From: Pseudomonadales bacterium
GTDB taxonomy: Bacteria > Pseudomonadota > Gammaproteobacteria > Pseudomonadales > Pseudohongiellaceae
Length of the DNA: 45,890 nt
NCBI GenBank assembly: GCA_023256835.1
Contig: JALREE010000292.1
Coordinates: 1 to 45,890, forward strand
Direction: 5' to 3'
Made by a program: the position numbers and the translations under genes. How positions within the stretch are numbered: the first letter of the stretch is position 1; each line of letters starts with the position of its first letter. Positions 1 to 45,890 of the stretch are shown one piece after another. The notes under the pieces were generated by a model. That model searched no databases and had not been told where the DNA came from. It worked only from the letters and a program-made list of their open reading frames with translations.

Positions 1-1281
1 CTCGATGCCGCGGTCGCCGAAGCCGGTGCGCTGCTTGATCACCGCGTGCTGCACCTTGCCCTGGAAGCCGAAGGTCCAGTCGAAGGAATCGTCCTCGTTG
101 TGCGTCAGCACAAGGTGCTTGGCATTCACGGTGCCGCCGAAGAACTCGACGCCGTCATCGGAGCTGCCGTGCACCTGCACGTAGTCCACGACTGTGCCGC
201 TGCCGACGCCCTGGAAGGCGATGCCGTTCAGTTCGTTGGTTTCCGTGATGTTCTGGCCGGGGTACTTCACGATCACGTAGTTCAGCGTGCCGCTGCTGTC
301 TGTCGGGTTGTTGCCGCCGTACTTGCCGGTGGAGCCTTCGCCTTCCAGTTCGCACAGTGCAGTGCCAGCCGCACAGCCGTTCACCGGGGCGTTGCCGTTG
401 ATGATGATGCCGCCCCAGCGACCGGTGGTCGTGGCAGTGGCTGTGGCTTCCCCGTCGTAGGTGAAGGTGATCGGGGCGGCTTCGCTGCCCAGGGCTTCGA
501 TCTTGGAGCCGCGACGGATGACCAGGAAGTTCAGGCCGACCGGGCTGATCACCTTGACGCCGGCGTCGATGGTCAGCGTGGCGGAGTTCGTGTTGTCGCC
601 GCCGATGAATACCGCGCCATTGAGCAGGTACACGTTGTTCGCGTTCAGGTGGGTGTTGCTGGAGATGGTGCCAGTCAGCATGCACACGGGCTTGCCATCG
701 AAGGTGCCGCCAGTGGACAGGGTGGTGTTGGTCGGGCAGCCGGCCGCGGGCTTGGCGGCGATGGAGAAGGAGATCGGGCTGCCGGTATAGGCCAGCGTGC
801 TCACGTCGTTGTTGGTGTAGTAGCCGAAGAAGACCTGGAAGCTCAGGCCGGACAGACCGGAGTTCACGCCAATCAGGTCGTTCAGGATGGTGACTGGCTC
901 GGAGGCCGCCAGTGTCTTCACTGCGAAGGGCTGCAGGCCGCTGACCTGGCCATTCCAGGGCAGGAAGAAGCCGCCGGAAACCATCTGGTAGACGCCCATG
1001 CCGGGGATCTGCACCAGTGCCACGAGGGAGCCTTTCTTGCCGACGTCGGCAGGCGCCACCTTGATGGTGCCCATCACGTCCACGGCGGCGCTGCTGGCTG
1101 CGCTGCTGATCCAGGAGGAGCCGTTGTTGATGGTGGCACCGCCGGTGAAGGAGGCCGTTGTGGCGCCGCCGCTGGCGGTTGCGCCGGCCAGTGCCGGCTC
1201 GACTGCTTGTGCGGAGAGGGCGGCCAGGCTCAGCGCGACGGCGCTGACGGCAGAGTAAAGGGCTTTGCGTGTGAAGGTCAT
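1..1281 (-). CDS. Secreted beta-helix-like protein, C-terminus cut by window edge
   Basis: The frame stays open from an ATG at 1281 to the left edge, giving 427 residues and no stop, so the C-terminus lies outside. A good ribosome site (AGGAG) lies 6 bases before the ATG. Residues 1-26 form a signal peptide (MTFTRKAL, hydrophobic core, ending SAQA). The mature part is rich in Gly, Asn, Thr and Ser. It has short repeating stretches such as WGGIIINGNAPV, GIAFQGVGSGT and SSDDGVEFFGGTV, which look like the rungs of a right-handed parallel beta-helix. Similar secreted proteins of unknown role are known in marine Gammaproteobacteria and Bacteroidetes. Four cysteines occur as CPTN, CMLTG, NGCAAG and LCELEG and could form disulfides. 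No catalytic residues are recognisable. It is divergent from the OmpA-family gene. Coding assignment is firm; function is unknown. Confidence 0.8.
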   Translation of the reverse strand, partial: MTFTRKALYSAVSAVALSLAALSAQAVEPALAGATASGGATTASFTGGATINNGSSWISSAASSAAVDVMGTIKVAPADVGKKGSLVALVQIPGMGVYQMVSGGFFLPWNGQVSGLQPFAVKTLAASEPVTILNDLIGVNSGLSGLSFQVFFGYYTNNDVSTLAYTGSPISFSIAAKPAAGCPTNTTLSTGGTFDGKPVCMLTGTISSNTHLNANNVYLLNGAVFIGGDNTNSATLTIDAGVKVISPVGLNFLVIRRGSKIEALGSEAAPITFTYDGEATATATTTGRWGGIIINGNAPVNGCAAGTALCELEGEGSTGKYGGNNPTDSSGTLNYVIVKYPGQNITETNELNGIAFQGVGSGTVVDYVQVHGSSDDGVEFFGGTVNAKHLVLTHNEDDSFDWTFGFQGKVQHAVIKQRTGFGDRGIE

Positions 1282-1583
1282 GGTGACTCCTGTAGTCCAG
1301 TCTCGAAGTGAGCGGATGGCGTTGAGAACGTTTTACAGGCGGAATGCTAGACAGCATTTATTGCAGTCTGGCGACATGCAGATGACAGATTCTTGACAAT
1401 TCCCAAGTGCGTCGGGGGCAGGACTGTTCTTGGTCTGTGCACAGGGCCGCCGCGATTTCGGGACTCAGTTCGCAGAAAGTGCGAATGCGCGCCGATTCAG
1501 GCATGTTTTTGCTGCAGAATGCTCTGCGACCCGGGCTATAATGCGCGCGCTTTTTGACACTTGGGCACACCACAGGAGATACC
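1282..1583. other. Divergent intergenic region
   Basis: This 302-base spacer separates the leftward beta-helix-like gene from the rightward OmpA-family gene. It holds a near-perfect -10 hexamer for the rightward gene at 1537-1542 and a small inverted repeat (AATGCT / AGCATT, 1342-1357) on the leftward side. I see no convincing small gene or RNA in it. Confidence 0.5.
1537..1542 (+). promoter_or_regulatory. -10 element of OmpA-family gene promoter
   Basis: TATAAT matches the sigma-70 consensus exactly and is followed by a GC-only discriminator (GCGCGCGC). It lies about 40 bases before the ATG at 1584. No good -35 hexamer is visible at 16-18 bases spacing, so the promoter may depend on an activator or UP contacts. 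Confidence 0.5.
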
Positions 1584-2624
1584 ATGAAAAAGACTTGCAA
1601 AACTGCAGTGCACTTGCTGCTGGCGACCGGCGCACTCACGCTGGGTGCCGCGGCAATGGCAGACGAAGGCCAGTTCTACATCGCGCCGGGAGTGCAGTGG
1701 CTTGACTTCGATTCAGAGCGCATGCTCGACAACCAGACCGGCTTCACTCTGGGACTGGGCTACGACTTCACGAATCGACTCAGCGGCGAAATCAATGTCT
1801 TCGACATGGACCTCGACGGCACAGGTCCGGACGATGACGTCTTCCACTACCGCTTCGATCTGCTCTACACCTTCGCGCGTCAGATGGGCACGCTGACCCC
1901 GTTCTTCGTGGCTGGCGCGGGTCACAACGATTACTCCCGCAACGAGGAAACCGTGTGGGACGCTGGTGTGGGCGTGAAGTACCAGATCAACGAGAACCTG
2001 GTGCTGCGCACGGCACTGCGCAAGTTCTGGGGCATGGACGAGCACATGCATGACTACGGCATCGACATGGCCCTGGTCTACAGCTTCGGCGGCAGTGCAG
2101 CGCCTGCGCCGCGTGCGGCAGCGCAGGCAGCTCCGGCTCCTGCAGCAGCACCGGCTGATGATGATCGTGACGGCGTGGTGAATGCCAGCGACGCCTGCCC
2201 TGACACGCCGAGCACCCACCGTGTGGATGCCCGCGGCTGCTCGATCCCCGTGCAGGAAGTGGCCCGCATCACCCTGAACGTGCAGTTCGATTTCGACCAG
2301 TCCGTCGTCAAGCCCGAGTTCAATGACGAGATCCAGCAAGTGGCTGATTTCCTGCGTCAATACCCGGACACCGTCGCCTCGCTGGAAGGTCACACCGACT
2401 CCATGGGCACCGACGAGTACAACCAGAGCCTGTCCCAGCGTCGCGTTGACGCCGTGCGTCAGGTGCTGATCGACCAGTTCGGCATCGCTGCCAACCGCCT
2501 GCGTGCCCAGGGCTTCGGCGAATCCCGTCCGGTCGCCAGCAATGACACTGCCGATGGCCGCGCGCAGAACCGTCGCGTGGAAAGTGTCATCACCACGACC
2601 TTCGAGCGCTTCGAGCAGCGTTGA
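1584..2624 (+). CDS. OmpA-family outer-membrane protein
   Basis: A 346-residue protein. Residues 1-26 are a signal peptide (MKKTCKTAV, cleavage after AMA). Residues about 30-180 look like an eight-stranded beta-barrel with alternating aromatic residues. An Ala/Pro-rich linker follows, then a TSP3-like calcium-type repeat (DDRDGVVNASDACPDTP), and a C-terminal OmpA-like peptidoglycan-binding domain from about residue 232. That domain shows the family marks NVQFDFDQS, LEGHTDSMGTDEYN and LSQRRVDAVR. The protein should anchor the outer membrane to the cell wall, as OprF and OmpA do. The ATG at 1584 is chosen over an in-frame one at 1554 because CAGGAG sits 6-7 bases before it and the signal peptide begins there. 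A hairpin terminator follows the stop. Confidence 0.92.
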   Translation: MKKTCKTAVHLLLATGALTLGAAAMADEGQFYIAPGVQWLDFDSERMLDNQTGFTLGLGYDFTNRLSGEINVFDMDLDGTGPDDDVFHYRFDLLYTFARQMGTLTPFFVAGAGHNDYSRNEETVWDAGVGVKYQINENLVLRTALRKFWGMDEHMHDYGIDMALVYSFGGSAAPAPRAAAQAAPAPAAAPADDDRDGVVNASDACPDTPSTHRVDARGCSIPVQEVARITLNVQFDFDQSVVKPEFNDEIQQVADFLRQYPDTVASLEGHTDSMGTDEYNQSLSQRRVDAVRQVLIDQFGIAANRLRAQGFGESRPVASNDTADGRAQNRRVESVITTTFERFEQR

Positions 2625-2647
2625 GAAGTCGGCCGGTCCGCGACCAC

Positions 2648-2683
2648 AACCCCCGGAGCTGCAGAGCTGCTGGGGTTTTCGTT
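2648..2683 (+). terminator. Intrinsic terminator after OmpA-family gene
   Basis: AACCCC (2648-2653) can pair with GGGGTT (2672-2677), with a second AGCT/AGCT pairing inside, followed by TTTTCGTTT. It lies 24 bases after the stop codon. The stem is moderate, so the call is probable rather than certain. Confidence 0.55.
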
Positions 2684-2737
2684 TCGCGGTCCCGGCCATC
2701 TCGGGCTCGGGCAGAGCCCTCTGGCACAGGTGAGCAA

Positions 2738-3289
2738 GTGAGCGCAACGTTCCCGCCAACATGGCCCGGCCTCGACGCCGCCGGTCTGCTTTGGAAATCC
2801 GCCGCCGAGGTGGTGCCAAGGCCTGCGCCCGCCCTGCAATCCTGGCTGCTGGACCCAGGCTCCCTCACGGCCCGACTCAAGACACTGGCCGGGCCGCAGT
2901 TTCGGGTCCGCGTACTTGAACAGGGCTGGGTTCATCACTGTTCCCCTGCGCTGTTGCAGTGCTTTGCGCCCCATGTCGCGCGTCAGCGGATGTGGTCGCG
3001 CAAGGTGCTGCTGCAGTGCGGACAGACTCCCTGGGTCGCCGCACACTCCCTGATTCCGCTCAGCAGCATGCAGGGGCCGCTCAAGCGCCTGCGTCGGCTG
3101 GACGAGCGCCCCCTGGGCGAGTTCCTTTTCCGCGAACCGAGCATGCAGCGCTTTCAACTGGAACTGACGCAAGACGCCGGGATCTGGGGTCGGCGCTCCC
3201 TGTTCTATCTGCACGGCCGCCCCTTGCTGGTAGCCGAGTTCTTTCTGCCCGCCCTGCTGCAGGCTGCTGAGGCGGCGCCTTCCTCGTAA
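2738..3289 (+). CDS. ubiC: Chorismate lyase UbiC
   Basis: Chorismate lyase splits chorismate into 4-hydroxybenzoate and pyruvate, the first committed step of ubiquinone synthesis. The 183-residue product is close to the usual 165-185. It shows family marks: WLLDPGSLTARLK near residue 34, RMWSRKVLLQCG followed by PWVAAHSLIP in the middle, and LGEFLF in the second half, where the Arg and Glu that hold the product lie in known enzymes. I chose the GTG at 2738 because AGGTGA sits 4 bases upstream and the N-terminus then aligns with the family; the longer in-frame extension to 2621 would run into the OmpA-family stop. ubiA, the usual neighbour, is absent. The next gene is convergent. Confidence 0.88.
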   Translation: MSATFPPTWPGLDAAGLLWKSAAEVVPRPAPALQSWLLDPGSLTARLKTLAGPQFRVRVLEQGWVHHCSPALLQCFAPHVARQRMWSRKVLLQCGQTPWVAAHSLIPLSSMQGPLKRLRRLDERPLGEFLFREPSMQRFQLELTQDAGIWGRRSLFYLHGRPLLVAEFFLPALLQAAEAAPSS

Positions 3290-3384
3290 GCGCTTTGCCG
3301 GCTTCGGACGCGCTGCGGTGCTCAAGATCGAGCCGGCGCCGATTCACGGATGGCCTGCACCATAGTTTGCTTCTTGCAGCGCGC

Positions 3385-4875
3385 TCACTTGCGCGCCGCG
3401 GGCATGCGCACTGTCAGCAGCACGTTCTCGGCGCGCACCGGCACGCCGTCGCGCATGGCCGGGCGAAATTGCAGCAGTTCGGTGAGCTTGCGCAGCTTCA
3501 CCCGATTGGGCGTGTTGTCAGGGGTGACGGCCAGGTATTCCAGATTGCCCACCTGGCCGTTGCTGCGCACATTGAAGCGCAGTCTGGCCTCCAGCGTGCC
3601 CTCCGGGCCGCCCGCGTCGCCCTGCAGGCCGGGGATCAAGGTCGAGATCAGATTGTAGTCTTCCAGGGTGTAGGACACGGGCTCGGCCACGTGCTGGCAG
3701 GCGGGAAGGGCTGCGTCGACGCTGGCATGGAAGACGGTGAGCGGCAGCATGACCGGGCATCGAGTGAGTGCCGCGATCCGTTCTGTCGCCACGCCAGCCT
3801 CCGCCAGCAGCGCCAGGGCGTCCTGATAGGACATCATCGCCGCCCCGGCTGACGAGGAGCCGCGCTGCATTCCGGCGAAACTGCCGGGGCGGTCCTCGAA
3901 CTGGGTGCGCATCAGCACCGAATCCCCCATGGCCATCAAGGCCATGGCTTCGGCCTCGCGATTGCCGCTGCCGGCATAGATGTCGCGGATGCGCTCGAGC
4001 TCCTCGTAACTGGCACCCATATTGGCCTTGAAGGAGCGCTCGATGACCGTGCTGGCGCGCGAGCCATAGAGCGCCTCGACTTCCGCCACGCCCAGTCCTC
4101 CTGCGGCACTGCCTGCGCCGAGCGCTCCGCGATTGCGCACGCCTTCGGTCTCCAGCATCAGCGCCTGCGAGGTGTCGTCGGTCAGCATGATCGCCAGGGC
4201 GATGTACAGCTCGGCCACGGACTTGTCATACAGATAGGGCACCAGCGCCTCGCTGTCTGCGCCATGCTGTTCCTCGGCAAGCTCGGCGGCCTTTTCTTCC
4301 ATGAGGCTCAGGCGGACCAGGTGGTGGGCTTCGCGCACGTGCTCGTCCTTTTCCAGGGCCTGCAGATGCCAGGCGCCGATCTTCTTGAGCCCGGCCAGAC
4401 GGGCCTCGACAGGCAGCGTGTCGTCCCGTTCGTAGAGCCAGCTCAGATACTGCAGGGTGTCATCGATGCGTCCCCACTGGCCCTGGCGGGACTGCAGCTC
4501 GAGCAAGGTCTCGATGACGGGAATCTGTTCGGGAGAGTACAGGCCATGGGTGATGCGCTGAATCTGCAGCTGTTGGTCCAGCAGGCTGACGGCGTCGTCG
4601 AAGCGTTCGTTCTCGATGTGCACGCCGATCAGGTCATCGAGCGGCTCCAGCAGGCGCTGGTCGAAGGGGCCATGGGCGCTCTGCAGGGCGCTGAGTGCCT
4701 CTTCGTAGCGGGCGATGCGGGCCTCCATCTCGAGGGCGCGCTGCATGGCCGGGGACAGATCGTCATCCTGCGCCTGACTCGTCATGCCAGGCAGCAGCAA
4801 GGCAATGGCGGCGGCCGTCAGCGCCTTGCGCAGACGTGCAGATCGATGGACAGCCTGCGGGGGCAGTGCGTGCAT
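3385..4875 (-). CDS. Exported TPR-like protein with TonB-C-like end
   Basis: A 496-residue protein of unknown function. A signal peptide spans about residues 1-36 (Arg-rich start, then TAAAIALLLPGM, cleavage near SQA). Most of the rest is helical, with TPR-like repeats such as RFDDAVSLLDQQLQIQR and GQWGRIDDTLQYLSWLY, suggesting a periplasmic scaffold. The last 70 residues (EARLRFNVRSNGQVGNLEY, then LRKLTELLQFRPAMRDGVPV) resemble the beta-alpha-beta C-terminal domain of TonB, often found fused to TPR regions. The start at 4875 is chosen because the signal peptide begins there; AAGG lies about 11 bases upstream. The frame continues open beyond 4875, but that part overlaps the argD leader and gene and does not look coding. 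Its 5' end faces the divergent promoter at 4901. Confidence 0.75.
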   Translation of the reverse strand: MHALPPQAVHRSARLRKALTAAAIALLLPGMTSQAQDDDLSPAMQRALEMEARIARYEEALSALQSAHGPFDQRLLEPLDDLIGVHIENERFDDAVSLLDQQLQIQRITHGLYSPEQIPVIETLLELQSRQGQWGRIDDTLQYLSWLYERDDTLPVEARLAGLKKIGAWHLQALEKDEHVREAHHLVRLSLMEEKAAELAEEQHGADSEALVPYLYDKSVAELYIALAIMLTDDTSQALMLETEGVRNRGALGAGSAAGGLGVAEVEALYGSRASTVIERSFKANMGASYEELERIRDIYAGSGNREAEAMALMAMGDSVLMRTQFEDRPGSFAGMQRGSSSAGAAMMSYQDALALLAEAGVATERIAALTRCPVMLPLTVFHASVDAALPACQHVAEPVSYTLEDYNLISTLIPGLQGDAGGPEGTLEARLRFNVRSNGQVGNLEYLAVTPDNTPNRVKLRKLTELLQFRPAMRDGVPVRAENVLLTVRMPAARK

Positions 4876-4900
4876 GCCGCGATTCGCCTTGATCGAGTGG

Positions 4901-4929
4901 TTGACACGACCAAGTAGATCACATAGATT
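4901..4929 (+). promoter_or_regulatory. Strong sigma-70 promoter of the argD leader
   Basis: TTGACA (4901-4906, perfect -35), a 17-base spacer and TAGATT (4924-4929) make one of the best promoters in the window. Transcription would start near 4936 and pass through the short arginine-rich reading frame and the terminator before reaching the aminotransferase gene. The -10 is followed by CGCGCGCC. Confidence 0.75.
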
Positions 4930-4979
4930 CGCGCGCCTCAAACCCGGCGTGCACTTTTGCACCAATGCGGATCCGCCCC

Positions 4980-5111
4980 ATGAACACGACTCCACACCGC
5001 CTCCTCGCCCTTGCCATGGCAGCTGCCATGTCAGCCGCGCGTGCAGCCGCGGCGCGTCGTCGTGCGCGCGCGCGTGACGCCCATTCAGCGCAGATGTCGG
5101 AGACCTTCTAA
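4980..5111 (+). CDS. Arginine-rich 43-residue leader peptide
   Basis: A short frame between a strong promoter and an intrinsic terminator, 87 bases before the ATG of the ArgD-type gene. The peptide begins MNTTPHRLLALAMAAAMSAA and continues with AAAARRRARAR and a short tail ending SETF. Six of its eight Arg codons fall within residues 21-32, and five of those (CGT CGT CGT, CGC, CGT) lie between 5055 and 5075. An in-frame ATG at 4965 would add MRIRP and two more Arg codons. No strong ribosome site precedes either start; GCGGA at 4967 is the best for 4980. The hydrophobic first half could also pass for a signal sequence. I infer an arginine-sensing attenuation leader because the downstream gene belongs to arginine biosynthesis; an unannotated small secreted protein is the alternative. 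Confidence 0.5.
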   Translation: MNTTPHRLLALAMAAAMSAARAAAARRRARARDAHSAQMSETF

Positions 5112-5134
5112 GCACCCTTGCAGTACCCCAACAG

Positions 5135-5173
5135 AACCTCCAGGCGTCGCGCGACTCCGGGAGGTTTTTTTTT
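5135..5173 (+). terminator. Intrinsic terminator (possible attenuator) ahead of argD
   Basis: AACCTCC (5135-5141) pairs with GGAGGTT (5160-5166). An inner GTCG/CGAC pairing stacks inside, and the run of nine T (5165-5173) is the best terminator tail in the window. It ends 24 bases before the argD ATG, leaving no room for another promoter between, so argD transcripts probably must read through it. Confidence 0.8.
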
Positions 5174-5197
5174 GCCTTGAAGAAAGCCGGAGGGCTT

Positions 5198-6415
5198 ATG
5201 AACACGATCGAGATTGAGGACAGCCTCGCGCTGTCTGTCTGCATGAAACAGCCAGTGGCCTTCGAGCGCGGACTGGGCGCCCGCGTCTGGGACGAGCAGG
5301 GCCGCGCCTTCCTGGACTTCACCGCTGGCTGGGGCGTGACCTCGCTGGGGCATTCCCATCCGGTGCTGGTGGCGGCCATCGCCGAGCAGGCCGGCAAGCT
5401 GATGCAGAACCCCAATTCCGGTTTCACCTATTCCCCGGTGCGCGCGAAGCTGCTGCAGCAACTGCAGCAGGTGCTGCCTGCCGGCCTGGTGCGGGTCTTC
5501 TTCGCCAACAGTGGCGCGGAGGCCAACGATGCCGCCGTGAAGCTGGCGCGCAAGGTGACCGGGCGCAGCAAGCTGCTGGTGGCGTCCAATTCCTTCCACG
5601 GGCGTACCCTCGCCACCCTGTCACTGTCCGGCGGACCTGAGAACGGGGCGCGCTTCTCGCCCCAGGTGCCCGGTCATCAGTTCCTGCCCTTCGGTGATGC
5701 CGACGCGCTGTGTGCCGCCATGGACGAGCAGGTGGCGGCCGTGTTGCTGGAGCCGGTGCAGGGCGAAGGCGGCGTGCGAGTCCCGGCGCCGGACTATCTG
5801 CCAACGGTGGCGGCCCTGTGCCGGGAGCACGGCGCCTTGCTGATCGCTGACGAAGTGCAGACAGGCTTCTGCCGCACGGGCAGCTTCTTCGCGGTCGATG
5901 CCGCAGGCGTGCAGCCCGATATCCTCACCATGGGCAAGGGCATCGCCGGGGGCTTTCCCCTGGCGGCGTTCGCCGTCACCGCCCGGGTGGCAGCAGGGGT
6001 GGCGAAGGGCGATCACGGCGGAACCTACTGCGGCAACCCTCTGGCCTGCGCGGCCGCCAGTGCCGTGGTGGACTATCTGGTGTCCCACGATGTGGCCGGG
6101 CGGGTGGCGCGGCTGGGGCTGCGTGCGCTGCAGGATCTGCAGCAACTGGCAGACAAGTATCCGCAGCTGCTGCGCGAGGTGCGCGGCAAGGGCCTGTTGC
6201 TGGGCTTGCAGCTGCACAGCGATGCCCAGGTGAGCGCCCTGACGGAGGCGGCGCTGGCGCGCGGCCTGCTGGTGACGCCCACCCGCAATGCCGTGCTGCG
6301 CCTGATTCCGAGCCTGCTGCTGGAGCCGGCGGAGTGGGAGGAGGGACTGGGTATTCTGCGCAGTGCCTGTGGCGACGTGCTGGCGCGGCCCGGCACTGCC
6401 GTTCGGGCAGCCTGA
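5198..6415 (+). CDS. argD: Acetylornithine/succinylornithine aminotransferase (ArgD type)
   Basis: A 405-residue class III PLP-dependent aminotransferase. In arginine synthesis ArgD transfers an amino group from glutamate to N-acetylglutamate semialdehyde; many homologues also act in succinyl-DAP or arginine catabolism. Family marks: NSGAEANDAAVKLAR near residue 107, NSFHGRT near 135, LLIADEVQTGFCRTG near 216 with the cofactor Asp, and TMGKGIAGGFP near 244 with the PLP lysine. GGTYCGNPLACAAA and the C-terminal LLVTPTRNAVLRLIPSL are also typical. Length fits ArgD (about 400). The ATG at 5198 has GGAGG 4 bases upstream. It lies just after a terminator and an arginine-rich leader frame. The acetylornithine versus succinylornithine or related omega-aminotransferase role cannot be separated by eye; the leader favours biosynthesis. 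Confidence 0.85.
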   Translation: MNTIEIEDSLALSVCMKQPVAFERGLGARVWDEQGRAFLDFTAGWGVTSLGHSHPVLVAAIAEQAGKLMQNPNSGFTYSPVRAKLLQQLQQVLPAGLVRVFFANSGAEANDAAVKLARKVTGRSKLLVASNSFHGRTLATLSLSGGPENGARFSPQVPGHQFLPFGDADALCAAMDEQVAAVLLEPVQGEGGVRVPAPDYLPTVAALCREHGALLIADEVQTGFCRTGSFFAVDAAGVQPDILTMGKGIAGGFPLAAFAVTARVAAGVAKGDHGGTYCGNPLACAAASAVVDYLVSHDVAGRVARLGLRALQDLQQLADKYPQLLREVRGKGLLLGLQLHSDAQVSALTEAALARGLLVTPTRNAVLRLIPSLLLEPAEWEEGLGILRSACGDVLARPGTAVRAA

Positions 6416-6511
6416 CCCTGTCACCCGGGAGACTGGCGGCAGTCTGTCACGGGATTGAGTAAGATGGCCGGCGCGCGGACTTCAGTCGCGCGCTCACAAG
6501 GAGAGTCACCC

Positions 6512-7528
6512 ATGCAGTCCACGAAGATCGTGCTGGCCCGGCGTCCGGTCGGCGAACCCGAGGATGCCTGTTTCGGCATCGTCCATGAAGACATTCCCGC
6601 ACTCGGTGAGGGGCAGATCCTGATCAAGGTCCTCTGGCTGTCGCTGGACCCGTACATGCGCGGCCGCATGAACGATGCCAAGTCCTATGCCAAGCCGCTG
6701 GAGATTGGCGACATCATGCCGGGCGAGACGGCCGGGGTGGTGGTGCAGTCGCGCTCCAGTCGCTATGCGGTGGGCGACCATGTCACGATTCACAAGGGCT
6801 GGCGCAACCTCATCTTAGCCGATGACACTGATCCGATACTGATGAAGGTGGATCTTGCCAATGGCACGCTCTCGGCCCATCTGGGAGTGGTCGGCATGCC
6901 AGGACGCACCGCGTATTTCGGCCTGCTGGAGCTTGGCCGCCCGCAGGCCGGCGAAACCTTGGTGGTGGCGGCGGCCTCCGGCGCCGTCGGCTCGGTGGTG
7001 GGCCAGATCGCGAAACTCAAGGGTCTGCGTGTGGTGGGCATCGCCGGCGGCGAGCAGAAGTGCCGTCATGTGCGTGAGGAGCTGGGTTTCGACGAGTGCC
7101 TGGACTATCGCGAGCCGCAGCTGGCCGAACGTCTGGCAGCGGCCTGTCCGCGGGGCATCGACATCTATTTCGAGAACGTGGGCGGGGATGTCACCCGTGC
7201 CGTGGGGCCACTGCTCAATCCCGGCGCGCGCGTGCCCATCTGCGGCTATGTCTCCCACTACAACGACAAGGACATCAGTCAGTCGGTGCTGCCGGCCGAT
7301 ATCCTGAAGTCGCTGCCAGTGGTGCCCGAGCACCGCTTCTTCCTGGTCAGCGAGTGGTTTGCGCGCTGGCCCGAGGCCACGCGGCAGCTGGGGCAATGGG
7401 TCAGGGAAGGCCATATCCAGTACCGGGAGACGGTGGGCGAGGGGCTCGAGAAGGCGCCGGAGTATTTCCGTGGCCTGCTGCGCGGGCGCAATCTTGGCAA
7501 GCAGTTGGTGAAGGTGGCGGAGGCCTAG
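6512..7528 (+). CDS. NADP-dependent MDR-family oxidoreductase
   Basis: A 338-residue zinc-free medium-chain dehydrogenase/reductase of the leukotriene B4 12-hydroxydehydrogenase / CurA type. These enzymes use NADPH to reduce the double bond of unsaturated aldehydes and ketones. Marks: LSLDPYMRGRM near residue 47, PGETAGVVV near 72, the Rossmann motif AASGAVGSVVGQIAK near 155, FENVGGDV near 225 and ICGYVSHYN near 248. No zinc-binding cysteines of the alcohol dehydrogenases are seen. The start at 6512 has AAGGAGAG 8 bases upstream; an in-frame ATG at 6464 lacks a site and would add unrelated residues. It converges on modC with only 24 bases between. Substrate cannot be predicted. Confidence 0.88.
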   Translation: MQSTKIVLARRPVGEPEDACFGIVHEDIPALGEGQILIKVLWLSLDPYMRGRMNDAKSYAKPLEIGDIMPGETAGVVVQSRSSRYAVGDHVTIHKGWRNLILADDTDPILMKVDLANGTLSAHLGVVGMPGRTAYFGLLELGRPQAGETLVVAAASGAVGSVVGQIAKLKGLRVVGIAGGEQKCRHVREELGFDECLDYREPQLAERLAAACPRGIDIYFENVGGDVTRAVGPLLNPGARVPICGYVSHYNDKDISQSVLPADILKSLPVVPEHRFFLVSEWFARWPEATRQLGQWVREGHIQYRETVGEGLEKAPEYFRGLLRGRNLGKQLVKVAEA

Positions 7529-7552
7529 ACCCGGGCTCGCGTGGTGCACGCC

Positions 7553-8653
7553 TCAGGGCTGCGCCTGCGTGTGCGGCATCAGGTGGATCAGCTCGCCGCG
7601 CAGACGCACCTGCAGGGTCTGTCCCTCCGCCAGGGCATGGCGCCTGGCCACATGGCGCGGCACGCTCATCGTGAGCGTGTCGCCGCCGCACAGCAGCATC
7701 ACCCGCAGCTGTTCTCCCAGGGCCAGGATGCGTGTCACCTGCACCGGCACGGCATTGTCCAGCGCCTGCTGCTGTGTCGACTGGCTGCCGAGCAGCATCA
7801 CGCCAGTGCCGGGAACCGCCCACATCACCGCATCGCCGGGCACCATGTGCGACTGGCGGGCAATCCGCAGTTCCCGCTCCTGCCAGCTCAATACACTGCA
7901 CTCCTGCTCGTGACGCAGCAGGATGCCGGCGAACAGATTGCGCATCCCCAGCATCCTGGCCACGGCCGCGCTGGCCGGGGCCCGCAACAGTTCGTCCGGG
8001 GTCGCCGTCTGCAGGATGCTGCCATGATCGAGCATGCACATGCGGTCGGCGAGCAGCGTCGCCTCGTCCAGATCATGGGTGACCAGGATCACCGGCATGC
8101 GCAGTTCCTCGCGCAGCTCCGCCAGCTCGTGGTACAGGGTCTCGCGGGTGGCGCGATCCACGGCCGAGAAGGGTTCGTCCAGCAACAGGATCTGTGGCTC
8201 CCGGGCCAGTGCGCGGGCTACGGCCACGCGCTGCTGCTGCCCGCCCGACAGTTCTCGCGGCAGCCGTTCTTCCAGACCCTGCAGGTGCATGCGCGCCAGC
8301 CAGCGTCGCGCACGCAGCCGGCGCTCTCCCGCAGGCAGCTCGAGCATCGCCGCCGCCACATTGTCCAGTGCGCTCAGGTGCGGGAACAGCGCGAACTGCT
8401 GGAACACCATGCCCACTCGACGCTGCCGGGTTGGCATACAGAGCCGCGATTGGCTGTCGAACCACACCACGCCGTTGCATTCGATCCGACCCTGAACACT
8501 CTGATGCAGCCCGGCGATGCTGCGCAGCAGCGTCGTCTTGCCACTGCCCGAGGGACCGACCAGCGCGAGCACCTCGCCCGGCGCGCAGTGCAGTGTGGCA
8601 TCCAGGGGAATCGGCGCGTGCTGCCGCACGCTCAGGTGCAGACCGTCAGACAT
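7553..8653 (-). CDS. modC: Molybdate ABC transporter ATP-binding protein ModC
   Basis: A 366-residue ABC ATPase that powers molybdate import. Walker A is GPSGSGKTT near residue 39, the signature is LSGGQQQR near 136, Walker B is ILLLDEPFS near 156 and the switch His is in VTHDLDEA. The C-terminal third (from about 235) has two short beta-rich segments like the Mop/TOBE oxyanion-binding fold. Length matches ModC (about 350-370). The start at 8653 overlaps the end of modB by 8 bases, the expected order for modABC, and was preferred over the frame's upstream ATG at 8686, which lies inside modB. It is the last gene of a leftward operon. Related sulfate, iron or tungstate ATPases are alternatives, but its neighbours make molybdate most likely. 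Confidence 0.88.
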   Translation of the reverse strand: MSDGLHLSVRQHAPIPLDATLHCAPGEVLALVGPSGSGKTTLLRSIAGLHQSVQGRIECNGVVWFDSQSRLCMPTRQRRVGMVFQQFALFPHLSALDNVAAAMLELPAGERRLRARRWLARMHLQGLEERLPRELSGGQQQRVAVARALAREPQILLLDEPFSAVDRATRETLYHELAELREELRMPVILVTHDLDEATLLADRMCMLDHGSILQTATPDELLRAPASAAVARMLGMRNLFAGILLRHEQECSVLSWQERELRIARQSHMVPGDAVMWAVPGTGVMLLGSQSTQQQALDNAVPVQVTRILALGEQLRVMLLCGGDTLTMSVPRHVARRHALAEGQTLQVRLRGELIHLMPHTQAQP

Positions 8654-9320
8654 GGGCTTGTCTCGTCTGCAGTCGTGACGTGGCAAGGTAAGACAGGCTG
8701 ATCGCCGCCAGGGAAATGCCGAGCAGCACCGCGGACATCAGCCCGGCGGCCTCGTTGTCGAAGGCCTGCACGCGGTCATAGATCGCGATGGCGATGGTGC
8801 GGGTCTCGCCCGGGATGCTGCCGCCCACCATGAGCACCACGCCGAATTCACCCAGGGTATGGGCGAAGGTCAGCACCAGGGCCGACAGGATGCCTGGCCA
8901 GGCCAGAGGCAGTTCGATGCGCAGCAGGATCTGCCAGGGGCTCATGCCGCAGCAACGGCCCGCTTCGCGCACTTCCGGCGCAATCGCCTCGAAGGCGCGC
9001 TGCATCGGCTGGATGGCGAAGGGCAGATTGAAAATGACCGAGGCGATCAGCAGACCGGCGAAGGAGAAGGTGAGCTGCTGTCCGAACACGGCCTCCCAGG
9101 CGCGGCCGAAGGGCGAACCGGCGCCCATGGCCACCAGCAGGTAGAACCCCAGCACGGTGGGCGGCACCACCAGCGGCAGAGCTACCAGCGCTTCCAGCAG
9201 ACTCTTGCCCCGCACCGGCGTCCAGGCCAGGCGTCGACCCGACCAGATGCCGATGGGCAGCAGGATCAGCATCGTCCAGAGGGACAGTTCCAGGGATAGC
9301 AGCAGGGCGGTCCAGTCCAT
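8646..9320 (-). CDS. modB: Molybdate ABC transporter permease ModB
   Basis: A 224-residue inner-membrane permease with about five membrane spans, the usual size for ModB. It carries the EAA-type loop around residues 130-160 (EVREAGRCCGMSPWQILLRIELP), which contacts the ATPase, and PLVVPPTVLGFYLL near residue 50, a hallmark of ModB. The ending GVVLMVGGSIPGETRTIAIAI is also characteristic. It begins 6 bases after modA and overlaps modC by 8 bases, so the three are surely one transcription unit. It forms the channel through which molybdate delivered by ModA enters the cytoplasm. Confidence 0.9.
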   Translation of the reverse strand: MDWTALLLSLELSLWTMLILLPIGIWSGRRLAWTPVRGKSLLEALVALPLVVPPTVLGFYLLVAMGAGSPFGRAWEAVFGQQLTFSFAGLLIASVIFNLPFAIQPMQRAFEAIAPEVREAGRCCGMSPWQILLRIELPLAWPGILSALVLTFAHTLGEFGVVLMVGGSIPGETRTIAIAIYDRVQAFDNEAAGLMSAVLLGISLAAISLSYLATSRLQTRQAHV

Positions 9321-9326
9321 GTCCGC

Positions 9327-10112
9327 TCAATCCTCGGCCGGTACGGCGAAACCGTGGCGACGCAGAATGGCCTGCGCTGCCGGCTGCTGCAGATAGTCGT
9401 AAAACGCGGCAATGGCCGGCGAGGCATTCTTCAGCATCACCATGCGCTGGCGCAGCGGGCTGTGCCAGTGCTCGGGCAACAGGGCATAGGTGCCCAGCGC
9501 CGCCACATTCGGAGCCAGTGCCAGCGAGTAGGCGATGATACCCCCCTGGGCGTTGCCGGAGGCCGCGAACTGCGCGGCCTGCGAGACATTCTCGCCCAGC
9601 ACGAGAGCCGGTTGCAGGGCATCCCACAGTCCAGCGTGACGCAGGGCTTCCTCGGCGCGGGCGCCATAGGGCGCGTGTTCCGGGCTGGCGATCGCGAAGC
9701 GGCGGATCTCGCCCCGCTGCAGGGCGGCGCGCAGGCCGTTCAGATCGGCGTCCACCGCCAGCGGCGAGCCTTGCGGGGCAAACACCGCGAGGCGCCCGAT
9801 GGCATAAAGCTGGCCTTCGTCGCGCGTCAGACCTTGCTCGGCGAGCCGGGTCACGAAGCTTTCGTCGGCCGACAGGAACAGCTCGAAGGGCGCGCCTTCG
9901 ACAATCTGCCGATAGAAATTCCCTGAGGAGCCGAACACCAGCTGAATCGGGTGTCCGCGGTCGCGCGCGAACAGTGTCTGGACTTCCTGCAGCGCGAACT
10001 GCAGATCGGAGGCGGCCGCCACGGTCGGTGTCTGCCCATGGCCGGCCGTGAACGGCAGCAAGCAGGCCAGGACGATGGCGCCGAGGCGGCGCAGCGGTCG
10101 GACGGGGGACAT
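9327..10112 (-). CDS. modA: Periplasmic molybdate-binding protein ModA
   Basis: A 261-residue periplasmic binding protein, first gene of modABC. A signal peptide spans about residues 1-27 (MSPVRPLRRLGAIVLACLLPF, cleavage near GHG). The mature protein starts with VAAASDLQFAL, the ModA motif whose Ser contacts the oxyanion. GSSGNFYRQI near residue 63 and PFELFLSADES near 77 are the other binding segments, and GGIIAYSLAL lies in the second lobe. Length matches ModA (about 255). Its upstream region holds a ModE-type palindrome, so expression is probably shut off when molybdate is plentiful. Tungstate may also be bound; sequence alone does not separate the two. Confidence 0.9.
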   Translation of the reverse strand: MSPVRPLRRLGAIVLACLLPFTAGHGQTPTVAAASDLQFALQEVQTLFARDRGHPIQLVFGSSGNFYRQIVEGAPFELFLSADESFVTRLAEQGLTRDEGQLYAIGRLAVFAPQGSPLAVDADLNGLRAALQRGEIRRFAIASPEHAPYGARAEEALRHAGLWDALQPALVLGENVSQAAQFAASGNAQGGIIAYSLALAPNVAALGTYALLPEHWHSPLRQRMVMLKNASPAIAAFYDYLQQPAAQAILRRHGFAVPAED

Positions 10113-10144
10113 CAGAGACGCTCCAGAGAGGGGGGCGGAACCAT

Positions 10145-10170
10145 GCGCTGTATCATTTCATATACAGCGC
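10145..10170 (-). promoter_or_regulatory. ModE-type operator upstream of modA
   Basis: A perfect inverted repeat, GCGCTGTAT / ATACAGCGC, with an 8-base centre (CATTTCAT), lies 33 bases before the modA ATG. Known ModE sites have CGnTATAT-type arms of the same size and spacing. ModE bound to molybdate represses modABC in E. coli. No modE gene is in the window, so the regulator must be encoded elsewhere. Confidence 0.7.
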
Positions 10171-10199
10171 AGGGGCGTCCAGCCGGGCGTCGGCAGGGC

Positions 10200-11279
10200 T
10201 CAGGACAGCCAGTCGAAGTGGCGCGTGAGCGCCGTCAGCTTGAAGCCGCGGGTCTGCTCGCGGGCCTCGGGGTTGGTGTCGTACTTCACATCAGGGCCCT
10301 GCAGCAGGCGGGTCTGGAAGCTGTCGAGGTCGAACATGACCAGGCTGGCCCGTTCGTCCTGCCCTTGCAGCGAGGCAGGGGCGAGGCGCGGGGCCTGGGC
10401 GAACAGCAGGGCACGGTCCAGGGGCGACCATTGCAGGTTGTAGATCACGTCCTGCGTGCTGAGGACTGTCACGGGGGAATTCGGCAATTCCATGGAACCC
10501 AGCAGCAGGCTGGAGCCCTCGTCCCCGTAGCGCACCATGGCGAAGAGACGGCCATCGCTGGACACCACGGGCTGCGTGCCGGACAGCGGGCTGATCTCGA
10601 GCCCCGGTGTCGCGTCATCCACCAGCGTGGCTGACGCCGGCTCGAACCGTCCGCCCAGTCCGCGCTGGGCAGCCGTCTCGCTGCTCAGCGTGATGTCGGC
10701 CAGCGGATAGGCGGCCGGCGTCGTGGCGTCGGCTGTCAGCAGGCTTTGCGCCCCAAGAAGCATGACGGCGCCGAGTGCCAGGCTCAAGGCTCCCCCCAGC
10801 AGCGGCCGTGCCGGCCCATCCATGCGCAGGTGCGGCATGCCTGCGGCAGGTCGCAGCAGGACCGGCTGGGCAGCGGCGGGTTTGCTGTCGCAGTTCATCT
10901 GCACGTCCTGCACGCGGCAATGGGAGGCCAGCCGGTAGCCGGTCTTGGGGATGGTATCGATCAGCGAGGCATCCGTGCTGTCGGTTTCCAGACGCCGGCG
11001 CAGTTCGGAAACGGCCCGAGTCAGGGAATTCTCGTTCACCACCACGCGCGGCCACAGCTGCTCGATCAGGCTCTCGCGGCTCAGCACGCGTCCGGGTGTC
11101 GCACATAGCAGGCACAGCAGGCGCATCAGGCGCGGCTCCAGCGAGCGCAGCTCGCCGCTGTCCAGGTGCTGCAGCTGGCGGCTTGCCGGGTCGACGCGCC
11201 AGCACTGCAGAATGAAGGCGCTGCTGCGGGCCTCCACGGCAGGGGAGTGGGTATCGGCACTGCGATGGGTGTCACTCAT
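10200..11279 (-). CDS. ToxR/CadC-like membrane transcriptional regulator
   Basis: A 359-residue one-component regulator. Residues about 22-125 form an OmpR-type winged helix-turn-helix (RLMRLLCLLCATPGRVLSRESL, then VNENSLTRAVSELRRRL and IDTIPKTGYRL), as in CadC and ToxR. After a linker a single membrane span follows at about residues 160-180 (LGGALSLALGAVMLLGA). The C-terminal periplasmic part (about 180-359) contains segments like ISPLSGTQPVVSSDGRLFAMVRYG that resemble TolB-type beta-propeller blades. Such proteins sense a periplasmic signal and bind DNA directly. It is divergent from the Do-family protease at 11547, a natural candidate target, and lies upstream of modABC on the same strand but 87 bases away with an operator between. 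Its signal is unknown. Confidence 0.8.
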   Translation of the reverse strand: MSDTHRSADTHSPAVEARSSAFILQCWRVDPASRQLQHLDSGELRSLEPRLMRLLCLLCATPGRVLSRESLIEQLWPRVVVNENSLTRAVSELRRRLETDSTDASLIDTIPKTGYRLASHCRVQDVQMNCDSKPAAAQPVLLRPAAGMPHLRMDGPARPLLGGALSLALGAVMLLGAQSLLTADATTPAAYPLADITLSSETAAQRGLGGRFEPASATLVDDATPGLEISPLSGTQPVVSSDGRLFAMVRYGDEGSSLLLGSMELPNSPVTVLSTQDVIYNLQWSPLDRALLFAQAPRLAPASLQGQDERASLVMFDLDSFQTRLLQGPDVKYDTNPEAREQTRGFKLTALTRHFDWLS

Positions 11280-11546
11280 GTCGGCCTCTGCGCTTGCGCG
11301 CGCTGGAATCGGTCGCAGGTCGTCACCTGCGCGATGTCTTCTCTTTACGCTGTACGTCTTTTATCCCGATTTGGCTCAGCTTTCCAGTGTGGGACGGTGC
11401 TTCGCCTGTTTCTTCACATTTTCTGGATGAAAACTTCAGCTTTTCCACAGGTATTTCCTTCTCTGCGACCGCACTGTAGCGCCATGAGCTGCTGCAGGGC
11501 GGCTCCAAGGTTCGATCATCCGTATTACGCAAGAGAGGTGTCTGCG

Positions 11547-12944
11547 ATGAACAAACGTGTCGTGAGTCTGGTGTTCATGTTGGGGCTGAGCGCGTTCGCG
11601 TCAAGTTCATCCTTTGCCTTGAGCGAAGAGGCTGCTGGCAACGGGGTGCCGTCGCTGGCGCCTATGCTGGAGCAAGTGACGCCGGCGGTGGTCATCATCT
11701 CCACCGCACGCACTGCCCCGGCCCCCGAGTCCCTGCGCTTCCTGGATGAAGAGGATATGCGCCGCTTCTTCAGCGATCCCTCGGCCCCCCCGGGCCAAAA
11801 TCGTCAGCCCTCCCTGCGCGGCGCCGGCTCGGGCGTGATCGTGGACGCCGACAAGGGCTATGTCGTGACGAATCATCACGTCATCGACGAGGCCGACGTG
11901 ATCACTGTCGAGCTGCAGGATGGGCGCGAGTTCACGGCGAAACTGCTGGGCAGCGATGCCAGCACCGACGTGGCCCTGCTGCAGATCGAGGCCGACAACC
12001 TGCAGGAGCTGCCTTTCGCCAACATGGAGGATCTGCGCGTGGGGGATTACGTGGTGGCCGTCGGCAACCCCTTCGGACTCGGGCAGACCGTGACGCAGGG
12101 CATCGTCAGCGCGCTCGGACGTTCCGGACTGAACAACGAGAACTACGAGGACTTCATCCAGACCGATGCCGCCATCAACATGGGCAATTCCGGCGGCGCG
12201 CTGGTGGACCTGGAAGGTCGGCTGATCGGCATCAACACCGCCATCATCAGCGGCACTGGCACCAATGCCGGGATCGCCTTCGCCGTGCCGGTGGACATGA
12301 TCGCGTCGGTAGTGACGCATCTGGAGCGTGACGGTGAGGTGCGTCGCGGCCAGCTGGGGGTGCAGATCCAGGATCTGAACGCCGCGATGGAGCAGGCGCT
12401 GCAGACGGGTGCCGGCAAGGGCGCTCTTGTCACCAGCGTGGTGCCCGGCAGTGCGGCTGAAGCCGCCGGCATCCAGGCCTCCGATGTCATCGTCGAAGTG
12501 GATGGGCGTCGCATCGAGAGCGGTCGCGAGTTGCGCAACATGATCGGCCTGATGCGCCGTGACCAGGAAGTGGAGCTGCTGGTGTACCGCGATGGCGAGG
12601 CCCAGCGCATCAGCGCGGTGGTGGGCGGTGGTCAGCCAGCCGTGGCTGCCAGCACGCAGGACAGCGGCCGTGCGCTGGCCGACCCGGTCTACCAGGGCGC
12701 CCAGCTGCGCAGCCTGGATGAGGTGGCAGGGGCCGGCGGGCGACGAGGCGTGGAAGTGGTCAGCGTCGAGCAGGGCAGCCCTGCCTGGCAGGCCGGTCTG
12801 CGCGCCGGCGACGTGATCTACGAGGTCAATCGCAGCGAGGTCGCCACGCTGCAGGAATTCAATCAGCGCGTCGACGCCGATGCGCCCGTGACCGCCTTGA
12901 GCGTGCTGCGCGATAACCGTCGCATGCTGGTGATCATGTCCTGA
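11547..12944 (+). CDS. degQ: Do-family (DegQ/MucD-like) periplasmic serine protease
   Basis: A 465-residue periplasmic quality-control protease. The signal peptide spans residues 1-25. The trypsin-like domain has the full triad: His111 in TNHHV, Asp141 in TDVALLQ, and Ser215 in GNSGGALVDL. Two PDZ domains follow (from about 260 and about 375, the second with QAGLRAGDVIYEVN). A Q-linker-like acidic stretch (SLRFLDEEDMRRFF) sits in the N-terminal LA-loop region. Length and two PDZ domains fit DegP, DegQ and MucD; these cannot be told apart by eye. The ATG at 11547 is preceded by GAGAGG 8 bases upstream and begins the signal peptide, whereas the open frame extends far upstream without coding character. 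A strong terminator follows. Confidence 0.92.
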   Translation: MNKRVVSLVFMLGLSAFASSSSFALSEEAAGNGVPSLAPMLEQVTPAVVIISTARTAPAPESLRFLDEEDMRRFFSDPSAPPGQNRQPSLRGAGSGVIVDADKGYVVTNHHVIDEADVITVELQDGREFTAKLLGSDASTDVALLQIEADNLQELPFANMEDLRVGDYVVAVGNPFGLGQTVTQGIVSALGRSGLNNENYEDFIQTDAAINMGNSGGALVDLEGRLIGINTAIISGTGTNAGIAFAVPVDMIASVVTHLERDGEVRRGQLGVQIQDLNAAMEQALQTGAGKGALVTSVVPGSAAEAAGIQASDVIVEVDGRRIESGRELRNMIGLMRRDQEVELLVYRDGEAQRISAVVGGGQPAVAASTQDSGRALADPVYQGAQLRSLDEVAGAGGRRGVEVVSVEQGSPAWQAGLRAGDVIYEVNRSEVATLQEFNQRVDADAPVTALSVLRDNRRMLVIMS

Positions 12945-13001
12945 ATTTGCATCACCAGTGCAAGGCGAGGGTGACAGGTTTCAACACTGTGCCTGACTTT
13001 G

Positions 13002-13037
13002 GCCGGCTGCGGGGCACCCCCAGCCGGCATTTTTTTG
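13002..13037 (+). terminator. Intrinsic terminator after Do-family protease
   Basis: GCCGGCTG (13002-13009) pairs with CAGCCGGC (13021-13028), with an inner GGGG/CCCC pairing, followed by ATTTTTTT. It ends 16 bases before the next gene's ATG, so that gene is read through or uses a promoter overlapping the stem. Confidence 0.85.
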
Positions 13038-13052
13038 CAAAATTCCGGCACC

Positions 13053-14240
13053 ATGCTATTTTCCCGCCCCATCTGCCGTGTGCTTCCGGGGTCTTTCGTC
13101 TTGTCAGCTTCCCTTTCCTGTTCTCGTGTTGTGCTGTGGGCCGCCGCCCTGCTTGTTCCCGTTTCACTTTGCGCCCAGACACCGGGCTACGCCCAGTATG
13201 CGCAGTGGCTCAATGCCAGCGTCGCGGCCAGCACCGTGCCCGGTGTGGCCATGGCGGTGGTGAGTGCCGATCGGGTGCTGGATGTACAGACCTGGGGCGT
13301 GCGCGCCATTGATCAGCCAGCCCCCGTTGACGCGAGCACACTGTTCCGCATCGCCTCGGTGTCCAAGACCTTCGCTGGCGCAGTGGCCGCCACCCTGGTG
13401 CACGAACGCAAGCAGGACTGGGACACGCCGCTGACGAGCATCCTGCCGCAGCTCGCCATCGGCACCGAGCCCAGCAGCCGGAGCCTGACCCTGCGCCATG
13501 TGCTGAGTCACTCCACTGGGCTCATGCCTCATGCCTTCTCCAACATGTTGGACGCCGGTGTGGCCTATCAGAAGATCCAGGAGAAATTCTCCGAGATCCC
13601 CACGGTCTGCCAGCCCGGTCGCTGCTACGGCTACCAGAACGTCGTGTTCTCCCTGGTGTCCGACGTGGTGCAGGTGTCGGAACACATTCCGTATGAGCAG
13701 TTTGTCGAGACCCGCTTGTTCGAGCCGCTGGGCATGACGCGGGCCTCGATGACCCTGGATGACTTCCTGGCGGACACCAATGTCAGTGCGCCCCACCAGC
13801 GCCGGGGCGAACAGTGGCAGACGGTGAGCACCAATGCAGCCTATTACACTGTCGGCCCCGCTGCCGGGGTGAATGCCAGCCTCAATGACATGATCCTCTG
13901 GGCTCAGGCCAATCTGGGTGCCTTCCCCGAGGTGCTGCCGCCCGAGGTCCTGGCTCAGCAGCACGCCCCCGTGGTGGAAACGCCCCACGGCAATTACTTC
14001 AATCGCTGGCCCAATCTCGAACAGGCCTGGTACGGGCTCGGCTGGCGCGTCTTCGACTATGCCGGGCAGCGGGTTGTCCACCATGGCGGCGGGGTGCGGG
14101 GGTTTCGCACGGAGCTGGTGCTGGTGCCGGCCCTGGATATCGGCATGATCGTGCTCTTCAACGCCGAGACGCCGCTGGCCAACGACGTGGTGCCGCATTT
14201 CCTCGATGCCATGCTCACCTCGGGGCTGGCACTGCAATGA
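13053..14240 (+). CDS. Exported serine hydrolase, beta-lactamase/esterase family
   Basis: A 395-residue member of the class C beta-lactamase / penicillin-binding-protein-like family. The N-terminus (residues 1-41) has a hydrophobic signal sequence ending SLCAQ. The catalytic marks are present: Ser102-x-x-Lys105 in ASVSKTFAG, Tyr194-x-Asn196 in GYQNVVF, and a HGG box (VHHGGGVRGF) near residue 350. Many proteins with these motifs are esterases or D-amino-acid peptidases rather than antibiotic-degrading enzymes, so no resistance is claimed. The start at 13053 is the one that gives a normal signal peptide; no strong ribosome site precedes it, and an upstream in-frame ATG at 12999 lies within the terminator region. 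Its stop overlaps the nfsA start (ATGA), so the two are probably co-translated. Confidence 0.82.
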   Translation: MLFSRPICRVLPGSFVLSASLSCSRVVLWAAALLVPVSLCAQTPGYAQYAQWLNASVAASTVPGVAMAVVSADRVLDVQTWGVRAIDQPAPVDASTLFRIASVSKTFAGAVAATLVHERKQDWDTPLTSILPQLAIGTEPSSRSLTLRHVLSHSTGLMPHAFSNMLDAGVAYQKIQEKFSEIPTVCQPGRCYGYQNVVFSLVSDVVQVSEHIPYEQFVETRLFEPLGMTRASMTLDDFLADTNVSAPHQRRGEQWQTVSTNAAYYTVGPAAGVNASLNDMILWAQANLGAFPEVLPPEVLAQQHAPVVETPHGNYFNRWPNLEQAWYGLGWRVFDYAGQRVVHHGGGVRGFRTELVLVPALDIGMIVLFNAETPLANDVVPHFLDAMLTSGLALQ

Positions 14241-14974
14241 CGCCGGTGATCGCGCTTCTCAACAGCCACCGCAGCATCCGCCGCTACTCCAGCACGCCCA
14301 TCGAGGAAGACCTGCTGCAGGCCATTGTGGGTGCCGGTCAGGCGGCGGCCACGTCCAGTTTCCTGCAGGGCTGCACGGTGATTCGCGTGCGCAGTCCGGA
14401 ACGTCGCCAGCAGCTCGCCGCGCTGGCCGGCAATCAGGCTCACGTGCAGAGCGCCGCCGAGTTTCTCGTGCTGTGCGCCGATCTCAAGCGCGCGGCCAAT
14501 GCCTGCGAGCAGCAACACATGGTCTTCGCGGGGGACTGGACCGAACACTTCATCATCGCCACGGTGGACGTCGCCCTGATGGCGCAGAACATGGTGGTGG
14601 CGGCGGAATCGGCAGGGCTGGGCATCTGCTACATCGGTGGCCTGCGCAATCAGCCGCGGGAAGTCAGCGATCTACTGCAGCTGCCGCTGGGGGTCTACCC
14701 GGTGTTTGGACTGTGTCTGGGTTACCCGGACCAGAATCCCGAGTGCAAACCGCGCCTGCCGCTGGATGTGGTCCTCAAGGACGAGGTCTACAGTGAGCAG
14801 GGTGACGCCGAACGCATCGCCCTGTATGACGCGCAGGTGCGGGAGTACTACCGCACGCGCACGGGAGGCGGGCACGGCCAGAGCTGGAGCGAGCAGGTCG
14901 CGGGCCTGCTGAGCGAAAAGGCGCGTCCGCACATGCGCGAGTTTCTCGCGGAACAGGGCTTTCTTCTGCGCTGA
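14237..14974 (+). CDS. nfsA: NfsA-type oxygen-insensitive nitroreductase
   Basis: A 245-residue flavoprotein of the nitroreductase family, NfsA/Frp subgroup. It uses FMN and NADPH to reduce nitro compounds and quinones by two electrons. Marks: NSHRSIRRYSSTPI at the N-terminus (the Arg-Ser-Arg contacts FMN phosphate), AATSSFLQG near residue 36, AAESAGLGICYIGGLRN near 120 and YPVFGLCLGYPDQ near 155. Length (240-250) is typical. It overlaps the previous hydrolase by 4 bases (ATGA), indicating translational coupling. Physiological substrate is unknown. Confidence 0.9.
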   Translation: MTPVIALLNSHRSIRRYSSTPIEEDLLQAIVGAGQAAATSSFLQGCTVIRVRSPERRQQLAALAGNQAHVQSAAEFLVLCADLKRAANACEQQHMVFAGDWTEHFIIATVDVALMAQNMVVAAESAGLGICYIGGLRNQPREVSDLLQLPLGVYPVFGLCLGYPDQNPECKPRLPLDVVLKDEVYSEQGDAERIALYDAQVREYYRTRTGGGHGQSWSEQVAGLLSEKARPHMREFLAEQGFLLR

Positions 14975-15132
14975 AGGACCTCCCTGCGAGCGCACCCGGG
15001 CAGTGGGCTCCGGGGGCTGCGCGAAGGATGAACCTTGTCACAGTTTATCGACAGCGCGGTGCAGGCGCTGGAATTCTGTGAAGCGCTTAACACCCGCCCT
15101 GGCGAGGGCTGGCCATAATGCTGCCGTGATTC

Positions 15133-15149
15133 CTGCCGGTTCCCGGCAG
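15133..15149 (+). promoter_or_regulatory. 5' leader hairpin before the 58-residue gene
   Basis: CTGCCGG and CCGGCAG form a perfect 7-pair stem with a 3-base loop. It lies between a CATAAT -10-like hexamer (15114-15119) and the AGGAG ribosome site at 15176. It may stabilise the transcript 5' end or regulate it. No T-run follows, so it is not a terminator. Confidence 0.4.
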
Positions 15150-15189
15150 CGTTCAGCCACCACCGCCCCCCTGTCAGGAGCCCTGCGAC

Positions 15190-15366
15190 ATGAATGCCAA
15201 CGTGCAAGACATCCGTCACCTTCAGGCCTATAGAGAACTGGTCGTCATTCTGAAGAAGCCGTATCAGGACGTCTACCGCGCCTGTGAAGGCCGCGGCACG
15301 CTGGCGAATGCGCAGATCTGCCACACCTGCAAGGGCAGCGGCCATCGCTGGCTGAAACTGCTCTGA
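15190..15366 (+). CDS. Small CxxC protein with DnaJ-like zinc-finger halves
   Basis: A 58-residue protein. AGGAG lies 9 bases before the ATG, which supports real translation. The N-terminal half (QDIRHLQAYRELVVILKK) looks helical. The second half reads YRACEGRG, a short loop, then ICHTCKGSGHRW. This resembles half of the DnaJ central domain, whose repeats are CxxCxGxG, but the first Cys of the first repeat is Tyr. Three Cys and flanking His could still bind a zinc ion. The gene stands alone between nfsA and an exported methyltransferase, with its own -10-like element and leader hairpin. I do not recognise a named family; a zinc-binding adaptor is an inference. Confidence 0.65.
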   Translation: MNANVQDIRHLQAYRELVVILKKPYQDVYRACEGRGTLANAQICHTCKGSGHRWLKLL

Positions 15367-15479
15367 TCCTGACGGCGCAGCCCCTGTTGCGCGCTTGTGT
15401 CTTTCGCCTGGGTCATCCTCTACAATCGCCCCGACCTCGCTGCACAAGAACAACAATGCCTGCCCAGGAGAAACGTCCC

Positions 15480-16205
15480 ATGTCGTCTGCCCGCCGTCTT
15501 TTGCTTGTCTGTCTCGGCCTGCTGGCCACTGCCTGCGCCGCCGTGGCTCAGGACCAGTCCGAACCGCGCTATGTCTATGCCCCGGAACGCAGCATCGATG
15601 GCGGCACCGGCATGTTCTACATGGGTCGGGAAACCTCCGGCGTCATGGGGCACCTGGCCGCCGAGTGGCTGGAGCGTCCCACCCGCACGCACGAGGAAAT
15701 GCCTGACGAGGTGGTGGAGAACATGGCTCTGCGCCCCACCGATGTGGTCGCCGACATCGGCGCCGGTTCCGGCTATTTCACCTTCCGCATCGCCGCCAAG
15801 GTGCCCCAGGGCAAGGTGCTGGCCGTGGACATCCAGCCCGAGATGCTGGCCATGGTGGAGGCGCGTCGTCTCAACGAGAACGTGAGCAATGTGGAAGGTG
15901 TGCTGGGGGATCTGCAGAGCACCAATCTGCCACCCGACTCCGTGGACGTGGCCTTTCTGGTGGATGCCTACCACGAGTTCTCCCATCCCTACGAGATGAT
16001 GCAGAGCATCTTCACCGCGCTGAAGCCTGGCGGGCGACTGATTCTCGTAGAATATCGCGGGGAGGATCGCAACGTGCCCATCCGGCCCTTGCACAAGATG
16101 ACGCAGGCCCAGGTCAAGCGCGAGATGGCAGTGTTCGACCTGCAGTTCGAGGAGACGCTGGACTTCCTGCCCTGGCAGCACATGATGATCTTCAGCAAGC
16201 GCTGA
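15480..16205 (+). CDS. Exported class I SAM-dependent methyltransferase
   Basis: A 241-residue protein with a Rossmann methyltransferase fold: motif I VVADIGAGSGYFTFRIA near residue 86, motif II VLAVDIQPEML near 112, and the post-motif region VAFLVDAYHEFSHP near 153 followed by LKPGGRLILVEYRG. It begins with a clear export signal (MSSARRLLLVCLGLLATACAAVAQD, residues 1-25 in outline), so it seems to work outside the cytoplasm, where SAM is not normally supplied. ATAC is a weak lipobox, so lipoprotein attachment is possible. The start at 15480 has AGGAG 9 bases upstream; an in-frame ATG at 15456 would put the site inside the gene. It converges on the truncated-hemoglobin gene with 12 bases between. 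Substrate is unknown. Confidence 0.83.
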   Translation: MSSARRLLLVCLGLLATACAAVAQDQSEPRYVYAPERSIDGGTGMFYMGRETSGVMGHLAAEWLERPTRTHEEMPDEVVENMALRPTDVVADIGAGSGYFTFRIAAKVPQGKVLAVDIQPEMLAMVEARRLNENVSNVEGVLGDLQSTNLPPDSVDVAFLVDAYHEFSHPYEMMQSIFTALKPGGRLILVEYRGEDRNVPIRPLHKMTQAQVKREMAVFDLQFEETLDFLPWQHMMIFSKR

Positions 16206-16217
16206 AGCTGGGGCGAA

Positions 16218-16657
16218 TCAGCGCTCGATGATCTCGCCACGCAGGGCGGCCAGGCGGGCCAGCAGGCGATTCTGCGGCCCGAGGGGAATGCCGGCCTTGT
16301 CCATCGCGGCCATCATGTCTTCCACGATGGCATTGAAGTCGGCCTCCGTCACACCCATGCCGGCATGGGTGTCGATCATGCTGTCACCCTGATCTGATAC
16401 GCACAGGGGCCGTCGGCCACCATGCACAGATGCTGGTTCAGCATCACGCGAAAGCGCTGCACGTTCGACACCTCGAAGTGATCGATGACGCGCTCGTCCC
16501 CCGCAATCTCCAGAATGAAGTTCTCCACGATGATGGCGATGGCTGACTCGCCGCCCAGGGCCTCGTAGAGCGTCGCCTCGGCGGGCTTGCCGCTGCAGGC
16601 CGTCAGGCTGCAGGACAGCAGCAGGGGCAGGACGAGCGTGCGGGCGCGCGGTGACAT
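16218..16657 (-). pseudogene. Lipoprotein truncated hemoglobin, split by 5-bp duplication
   Basis: Two overlapping frames together encode a group 1 truncated hemoglobin. Frame one (from ATG 16657) gives a lipoprotein signal (SCSLTAC, Cys21), then TLYEALGGESAIAIIVENF and LNQHLCMVADGPCAYQ, and ends early at 16376. Frame two carries the remainder, GDSMIDTHAGMGVTEADF, with the expected proximal His, down to the stop at 16218. The break is a tandem ATCAG ATCAG (plus-strand CTGAT at 16389-16393 and 16394-16398). Removing one copy gives GPCAYQGDSMIDTHAGMG, the normal family reading. So an intact gene would be about 145 codons. It begins 3 bases after the DUF3034-like gene and is probably in its operon. 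Real inactivation, slippage-based switching or an assembly error cannot be separated here. Confidence 0.85.
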
Positions 16658-16660
16658 GAT

Positions 16661-17507
16661 TCAGAAGGCTCCCTGCAGTGAAAGGTAGACGCCCGACTGG
16701 TCCGGGGCTCCGGCGATGAGACCCAGGTTCACCCAGGCGGCCGTGAGGGACACGCGCTTGTCGGGGAACCAGGCGATGAATACATCGTGGGCATCGTGTT
16801 CTTCCAGCGCGCGCAGATTGTCCGGCTTCTGACGATATTCGGCGCCGACCACCCAGCTGCGCGTCAGGAACACGGCCACCGCGGCTTCCAGTTGCCAGCG
16901 TGCGTCCATGTCATCCCCGCCATGGCCCAGCAGGCCGTACTGATTGGCGCTGGAATGCCGCAGATTGACGTTGAGCAGCGTGGTGCGTCCCGCCACCCCG
17001 GCAATCCACGCCCGGGCAGCACCCACATAGAGATCGGTGCCGGCCGTGCTGCGTGCACCCACGGCTCGGGCCGTGGCCGGGTCGCGCAGGGCATGGTGTT
17101 CCACGCCCGCCACCAGCTGCGGCAGCCGGTCGTAGAGCACATCGCCCGCGACTCGCCACTTCAGTCCCACCACGTCCTGGCTGATCCTGGCGCCATTGGC
17201 CTTGATGTCGAAATTCTGTCGGGCGAACGAGACCTCGGCCCGGTCGCGGATGTTGAGCGCGGCGCCGGCGACGTCCAGGGTGAAGTCATCCACGCTGGCA
17301 TGGGTGGCGAACACGCTGCCGCTGGAAGAGGGGGTGCGTGGCATAGCCGGTCAGCGTGGCCCAGGGAATCAGACCGCCGCCACTGGCGGCGCTGATGCTG
17401 CTGACGCCGCCGGTGCCGCGCAGGCGGCCGTCCAATTGCGCCTGCGCCGCACTGGCAAGAAAGCCCAAGGTCAGCAGCGTGCAGGCGAGGGCGGCACTCT
17501 TTTTCAT
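16661..17507 (-). pseudogene. DUF3034-like outer-membrane protein, frameshifted
   Basis: The first frame (ATG 17507) starts with a signal peptide (MKKSAALACTLLTLGFLASA, then QAQ) and LDGRLRGTGGVSSISAASGG, then GLIPWATLTGYATHP, after which it turns to unrelated residues and stops at 17286. A second frame continues with SSSGSVFATHASVDDFTLDV and runs to 16661, ending LQGAF with the terminal Phe usual for outer-membrane beta-barrels. Deleting one base from the G5 run at 17330-17334 joins them as GYATHPSSSGSVFATHASV. The combined product, about 280 residues, matches what I recall of DUF3034 proteins, whose role is unknown. The ATG overlaps the cupredoxin stop (ATGA) and the stop is 3 bases from the hemoglobin gene, so this is the middle of an operon. 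Confidence 0.82.
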
Positions 17508-18169
17508 GGGGACACTCCAGACTGGGGTTGCGTCAGCGCGCGGAAGCCGAACACCTGGTCCGGCTGGCGCACGTTGAGCTGGACGCGCAAGGTGCCGTCG
17601 GCGTCAGGTTCCAACGCGTTGAGTTCGCGGCGATTGTCCGGATCGGTGGACCAGGGATGCCAGATCGACAACGAAGGCGGCAGTGTGCTCATGGACAGGG
17701 TGGCACTGCCCTGCGCGTCGGTGACAGCCACGTGCGCAAACTCGCTCACGTAGATGTATCCCACCATACTGTCGTGGGTGTTGCAGCCCAGCACGGCGAT
17801 GCCGGGCTGGTCGAACAGGATCGGATCGCCATGCACATCCGCGTACAGCTCGGTGGAGAACTGCGGGATGGGCGAGAACGAATACACGTGATGGCGGATA
17901 TTGTCGTTGTTGGGGAAGTTCACCGACTGTCCCTGGGCGATGGCGATCACCATAGGCACGAAGCGCTTGTTGATCTGGTCGATGACGGCGATCTCGCCGG
18001 GCACTTGCTGCAGGGCTTCGTGCCGGCTCTCGACCACAGCGTTGGCGAGTGGCAGGCCGTCCTGATCCACCACCAGCACGTGCAGGTCGGCGACGGCGCT
18101 CAATGGCGCGAGCGCGCAGGCCAGCAGCAGGCCTCTACGCAGGAGTGGGACGAGTGATCGAGACGACAC
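17504..18169 (-). CDS. Exported cupredoxin, methylamine-utilisation-like
   Basis: A protein of about 221 residues with a signal peptide (RRGLLLACALAPLSAVA). The first part of the mature chain (LHVLVVDQDGLPLANAVV) resembles a carboxypeptidase-regulatory-like beta-sandwich. The second part carries a type 1 copper site: NIRHHVYSFS with candidate His, then LGCNTHDSMVGY with the Cys-x2-His-x2-Met ligand cluster. Such proteins are often labelled methylamine utilisation protein, though no methylamine genes are here. I prefer the GTG at 18169, preceded by AGGA 6 bases upstream; in-frame ATGs at 18187 and 18232 lack a site. The stop overlaps the next gene's ATG. It probably carries electrons or copper in the periplasm. 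Confidence 0.78.
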   Translation of the reverse strand: MSSRSLVPLLRRGLLLACALAPLSAVADLHVLVVDQDGLPLANAVVESRHEALQQVPGEIAVIDQINKRFVPMVIAIAQGQSVNFPNNDNIRHHVYSFSPIPQFSTELYADVHGDPILFDQPGIAVLGCNTHDSMVGYIYVSEFAHVAVTDAQGSATLSMSTLPPSLSIWHPWSTDPDNRRELNALEPDADGTLRVQLNVRQPDQVFGFRALTQPQSGVSP

Positions 18170-18260
18170 GGAGGTTCCTGGGAGCATGGGATTCTGCCGA
18201 GGCTTACGCCTCTGCGCTGCAGTCTGGATCACTGCGACGCAGGGGCGTGCGCGACGGACA

Positions 18261-20420
18261 TCAGAAGGTGGTGCGAATCTTCAGGGCGATCTTCTGGCCA
18301 CCGCCTGAGCTGCAGGAATCCTCGATCTCGCGCAGGCTGCCAAGGCCCACCAGGCCGTCGAAACGCAGACGATCGCGGCAGAACTCCGACTTCAGCACAT
18401 TGTTGGCCTCCAGGCGGAACGTGACGTCCTCGAAAGCGACCTTGGAGACGAACAGGTTCAGCTGAGTCCCGGGCAGGCCGACTTCCAGCGTGTCGACGTC
18501 CACGTTCTTCTCGCCGCCATGGAAGTCCGTCTGCAGGTTGAAGCCATAGTTGATGCCGAGGCCGGGCAGGTCATGCCGAAAGCCCAGCGAGGCATTGCCG
18601 CGGCCGTTGAAGCGACGGTCCGCGCCGAGGATCGGGTCGAACACGTAGGAGTCGAAGACATTGACGCTGGCGGTCAGCACCGCTTCCGGCAGTCCCAGGA
18701 ATCCCAGGCGTGCGCTGGCGTCGAAGTAGGCGCCGTAACGCTTGCCGTTGCCGAGGTTGCCAGTGGCTGATTCAGGGTCTGTCGGATCGCTGGAGAGGTT
18801 GATCTTGCCGATCACATCGTCGATGTCGCGATAGAAGGCGCGGGCACTGAGCACCCCACCATCGTTGGGCAGGCGGTACTCCAGGCCCAGCTCGTAGCGC
18901 ATCTCGATTTCCTGGGTCAGGTCCGGGTTGCCCGAGGTGGTGTCCTTGTCGTTGTCCTGATTGTTCGTGGTGGCCGTGAAGCTCTCGAAACTCAGCTGTG
19001 AGACCTGGCGTTCGGCTGTCGCGCGCAATTGCAGGGAACTGGTCATGTCGAAGCGGTAATCGAGTTTCGGGCGCCAGAACTGGAAGTCGCGCTCGCGGCT
19101 GGCAGCGCCGCTCTGACTGATGGCGGAATCCTCGTACAGCAGGGTGCTTTCCAGGCTCATGCGCGGGTTGAGCGTCCAGTTGTGCACGGCGAAGGCCTCG
19201 TAGCGCATTTCCTCCACCGTCGAGCCCTGGTTCGAGGAGCTGAGCACGGGCACCAGCCCGCCATACGCCACATTCGCGGCCCCGGTTGCGGTGGCAGAGC
19301 CCACCAGCAGACGCGTGTCGAGTATGGTCTGGGCGCGTTCGAAGCCCACCTGCATGTCCTGCGCGTCGCTCAGGCGCCAGCTGTAGCTGCCCTGACCGAT
19401 GCGCTCGCGGGTGGTGCGATCGGACTGCAGGTAGCTGGTCTTGTCGCGTGCATCGGCGAGCATGTTGAAACGCTCGCGCACGCTGTCCCGCACCTCTTCA
19501 TTGACTATGAACAGGAACTGGAAACGGCTGCCGTCAAGGAAGGTGTGTTCGTGATTGCCGCCAATCTCCCAGTTGCCGTGGTTGTTCTCGGTGTTTTCCC
19601 ACTCACGGCGGAACACATCGGTCACGGCCGGCGCTCGCAGGATGCTGCGGTCGATGTTGTAGGGATGATCCTCGTCGCCGATCAGCGCATTGAACTGCAG
19701 GCGATCGCGCTCGAAGTCGTAGCCGAGGTTCATGCTGGCCTGCACCGCGCTCTGATCGCGGTAACTGTCTTCCAGCACGATCTCGCTCAGGCGGCGGTCT
19801 GGCAGGTAGTTGTACTCCTTGCGCTGGAAACCGTTGTAGCGCGGGTCCACCTCCAGATTGAAAAGGTAGTTCAAGGCGCCTGCCTGGCCGCCGTAGGAGA
19901 ACGACCCGCCGGGATCAAGGGTGTCGTCATGGTGGTAGTCCATGCTGATCTCGGCCGAGATGCTGGCAGTGTCCATGGACTCTTTCAGCACGATGTTCAC
20001 CACCTGGGCAGAGCCACGCACATCCATGTCGCCGGAGGAGCCCCGGATGATCTCGATGCGCTCCACCTGATCCGCGGCAATGCGCGTCAGCTGGCTGCTG
20101 GTGGAGTTGTCCTTGCCGGCCACGCGCTTGCCGTTGATCAGCAGCTCGCCGCTGGTGCCAAGGCCACGGCCCCCGCCGTTGTTGTTGCCACGTCCGAGCG
20201 TGACGCCGGGAATGCGGGTGACCATGTCGTTGGCAGATGCCGGGGTGTAGTGTTCGAAGAAGCTGGCCGGGTAGACGACGGTGGATTCATCGCTGCCGGC
20301 TTCCTGCGCCTGGGCGGTGGAGATGGCAATGGCAATGGCGAGGGCAAGGGTGGTACGGGTGGCAAGGAGTAGACAGGGATTTTGCAACAAATGGGAAAAG
20401 ACAATTCGCCGATCTGTCAT
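18261..20420 (-). CDS. TonB-dependent outer-membrane receptor
   Basis: A 719-residue receptor. The signal peptide spans residues 1-39, with an unusual LALAIAIAIS core and ending AQAQE. A possible TonB box is STVVYPA near residue 45. The plug domain follows: NDMVTRIPGVTLGRG, a run of Asn/Gly (NNNGGGRG), LLINGKRVAGKD, and VERIEIIRGSSGDMDVRGSAQVVNIVL, which are classic plug motifs. The remainder is a 22-strand-type barrel ending KIRTTF with the terminal Phe. GGAG lies 7 bases before the ATG. Receptors of this plug type (with LLINGKR) include putative oligosaccharide and lipid-type transporters, but substrate cannot be told. The cupredoxin gene starts 91 bases downstream, so coexpression is possible. 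Confidence 0.9.
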   Translation of the reverse strand: MTDRRIVFSHLLQNPCLLLATRTTLALAIAIAISTAQAQEAGSDESTVVYPASFFEHYTPASANDMVTRIPGVTLGRGNNNGGGRGLGTSGELLINGKRVAGKDNSTSSQLTRIAADQVERIEIIRGSSGDMDVRGSAQVVNIVLKESMDTASISAEISMDYHHDDTLDPGGSFSYGGQAGALNYLFNLEVDPRYNGFQRKEYNYLPDRRLSEIVLEDSYRDQSAVQASMNLGYDFERDRLQFNALIGDEDHPYNIDRSILRAPAVTDVFRREWENTENNHGNWEIGGNHEHTFLDGSRFQFLFIVNEEVRDSVRERFNMLADARDKTSYLQSDRTTRERIGQGSYSWRLSDAQDMQVGFERAQTILDTRLLVGSATATGAANVAYGGLVPVLSSSNQGSTVEEMRYEAFAVHNWTLNPRMSLESTLLYEDSAISQSGAASRERDFQFWRPKLDYRFDMTSSLQLRATAERQVSQLSFESFTATTNNQDNDKDTTSGNPDLTQEIEMRYELGLEYRLPNDGGVLSARAFYRDIDDVIGKINLSSDPTDPESATGNLGNGKRYGAYFDASARLGFLGLPEAVLTASVNVFDSYVFDPILGADRRFNGRGNASLGFRHDLPGLGINYGFNLQTDFHGGEKNVDVDTLEVGLPGTQLNLFVSKVAFEDVTFRLEANNVLKSEFCRDRLRFDGLVGLGSLREIEDSCSSGGGQKIALKIRTTF

Positions 20421-20592
20421 GTGAACTCCGGAATGTAACGAGTCGAGTAAAACGCACGAGGTACGTCGTTAGAGGTTCCGTTCAACGCCAGATTTGGCCC
20501 TGATCGAATATTGAACGATTGGAGTGTACAGGAGCAAAGTGTCCGCTTTGGTAACAAATTGTGATCCGCTGTGCTTTAGGCGGGTTCAATTC

Positions 20593-20636
20593 TGTCAAAC
20601 TGCGGGCAACTGCCTGTTTTTGACAATGCGCTGTCA
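20593..20636. repeat. TGTCAAA inverted repeat with third half-site
   Basis: TGTCAAA (20593-20599) and TTTGACA (20619-20625) form perfect 7-base inverted arms 19 bases apart. A further TGTCA at 20632 makes a second inverted pair, TGACA-ATGCGC-TGTCA. The cluster lies just upstream of the ETF-QO promoter and is a plausible operator. The cognate regulator is unknown. Confidence 0.45.
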
Positions 20637-20657
20637 TGTGCCGGGAGGCCCCGTACT

Positions 20658-20686
20658 TTGCGCTTTGCAGACCGATTGCGCATAAT
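20658..20686 (+). promoter_or_regulatory. Probable promoter of ETF-QO gene
   Basis: TTGCGC (20658-20663), a 17-base spacer and CATAAT (20681-20686), followed by the GC discriminator GCGCGCC. The -10 is good and the -35 weak. The start of transcription would be about 28 bases before the ATG. Confidence 0.5.
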
Positions 20687-20720
20687 GCGCGCCTGTTTTG
20701 AGCGGCCAGCCGGAGAAGGA

Positions 20721-22394
20721 ATGATGCAGCGCGAGTCCATGGAAGTTGATGTCGTCATCGTTGGAGCCGGGCCGGCCGGCCTTGCCACTGCCTGCAGATT
20801 GCTGCAACTGGCCCGGGAGTCCGGCCAGGAAATCAGTGTCTGCGTGCTGGAGAAGGGCTCCGAAGTCGGCGCCCATATTCTCTCCGGTGCCGTCTTCGAG
20901 CCCAGTGCCCTCGATGAGCTGTTCCCGGACTGGAAGGCTCGCGGCGCACCGCTGAACACCGCGGTCACCGGCGATGACGTCTACTACCTCTCGGGCCCCG
21001 AAAGTGCCGTGCGGTTCCCCGGCCCGCTGGTGCCGCGGCCCATGCACAACGACGGTAACTACATCATTTCCCTGGGTAATCTCTGCCGCTGGCTGGCCGA
21101 GCAGGCCACAGAACTGGGTGCCGAGATATTCCCGGGATTCGCGGCGGCCGAAGTGCTCTATCACGAGGATGGCAGCGTGAAGGGCGTCGCCACTGGCGAC
21201 ATGGGCGTGGATGCTCAGGGTGAGCAGAAGGGCAGCTTCCAGCCGGGCTTCGAGTTTCATGCGCGTTACACCGTGTTTGCCGAAGGCTGCCGCGGCCACC
21301 TGGGCAAGGAGTTGATCGAGCGCTTCCAGCTGGCTCGCGACAGTGACCCACAGCACTACGGCATCGGTTTGAAGGAAGTCTGGGAGATTCCGCCGGAAAA
21401 GCACAAGGAAGGTCTGGTGGTGCACACTGCGGGTTACCCGCTCATCGGAGCGAGCGCGGCGGGCTCCAGCGGCGGCTTCCTCTACCACAGCGAGAACAAC
21501 CAGGTGTCGGTGGGGCTGATCGTCGATCTGGGTTATCGCAACCCGCATCTGAGCCCCTTCGAGGAATTCCAGAAATTCAAGCAGCATCCGGTCATCAAGC
21601 AGTATCTGCTGGGTGGCAGGCGCTTGAGCTATGGTGCCCGGGCCCTGAACAAGGGCGGCTTGAATTCCTTGCCGCAGATGCATTTTCCTGGCGGTCTGCT
21701 GGTGGGTTGCGAGGCCGGCACGCTCAACGCCGCGAAGATCAAGGGCAGTCACACCGCGATGAAATCCGGCATGCTGGCGGCCGAGTCCCTGCACGCCGCA
21801 CTGCGCCAGGCGGCCGACGCGGGGGAGGCGCCGCGCGAACTGGTGGACTACGCCAGCCGCTTCCGCCAGTCGGCTCTGCATGCGGAGCTGCACACGTCGC
21901 GCAACTTCAGCGCCGGGTTCCACGCGCTGGGGTTCTGGCTCGGCAGTGCCTTGGTGTTTCTGGAACACAATGTCCTGCGTGGCCGCTTCCCATTCACGCT
22001 GCGCGATCGCACGGCCGACCATCTGCAATTGCTGCCCGCTGCCGAGGCGCCGCGCATCGAATATCCCAAGCCTGACGGGAAGATCAGTTTCGACAGGTTG
22101 TCGTCCGTCTTTCTCTCCAATACCAATCACGAGGAAGACCAGCCCTGCCATTTGCGTCTGCGCGACCCGTCGGTTCCGCTGACGCAGAACCTGCCACTCT
22201 ACGACGAACCGGCACAACGCTACTGCCCGGCAGGGGTGTATGAAATCGTGGAAGAGGCTGACGGCAGCAAGCGCTTCCAGATCAACGCCCAGAACTGTGT
22301 GCACTGCAAGACCTGCGACATCAAGGACCCGGCGCAGAACATCCAGTGGGTGACTCCGGAAGGGGGCGGAGGCCCCAATTACCCGAACATGTAG
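20721..22394 (+). CDS. Electron transfer flavoprotein:ubiquinone oxidoreductase
   Basis: A 557-residue ETF-QO. It takes electrons from reduced ETF, mainly from fatty-acid and amino-acid dehydrogenases, and passes them to ubiquinone at the inner membrane. Residues 7-36 hold the FAD-binding motif VDVVIVGAGPAGLATAC. The next segments ISVCVLEKGSEVGAHILSGA and the central HTAGYPL and SGGFLYH stretches are typical. The C-terminal 4Fe-4S domain has CPAGVYEI and the cluster NCVHCKTCDIKDP, closing with NIQWVTPEGGGGPNYPNM as in ETF-QO from other bacteria. Length matches. GGAGAAGG lies just upstream of the ATG pair at 20721. ETF subunits are not in the window. Confidence 0.94.
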   Translation: MMQRESMEVDVVIVGAGPAGLATACRLLQLARESGQEISVCVLEKGSEVGAHILSGAVFEPSALDELFPDWKARGAPLNTAVTGDDVYYLSGPESAVRFPGPLVPRPMHNDGNYIISLGNLCRWLAEQATELGAEIFPGFAAAEVLYHEDGSVKGVATGDMGVDAQGEQKGSFQPGFEFHARYTVFAEGCRGHLGKELIERFQLARDSDPQHYGIGLKEVWEIPPEKHKEGLVVHTAGYPLIGASAAGSSGGFLYHSENNQVSVGLIVDLGYRNPHLSPFEEFQKFKQHPVIKQYLLGGRRLSYGARALNKGGLNSLPQMHFPGGLLVGCEAGTLNAAKIKGSHTAMKSGMLAAESLHAALRQAADAGEAPRELVDYASRFRQSALHAELHTSRNFSAGFHALGFWLGSALVFLEHNVLRGRFPFTLRDRTADHLQLLPAAEAPRIEYPKPDGKISFDRLSSVFLSNTNHEEDQPCHLRLRDPSVPLTQNLPLYDEPAQRYCPAGVYEIVEEADGSKRFQINAQNCVHCKTCDIKDPAQNIQWVTPEGGGGPNYPNM

Positions 22395-22454
22395 CGCTTG
22401 CCAAGGTTCCGACCCTGACTTACTCTGGCCGCAACCGGGTTTCTGGAGTGTGCC

Positions 22455-23999
22455 ATGAGTCGCCAGTTTGCCATTGTGACAGCCTGCCTGCTGTGTTCGA
22501 CGCAGGTGCAGGCGCAAGTGGAACTGGCCGGGGAGCGCTGGTTTGCTGTCGACACTCCCAGCTTCCAGATTCTCAGCCAGCGCTCGCGCGCCGATACCGA
22601 GGAACAGGCCCGCTTGCTGGAGGCCTGGCGCCAGGCCGCCGTGCAGATTCTGTCTCCCGCGCTTGTCATCGGTGCCGACCCGATTCCCAACTACGTCTAC
22701 CTGTTCGACAATGACGACGATTACCGGCCTTTCGCGGAAGGTCAGGATTCTGCGTATCTGTATTCCTCCCCGCGTTCCAATTTCTTGGTGGTCTCCGATG
22801 CGCGCGGTGCGCAGGATCTCGCGGAGCATCACTACAGCCACTTTCTCATCAACAATCGGCCGATCGGTCTGCCGCGCTGGTTTGAGGAAGGCATGGCGCA
22901 TTACCTGTCGCGCCTGCGTGTGGAGGATGCACAGGTTAGTCTGATCCCCCTGGCTCGTGAACAGTACGATCTGGTGCTCGACGTTAATGACGTGCTCACG
23001 CTGGAGGAAATCCACTATGACAATGCCGCGCTGGCATCGCCGCGCCTCGTCCAGCTGGCCAATCTGAAGTCCGGTCTGTTCGTGCATTTTCTGCAGCACG
23101 CGCACGAATACGAGGGTTTTCTCGATCGTCGCAAACAGCTGCAGGACTACCTGGGGCATCTGCAGCAATCCCGCGCGGAACGCTTCGCCTACGATCAGTC
23201 CTTCGATGTCTCGCTGACTGCACTGGAGGAAGAGTTCGACCGTTTTCTGGTCTTGCTGAGCGAGACGCGCGAGGACGAACGCAATCTGTTTTCCCAGGAC
23301 GAATCAGCCGAGTTCACGGCGCAGCAGGCGCCGCTCGCACAAGTCACCCTGCAACTGGGCGAGCTGGCGCTGCATGCCGGCCGCTTCGAGCTTTCCGAGG
23401 CGTATTTCACGGCGCTGATGCAGGATGCAGCGCCACCCGGGAGAGCCTGGTCGGGGCAGGCCGATGCCTTGCGCATGCGCGAGTACGAAGAGGGCGACGT
23501 GGCGCCCGCAGTGGAGCCCCTGTATCTGCAGGCGCAGCGCATCGAGCCTGATGATTACCAGCTCTATCTCGACTACGGGCAGTATCTGGACACGGAGCTT
23601 AAGGACTGTGACGCGGACTACGCGCCGGCGCAGCGCGAACGGATGCAGCAACTCATGCGGGAGCAGTTCACTCGCGCCTTGGAATTGAACCCCGATTCGC
23701 CTGAAGTCCAGCTGTCCTATGCTCAGCTGTTCAGCGTGCCCGGCGCCGACTGGCAGCAGGGGATGCCCCATCATCAGCGTGCGCTGGACAGCCTTGCCGC
23801 CGATTCCTTTGTTCTGGAACAGGCTGTCGATTACGCGATTCTGGCCGACCGACTTGCAGACGCCAGACGACTTGTCGATCGCATGGCCCGGCCGATGCAC
23901 TTCTGGGGCGAGCACCCGTGGATCAGCGCTTTGAACGGCAAACTGCAGGCCGCCGATCGCGGGCAGCCCTGGGATGCCTGTGCGGACGCCGGGCGATGA
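22455..23999 (+). CDS. Exported protease-like TPR protein with altered zinc motif
   Basis: A 514-residue exported protein with a signal peptide (MSRQFAIVTACLLCSTQ, cleavage near VQAQ). Residues about 25-160 resemble gluzincin-type DUF1570 / peptidase MA proteins, with WFEEGMAHYLS at 142-152. Where these have HExxH, this protein has His125-His-Tyr-Ser-His129, so the catalytic Glu seems to be replaced by His126 and activity is doubtful. The C-terminal half (from about 295) contains TPR-like helices (VTLQLGELALHAGRFELSEAYF). GGAG lies 7 bases before the ATG. It heads a three-gene same-strand set (22455-26656) of exported TPR-type proteins with very short gaps. Precise role is unknown. Confidence 0.72.
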   Translation: MSRQFAIVTACLLCSTQVQAQVELAGERWFAVDTPSFQILSQRSRADTEEQARLLEAWRQAAVQILSPALVIGADPIPNYVYLFDNDDDYRPFAEGQDSAYLYSSPRSNFLVVSDARGAQDLAEHHYSHFLINNRPIGLPRWFEEGMAHYLSRLRVEDAQVSLIPLAREQYDLVLDVNDVLTLEEIHYDNAALASPRLVQLANLKSGLFVHFLQHAHEYEGFLDRRKQLQDYLGHLQQSRAERFAYDQSFDVSLTALEEEFDRFLVLLSETREDERNLFSQDESAEFTAQQAPLAQVTLQLGELALHAGRFELSEAYFTALMQDAAPPGRAWSGQADALRMREYEEGDVAPAVEPLYLQAQRIEPDDYQLYLDYGQYLDTELKDCDADYAPAQRERMQQLMREQFTRALELNPDSPEVQLSYAQLFSVPGADWQQGMPHHQRALDSLAADSFVLEQAVDYAILADRLADARRLVDRMARPMHFWGEHPWISALNGKLQAADRGQPWDACADAGR

Positions 24000-24022
24000 T
24001 CCTTGCCGTGAGGAGGGTCTGC

Positions 24023-25453
24023 ATGCGCTTCATCACCGTGGTGGCAGTGCTGGCTTCGACGCTTCTCGCATCAGCGGCGTTGCCTGCCGTATTGGACCCC
24101 GAAAGCCCCGTGGAGCTGCCACTGCAGCAGCTTGAGACTGCGCTGGATGCCGCTGGGGTGGACATCGCCTTCAATCTCAATCGTCGACAGGTGGCAGGTC
24201 AGTCGCCACGCCGACCCCGTATCGGGGCCTTGGCGGATCTACCGCCTTTGAGTTTTCCGGACTCCGAGCAGCTGCTCGCCTGGGAGGAGGCCTTGGCCCG
24301 CGGCGAGATCGGAGCGCTTGCGTTTCTGACAGCGGAACAGGCCATTCCATCGGCCGACGAGGATTTTCATCGCCGTTGGCTCGACACTCCGGCGCCTCAG
24401 CGCCATCTGCTGAGTTTCGCCAGCGTGGATGCCATGACGGCAGCCACAGTGCAGGCACTGCTGCAGGCTGAGCATGCCACGCTGCTGCTTAGCGGCGCTG
24501 CCGTCGCGCAGAGTCCTGAGGCAGGGGGGCGTCTGTTTGCCACGGCTGGACGACGCTGGGTCGTGGATTCTGTCGCTGCCCGGGATCTCGATCTGACCAT
24601 ACCCGACTTCGACCTGCTGGGGGAGTCCCTGCGGCGCGACAGCGACTCGGCCATCGATCCTGACAGCAGGGCACTGCGGCGCATCGCGGCGAACGAGCCG
24701 GCGGTCTTTCTCAAGGAGAGTCTCGGCGATGAGTTTGAAGCGTCGACAATTCCCGAGATCATCGTTCCTGGCGGAATTGCCTTTGGTGAAAACGCGGTCT
24801 TGCATTCTGAGAACGTGGCTTTGGTGTTCGCGGAGGATCGGTTGTGGCTGGCGCAGAACGGACGCCGGCTTCCGCTGCCGGCCGAGGCCCCGGCCTTGCT
24901 CAAGGCGGCCTTCGATCTTGCCAGGCGCTCCGAGCGTACAGGGTCTGATGCCATTGTCGACATCGATGAGCGCGGACGGGTCCGTATCTCGTCCGAGCTC
25001 AAGGACACGGATCTTGGCGCGGGGATGGTGCGCCTGGACCTTGTGCCGTTCAATCACGTGACGCGGCTGGATGTGCTGAAGAGCGTGATCATCGACACCA
25101 GTGTCGCGATTGAGCAGAGGCAGGACGAGCTTCACTTCCTGACTAAGTACGAGGTGCGGTTTCTTCAGTCCGATCGACTGCACATCGCGCGCACGCAGGC
25201 CGCACTGGTGTATCGCTATGACTCCTCGAGTCAGTAGGCGACATTCGAGGACTCCTGGGGGCCCGAGGCCTTCAGGCTGGAAGGGCGTACCGATTTCGAT
25301 GCTCTGGGCAGCAGCACTGCAGAAGCGGGCCGCTTTGCTGCCTGGATCGCGCTGTTCCGCAAGGTGCACGGGAATGCACTGGATTTCAGTCACGGACGCT
25401 ACGAGTTCCTCAAACTGGACAAGGCGGGTCGGGCAACTCCCACCCGGATGTGA
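24023..25453 (+). pseudogene. Exported unknown protein interrupted by an in-frame amber codon
   Basis: The frame opens at 24023, with GGAGG 8 bases upstream, and encodes a signal peptide (MRFITVVAVLASTLLASAALP) and about 404 residues to a TAG at 25235-25237. The same frame then continues for another 71 codons without a stop (ATFEDSWGPEAFRLEG, then GRFAAWIALFRKVHG and HGRYEFLKLDKAG) to a TGA at 25451. That end lies 6 bases before the next gene, matching the tight spacing of this set. So the original protein was probably about 476 residues and the amber codon is a nonsense change, or the codon is read through, or it is a sequencing error. I recognise no known domain; the central part is rich in charged residues and has no Cys. 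An ATG at 23996 overlapping the previous stop is an alternative start. Confidence 0.7.
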
Positions 25454-25459
25454 GCGGCG

Positions 25460-26656
25460 ATGTGCAAGCAATGCCCCCTGATGAGAACGACAGTGCTGCT
25501 GGTTCTGGTGGCACTGCTGTCCGGTTGTTCCGCGATCCGGCTGGAACTCCCCCTTGCGTCGGACAATGCCCTGGAAGCGCAGATCCTGTCACAGCAGGGC
25601 GATGCCTTTCCGCAGCTCGACCCACTCGCCTTGAATCAGGACATCATCGACTACCTCGACACTCATGTGACCGATCGCTCTTCGGACTACCGTATCGTTG
25701 ATCGTCTGCAGCAATTGCTCTTCACCGAAGGCTATCTGAACCTGCAGTACGACGATCAGCGCACGCGCACTGCCGTGCAGACCTTTGCCGACAGGCAGGG
25801 CAATTGTCTGTCCGTGGTCAGCCTCTATATCGCGATGGCGCGTCATCTGGGCGTCAATGCTCAATATCAGACGGTGCGCGTGCGCCCGAGCTGGGACCGT
25901 CGTGGCGAGCACCTGGTGTTGAGTCAGCACATCAATGCCATCGGGCGACTTGATCAGAACACGCAGTACGTCGTCGACTTCACGCCTGAAATCACCCTGC
26001 AACAGCTCACGGCCAGCCGCGTCACGGATGCACAGGGTCGGGCACTGTATTTCAACAATCTGGGTGTCGAGGCGCTGATCGCCAATGAACTGGATCTGGC
26101 GGTGGCCTATTTCCGCAATGCGCTGTGGATTGACCCCGAACAATCGATTGTCTGGAACAATCTTGGCTCCACTTACAACAGGCAGGGCCATCGCGACTTC
26201 GCAGGCTACGCCTATCGCAAGGCCTTCTCGCTCGATCGCACAAATGCCACCGCCATCAACAATCTGGTGAAATTCCACACGGCGGAAGGCGATTTGGAAA
26301 CCGCGCAGCGTTACGCCAGAGCCATCGAGCGTTTCAACGAGAGCAACCCCTATTTTCATTACAACCTAGGTAACGAGGCCTACGCGCAGGGGGATTTCGA
26401 ACTGGCTCGCACACACTACGAGCGTGCCATACGACGCAAGGACGGTGAGCCGGACTTCTATCTGGCCTTGAGCAAGACCTGGGAAATGCTGGGCGACATG
26501 GAGCAGTCTGCTACACAGCTGGCGCTGGCGCGCGTGACCGTGCTGACAGCCAACCAGCTTTACCTCCCGAGTCGTGACAAGGTGCGCGTGCTGGATGAGC
26601 GGTCGATTCTACGTTCTTCGAGTGCGGGGTTCAGCGTGCGGGCCACCCCGCGTTGA
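25460..26656 (+). CDS. Lipoprotein with transglutaminase-like and TPR domains
   Basis: A protein of up to 398 residues. The N-terminal signal has a lipobox, LLSGC (Cys23). An alternative start at codon 8 (25481) leaves the same lipobox and is equally likely, since no strong ribosome site is seen. Residues about 60-195 look like a transglutaminase/cysteine-protease-like fold: GNCLSVVSLYIAMARHLG with the candidate nucleophile Cys116, a later His-containing stretch (HLVLSQHINAIG) and YVVDFTP with a candidate Asp. TPR repeats follow (ALYFNNLGVEALIANELDLA, then SIVWNNLGSTYNRQGHRD and PYFHYNLGNEAYAQGDFE). It closes the three-gene exported set. It may process or bind a cell-envelope protein, which is inference. 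It converges on ispB with 10 bases between. Confidence 0.78.
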   Translation: MCKQCPLMRTTVLLVLVALLSGCSAIRLELPLASDNALEAQILSQQGDAFPQLDPLALNQDIIDYLDTHVTDRSSDYRIVDRLQQLLFTEGYLNLQYDDQRTRTAVQTFADRQGNCLSVVSLYIAMARHLGVNAQYQTVRVRPSWDRRGEHLVLSQHINAIGRLDQNTQYVVDFTPEITLQQLTASRVTDAQGRALYFNNLGVEALIANELDLAVAYFRNALWIDPEQSIVWNNLGSTYNRQGHRDFAGYAYRKAFSLDRTNATAINNLVKFHTAEGDLETAQRYARAIERFNESNPYFHYNLGNEAYAQGDFELARTHYERAIRRKDGEPDFYLALSKTWEMLGDMEQSATQLALARVTVLTANQLYLPSRDKVRVLDERSILRSSSAGFSVRATPR

Positions 26657-26666
26657 CAGCGGGAGT

Positions 26667-27653
26667 TCAGCTGCTGCGGCGAACTGACAGGTTGGCCATG
26701 TCAAGAAGGGCAGTGCGGTAAGGGGTGTCCGGCAGGCCTTGAAGCAGCGCAATAGCGGTGTCAGCCTGCTTGAACGCCAGTTCTCGTGTGTATTCCAGGC
26801 TGCCGCACTTGCGCACGATGGCGATCACCCTCTGCAGCACGAGCTCACGGTTCTCGATTCCTTGCTGGCCGCCGGCCTCGATGCAACGCCGCAGCAACGC
26901 GGCGTCCTCTGCGTCGGCATTGCGCATGGCGTGGATCAGCGGCAGCGTCGGCTTGCCTTCCGCAAGATCATCGCCCACGTTCTTGCCCATAGTTGCAGCA
27001 TCGCCGTCGTAGTCCAGCACGTCATCGATCAGCTGGAAGGCCATGCCAATATGCATGCCGGCATCACGCAGAATCGCGCGTTGTGCATCGGTGGCTCCGG
27101 CGAGCAAAGCGCCGCACTCGGCGGCAGCCTGGAAGAGAATGGCCGTCTTGTGGCGAATCACATTCATGTAGCCTTCCTGGGTCGCTGCGCTGTTGTGCTT
27201 GTTGATCAGCTGCAATACCTCGCCCTCGGCGATGCGGTTGGTCGTGTCAGCGATGATGCGCATGATGTCCATGCTGCCAATGCTGACAAGGATCTGGAAG
27301 GCGCGTGAATAGATGAAGTCGCCCACTAGCACGCTGGAGGGGTTGTTCCATTTCTCGTTGGCGGTCGGGCGACCTCTGCGCATGGCCGACATGTCCACCA
27401 CGTCGTCGTGGAGCAAGGTGGCCGTATGGATGAATTCGATCACGGCTGCCAGCCGGATGTGGTCAGTGCCCTTGTAGCTGCAGCTGCGTGCGCTGAGCAG
27501 TACCAGAACCGGTCGCATGCGTTTGCCGCCAGCGTCGATGATGTAGTGCCCGATACTCTCGACCAGCGCGACATCGGAATACAGCTGGTCGACAATCACC
27601 TGATTGACAGCTTCGAAATCGGACGCGACAACCGCGCGAATCTGTTTGTACAT
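26667..27653 (-). CDS. ispB: Octaprenyl diphosphate synthase IspB
   Basis: A 328-residue trans-polyprenyl diphosphate synthase that builds the side chain of ubiquinone. Both aspartate-rich metal sites are present: DDVVD at residues 83-87 in LLHDDVVDMSAMRRGRPTAN and DDVLD near 212 in FQLIDDVLDYDGD. GGKRMRPVL near 42 and GKNVGDDLAEGKPTLP near 230 are also typical, the latter of long-chain synthases. Length (about 323) matches IspB. It is divergent from rplU across a 330-base spacer holding a promoter for each direction, the arrangement also found in E. coli and Pseudomonas. Confidence 0.93.
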   Translation of the reverse strand: MYKQIRAVVASDFEAVNQVIVDQLYSDVALVESIGHYIIDAGGKRMRPVLVLLSARSCSYKGTDHIRLAAVIEFIHTATLLHDDVVDMSAMRRGRPTANEKWNNPSSVLVGDFIYSRAFQILVSIGSMDIMRIIADTTNRIAEGEVLQLINKHNSAATQEGYMNVIRHKTAILFQAAAECGALLAGATDAQRAILRDAGMHIGMAFQLIDDVLDYDGDAATMGKNVGDDLAEGKPTLPLIHAMRNADAEDAALLRRCIEAGGQQGIENRELVLQRVIAIVRKCGSLEYTRELAFKQADTAIALLQGLPDTPYRTALLDMANLSVRRSS

Positions 27654-27749
27654 GGGACTACCGTGATCAATGCCGTTGCCGGCCGAGGCCTTGCCAAACT
27701 GCCGGGAGTAAGCACGCGGGCGCTGGAGCAGGGTGGAAAATGTGCGTGC

Positions 27750-27778
27750 ATGCTAGGGGCGAAGGGCATGACTGTCAA
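27750..27778 (-). promoter_or_regulatory. Promoter of ispB
   Basis: Read leftward: TTGACA (27778-27773), a 17-base spacer and TAGCAT (27755-27750). Perfect -35, fair -10. It sits about 97 bases before the ispB ATG. Confidence 0.65.
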
Positions 27779-27842
27779 GAATGACGGGCCCCGCCGGGTG
27801 TCGCAATTGGGCGAAATGATTGGATAATTTCACTGCTCGTGC

Positions 27843-27871
27843 TTGCCACTGCCGGAGCGTTCTCGTAAAAT
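27843..27871 (+). promoter_or_regulatory. Promoter of rplU-rpmA
   Basis: TTGCCA (27843-27848), a 17-base spacer and TAAAAT (27866-27871), followed by a GC-rich discriminator (GCCCGCCCC), as expected for ribosomal-protein promoters under stringent control. The leader is about 105 bases long and ends with the GGAG ribosome site. Confidence 0.7.
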
Positions 27872-27983
27872 GCCCGCCCCTATAGGCACTGCTGGACTAC
27901 AGGTTCGCTGACCCGTCACGACGGAGTCACGTTGAGACCGCAGCGCTGGCAGAGAATACCCTATACCCAATCTGGAGTGAGAT

Positions 27984-28295
27984 ATGTACGCGGTAATTGA
28001 AAGTGGTGGCAAGCAACACCGAGTGGTTGAGGGCGAGATCCTGAAGCTGGAGAAACTGGAAGCCGCCACTGGTGAACAGGTCAGCTTCGACAAGGTGCTG
28101 ATGGTTGGCGAAGGCGAGTCCGTGAAGATCGGTGCTCCCTACGTTGCTGGCAGCAAGGTGACTGCGGAAGTCGTGGCTCAGGGTCGTGCCGACAAGGTGC
28201 GCATCATCAAGTTCCGTCGCCGCAAGCACCACTTGAAACACCAGGGCCACCGTCAGTGGTTCACCGCAGTCAAGATCACAGGCATTTCCGTTTAA
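27984..28295 (+). CDS. rplU: 50S ribosomal protein L21
   Basis: A 103-residue protein, the standard size. [14 protein letters not shown] at the start and [21 protein letters not shown] near the end are the L21 signatures. L21 binds 23S rRNA with L20 in the large subunit. GGAGTGAG lies 4 bases before the ATG. It is followed by rpmA after 29 bases. Confidence 0.98.
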
Positions 28296-28324
28296 AGTCG
28301 GGCGCAAGCTGGCAGGAGTAGAAG

Positions 28325-28582
28325 ATGGCTCATAAAAAGGCAGGTGGTAGTACCAGTAACGGCCGCGATTCCCAGTCGAAGCGACTTGGTGTCAAGCGTT
28401 TCGGCGGTGAGACAGTTCTGGCAGGCAATATCCTCGTGCGTCAGCGCGGCACTCACTTTCACCCCGGTGTGAATGTCGGTCTTGGTAAGGATCACACGAT
28501 CTTCGCGACCGTCACCGGTACCGTGAAGTTTGAAGTCAAAGGTCCAGCTCGCAGAAAATTCGTCAGCATCGTTCCGGTCTGA
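28325..28582 (+). CDS. rpmA: 50S ribosomal protein L27
   Basis: An 85-residue protein. [20 protein letters not shown] is the L27 N-terminal tail, which reaches the peptidyl-transferase centre, followed by [10 protein letters not shown] and [10 protein letters not shown]. The tail starts with MAHKK and no cleavable extension, as in Gammaproteobacteria. It is cotranscribed with rplU; a terminator follows before obgE. Confidence 0.98.
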
Positions 28583-28639
28583 TCTGGCGATTCACTTCGT
28601 TCGCCGAGCGTGCAGGCCAGTGGTCGAGCGTGTTCGGGC

Positions 28640-28668
28640 AAAAAGCCTCGTCCGTGACGGGGCTTTTT
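28640..28668 (+). terminator. Intrinsic terminator between rpmA and obgE
   Basis: AAAAAGCC (28640-28647) pairs with GGCTTTTT (28661-28668), with an inner TCGTC/GACGG pairing. The T-tail is part of the stem. It would set the ribosomal-protein genes above obgE in expression. Confidence 0.75.
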
Positions 28669-28725
28669 CATATTGGGTAATTCGCCGCATCACTGCAGCA
28701 GTCATCCCCGTCTCGGGGCAGGTAA

Positions 28726-29901
<1,176 letters not shown>

Positions 29902-29931
29902 TGGCTTGAAGAGACCGCGAGACCTGTCTGC

Positions 29932-31053
29932 ATGATGCGAAAAGACTTGCTGAAGACACGCTGCTGGGTGGTGAAGATCGGCAGTTCCCTGATCACGAAC
30001 AACGGGCTTGGCCTGGACAAACAGGCGATTTCAGCCTGGGTTGGACAACTGGTTTCCATGCAGAAGCAGGGTATCCAGGTGGTTCTGGTCTCCTCGGGAG
30101 CCGTCGCAGAAGGGGTGGCGCGGCTTGGTCTCAAGAAACGGCCGAAGGAAATTCATCTGCAGCAGGCCGCCGCGGCGGTTGGGCAGATGGGCTTGATCCA
30201 GACCTACGAAACCTTTTTCAAGGAGTACGGTGTCCATACGGCACAGATACTCCTAACCCACGACGATCTTTCCAATCGCACGCGTTATCTCAATGCGCGC
30301 AGCACACTGCGCACCCTTGTGGACATGCAGGTCATCCCGGTCATCAACGAGAACGACACCGTGGCCACCGCCGAATTGTGCTTTGGTGACAACGACACCC
30401 TGGGTGCCCTGGTAGCCAATCTGGTCAATGCCGATGCGCTTGTCATTCTCACGGATCAGAAGGGCTTGCACGAGTCGGATCCACGTCAGAATCCCGATGC
30501 ACCGGTCATCAGCACGGCCATGGCCGGCGATCCGACGCTGGCAGGCATGGCAGGCGAGGGCGGCAGCCTGGGACGAGGTGGCATGATCACCAAGGTTTCC
30601 GCAGCGAAACTGGCGGCGCGTTCAGGCGCGTGCACCCTCATCGCCAGTGGTCGTGAGCCGAACGTGCTGGTCAGGCTGGCGCAGGGTGAAGAGATCGGCA
30701 CCTTGCTATTGCCTGAAAAGCAGCCCATGGCTGCACGCAAGCAATGGCTGGCTGGTCAATTGAAGGCCAAAGGGCAGTTGATCATCGATGCCGGTGCCGT
30801 GAAGGTATTGACGGGATCGGGGCGCAGTCTGCTGCCCGTCGGGGTGATTGCATGTCAAGGGCAGTTCGAGCGGGGCGATGTTGTCACGTGTCTCGACGAA
30901 AACGGCAAGGAAGTCGCGCGCGGCCTGGTGAACTACGACAGCCGAGAGACTGCGAAACTCCTGCGAGTGTCCAGTGACAGGATCGAGGACGTGCTGGGCT
31001 ATTCGGGCGAGGAGGAAATGATCCATCGCGACAACATGGTGCTCGTGGAATAG
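29932..31053 (+). CDS. proB: Glutamate 5-kinase ProB
   Basis: A 373-residue kinase for the first step of proline synthesis: ATP-dependent phosphorylation of glutamate. The amino-acid kinase domain has [12 protein letters not shown] near residue 13, [16 protein letters not shown] near 46 and [20 protein letters not shown] near 138. The C-terminal PUA domain begins near residue 280 ([23 protein letters not shown]). ATG codons at 29932 and 29935 are both possible; no strong ribosome site is seen, and translation may be coupled to obgE. proA is not adjacent. A strong terminator follows. Confidence 0.96.
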
Positions 31054-31093
31054 GGAACCCCTGCCGCAGCGGGATCATGAAATCTGCACCAAT

Positions 31094-31121
31094 AAAAAAA
31101 CCGGCTGAAGCCGGTTTTTTT
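31094..31121. terminator. Bidirectional terminator between proB and rpsT
   Basis: AAAAAACCGGC and GCCGGTTTTTT form an 11-pair stem around TGAA. With A and T runs on either side it can stop transcription from both convergent genes. Confidence 0.9.
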
Positions 31122-31140
31122 ATTTCCACAGCTGCAGATC

Positions 31141-31410
31141 TCAGGCGGCTTTGAGCGCCAGAATTGCAGTGTTCAGACGGCTTTTGTGACGAGCAGCCTT
31201 GTTCTTGTGGATGATGCCCTTGTCGGCCATTCTGTCGATCACGGGTACTGCGTTGTTGTAGGCAACTGTCGCCTTGTCGTAATCGCCAGTCTGGATCGCC
31301 GCAATCACCTTCTTCAGGTAGGTGCGAACCATGGAACGAAAGCTTGCATTGTGACGACGACGAACTTCCCCCTGACGGGCGCGCTTACGAGCTTGTGCTG
31401 AGTTGGCCAA
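31141..31410 (-). CDS. rpsT: 30S ribosomal protein S20
   Basis: An 89-residue S20, which binds 16S rRNA early in assembly. [20 protein letters not shown] at the start and [14 protein letters not shown] near the end are family marks. The start is TTG at 31410, with AAGGAG 6 bases upstream; an in-frame ATG at 31440 would add 10 residues found in no S20 and lacks a site. A UUG start is also used by E. coli rpsT, where it helps autoregulation. The promoter at 31533-31561 overlaps that of fabV. Confidence 0.96.
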
Positions 31411-31532
31411 CTGATGCTCCTTGATGCATAGGCAATTCAATACGATTCAGATTTTGCGGCAGATTCCGTGCCGGAGATTCCAGGCCGGATCGACGAACGC
31501 CACGCGTTCGCCAGCCGATTTTTAGACGCGGC

Positions 31533-31561
31533 ACTATGCCGGTTTAATCCGGTGTTGTCAA
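31533..31561 (-). promoter_or_regulatory. Promoter of rpsT
   Basis: Read leftward: TTGACA (31561-31556), a 17-base spacer, then CATAGT (31538-31533). The -35 hexamer overlaps the -35 of the rightward fabV promoter by five bases. Confidence 0.75.
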
Positions 31562-31582
31562 GGCAGCGAACGGCACTATAAT
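31555..31582 (+). promoter_or_regulatory. Promoter of fabV
   Basis: TTGTCA (31555-31560), a 16-base spacer and a perfect TATAAT (31577-31582). It shares its -35 region with the leftward rpsT promoter. Confidence 0.75.
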
Positions 31583-31657
31583 GACCGCCTTTGCCTCGAG
31601 GCAACCCGCTTCGAAGCTGCCGTATCGATTTGCCACCAAGGGGAAACAGGACACTTC

Positions 31658-32842
31658 ATGATCATCAAGCCGAAAGTTCGCGGATTCATCTGTATCAACG
31701 CCCATCCCCAGGGGTGTGCTGCCAATGTGCACGAGCAGATTGCCTACGTGAAGGCGCAGGGTACCGTCGCCGGTGGCCCCCGTAATGTGCTGGTCCTGGG
31801 ATGTTCCACCGGCTATGGACTTTCATCCCGCATTGCGGCGGCTTTTGGCAGTGGAGCCAGCACGCTCGGGGTCTGCTTCGAGAAGCCTCCCACTGACGCC
31901 AAGACGGCTTCAGCCGGTTATTACAATACTGCCGCCTTTCATGAAGAGGCCGAAGCGGCCGGTCTGTTCTGCCAGACCATCAATGGTGACGCCTTCTCCT
32001 CCCAGTGCAAGGAGCAGGTCATCGAGGCCCTGAAAGCCGGCATGGGCAAGGTCGATCTCATCGTTTACAGCTTGGCCGCGCCACGTCGTACCGACCCCGC
32101 CACTGGCGAGACATACTCCTCCGTTCTGAAGCCCATCGGTCAGGCCTACACTGCCAAGAATCTGAATACCGACACGCACAAGATCGCTCCTGTCACCGTG
32201 GAGCCGGCCAGTGCTGAAGAGATCGCCGCCACTGTGAAAGTCATGGGCGGCGAGGACTGGGAACTGTGGATAGCGGCACTGAAGCAGGAAGGTCTGCTGG
32301 CGGAAGGCTGCAAGACCGTCGCTTACACCTATCTGGGCGACAAGCTCACCTGGCCGATCTACGGACACGCCACCATTGGCAAGGCGAAGGAAGATCTGGA
32401 CCGCGCTGCCGCTGCTATCGCGCAGTCACTCGCCGGCCTGAAGGGAGACGCTCGTGTCGCCGTGCTGAAGGCTGTCGTGACACAGGCCAGTTCCGCAATT
32501 CCCGTCATGCCTCTCTATTTGTCCATCCTGTTCAAGGTGATGAAGGAGCAAGGCTCGCACGAAGGCTGCATGGAGCAGATCCAGCGGCTGTTCACCGAGT
32601 GTCTCTATTCTTCGGCGCCGCGCCTCGACGCCGTTGGTCGTCTGCGCGTCGATGAAAGGGAGCTCGATCCGGCTGTACAGCAGCGCGTCGAAGTGCTGTG
32701 GGAGCAGGTTGACGAGAGCAATCTGTTCGAGCTGACCGACTTTGCGGGCTATAACGCCGAATTCCTCAAGCTGTTCGGCTTCGGCGTGAGCGGTATCAAC
32801 TACGACGCCGAGACCAGCCCGCTGGTTGAGTACGACTTCTAG
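31658..32842 (+). CDS. fabV: Trans-2-enoyl-ACP reductase FabV
   Basis: A 394-residue NADH-dependent enoyl-ACP/enoyl-CoA reductase for the last step of each fatty-acid elongation cycle. [20 protein letters not shown] at the start and [21 protein letters not shown] near residue 46 (nucleotide site) are the FabV signatures. The active-site pattern Tyr-x8-Lys is visible near 230 ([23 protein letters not shown] is the surrounding region in outline). Length is standard (about 400). FabV replaces or supplements FabI and is naturally little affected by triclosan. It ends directly against the convergent hydrolase gene with no spacer. Confidence 0.96.
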
Positions 32843-33547
32843 TCACGGATTCTGCAGCACGGACTGCAGCCAGGGGTCCAGGGTCTCCCATTCCATCGAG
32901 AACATGTGGGGGGCCATGAACACCAGGCCCGCATCGACAATCGCGCCCGCTTCTTCCAGGGCGGCGCGCGTTTCCTCGAATCGATTCATCCAGCTGAACT
33001 CGTCCTGGTCGCCGATCCTCAGATAAATGGGCATGCCGGCGAGTCTCGACACCTCCAGCCGTTCCGGGATCAGGGCGGGCACCGCCATGACGCCTCGGTA
33101 GTCCTCGGGCGAGCGGGCCGCAATCTCCAGTGCGGACATACCCCCGTTGGAAATGCCGGCGAGCAGGGTCTTGTCGTCCGCAATTCTTTCATCTTCCTGC
33201 AGTAGAGTGATCAGCTGCGGGATCAGGGCGTTGTTGCCACCGCGAAACGACCGGCCGTTGGGTGACACCGGCACAGCCACTGCCCAGCCGCGCTCCTTGA
33301 GTTCCTCGGCCAGCCAGAAGTGCAGATCGCGTGCGAGGGATTCATCGCCCGAGCCGCCTGGCATGAGAATCACCAAAGGCGCGCCGCCAGCGGGCGCAGT
33401 GGAAGGGAGCAGTCGGTAGACGGCGAGGGTGCTGGCATCGGGGAGCGTCACTTCGACGCGTTCGGTCTGTGCCAGAACAGGCATCTGCACGCAGGACAAG
33501 CCTGTCAGCAACAATATGTGGAAGAGTTTTTGCATCGTGATTTTCAT
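32843..33547 (-). CDS. Exported alpha/beta-hydrolase
   Basis: A 234-residue protein with a signal peptide (about residues 1-27, ending VLAQ). The nucleophile elbow is GISNGG with Ser133. LMPGGSGDES near 61 would supply the oxyanion hole, an Asp lies in RIGDQDEF near residue 185 and a His in MAPHMFSME near 215, so the triad looks complete. Resembles dienelactone-hydrolase / poly-hydroxybutyrate-depolymerase-like esterases. The start at 33547 is tentative: ATG 33535 (MQKLFH) is also possible, and neither has a good ribosome site. Convergent with fabV, divergent from the glucan synthase. Substrate unknown. Confidence 0.8.
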   Translation of the reverse strand: MKITMQKLFHILLLTGLSCVQMPVLAQTERVEVTLPDASTLAVYRLLPSTAPAGGAPLVILMPGGSGDESLARDLHFWLAEELKERGWAVAVPVSPNGRSFRGGNNALIPQLITLLQEDERIADDKTLLAGISNGGMSALEIAARSPEDYRGVMAVPALIPERLEVSRLAGMPIYLRIGDQDEFSWMNRFEETRAALEEAGAIVDAGLVFMAPHMFSMEWETLDPWLQSVLQNP

Positions 33548-33728
33548 CCGCGGGAAGCGAGGTTGTTTAACGGTGATTACAGATTTTGCGAGGCCTCATT
33601 CGGTGCGAAAGCTCCCTTCATGTGCCTTTTTGGTGCGCTGCCTGACTTTGGTGCGAGCCGGGAAAAATCGTGCCATTTCAAGGTTTTTTCAAGCCTGCGG
33701 AGGCAAAAATATATTTCCGTGTGAACCA

Positions 33729-33757
33729 TTGACGGGCATGGGGCGTAACCATACCAT
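33729..33757 (+). promoter_or_regulatory. Promoter of GH17-GT2 glucan synthase
   Basis: TTGACG (33729-33734), a 17-base spacer and TACCAT (33752-33757), followed by GCGCGCC. It lies 49 bases before the ATG. Confidence 0.6.
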
Positions 33758-33805
33758 GCGCGCCGTTTGTCCACCTCACCCATTTTTTCCTGATTCCCTG
33801 GATCT

Positions 33806-36412
33806 ATGCGTATATCGACTCTGATTGTCGCCTTGTTGTTCGCAGTAGTGACCTATTTCCTCTGGGCGATGGTGAATCGTCCGACCGAAGTCGTGCCCTG
33901 GCCTGAAGAGATCAGCGGCTTCGCATTTTCGCCCTTTCAGAAGGGGCAGAACGCGATCTACAACGTCATGCCATCCGAAGAAGAGATCCGCGAGGACGTC
34001 GAGCTGCTCTCCGGCAGCACGCGTGCCCTGCGCACGTATTCCAGCCTGCGCAGCCTTGCCGCTGTCCCCGACATTGCGCGCGACTACGGAATGGACGTCG
34101 TCATCGGCATCTGGCTGGGTATGGATACCATCATCAATGAAGACGAAATCCAGGCCGGCATCGCGCTCGCCAATGCCAGCACGAATGTGACCAGTGTGAT
34201 GGTGGGCAACGAGACCATTCTGCGTGGCGAATTCAGTGCCACCGATCTCGGCGTGCTGATGGACCGTGTCCGTCGCGAAGTGAATGTGCCAGTGAGCACC
34301 GCAGAGCCGTGGCATGTCTGGCTGCGCTATCCCGAACTCGCTGACCACGTCGACTACATCACGGTACACATGCTCCCTTATTGGGAAGGCATAGATGTGG
34401 ACATCGCCGTCGACTACATCGTCGACAAGATGGAGCAGCTCGAAGCCGCCTTCCCGGACAAGAAGATCCTGATCGGTGAAGTGGGTTGGCCGTCCGACGG
34501 TCGCACGCGCGAAGCCGCGGTGGCCACTGAGGCCAATGAAGCGCTTTTCCTGCGTCGTTTCCTGCACCGCGCGGAAGAGCTGAATTACGACTATTTCCTG
34601 ATGGAAGCCTTCGATCAGCCTTGGAAGGCCGAGAACGAGGGCGGCGTGGGGGCCTACTGGGGCGTCTATGACGTCGAGCGCAATCCCAAGTTCTCTTTCG
34701 CCGAACCCATCGTGCGTGTGCCGGGCTGGGAAGTGCTGGCCGCGATCTCCATCCTGACCTCCGTGATCATGCTGGCGATCTTCGGCATCAACAGCAAGGC
34801 ACTGAAGACCAAGGGCTATGGCCTCATGGCGCTGGTGGCTTCCGTCACGGCGACGGTGCTGGTCTGGATCATCTATGACTATTCCCAGCAGTATTTGACC
34901 ATCACGTCCACCATCGTCGGCATCCTCCTGATGATCGGCATGCTGGGCGTGGTGACGATCCTCTTGACCGAGGCCCACGAGTGGGCGGAAGCCCACTGGT
35001 ACACCACGCGTCGACGTCAGATCAAGCCCACGCAACTGGTGATGACGCGCACGCCGAAAGTCTCAATCCATGTGCCGGCTTACAACGAACCGGCAGACAT
35101 GATGATCGAGACCCTGAACGCGCTGGCGAAGCTCGATTATCCCGACTTCGAAGTGCTGGTGATCGACAACAACACGCGTGACGAAGCCGTGTGGCGACCG
35201 GTACAGAGCCACTGCGAGAAGCTCGGTGCTCGTTTCCGCTTCTTCCATGTGGCGCCCCTGTCCGGCTTCAAGGCGGGCGCACTGAATTACGCGCTGGAGC
35301 GCACGCATCCCGAAGCCGAGATCATCGCGGCCATCGACAGTGACTATCAGGTGGAACCGAACTGGCTCTCGGACCTGGTCGGCGCCTTTGAAAACCCGAA
35401 GATGGCCATCGTGCAGTCGCCGCAAGACTACCGCGACCACGACGACAACGCCTTCAAGTCCATGTGCTTCGCCGAGTACCGGGGTTTCTTCGAGATCGGC
35501 ATGGTCACCCGCAACGAGCGCAACGCCATCATCCAGCACGGCACCATGACCCTGGTGCGTCGCAGTGTGCTCGAGGAAGTCGGCGGCTGGGGCGAGTGGT
35601 GCATCACCGAGGATGCCGAGCTGGGGCTGCGCATCTTCGAGGCCGGCTACGAAGCGATGTACCTATCGTACAGCTACGGTCGAGGCCTGATGCCTGACAC
35701 CTTCATTGACTACAAGAAGCAGCGTTTCCGCTGGGCCTATGGTGCGATGCAGATCTTGCGCAAGCACACGCGTGAACTGTTCACGCTGCGGGATTCGCGA
35801 CTCACGAATGGTCAGCGCTATCACTTCCTGGCGGGCTGGTTGCCCTGGGTGGCGGATGGTTTCAACCTGGTGTTCAACTTCGCCGCCATCGCCTGGACCA
35901 TCGCGATGATCCTGTCGCCGACCCAGATCGACGCGCCGCTGGTGATGTTCTCGGTACTGCCTTTGTCACTGTTCGTGTTCAAGCTGTCGAAGATGACTTA
36001 CCTGTACCGCTCCCGCGTGAAGGCGAATCTGCGCCAGACATTCGCGGCCGCGATCGCCGGGCTGGCCCTGTCGCACACGGTGGGTATCGCCACCTTGCGT
36101 GGCATGTTCACGGATGACATGCCCTTCGTGCGCACGCCGAAATGCGCGCGTCCATCCGCTGTGTTGCAGGCGCTGACCGCGGTGCGCGAAGAGTTGCTGA
36201 TGCTGGTGAGTCTGTGTCTGGCCGTGGCCATGCTGAACCTGATTCCGCGTGAGTTCAGCAGTCCTGATCTGCGCATCTGGAGCATCGTGATGCTGATTCA
36301 GGCGATCCCGTATGCCGCAGCAGTGCTCGTGTCCTTTGTCAGCTCCTTCCGCTGGCCGGCGCGACTGCTTGGTGGCGGCATCAAGCGCAACGTGTTCGTG
36401 CGCGGGGCCTGA
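33806..36412 (+). CDS. ndvB: Membrane beta-glucan synthase, GH17-GT2 fusion (NdvB type)
   Basis: An 868-residue inner-membrane protein. After one N-terminal span (residues 5-22), residues about 30-305 form a GH17 domain facing the periplasm, with the general acid Glu136 in VGNETILRG and the nucleophile Glu225 in LIGEVGWPSDG. Three membrane spans follow (about 308-390). The cytoplasmic GT2 domain starts near 418 (SIHVPAYNEP) and has Asp-Ser-Asp at 511-513, Thr-Glu-Asp at 601-603 and QxxRW at 639-643, the processive beta-glycan synthase set. More spans close the protein. Pseudomonas NdvB, with the same layout, makes periplasmic cyclic beta-1,3-glucans, the GH17 part acting as a transglycosylase. 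A promoter precedes it and a terminator follows, so it is a single-gene unit. Confidence 0.88.
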   Translation: MRISTLIVALLFAVVTYFLWAMVNRPTEVVPWPEEISGFAFSPFQKGQNAIYNVMPSEEEIREDVELLSGSTRALRTYSSLRSLAAVPDIARDYGMDVVIGIWLGMDTIINEDEIQAGIALANASTNVTSVMVGNETILRGEFSATDLGVLMDRVRREVNVPVSTAEPWHVWLRYPELADHVDYITVHMLPYWEGIDVDIAVDYIVDKMEQLEAAFPDKKILIGEVGWPSDGRTREAAVATEANEALFLRRFLHRAEELNYDYFLMEAFDQPWKAENEGGVGAYWGVYDVERNPKFSFAEPIVRVPGWEVLAAISILTSVIMLAIFGINSKALKTKGYGLMALVASVTATVLVWIIYDYSQQYLTITSTIVGILLMIGMLGVVTILLTEAHEWAEAHWYTTRRRQIKPTQLVMTRTPKVSIHVPAYNEPADMMIETLNALAKLDYPDFEVLVIDNNTRDEAVWRPVQSHCEKLGARFRFFHVAPLSGFKAGALNYALERTHPEAEIIAAIDSDYQVEPNWLSDLVGAFENPKMAIVQSPQDYRDHDDNAFKSMCFAEYRGFFEIGMVTRNERNAIIQHGTMTLVRRSVLEEVGGWGEWCITEDAELGLRIFEAGYEAMYLSYSYGRGLMPDTFIDYKKQRFRWAYGAMQILRKHTRELFTLRDSRLTNGQRYHFLAGWLPWVADGFNLVFNFAAIAWTIAMILSPTQIDAPLVMFSVLPLSLFVFKLSKMTYLYRSRVKANLRQTFAAAIAGLALSHTVGIATLRGMFTDDMPFVRTPKCARPSAVLQALTAVREELLMLVSLCLAVAMLNLIPREFSSPDLRIWSIVMLIQAIPYAAAVLVSFVSSFRWPARLLGGGIKRNVFVRGA

Positions 36413-36461
36413 CAAGCGTTTTGCAAGGCAAGGTTTTCGACTCGGTTTTCCGGGTTTTTCA

Positions 36462-36488
36462 GGGTCGCCACTGGCGACCCTTTTTTTT
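36462..36488 (+). terminator. Intrinsic terminator after glucan synthase
   Basis: GGGTCGCC (36462-36469) and GGCGACCC (36473-36480) form an 8-pair stem with loop ACT, followed by eight T. The stop of the convergent Nramp-family gene touches it. Confidence 0.92.
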
Positions 36489-37718
36489 CTAGGAAGTCAG
36501 CCACCACAGCACGTAGCCAGCGGTAAACAGGCTGAGATAGGCCATGCCGATCCAGGCGAAGACCTGCATTCGTCTGGAGAGTCCCTGCTGACGCATCAGA
36601 TCGAAATTGAGCCAGGCGAAGAAGGGTGTGGTCACGAAGGCCAGGGTCATGGCAAAGGTCAGCATCGGGGCCAGTGCGCTCTGGAAGAACAGGATGATGG
36701 CCATGCCGCTAAGCGCCTGGGCCACGATCCAGGCACTCAGTGTCCAGGGTGCCGGTTCGCTGCGCGATTCGCGCAGCAGATGAATGGATTCATCCAGCGT
36801 GCGGGCATAGCCATCCATCACGGCGAGGGTGGTGCCGAACATGCACAGGAAGGCGATGGCCGCGACCAGATAGCGGGACCAGTCGCCAATGGTCGCGGCG
36901 TACATGGAGACGAGCTGTTGCGCGAAAGCGCCGCTGGCCAGCGCAATCTCCTGATCCGAGCCGTGCTGCACGAGCGCGCCCAGGGCCACGAACACCAGCG
37001 CCAGGAAGACGGCGACGCCATAGCCCAGATTGAAGTCGAAAAGCGCATCGGGCAGGGTCACGCGGGTCAGCTTCTGCTTCGAGCGCGTCCACAGCGAACT
37101 GATGGCGGAAATCTCGATGGGCACCGGCATCCAGCCCATCATGGCCACCAGGAACGCCAGCGCTGAGAGCTGCCACGGGGAGGGGCTGACATAATCGGCC
37201 GGCGCGGTGGGGCCGTTCTGCCAGGCGATCAGCACGGCTACGCAAGTGGTGATGGTCAGGCACACCATGATCACCTTGGACAGACGATCCAGCAGCTGGT
37301 AGTGGCCGGCCAGCAGAATGGCCAGAGCCACAGCCAGCAGCAGCCAGCACAGCACGGTCAGGGAGAGCGTGACCGGAATGAAGTACTGCAGCAGGCTCGC
37401 CGTCAGGATCAGAACGCCGGCCGTGTTCACCACGGCCGCCACCACATTGAGCAGCGTGAAACCGATCAGGTAGGCACGGCCGCGGCGCAGATAGCCCTGG
37501 ATCAGACTCTCGTCCCGTTCCAGGGTGTATTGCACGCCGAAGCGGAAGAAAGGGTACTTGAGCACATTGACCAGCAGGATCAGCCACAGCAGCTGCCAGC
37601 CGAACAGTGCACCCGCCTGCGTCGAGGCCACCAGGTGCGAGCCGCCCACGGCGGCGGAAGACATGACGATGCCGGGGCCCATGGCGCGCAGTCGCGCCTG
37701 CCAGTGCGGGGTGTTCAA
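36489..37718 (-). CDS. Nramp-family transporter lacking canonical metal motifs
   Basis: A 409-residue inner-membrane protein with about 11 spans of LeuT-fold Nramp type (start RAMGPGIVMSSAAVGGSHLV). Classical Nramp manganese/iron transporters have DPGN in span 1 and MPH in span 6. Here the span 1 position reads VGGSHLVAST and span 6 reads MGWMPVPIEIS, so the Asp and Asn, and the His, are missing; the ligand set must differ. Similar divergent homologues are common in marine bacteria and are usually just named Nramp family. It is divergent from the EamA permease. Its substrate may be another metal, or not a metal at all. Confidence 0.8.
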   Translation of the reverse strand: MNTPHWQARLRAMGPGIVMSSAAVGGSHLVASTQAGALFGWQLLWLILLVNVLKYPFFRFGVQYTLERDESLIQGYLRRGRAYLIGFTLLNVVAAVVNTAGVLILTASLLQYFIPVTLSLTVLCWLLLAVALAILLAGHYQLLDRLSKVIMVCLTITTCVAVLIAWQNGPTAPADYVSPSPWQLSALAFLVAMMGWMPVPIEISAISSLWTRSKQKLTRVTLPDALFDFNLGYGVAVFLALVFVALGALVQHGSDQEIALASGAFAQQLVSMYAATIGDWSRYLVAAIAFLCMFGTTLAVMDGYARTLDESIHLLRESRSEPAPWTLSAWIVAQALSGMAIILFFQSALAPMLTFAMTLAFVTTPFFAWLNFDLMRQQGLSRRMQVFAWIGMAYLSLFTAGYVLWWLTS

Positions 37719-37891
37719 GGGAATACTCCAAGAGGGTGAGGGGACGGGCCGAGTCTAGCCTGCCGCCTGCGTCCAGACAATTGCAGCCTGGCCACCCCGG
37801 TGACGGAGTTTTTGGTGTAGGCTGGCGGCCTTTTCCGGCCCCTGCGTCGAGTTCATCGGCGCAGTAGCCGCCATCGACTCTCGGGTACCCC

Positions 37892-38848
37892 ATGTCCGTC
37901 AATCGCACCGCCTGGCTGCAGATTCATCTGTGCGTCTTTCTCTGGGGCTTCACCGCCATCCTCGGCCGCCTGATCACGCTTCCGGCACTGCCACTGGTGC
38001 TCTGGCGCATGGTGGCCGTGGGCCTGGTGCTGCTGTTGCTGGCACGGGTATGGCGCGGCATTCTGCGGCTCACGGCGCGGCATTTTCTGGCCTTTCTCGG
38101 GGTGGGCGTGCTGGTGTCGCTGCACTGGCTGACCTTTTATGCTGCGGTGAAGCTGGCCAACGCCTCGGTGGCGGCGACCTGCATGGCGCTGATTCCCGTC
38201 TGCCTGTGTTTCATCGAGCCGCTGGTGACCGGGCGCCCCTTCGTGCGGCGCGAATTGCTGCTGGGCGTGCTGGTGCTGCCAGGCGTCGCCCTGGTGGTGG
38301 GCGGCACGCCGCAGAGCATGAACCTTGGCATAGCGGTCGCCATCGTTTCGGCGGTGCTCGCGGCGCTCTTCACGGCCTTCAACAAGCGTCTGATCCTGCG
38401 CACCGATGCCTTGAGTGCCACCGCCCTGGAAATGCTTGGTGGCGGCGTGTTCGTGCTGGTGCTGGCGCTATTGCTGAGCGTGCTTCCGCTTGCGCCGTGG
38501 GAAGCGGGAGCCATGCTGCCCGCACAGCAGGACCTGCTGGTGCCGCCGGCCGGGCGCGATCTGCTCTGGCTGGGCGTGCTCGCGGTGGCCTGCACGCTGC
38601 TGCCCTTTGCGCTGTCGCTGGTGGCCCTGCGGCAGCTATCGGCCTATGCCTCGGCGCTGGCCGTGAATCTGGAGCCGCTCTACGCCATTCTACTGGCCAT
38701 GGCAATCCTGGGAGAGCAGCGTGAACTGGGGCTGACGTTTTATCTTGGCGCCGGCATCATCCTGGCGGTCGTCCTTGTGTATCCTGTGCTGCTCAAGGGT
38801 AACAATCCGGACTCAGTGGCAGTCTCTGCCCCGAAGTCCCTGTCATGA
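37892..38848 (+). CDS. EamA/DMT-family permease
   Basis: A 318-residue inner-membrane protein with ten predicted spans as two EamA repeats (LHVCVFLWGFTAILGRL-like start at residues 9-26 and a second repeat from about 150). WLTFYAAVKLANASVAAT near 85 and LSAYASALAVNLEPLYAIL near 245 are typical of the drug/metabolite transporter superfamily, which exports amino acids or other metabolites. Its stop (38846-38848) overlaps the ribosome site of the next small gene (GAGGAG), so it may be the first gene of the long downstream array. No substrate can be named. Confidence 0.85.
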   Translation: MSVNRTAWLQIHLCVFLWGFTAILGRLITLPALPLVLWRMVAVGLVLLLLARVWRGILRLTARHFLAFLGVGVLVSLHWLTFYAAVKLANASVAATCMALIPVCLCFIEPLVTGRPFVRRELLLGVLVLPGVALVVGGTPQSMNLGIAVAIVSAVLAALFTAFNKRLILRTDALSATALEMLGGGVFVLVLALLLSVLPLAPWEAGAMLPAQQDLLVPPAGRDLLWLGVLAVACTLLPFALSLVALRQLSAYASALAVNLEPLYAILLAMAILGEQRELGLTFYLGAGIILAVVLVYPVLLKGNNPDSVAVSAPKSLS

Positions 38849-38860
38849 GGAGTGCAAACC

Positions 38861-39160
38861 ATGCGTGAGGATGTCCTGCGCAGCAATCTGGATGAAGAAG
38901 CCTCGGTGCTGGAGATCCTGCGTGCCCTGAAACGGCTGGAGCCGGACACGGACCCGCAGCAGCTCAAGGCCTGGCTGGTCGAGCGCCTGCAGGAAGGGGC
39001 GGAACGCGACGAGATCGGTTTCTACATCGACGAGTTCGGCGCACGCGATGTCGTCGACGCCGAGCGCGACGAGGGGTTGGCGCTGCTGGCCGAGGAAGCC
39101 GTGTGGTCCGAACACAGCGACATGATGCTGCATGTCTATGCGGCTGACGCGCTGCAATGA
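38861..39160 (+). CDS. Small acidic protein of unknown function
   Basis: A 99-residue, strongly acidic, largely helical protein with no Cys. GAGGAG ends 9 bases before the ATG at 38861; a GTG at 38852 is less likely because it overlaps the site. Features: EEASVLEILRALKRLEPDTD at the start and a second helix pair AWLVERLQEGAERDEIGFYI. I recognise no domain. It lies 12 bases after the EamA gene and 24 before the radical SAM gene, so it is probably made together with the latter and could be its partner. The lack of a Cys-, Ser- or Gly-rich core peptide argues against it being a RiPP precursor. Confidence 0.7.
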   Translation: MREDVLRSNLDEEASVLEILRALKRLEPDTDPQQLKAWLVERLQEGAERDEIGFYIDEFGARDVVDAERDEGLALLAEEAVWSEHSDMMLHVYAADALQ

Positions 39161-39184
39161 CACAAGCGAGAGGCAGGGGGCACC

Positions 39185-40282
39185 ATGGAATCCATCTATT
39201 ACGTCTTGTGCTGGCATTGTCATCGCCGCTGCAAGCATTGCTATGAAGAGCGTTTCCGCCCCTATGTGCGGGATGAGCTGGTAGCCGTGGTGGCCGAGGC
39301 CGAGCGCAATGCGCCGCGCATCGTCGCCAACCTGCCCGCGCGCTTGAGCTATCTGGACAACGGGGTAGAGCGCAGCGGCCGGCTCATTCTGTCGGGCGGC
39401 GATGTGCTGACCGAGCCCGTGCGCGAGCGCGTTCTGTATCCCACCCTGCAGGCCATTCGCGAGAAATACCGCGCCCAGGGCGGCGTGCGCGTGGTGGTAC
39501 AGACCACGGGCGATCTGCTGACCCCCACGATCATCGACGAGCTGCTGGGCCTGGGCGTCAACACCATTTCCGTGGCTGGCATGGACGACTATCACGTCGG
39601 CATGGAAGGTGACAAACGCCAGAAGCTGATCGACAAGCTGCTGGCCATGTTTGCCGCCGCAGGCATGCAGAACTCCGCCATCTTCTCGCCGCGCCGCCCG
39701 GGCGAAGACATCGGGCCGCCGCTGTTCAATATGTTTGGCGCCACCGAGGAAGCCTGGATCGGCAAGCTCTGGCCGCGCGGCCGTGCCTGGCAGAACGGTC
39801 TGTCCACGGCCACGCTGCAAGACAATTTCTGCAATGCCTGGTCGGGCGGGCTGAATTTTCTCAATCATGGTCAGGCCGGGTCGGAGGTGTCCATCGACCC
39901 GACCGGCGACGTCTATCCCTGTTGCCTGAAGACGGCGCATCCGCTGGGCAATCTGGTGGAAGAGCCGCTGCTGGAGATCCTCGACGGCCTGCGCGACTTG
40001 CCTGCCATGCAGGCCATCAATGCGGGTTCGCCGCAGACCATGGGACTCGCGCATGGCTGGAGCGAGGCGCAGTTTCTCGCGGCCTGCCACACCACCACGC
40101 CGGACGGAAAGCCGTATCAGAACCTGTGCATCGGCTGTGACCGCTTCCACGAGCAGGTGCTGGGTGCCGTGCTGGACGAGGCCTCGCGCGAGCGGCGCGC
40201 CCGACGCCTGGGAGTGCTGGCGCGCAGCACGGTCGTGACGGGCAGTGCCCACTCCGCAGAGGCGGGAGCCGGCGCATGCTGA
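39185..40282 (+). CDS. Radical SAM protein with SPASM-like C-terminus
   Basis: A 365-residue enzyme. The radical SAM cluster motif is Cys12-x3-Cys16-x2-Cys19 (CHRRCKHC). ILSGGDVLTEP near residue 68 is the SAM-binding GGE-like strand and VVVQTTGDLL near 103 and NTISVAGMDDYH near 125 are barrel strands. The C-terminal third has Cys-rich segments typical of SPASM domains that bind a second 4Fe-4S cluster: FCNAWSGG, GDVYPCCLK and NLCIGCDRF. SPASM proteins modify peptides or proteins or carry out maturation steps. It overlaps the following ABC binding-protein gene by 7 bases, which ties it to a transport and metal-storage array. Substrate unknown; the 99-residue acidic neighbour is a candidate. 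Confidence 0.85.
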   Translation: MESIYYVLCWHCHRRCKHCYEERFRPYVRDELVAVVAEAERNAPRIVANLPARLSYLDNGVERSGRLILSGGDVLTEPVRERVLYPTLQAIREKYRAQGGVRVVVQTTGDLLTPTIIDELLGLGVNTISVAGMDDYHVGMEGDKRQKLIDKLLAMFAAAGMQNSAIFSPRRPGEDIGPPLFNMFGATEEAWIGKLWPRGRAWQNGLSTATLQDNFCNAWSGGLNFLNHGQAGSEVSIDPTGDVYPCCLKTAHPLGNLVEEPLLEILDGLRDLPAMQAINAGSPQTMGLAHGWSEAQFLAACHTTTPDGKPYQNLCIGCDRFHEQVLGAVLDEASRERRARRLGVLARSTVVTGSAHSAEAGAGAC

Positions 40283-41484
40283 GAGCGCTGACCGGACTGC
40301 TCCTGCTCGCCCTGCTGGGCACCGCTGGCCGCGCCGCCACGCCGGACCCGGCCGACTGGGACGCCGTGCTGGCCGAGGCGCGAGGCCAGACCGTGTACTT
40401 CCACGCCTGGGCCGGTGACCCGCAGATCAATGCCTTCATCGTCTGGGCAGGCGAGCAGCTGCAGGCGCAGCATGGCGTCACCCTGCAACATGTGAAGATC
40501 GGCGACACGGCCGAGTCTGTCGCCCGCATCCTGGCCGAGCGCATGGCCGGCAATGCCGATCGTGGCAGCGTCGACCTGCTGTGGGTGAATGGCGAGAATT
40601 TCGCGGCCCTGAAGGCCAATGACCTGCTGTACGGGCCTTTCGCCGAGTCCCTGCCCAATTTCCCGCTGGTGCAGGCCGAGCGCTTCCCCGAGATGCGGGA
40701 GGACTTCACCATTCCGGTGGAGGGTTACGAGTCGCCGTGGACACGCTCGCGCCTGGTGTTCTATTTCGATCCGGACCTGCTGCCGGAGCCACCGCTCTCC
40801 ATGACTGAGCTGCTGAGCTGGAGTCAGGCCAATCCGGGGCTTTTCACCTATCCGCGCCCGCCGGATTTCCTTGGTTCCACCTTCCTGAAGCAGGCGCTGC
40901 TGGAGCTGGCGGCCGAGCGCGCGGTGCTTTACGAGTCCGTGGACCCTGCACAGTTCGACGCCGTCACGGCGCCACTGTGGGCCTACCTCGATGCGCTGCA
41001 TCCCACGCTGCTGCGCGGCGGGCGCAGCTTCCCCGGCAATGGAGGCGAACTGCGGCGCATGCTCGGCGACGGCGAGATCGCGCTGGCCTTCTCCTTCAGT
41101 CCGGCCGAGGCCAGTGCCGGCATCCTGGCGGGTGAGCTGCCGCCGACCGTGCGCAGCTTCGTGCCGCGCGGAGGCAGCATCGGCAATGTCAGCTTCCTCG
41201 CCATTCCCTTCAATGCGCCGGCCCGGGCGGGCGCCCTGGTGGCGGCGAACTACCTGCTGTCACCCGAGGCCCAGGCCCGAGCCTATTCTCCCGAGGTGAT
41301 GGGCAGCACCACCGTGCTGAGCATGGACGCCCTGAGTCCGGCCGACCGGGCGCGCTTCGAGGCCATCGATCCAGGCCCTGCCACGCTGCCGCCGCAAGCC
41401 CTGGGGGACCCTTTGCGCGAGCCGCACCCGTCCTGGATGGAGGCGCTGGAGCAGGCCTGGCTGGCGCGCTATGGGGTGCGTTGA
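40276..41484 (+). CDS. ynjB: ABC importer substrate-binding protein, YnjB-like
   Basis: A 402-residue periplasmic binding protein of the YnjB family (uncharacterised in E. coli). The signal peptide spans residues 1-20 (MLRALTGLLLLALLGTAGRA). TVYFHAWAGDPQINAFIVW near residue 37, VDLLWVNGENFAALKAN near 97, a WTRSRLVFYFD stretch near 155, and GSIGNVSFLAIP near 300 are typical of this family. The fold is related to those that bind iron, thiamine or polyamine. It overlaps the upstream radical SAM gene by 7 bases and the permease gene by 14, so all are coexpressed. In this context, molybdate, tungstate or a metal chelate is a reasonable guess for the ligand, which is inference only. Confidence 0.85.
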   Translation: MLRALTGLLLLALLGTAGRAATPDPADWDAVLAEARGQTVYFHAWAGDPQINAFIVWAGEQLQAQHGVTLQHVKIGDTAESVARILAERMAGNADRGSVDLLWVNGENFAALKANDLLYGPFAESLPNFPLVQAERFPEMREDFTIPVEGYESPWTRSRLVFYFDPDLLPEPPLSMTELLSWSQANPGLFTYPRPPDFLGSTFLKQALLELAAERAVLYESVDPAQFDAVTAPLWAYLDALHPTLLRGGRSFPGNGGELRRMLGDGEIALAFSFSPAEASAGILAGELPPTVRSFVPRGGSIGNVSFLAIPFNAPARAGALVAANYLLSPEAQARAYSPEVMGSTTVLSMDALSPADRARFEAIDPGPATLPPQALGDPLREPHPSWMEALEQAWLARYGVR

Positions 41485-43168
41485 GGTGCTGCTGCGAGCG
41501 GCTCCCTGGCTGGTCACCGTTCTGCTGCTGGCGCCGGTCGCCCTCGGCGTGGGGCTGACCTTGCTGCCGGCCTTCGGCTATCTGCCCGTGCTGGGCGGCG
41601 ACAGTGTCAGCCTGGACCCTTGGCGGCAGCTGCTGGCCATGCCCGGTCTTGGCCGCAGCGTGTCGCTCAGCCTGTTGGCAGGCGTGCTCACGCCGCTGCT
41701 GGCCTTGGCCATCGTGCTGATGTTCCTGGCGGGGTCTTCCGGCACGGCCCTCGAACGCTGGCTGCGCCGTCTGGTGGCGCCGCTGCTGGCCGTGCCCCAT
41801 GCGGCGGCCGCCTTCGGCCTCGCCTTTCTCATCGCCCCCGCAGGCCTGCTGTCACGCCTGGTGTCGCCTGGGCTGACGGGCTCGGAACGGCCGCCCGATC
41901 TGCTGATCGTCAACGACCCCTGGGGCCTGTCCATGATGCTGGCCCTGGTCCTCAAGGAAGTGCCGTTCCTGCTGCTGATGGCGCTCGCCGCCCTGCCGCA
42001 GTGCGAGCCCGGGCCGCGGGTCCTGCTGGCGCGCTCGCTGGGCTATCGGCCCGCGGTGGCCTGGGTGCTCACGGTGCTGCCCGCGCTCTACCCCTTGCTG
42101 CGACTGCCGGTGTATGCCGTGATTGCCTATGCCAGCGCGACGGTGGACGTGGCCATGATTCTCGGGCCGACCCTGCCCGCGACGCTCAGTGTGAGCGTGC
42201 TGCAATGGTTCTCCGATCCCGATCTGAACCTGCGTTTCCAGGCGGCGGCCGGCGCCGTCCTGCAACTGGGCGTCACTGCGCTGGCCATGCTGTTGTGGCG
42301 GCTGCTGGAGGCGCTGGCTGCCGTGGCGGGTCGGCACTGGCTGGCGGCGGGACAGCGCAGCCGGGGCGAGGCCGTGCTGCGCCACGCCGGCCGTCTTGGC
42401 GTGGTGTTCCTGCTGGCGCTTGCGCTGGGCAGTCTGCTGGCCCTGCTGTTGAACTCGGTGGCGGGCTTCTGGCGCTTTCCCGACGCATTGCCGGGCAACT
42501 GGACTCTGCAGACCTGGTCCCGAGCCCTGCCCGAAGTGCTCGCGCCGCTGGGCAATACCCTGCTGCTCGCGGGGGCCGCCACTCTCATCGCCGTGAGTCT
42601 GTGCCTGGCGGTGCTGGAGGCCGAGGGGCGACAGGGGCGGCGCCTGGCACCTGCGCTGTGGCTGCTCTACCTGCCCTTGCTGGTGCCGCAGATCGCGTTT
42701 CTCTTCGGTCTGATCGTGGCCACCGAATTCCTGCGCTGGACGCCGGATGCGCGCCTGGTGCTGTTTGTCCATCTGCTGTTCGTGCTGCCCTATGTCTTTC
42801 TGTCGCTGTCCGAAGCCTGGCGGCATCTGGACCCGCGCTGGACCCAGCTGGCCACGACGCTGGGCGCCTCGCCCTGGCGCCGTTTCTGGCGCATCCGCCT
42901 GCCCCTGCTGCTTGGCCCGTGTCTGAGTGCCGCCGCAGTTGGCCTGGCGGTCAGTGTCGGGCAATATCTCGCCACCCAGCTGCCCGGCGCGGGCAGGGTG
43001 CCGACGCTGACCACCGAAGCCGTCGCCCTGGCTGCCGGGGGCAATCGCGGCATCATAGCCGTCTGGGCCCTGTTGCAGGCGGCGGTGCCGATGCTGGGCT
43101 TCGCCATGGCCTTGCTGGTGCCGCGTCTGCTGTGGCGTCATCGACTTGGCATGAGGAGCACGCCTTGA
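41471..43168 (+). CDS. ynjC: ABC importer fused two-domain permease, YnjC-like
   Basis: A 565-residue inner-membrane protein holding two permease domains in one chain, each with about six spans and an EAA-type loop (near residue 180: LLARSLGYRPAVAWVLTVLP; near 465: LATTLGASPWRRFWRIRLP). The fused arrangement and size match YnjC and the related iron or thiamine-type permeases FbpB and ThiP. It overlaps ynjB by 14 bases and ynjD by 4 (TTGA). The second-half spans include FLFGLIVATEFLRW near 415. It forms the transport channel for the YnjB ligand. Confidence 0.87.
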   Translation: MGCVEVLLRAAPWLVTVLLLAPVALGVGLTLLPAFGYLPVLGGDSVSLDPWRQLLAMPGLGRSVSLSLLAGVLTPLLALAIVLMFLAGSSGTALERWLRRLVAPLLAVPHAAAAFGLAFLIAPAGLLSRLVSPGLTGSERPPDLLIVNDPWGLSMMLALVLKEVPFLLLMALAALPQCEPGPRVLLARSLGYRPAVAWVLTVLPALYPLLRLPVYAVIAYASATVDVAMILGPTLPATLSVSVLQWFSDPDLNLRFQAAAGAVLQLGVTALAMLLWRLLEALAAVAGRHWLAAGQRSRGEAVLRHAGRLGVVFLLALALGSLLALLLNSVAGFWRFPDALPGNWTLQTWSRALPEVLAPLGNTLLLAGAATLIAVSLCLAVLEAEGRQGRRLAPALWLLYLPLLVPQIAFLFGLIVATEFLRWTPDARLVLFVHLLFVLPYVFLSLSEAWRHLDPRWTQLATTLGASPWRRFWRIRLPLLLGPCLSAAAVGLAVSVGQYLATQLPGAGRVPTLTTEAVALAAGGNRGIIAVWALLQAAVPMLGFAMALLVPRLLWRHRLGMRSTP

Positions 43169-43812
43169 ACATTGCAAGCACCCTGCGCGTGACGCATCGC
43201 CTGCAGCTGGACGACGTGCGACTGTGCCTGCAGGGCAGGGAGTTGCTGCGCCTGAGCGCCGAGCTCACGGCCGGCGAGATTCTTTGCGTGATGGGGCCTT
43301 CCGGCTCGGGCAAGTCCAGTCTGTTGGCCTTGCTGGCGGGCTTTCTGGCGCCAGCCTTCGAGGCTTCGGGCCGCGTGCTGCTGGACGGTCGTGACGTGTT
43401 GCCGCTGCCCGCCGAGCAGCGCCGTATCGGCCTGCTGTTTCAGGACCCGCTGCTGTTTCCCCATCTGAGCGTGGGCGGCAATCTGCGTTTTGCCTTGCCA
43501 GCGGCCTGCTCTGACAAACAGACCCGTATCGAGACTGCACTGGCTTCCATCGGCCTCGCCGGCTTCGCCGAGCGCGACCCGGCCACGCTCTCCGGCGGGC
43601 AGAAGTCCCGAGTCGCCCTGCAGCGTCTGCTGCTGAGCGAACCGCATGCCGTGCTGCTCGACGAACCCTTCTCGCGCCTGGACACGGCACTTCGGCGCGA
43701 GGTTCGGGCGCTGGTGTTCCAGACCCTGCAGGCGGCGGGACTGCCCAGCGTGCTGGTGACCCACGACCCGGAAGATGCCGAGGCCGCCGGCGGTCGTGTG
43801 GTGCAGCTGTGA
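43165..43812 (+). CDS. ynjD: ABC importer ATP-binding protein, YnjD-like
   Basis: A 215-residue ABC ATPase. Walker A is GPSGSGKSS near residue 43, the signature is LSGGQKSR near 143, Walker B is AVLLDEPFS near 163 and the switch His is in VTHDPEDAE. No C-terminal regulatory domain is present, as for YnjD (about 215). The TTG start at 43165 overlaps the ynjC stop (TTGA) and has GAGGAG 8 bases upstream; the frame is open far upstream inside ynjC but is not coding there. It closes the ynjBCD-like operon. Confidence 0.87.
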   Translation: MNIASTLRVTHRLQLDDVRLCLQGRELLRLSAELTAGEILCVMGPSGSGKSSLLALLAGFLAPAFEASGRVLLDGRDVLPLPAEQRRIGLLFQDPLLFPHLSVGGNLRFALPAACSDKQTRIETALASIGLAGFAERDPATLSGGQKSRVALQRLLLSEPHAVLLDEPFSRLDTALRREVRALVFQTLQAAGLPSVLVTHDPEDAEAAGGRVVQL

Positions 43813-43813
43813 A

Positions 43814-43843
43814 TTGCTGCAGCGTGGCCGCGCGTACTAACAT
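43814..43843 (+). promoter_or_regulatory. Possible promoter of the storage-protein genes
   Basis: TTGCTG (43814-43819), an 18-base spacer and TAACAT (43838-43843), followed by GCGCCCC, the same kind of discriminator seen at other promoters here. It is in the 82-base gap between ynjD and the first storage gene. Confidence 0.35.
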
Positions 43844-43894
43844 GCGCCCCGATTGGTCGCAACGGCTGACTTTCTGCTCAAGGATCCATTCGCC

Positions 43895-44710
43895 ATGAAC
43901 CCCTCACTGCTGACAGAACTCGGTGCCGCGCTTGTCGCCGGCAATCTCACCGACAAGACCCTGCTGGCGCGCACCGGGGACACCCCGAATCTGCAGATCC
44001 TGCCCCAGGCCAATGTCATCAAGATCGGGGGGCAGAGCTTCATTGACCGCGGCCGCAGCGCTGTGTATCCGCTTATTCACGAAATCAAGCAAGCGCTGCC
44101 GGAGCATCAGATGATCATCGGCACCGGGGCCGGCACGCGGGCGCGCCACGCCTACAGCGTGGGCATCGAGCTGGGCATGCCCACTGGCGTGCTCAGTGTG
44201 CTGGGCACCTTCGTCAGTATGCAGAACGCCCGCATGCTGCACTACCTGCTGGCCGATGCCGGCATTCCCTTCATAGAGCCCGCCCAGTTTCCTCAGTTGC
44301 CGCTCTACCTGGCCGAGCGCCGCGCCGCCATCTTCTTCGGCATGCCTCCCTACACCTTCTGGCAACGCAATCCCGAGGTAGGCCGCATTCCGCCTCATCG
44401 CACCGACACCGGCGCTTACCTGATCAGCGAGACCTTCGGCGCCCGCAGCATGATCTATGTGAAGGACGAGGACGGGCTCTACACCGCCGATCCGAAGAAG
44501 GAGCGTCACGCCCGCTTCATTCCCAGCATCACCGTGGCCGAGCTCAAGGCCATGGACCTGCAGGACGTGGTGGTGGAACACAGCGTGCTCGACATGATGG
44601 CCAATGCGCGCAACCGACGTTCCATCCAGATCATCAACGGCCTTGTCGAAGGCAATCTGACCCGCGCCCTCAATGGAGAGGCGGTGGGCACCATCATCAC
44701 CGCGGATTGA
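43895..44710 (+). CDS. mosB: Molybdenum storage protein subunit, MosB-like
   Basis: A 271-residue member of the amino-acid kinase / UMP kinase fold family, closest in my memory to the beta subunit (270 residues) of Azotobacter vinelandii molybdenum storage protein. Marks: NVIKIGGQSFIDRGRSAVYPL near residue 40, IIGTGAGTRARHAYSVG near 75, MPPYTFW near 150, IPPHRTDTGAYLI near 165, YVKDEDGLYTADPKKE near 190 and EAVGTIIT at the end. The storage protein packs polynuclear molybdenum or tungsten oxide clusters in a cage in an ATP-dependent way. The second subunit follows 9 bases later. The start at 43895 matches the family N-terminus; the ribosome site is weak (AAGGA, 10 bases away). Confidence 0.87.
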   Translation: MNPSLLTELGAALVAGNLTDKTLLARTGDTPNLQILPQANVIKIGGQSFIDRGRSAVYPLIHEIKQALPEHQMIIGTGAGTRARHAYSVGIELGMPTGVLSVLGTFVSMQNARMLHYLLADAGIPFIEPAQFPQLPLYLAERRAAIFFGMPPYTFWQRNPEVGRIPPHRTDTGAYLISETFGARSMIYVKDEDGLYTADPKKERHARFIPSITVAELKAMDLQDVVVEHSVLDMMANARNRRSIQIINGLVEGNLTRALNGEAVGTIITAD

Positions 44711-44719
44711 GGGCGCCCC

Positions 44720-45553
44720 ATGACCCAGTACACGCCTGACGACAAGCGCCACCACATGCAGTCCCTGCTGGCCCGCGAGAGCCTGCTCGACAAGGACGTG
44801 ATGGCCGGCACCGAGACCCCCGTGTTCCGCATGCTGCCTCAGGTGCATGTGGTGAAGATTGGCGGCAGTTCCCTCCTGGAGGCCGGCCGCGACGTGGTCA
44901 TGCCCGTCGTCGACGCTCTGGGCGAAGTGCTCAAGTCGGAGAAACTCATTCTCGGCGTGGGGGCTGGCGCGCGCAGTCGCCACGTCTTCTCCATCGGGCT
45001 GGATCTCGGCCTGCCCACGGGCGTGCTGGCCCAGGTCAGCGTGGCCGATGCCCTCGGCAATGCCCACATTCTCGGCACGCTCCTGGCGCCCCATGGCGTC
45101 ACGGCCATTCCACCGGAGATCTTCGGGCATCTGCTGCCCCTGTTCATGCACGCGGTGCCTGGCGTGATCTTCAACGGCGTGCCGCCGTACTCTCTCTGGG
45201 AGCACCCGCCGGCCGTGGGCAAGATTCCGCCGCATCGCACCGATGCCGGCTGCCTGATTCTGGCGGAGTGCTTCGGCTGCAAGTCCGTCACGCTGGTGAA
45301 AGATGTTGACGGCCTGCACACGGAAGATCCGAAACACAATCCTGCCGCACCCCTGATCGAGCGCATCAGCGTCAGTGCCCTGCGTGCGCTGGCCCTGCCG
45401 ACACTGCCCTTCGACGAGGCACTGCTGGACGTGCTGGACACCGCGCGTTGTGTGCACTCGTTCCAGTTGATCAACGGTCGCCGGCCCGAGCTGATCGCCC
45501 GGGCCCTGCGCGGCGAACACGTGGGCACCATCGTCCACGCCGACGAAGACTGA
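44720..45553 (+). CDS. mosA: Molybdenum storage protein subunit, MosA-like
   Basis: A 277-residue companion of the previous gene with the same fold, matching the alpha subunit (276 residues) by its end (DEALLDVLDTARCVHSFQLING, then GEHVGTIV). Other marks: VVKIGGSSLLEAGRDVVMP near residue 42, ILGVGAGARSRHVFSIGLDL near 75, LGLPTGVLAQ near 95, IPPHRTDAGCLILAE near 168 and LVKDVDGLHTEDP near 193. In Azotobacter the subunits form an alpha3beta3 cage that binds ATP and holds about a hundred Mo atoms. Pairing of both subunit types in tandem, in an array with an ABC importer, makes the metal-storage reading strong, though whether Mo or W is stored cannot be told. Confidence 0.87.
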   Translation: MTQYTPDDKRHHMQSLLARESLLDKDVMAGTETPVFRMLPQVHVVKIGGSSLLEAGRDVVMPVVDALGEVLKSEKLILGVGAGARSRHVFSIGLDLGLPTGVLAQVSVADALGNAHILGTLLAPHGVTAIPPEIFGHLLPLFMHAVPGVIFNGVPPYSLWEHPPAVGKIPPHRTDAGCLILAECFGCKSVTLVKDVDGLHTEDPKHNPAAPLIERISVSALRALALPTLPFDEALLDVLDTARCVHSFQLINGRRPELIARALRGEHVGTIVHADED

Positions 45554-45612
45554 GACGCCATGCCGTTGTCTGCGCTGCCGACAATTGACCCGGGCCTCGG
45601 ACCCGTCCCACG

Positions 45613-45890
45613 ATGAAGCGCCGTCGCCTGCTGCAGTGGCTGGCCGGACTCGGCCTGAGTGCCGGGGGCGCCTGGGTGTTGTGGCGGCCGCAGGAGCCGG
45701 AGCCCCTGCCGCTGACGCAGACGGCCGCCGGGGTGCAGTTCCCCACCATCGGTATCGCGCCCGGGCCGGTAGGGCAGAACCCCCTGCGCATTCCCGAGCT
45801 GCTGGAAGGTGAACTGCGCGATGGCGTGCGCCACTTTGCCCTGCAGACACAGCACGGCCTGACGCGCTTCTTCCCCGAATTCGAGACCGC
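45613..45890 (+). CDS. Multicopper oxidase, N-terminal part (cut by window edge)
   Basis: The frame opens at 45613 and remains open to the right edge (92 complete codons). It begins with a twin-arginine-type signal (MKRRRLLQWLAGLGLSAGG), then a short linker and LRIPELLEGELRDGVRHFALQ, followed by GLTRFFPEFETA. This is the start of the first cupredoxin domain of bilirubin-oxidase / FtsP / CueO-type multicopper oxidases; the copper-binding His lie beyond the edge. It starts 59 bases after the mosA-like stop on the same strand. Family call rests only on the N-terminus. Confidence 0.6.
   Translation, partial: MKRRRLLQWLAGLGLSAGGAWVLWRPQEPEPLPLTQTAAGVQFPTIGIAPGPVGQNPLRIPELLEGELRDGVRHFALQTQHGLTRFFPEFET

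Follow-up and report, generated by a model that had tools for sequence, protein, structure and literature searches.

Does the second gene of a three-gene module in a Pseudohongiellaceae genome really end at an in-frame amber codon, or does the gene continue beyond it? The window that we analyzed is a stretch of 45,890 nucleotides from this genome (G000), and every gene discussed here lies on its + strand. An open frame from ATG 24023 encodes 404 residues of an exported-type protein (24023..25234; by inspection, the N-terminus resembles a signal peptide) and stops at TAG 25235-25237, with CAG as the codon before and GCG as the codon after. Past the TAG, the same frame has 71 sense codons (25238-25450) and then TGA (25451-25453), and the ATG of the next gene (25460) is 6 bases beyond this TGA. 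The sequence-only reading had described this arrangement of an amber codon, 71 open codons, and a 6-base gap, and we confirmed its coordinates. The extension encodes the peptide LEGRTDFDALGSSTAEAGR. By itself, a run of 71 codons free of stops is unremarkable (about 10% of base shuffles of this stretch stay open); homology is what lifts the extension above chance.

We searched for the gene in related genomes (14 from the genus and 137 from the family) and found homologues in 14 of 14 and 56 of 137, respectively. About 50 homologues cover the site of the TAG, and every one has a sense codon there, so the TAG is private to G000 in this set. The complete homologues run 71-75 codons further to a common C-terminus, which ends in a TP.R motif. 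The homologues read through the site to the same end, so the 71 codons after the TAG belong to the gene. The TGA at 25451..25453 is the ancestral terminator, and relatives have their terminator at the same place. In the nearest relative (G004), the protein is 81% identical over the 404 residues upstream of the TAG and matches at 63 of the 71 residues of the extension. The start of the gene is probably ATG 23996, which overlaps the stop codon of the upstream gene, because the open frame of the G004 orthologue begins at the matching place. The full family frame would then be 23996..25453 (ATG 24023 is the alternative start), and a 476-residue homologue aligns to it from end to end, with the one TAG inside. 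Counted from 24023, the ancestral gene had about 476 residues, and the annotated product now has 404.

The sequence-only reading had proposed either a nonsense change or programmed readthrough. The alignment supports a nonsense change: the extension is conserved in all of the homologues, the TAG is not, and none of the roughly 50 homologues ends naturally at this position. The same reading had suggested that the TAG could have arisen from CAG by a single change, but the relatives do not support this route. The codon opposite the TAG in G004 is GCG (alanine), which would need two changes to become TAG, and the codon at this position varies widely. Elsewhere in the genus, the codon is GCC, GCT, GAG, CAG, ACT, TCG, TCC, AGC, or GTG. 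No residue is conserved at the site, and conservation across the region is lowest there.

We then considered what the truncation would remove. The protein has no match in Pfam, NCBIfam, or solved structures, so we refer to its gene as the orphan gene. (A Foldseek search of the PDB gave a best E value of 0.11, which is meaningless. Of 41 members, 2 matched TIR_2 at E = 0.05, too weakly to be of use.) We used AlphaFold2 to model an intact relative from a 41-sequence alignment (pLDDT 85.5, pTM 0.84). In the relative's numbering, the model has strands at 353-366, 369-383, 389-400, and 405-412 and a helix at 433-449. The TAG aligns with residue 405, just ahead of strand 405-412, and so falls in the variable hairpin turn that links predicted beta strands 389-400 and 405-412. 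As modeled, the truncation takes away the final strand of the sheet along with the C-terminal helix, which are the part of the family fold that the 71 codons encode. The residues lost include the family-invariant W412, G413, L428, G429, W441, R446, and G458-Y460. We infer that the truncated product would be non-functional or have reduced function. The early stop may also cut translation of the next gene through lost coupling, because the intact terminator sits 6 bases ahead of that gene. Translation is not expected to restart within the extension: by inspection, in-frame ATG or TTG codons are absent except close to the terminator, and a start at the in-frame GTG would yield just a short C-terminal piece. 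We also searched the same genome for a second intact copy of the orphan gene and found none.

How old is the stop? In comparison to G004, dN/dS is 0.131 before the TAG and 0.117 after it, and among 334 upstream segments as long as the extension, 189 have a dN/dS equal to or below the extension's. Using two outgroups, we assigned 3 clear amino-acid changes after the TAG to the window's branch and 3 to the sister branch. Thus we looked for relaxed constraint in the extension and saw neither relaxation nor acceleration on the window's branch, which is what would be expected if the stop were recent. With an old stop, and given the synonymous distances here, the 161 nonsynonymous sites should have collected tens of changes. 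The small number of changes suggests that the stop arose within about the last tenth of the branch, unless it is read through or is not real. In other words, these comparisons point to a recent TAG or to an artefact, with readthrough as a less likely option.

To see if TAG has a special meaning in this genome, we compared 0.57 Mb of G000 to 1.0 Mb of G004. This gave 205 orthologous stretches in coding frame (65,658 codons, with 92% mean identity). After a codon-position filter, which dropped scan matches that were antisense or lay before over-long starts, the TAG at 25235-25237 was the lone internal stop flanked on each side by substitutions that fall mostly at third codon positions. TAG is also an ordinary terminator: it ends 21 of 167 genes (12.6%), while TGA ends 129 and TAA ends 17. 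We therefore rejected genome-wide reassignment or efficient suppression of TAG, to which we give next to no credence and for which there is nothing in favor but the TAG codon itself. Known cases of amber recoding (pyrrolysine or an amber suppressor tRNA) also place an amber codon within a coding frame, but there the resemblance ends, as TAG terminates ordinary genes here, no candidate tRNA was found, and the site has no conserved residue. Specifically, ARAGORN identified no tRNA with a CUA anticodon among the 26 tRNA loci found in this genome, so the amber suppressor that the sequence-only reading had raised was not seen, although one may lie in the missing part of a genome that is 76.7% complete. 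A simpler reason to encounter TAG is mutational. In these GC-rich genes, 346 of the 547 possible one-step nonsense changes (about 63%) give TAG, which makes it the likeliest nonsense codon.

A more local form of decoding is programmed or tolerated readthrough, in which the TAG would sometimes be decoded to give both short and full-length forms. The low dN/dS of the extension (0.117) and a frame that is open as far as the ancestral stop are what this would predict, and in-frame stops in bacterial genes with purifying selection around them have been reported (PMC7918605). However, the conserved stop and context that are expected of programmed readthrough are absent from all of the relatives, and conservation in the region is lowest at this site. 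The use of TAG as a normal terminator and the lack of a CUA tRNA among those found also argue against it. The stops in PMC7918605 do resemble this one in being in frame with low dN/dS on both sides (TAG in our case), but that study relies on stops that are common to orthologues of at least 2 species, and the present TAG is not shared. The same study says that most stops of this kind persist only briefly, on the scale of polymorphism (PMC7918605), and our case fits that description. We consider readthrough to be quite unlikely, and the programmed form that the sequence-only reading had suggested finds no support. The more specific idea of a lineage-specific leaky stop, tolerated with both short and long exported forms and with the extension under selection via readthrough, seems very unlikely.

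A more serious concern is that the TAG could be an artefact, either from a wrong base call or from strains joined into a chimera in a fragmented metagenome bin, with the organism's gene intact. The genome's 76.7% completeness and its 356 contigs leave room for this, as do a private stop and an undecayed extension, and a low error rate would suffice to produce one stop in 65,658 codons. On the other hand, none of the other orthologous stretches that we sampled has a coding-type internal stop. Also, all five of codons 401-405 differ between the window and its nearest relative, which suggests a fast-evolving turn rather than one miscalled base.

The neighboring genes provide a further comparison. 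The orphan gene lies in a module of three genes for exported proteins (22455-26656), all of which are present in 14 of 14 genomes from the genus and, with few exceptions, lie at adjacent coordinates. The upstream gene (22455..23999, +), which has weak TPR matches, is intact in all relatives that we checked, and so is the downstream gene (25460..26656, +), which encodes a lipoprotein-like protein with a transglutaminase core and TPR. Within the family, three more homologues of the orphan gene have private lesions: a TAA near residue 123 (G103, L214), a TAG near residue 83 (G107, L215), and an apparent frameshift near residue 170 (G152, L229). We found no lesions among about 50 homologues of the upstream gene or about 95 homologues of the downstream gene. 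(Stops that were flagged in the upstream gene in G123 and G137 are outside the homologous region.) Random errors should strike the three genes in proportion to their length. By our own after-the-fact estimate, the length-weighted chance that all 4 of 4 lesions would lie in the orphan gene is about 0.007, or about 0.02 if the window is excluded, as it was selected because of its stop. As the lesions are confined to the orphan gene, an error process that is blind to genes fits less well, and overall we view an artefact as unlikely, though not negligible. Lesions in the orphan gene next to intact neighbors would fit the occasional loss of a dispensable gene.

Separately, many members of the family that keep the third gene of the module lack the orphan gene (56 versus 90 of 137 genomes). 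One genome bin, G011 (stated contamination 5%), has two similar copies of the module, on C370 and C383, which are probably from two strains or species that were mixed.

We think it likely that a recent nonsense change, private to this genome, created the TAG in the module's second gene. An ancestral gene of about 476 residues (from 24023) would have had a sense codon in the variable hairpin turn that became TAG; the relatives' varied codons do not single out which codon this was. Translation would now end at residue 404, so that the final beta strand and the C-terminal helix are missing, and the change would be real in the organism, whether fixed or polymorphic in its population. Several caveats apply to this nonsense change. 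The base was read from one assembled sequence of the species, the codon of the nearest relative (GCG) is two changes off, and an undecayed extension is also expected from a base-calling error or rare readthrough. Still, the comparisons above suggest a recent gene break of an ordinary kind rather than a special decoding signal. It resembles recent bacterial pseudogenes with a single lesion in having one private stop in a conserved, undecayed frame and in the sporadic independent lesions among relatives; it differs in that the orphan gene is known here from one sequence of the species. That private lesions recur in the orphan gene, while the rest of the module stays intact, hints that this gene is dispensable in some lineages. 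There is also an effect on annotation: gene callers will give a truncated protein of 404 residues, although the real length for the family is about 476.

Two other observations came from these comparisons. Within the window, about 2 kb (16236-18255) has about 180 bases in its place in the G004 contig, which is otherwise syntenic. And a public record that is titled Klebsiella pneumoniae (L020) groups by sequence with the window's genus, so its title looks wrong.
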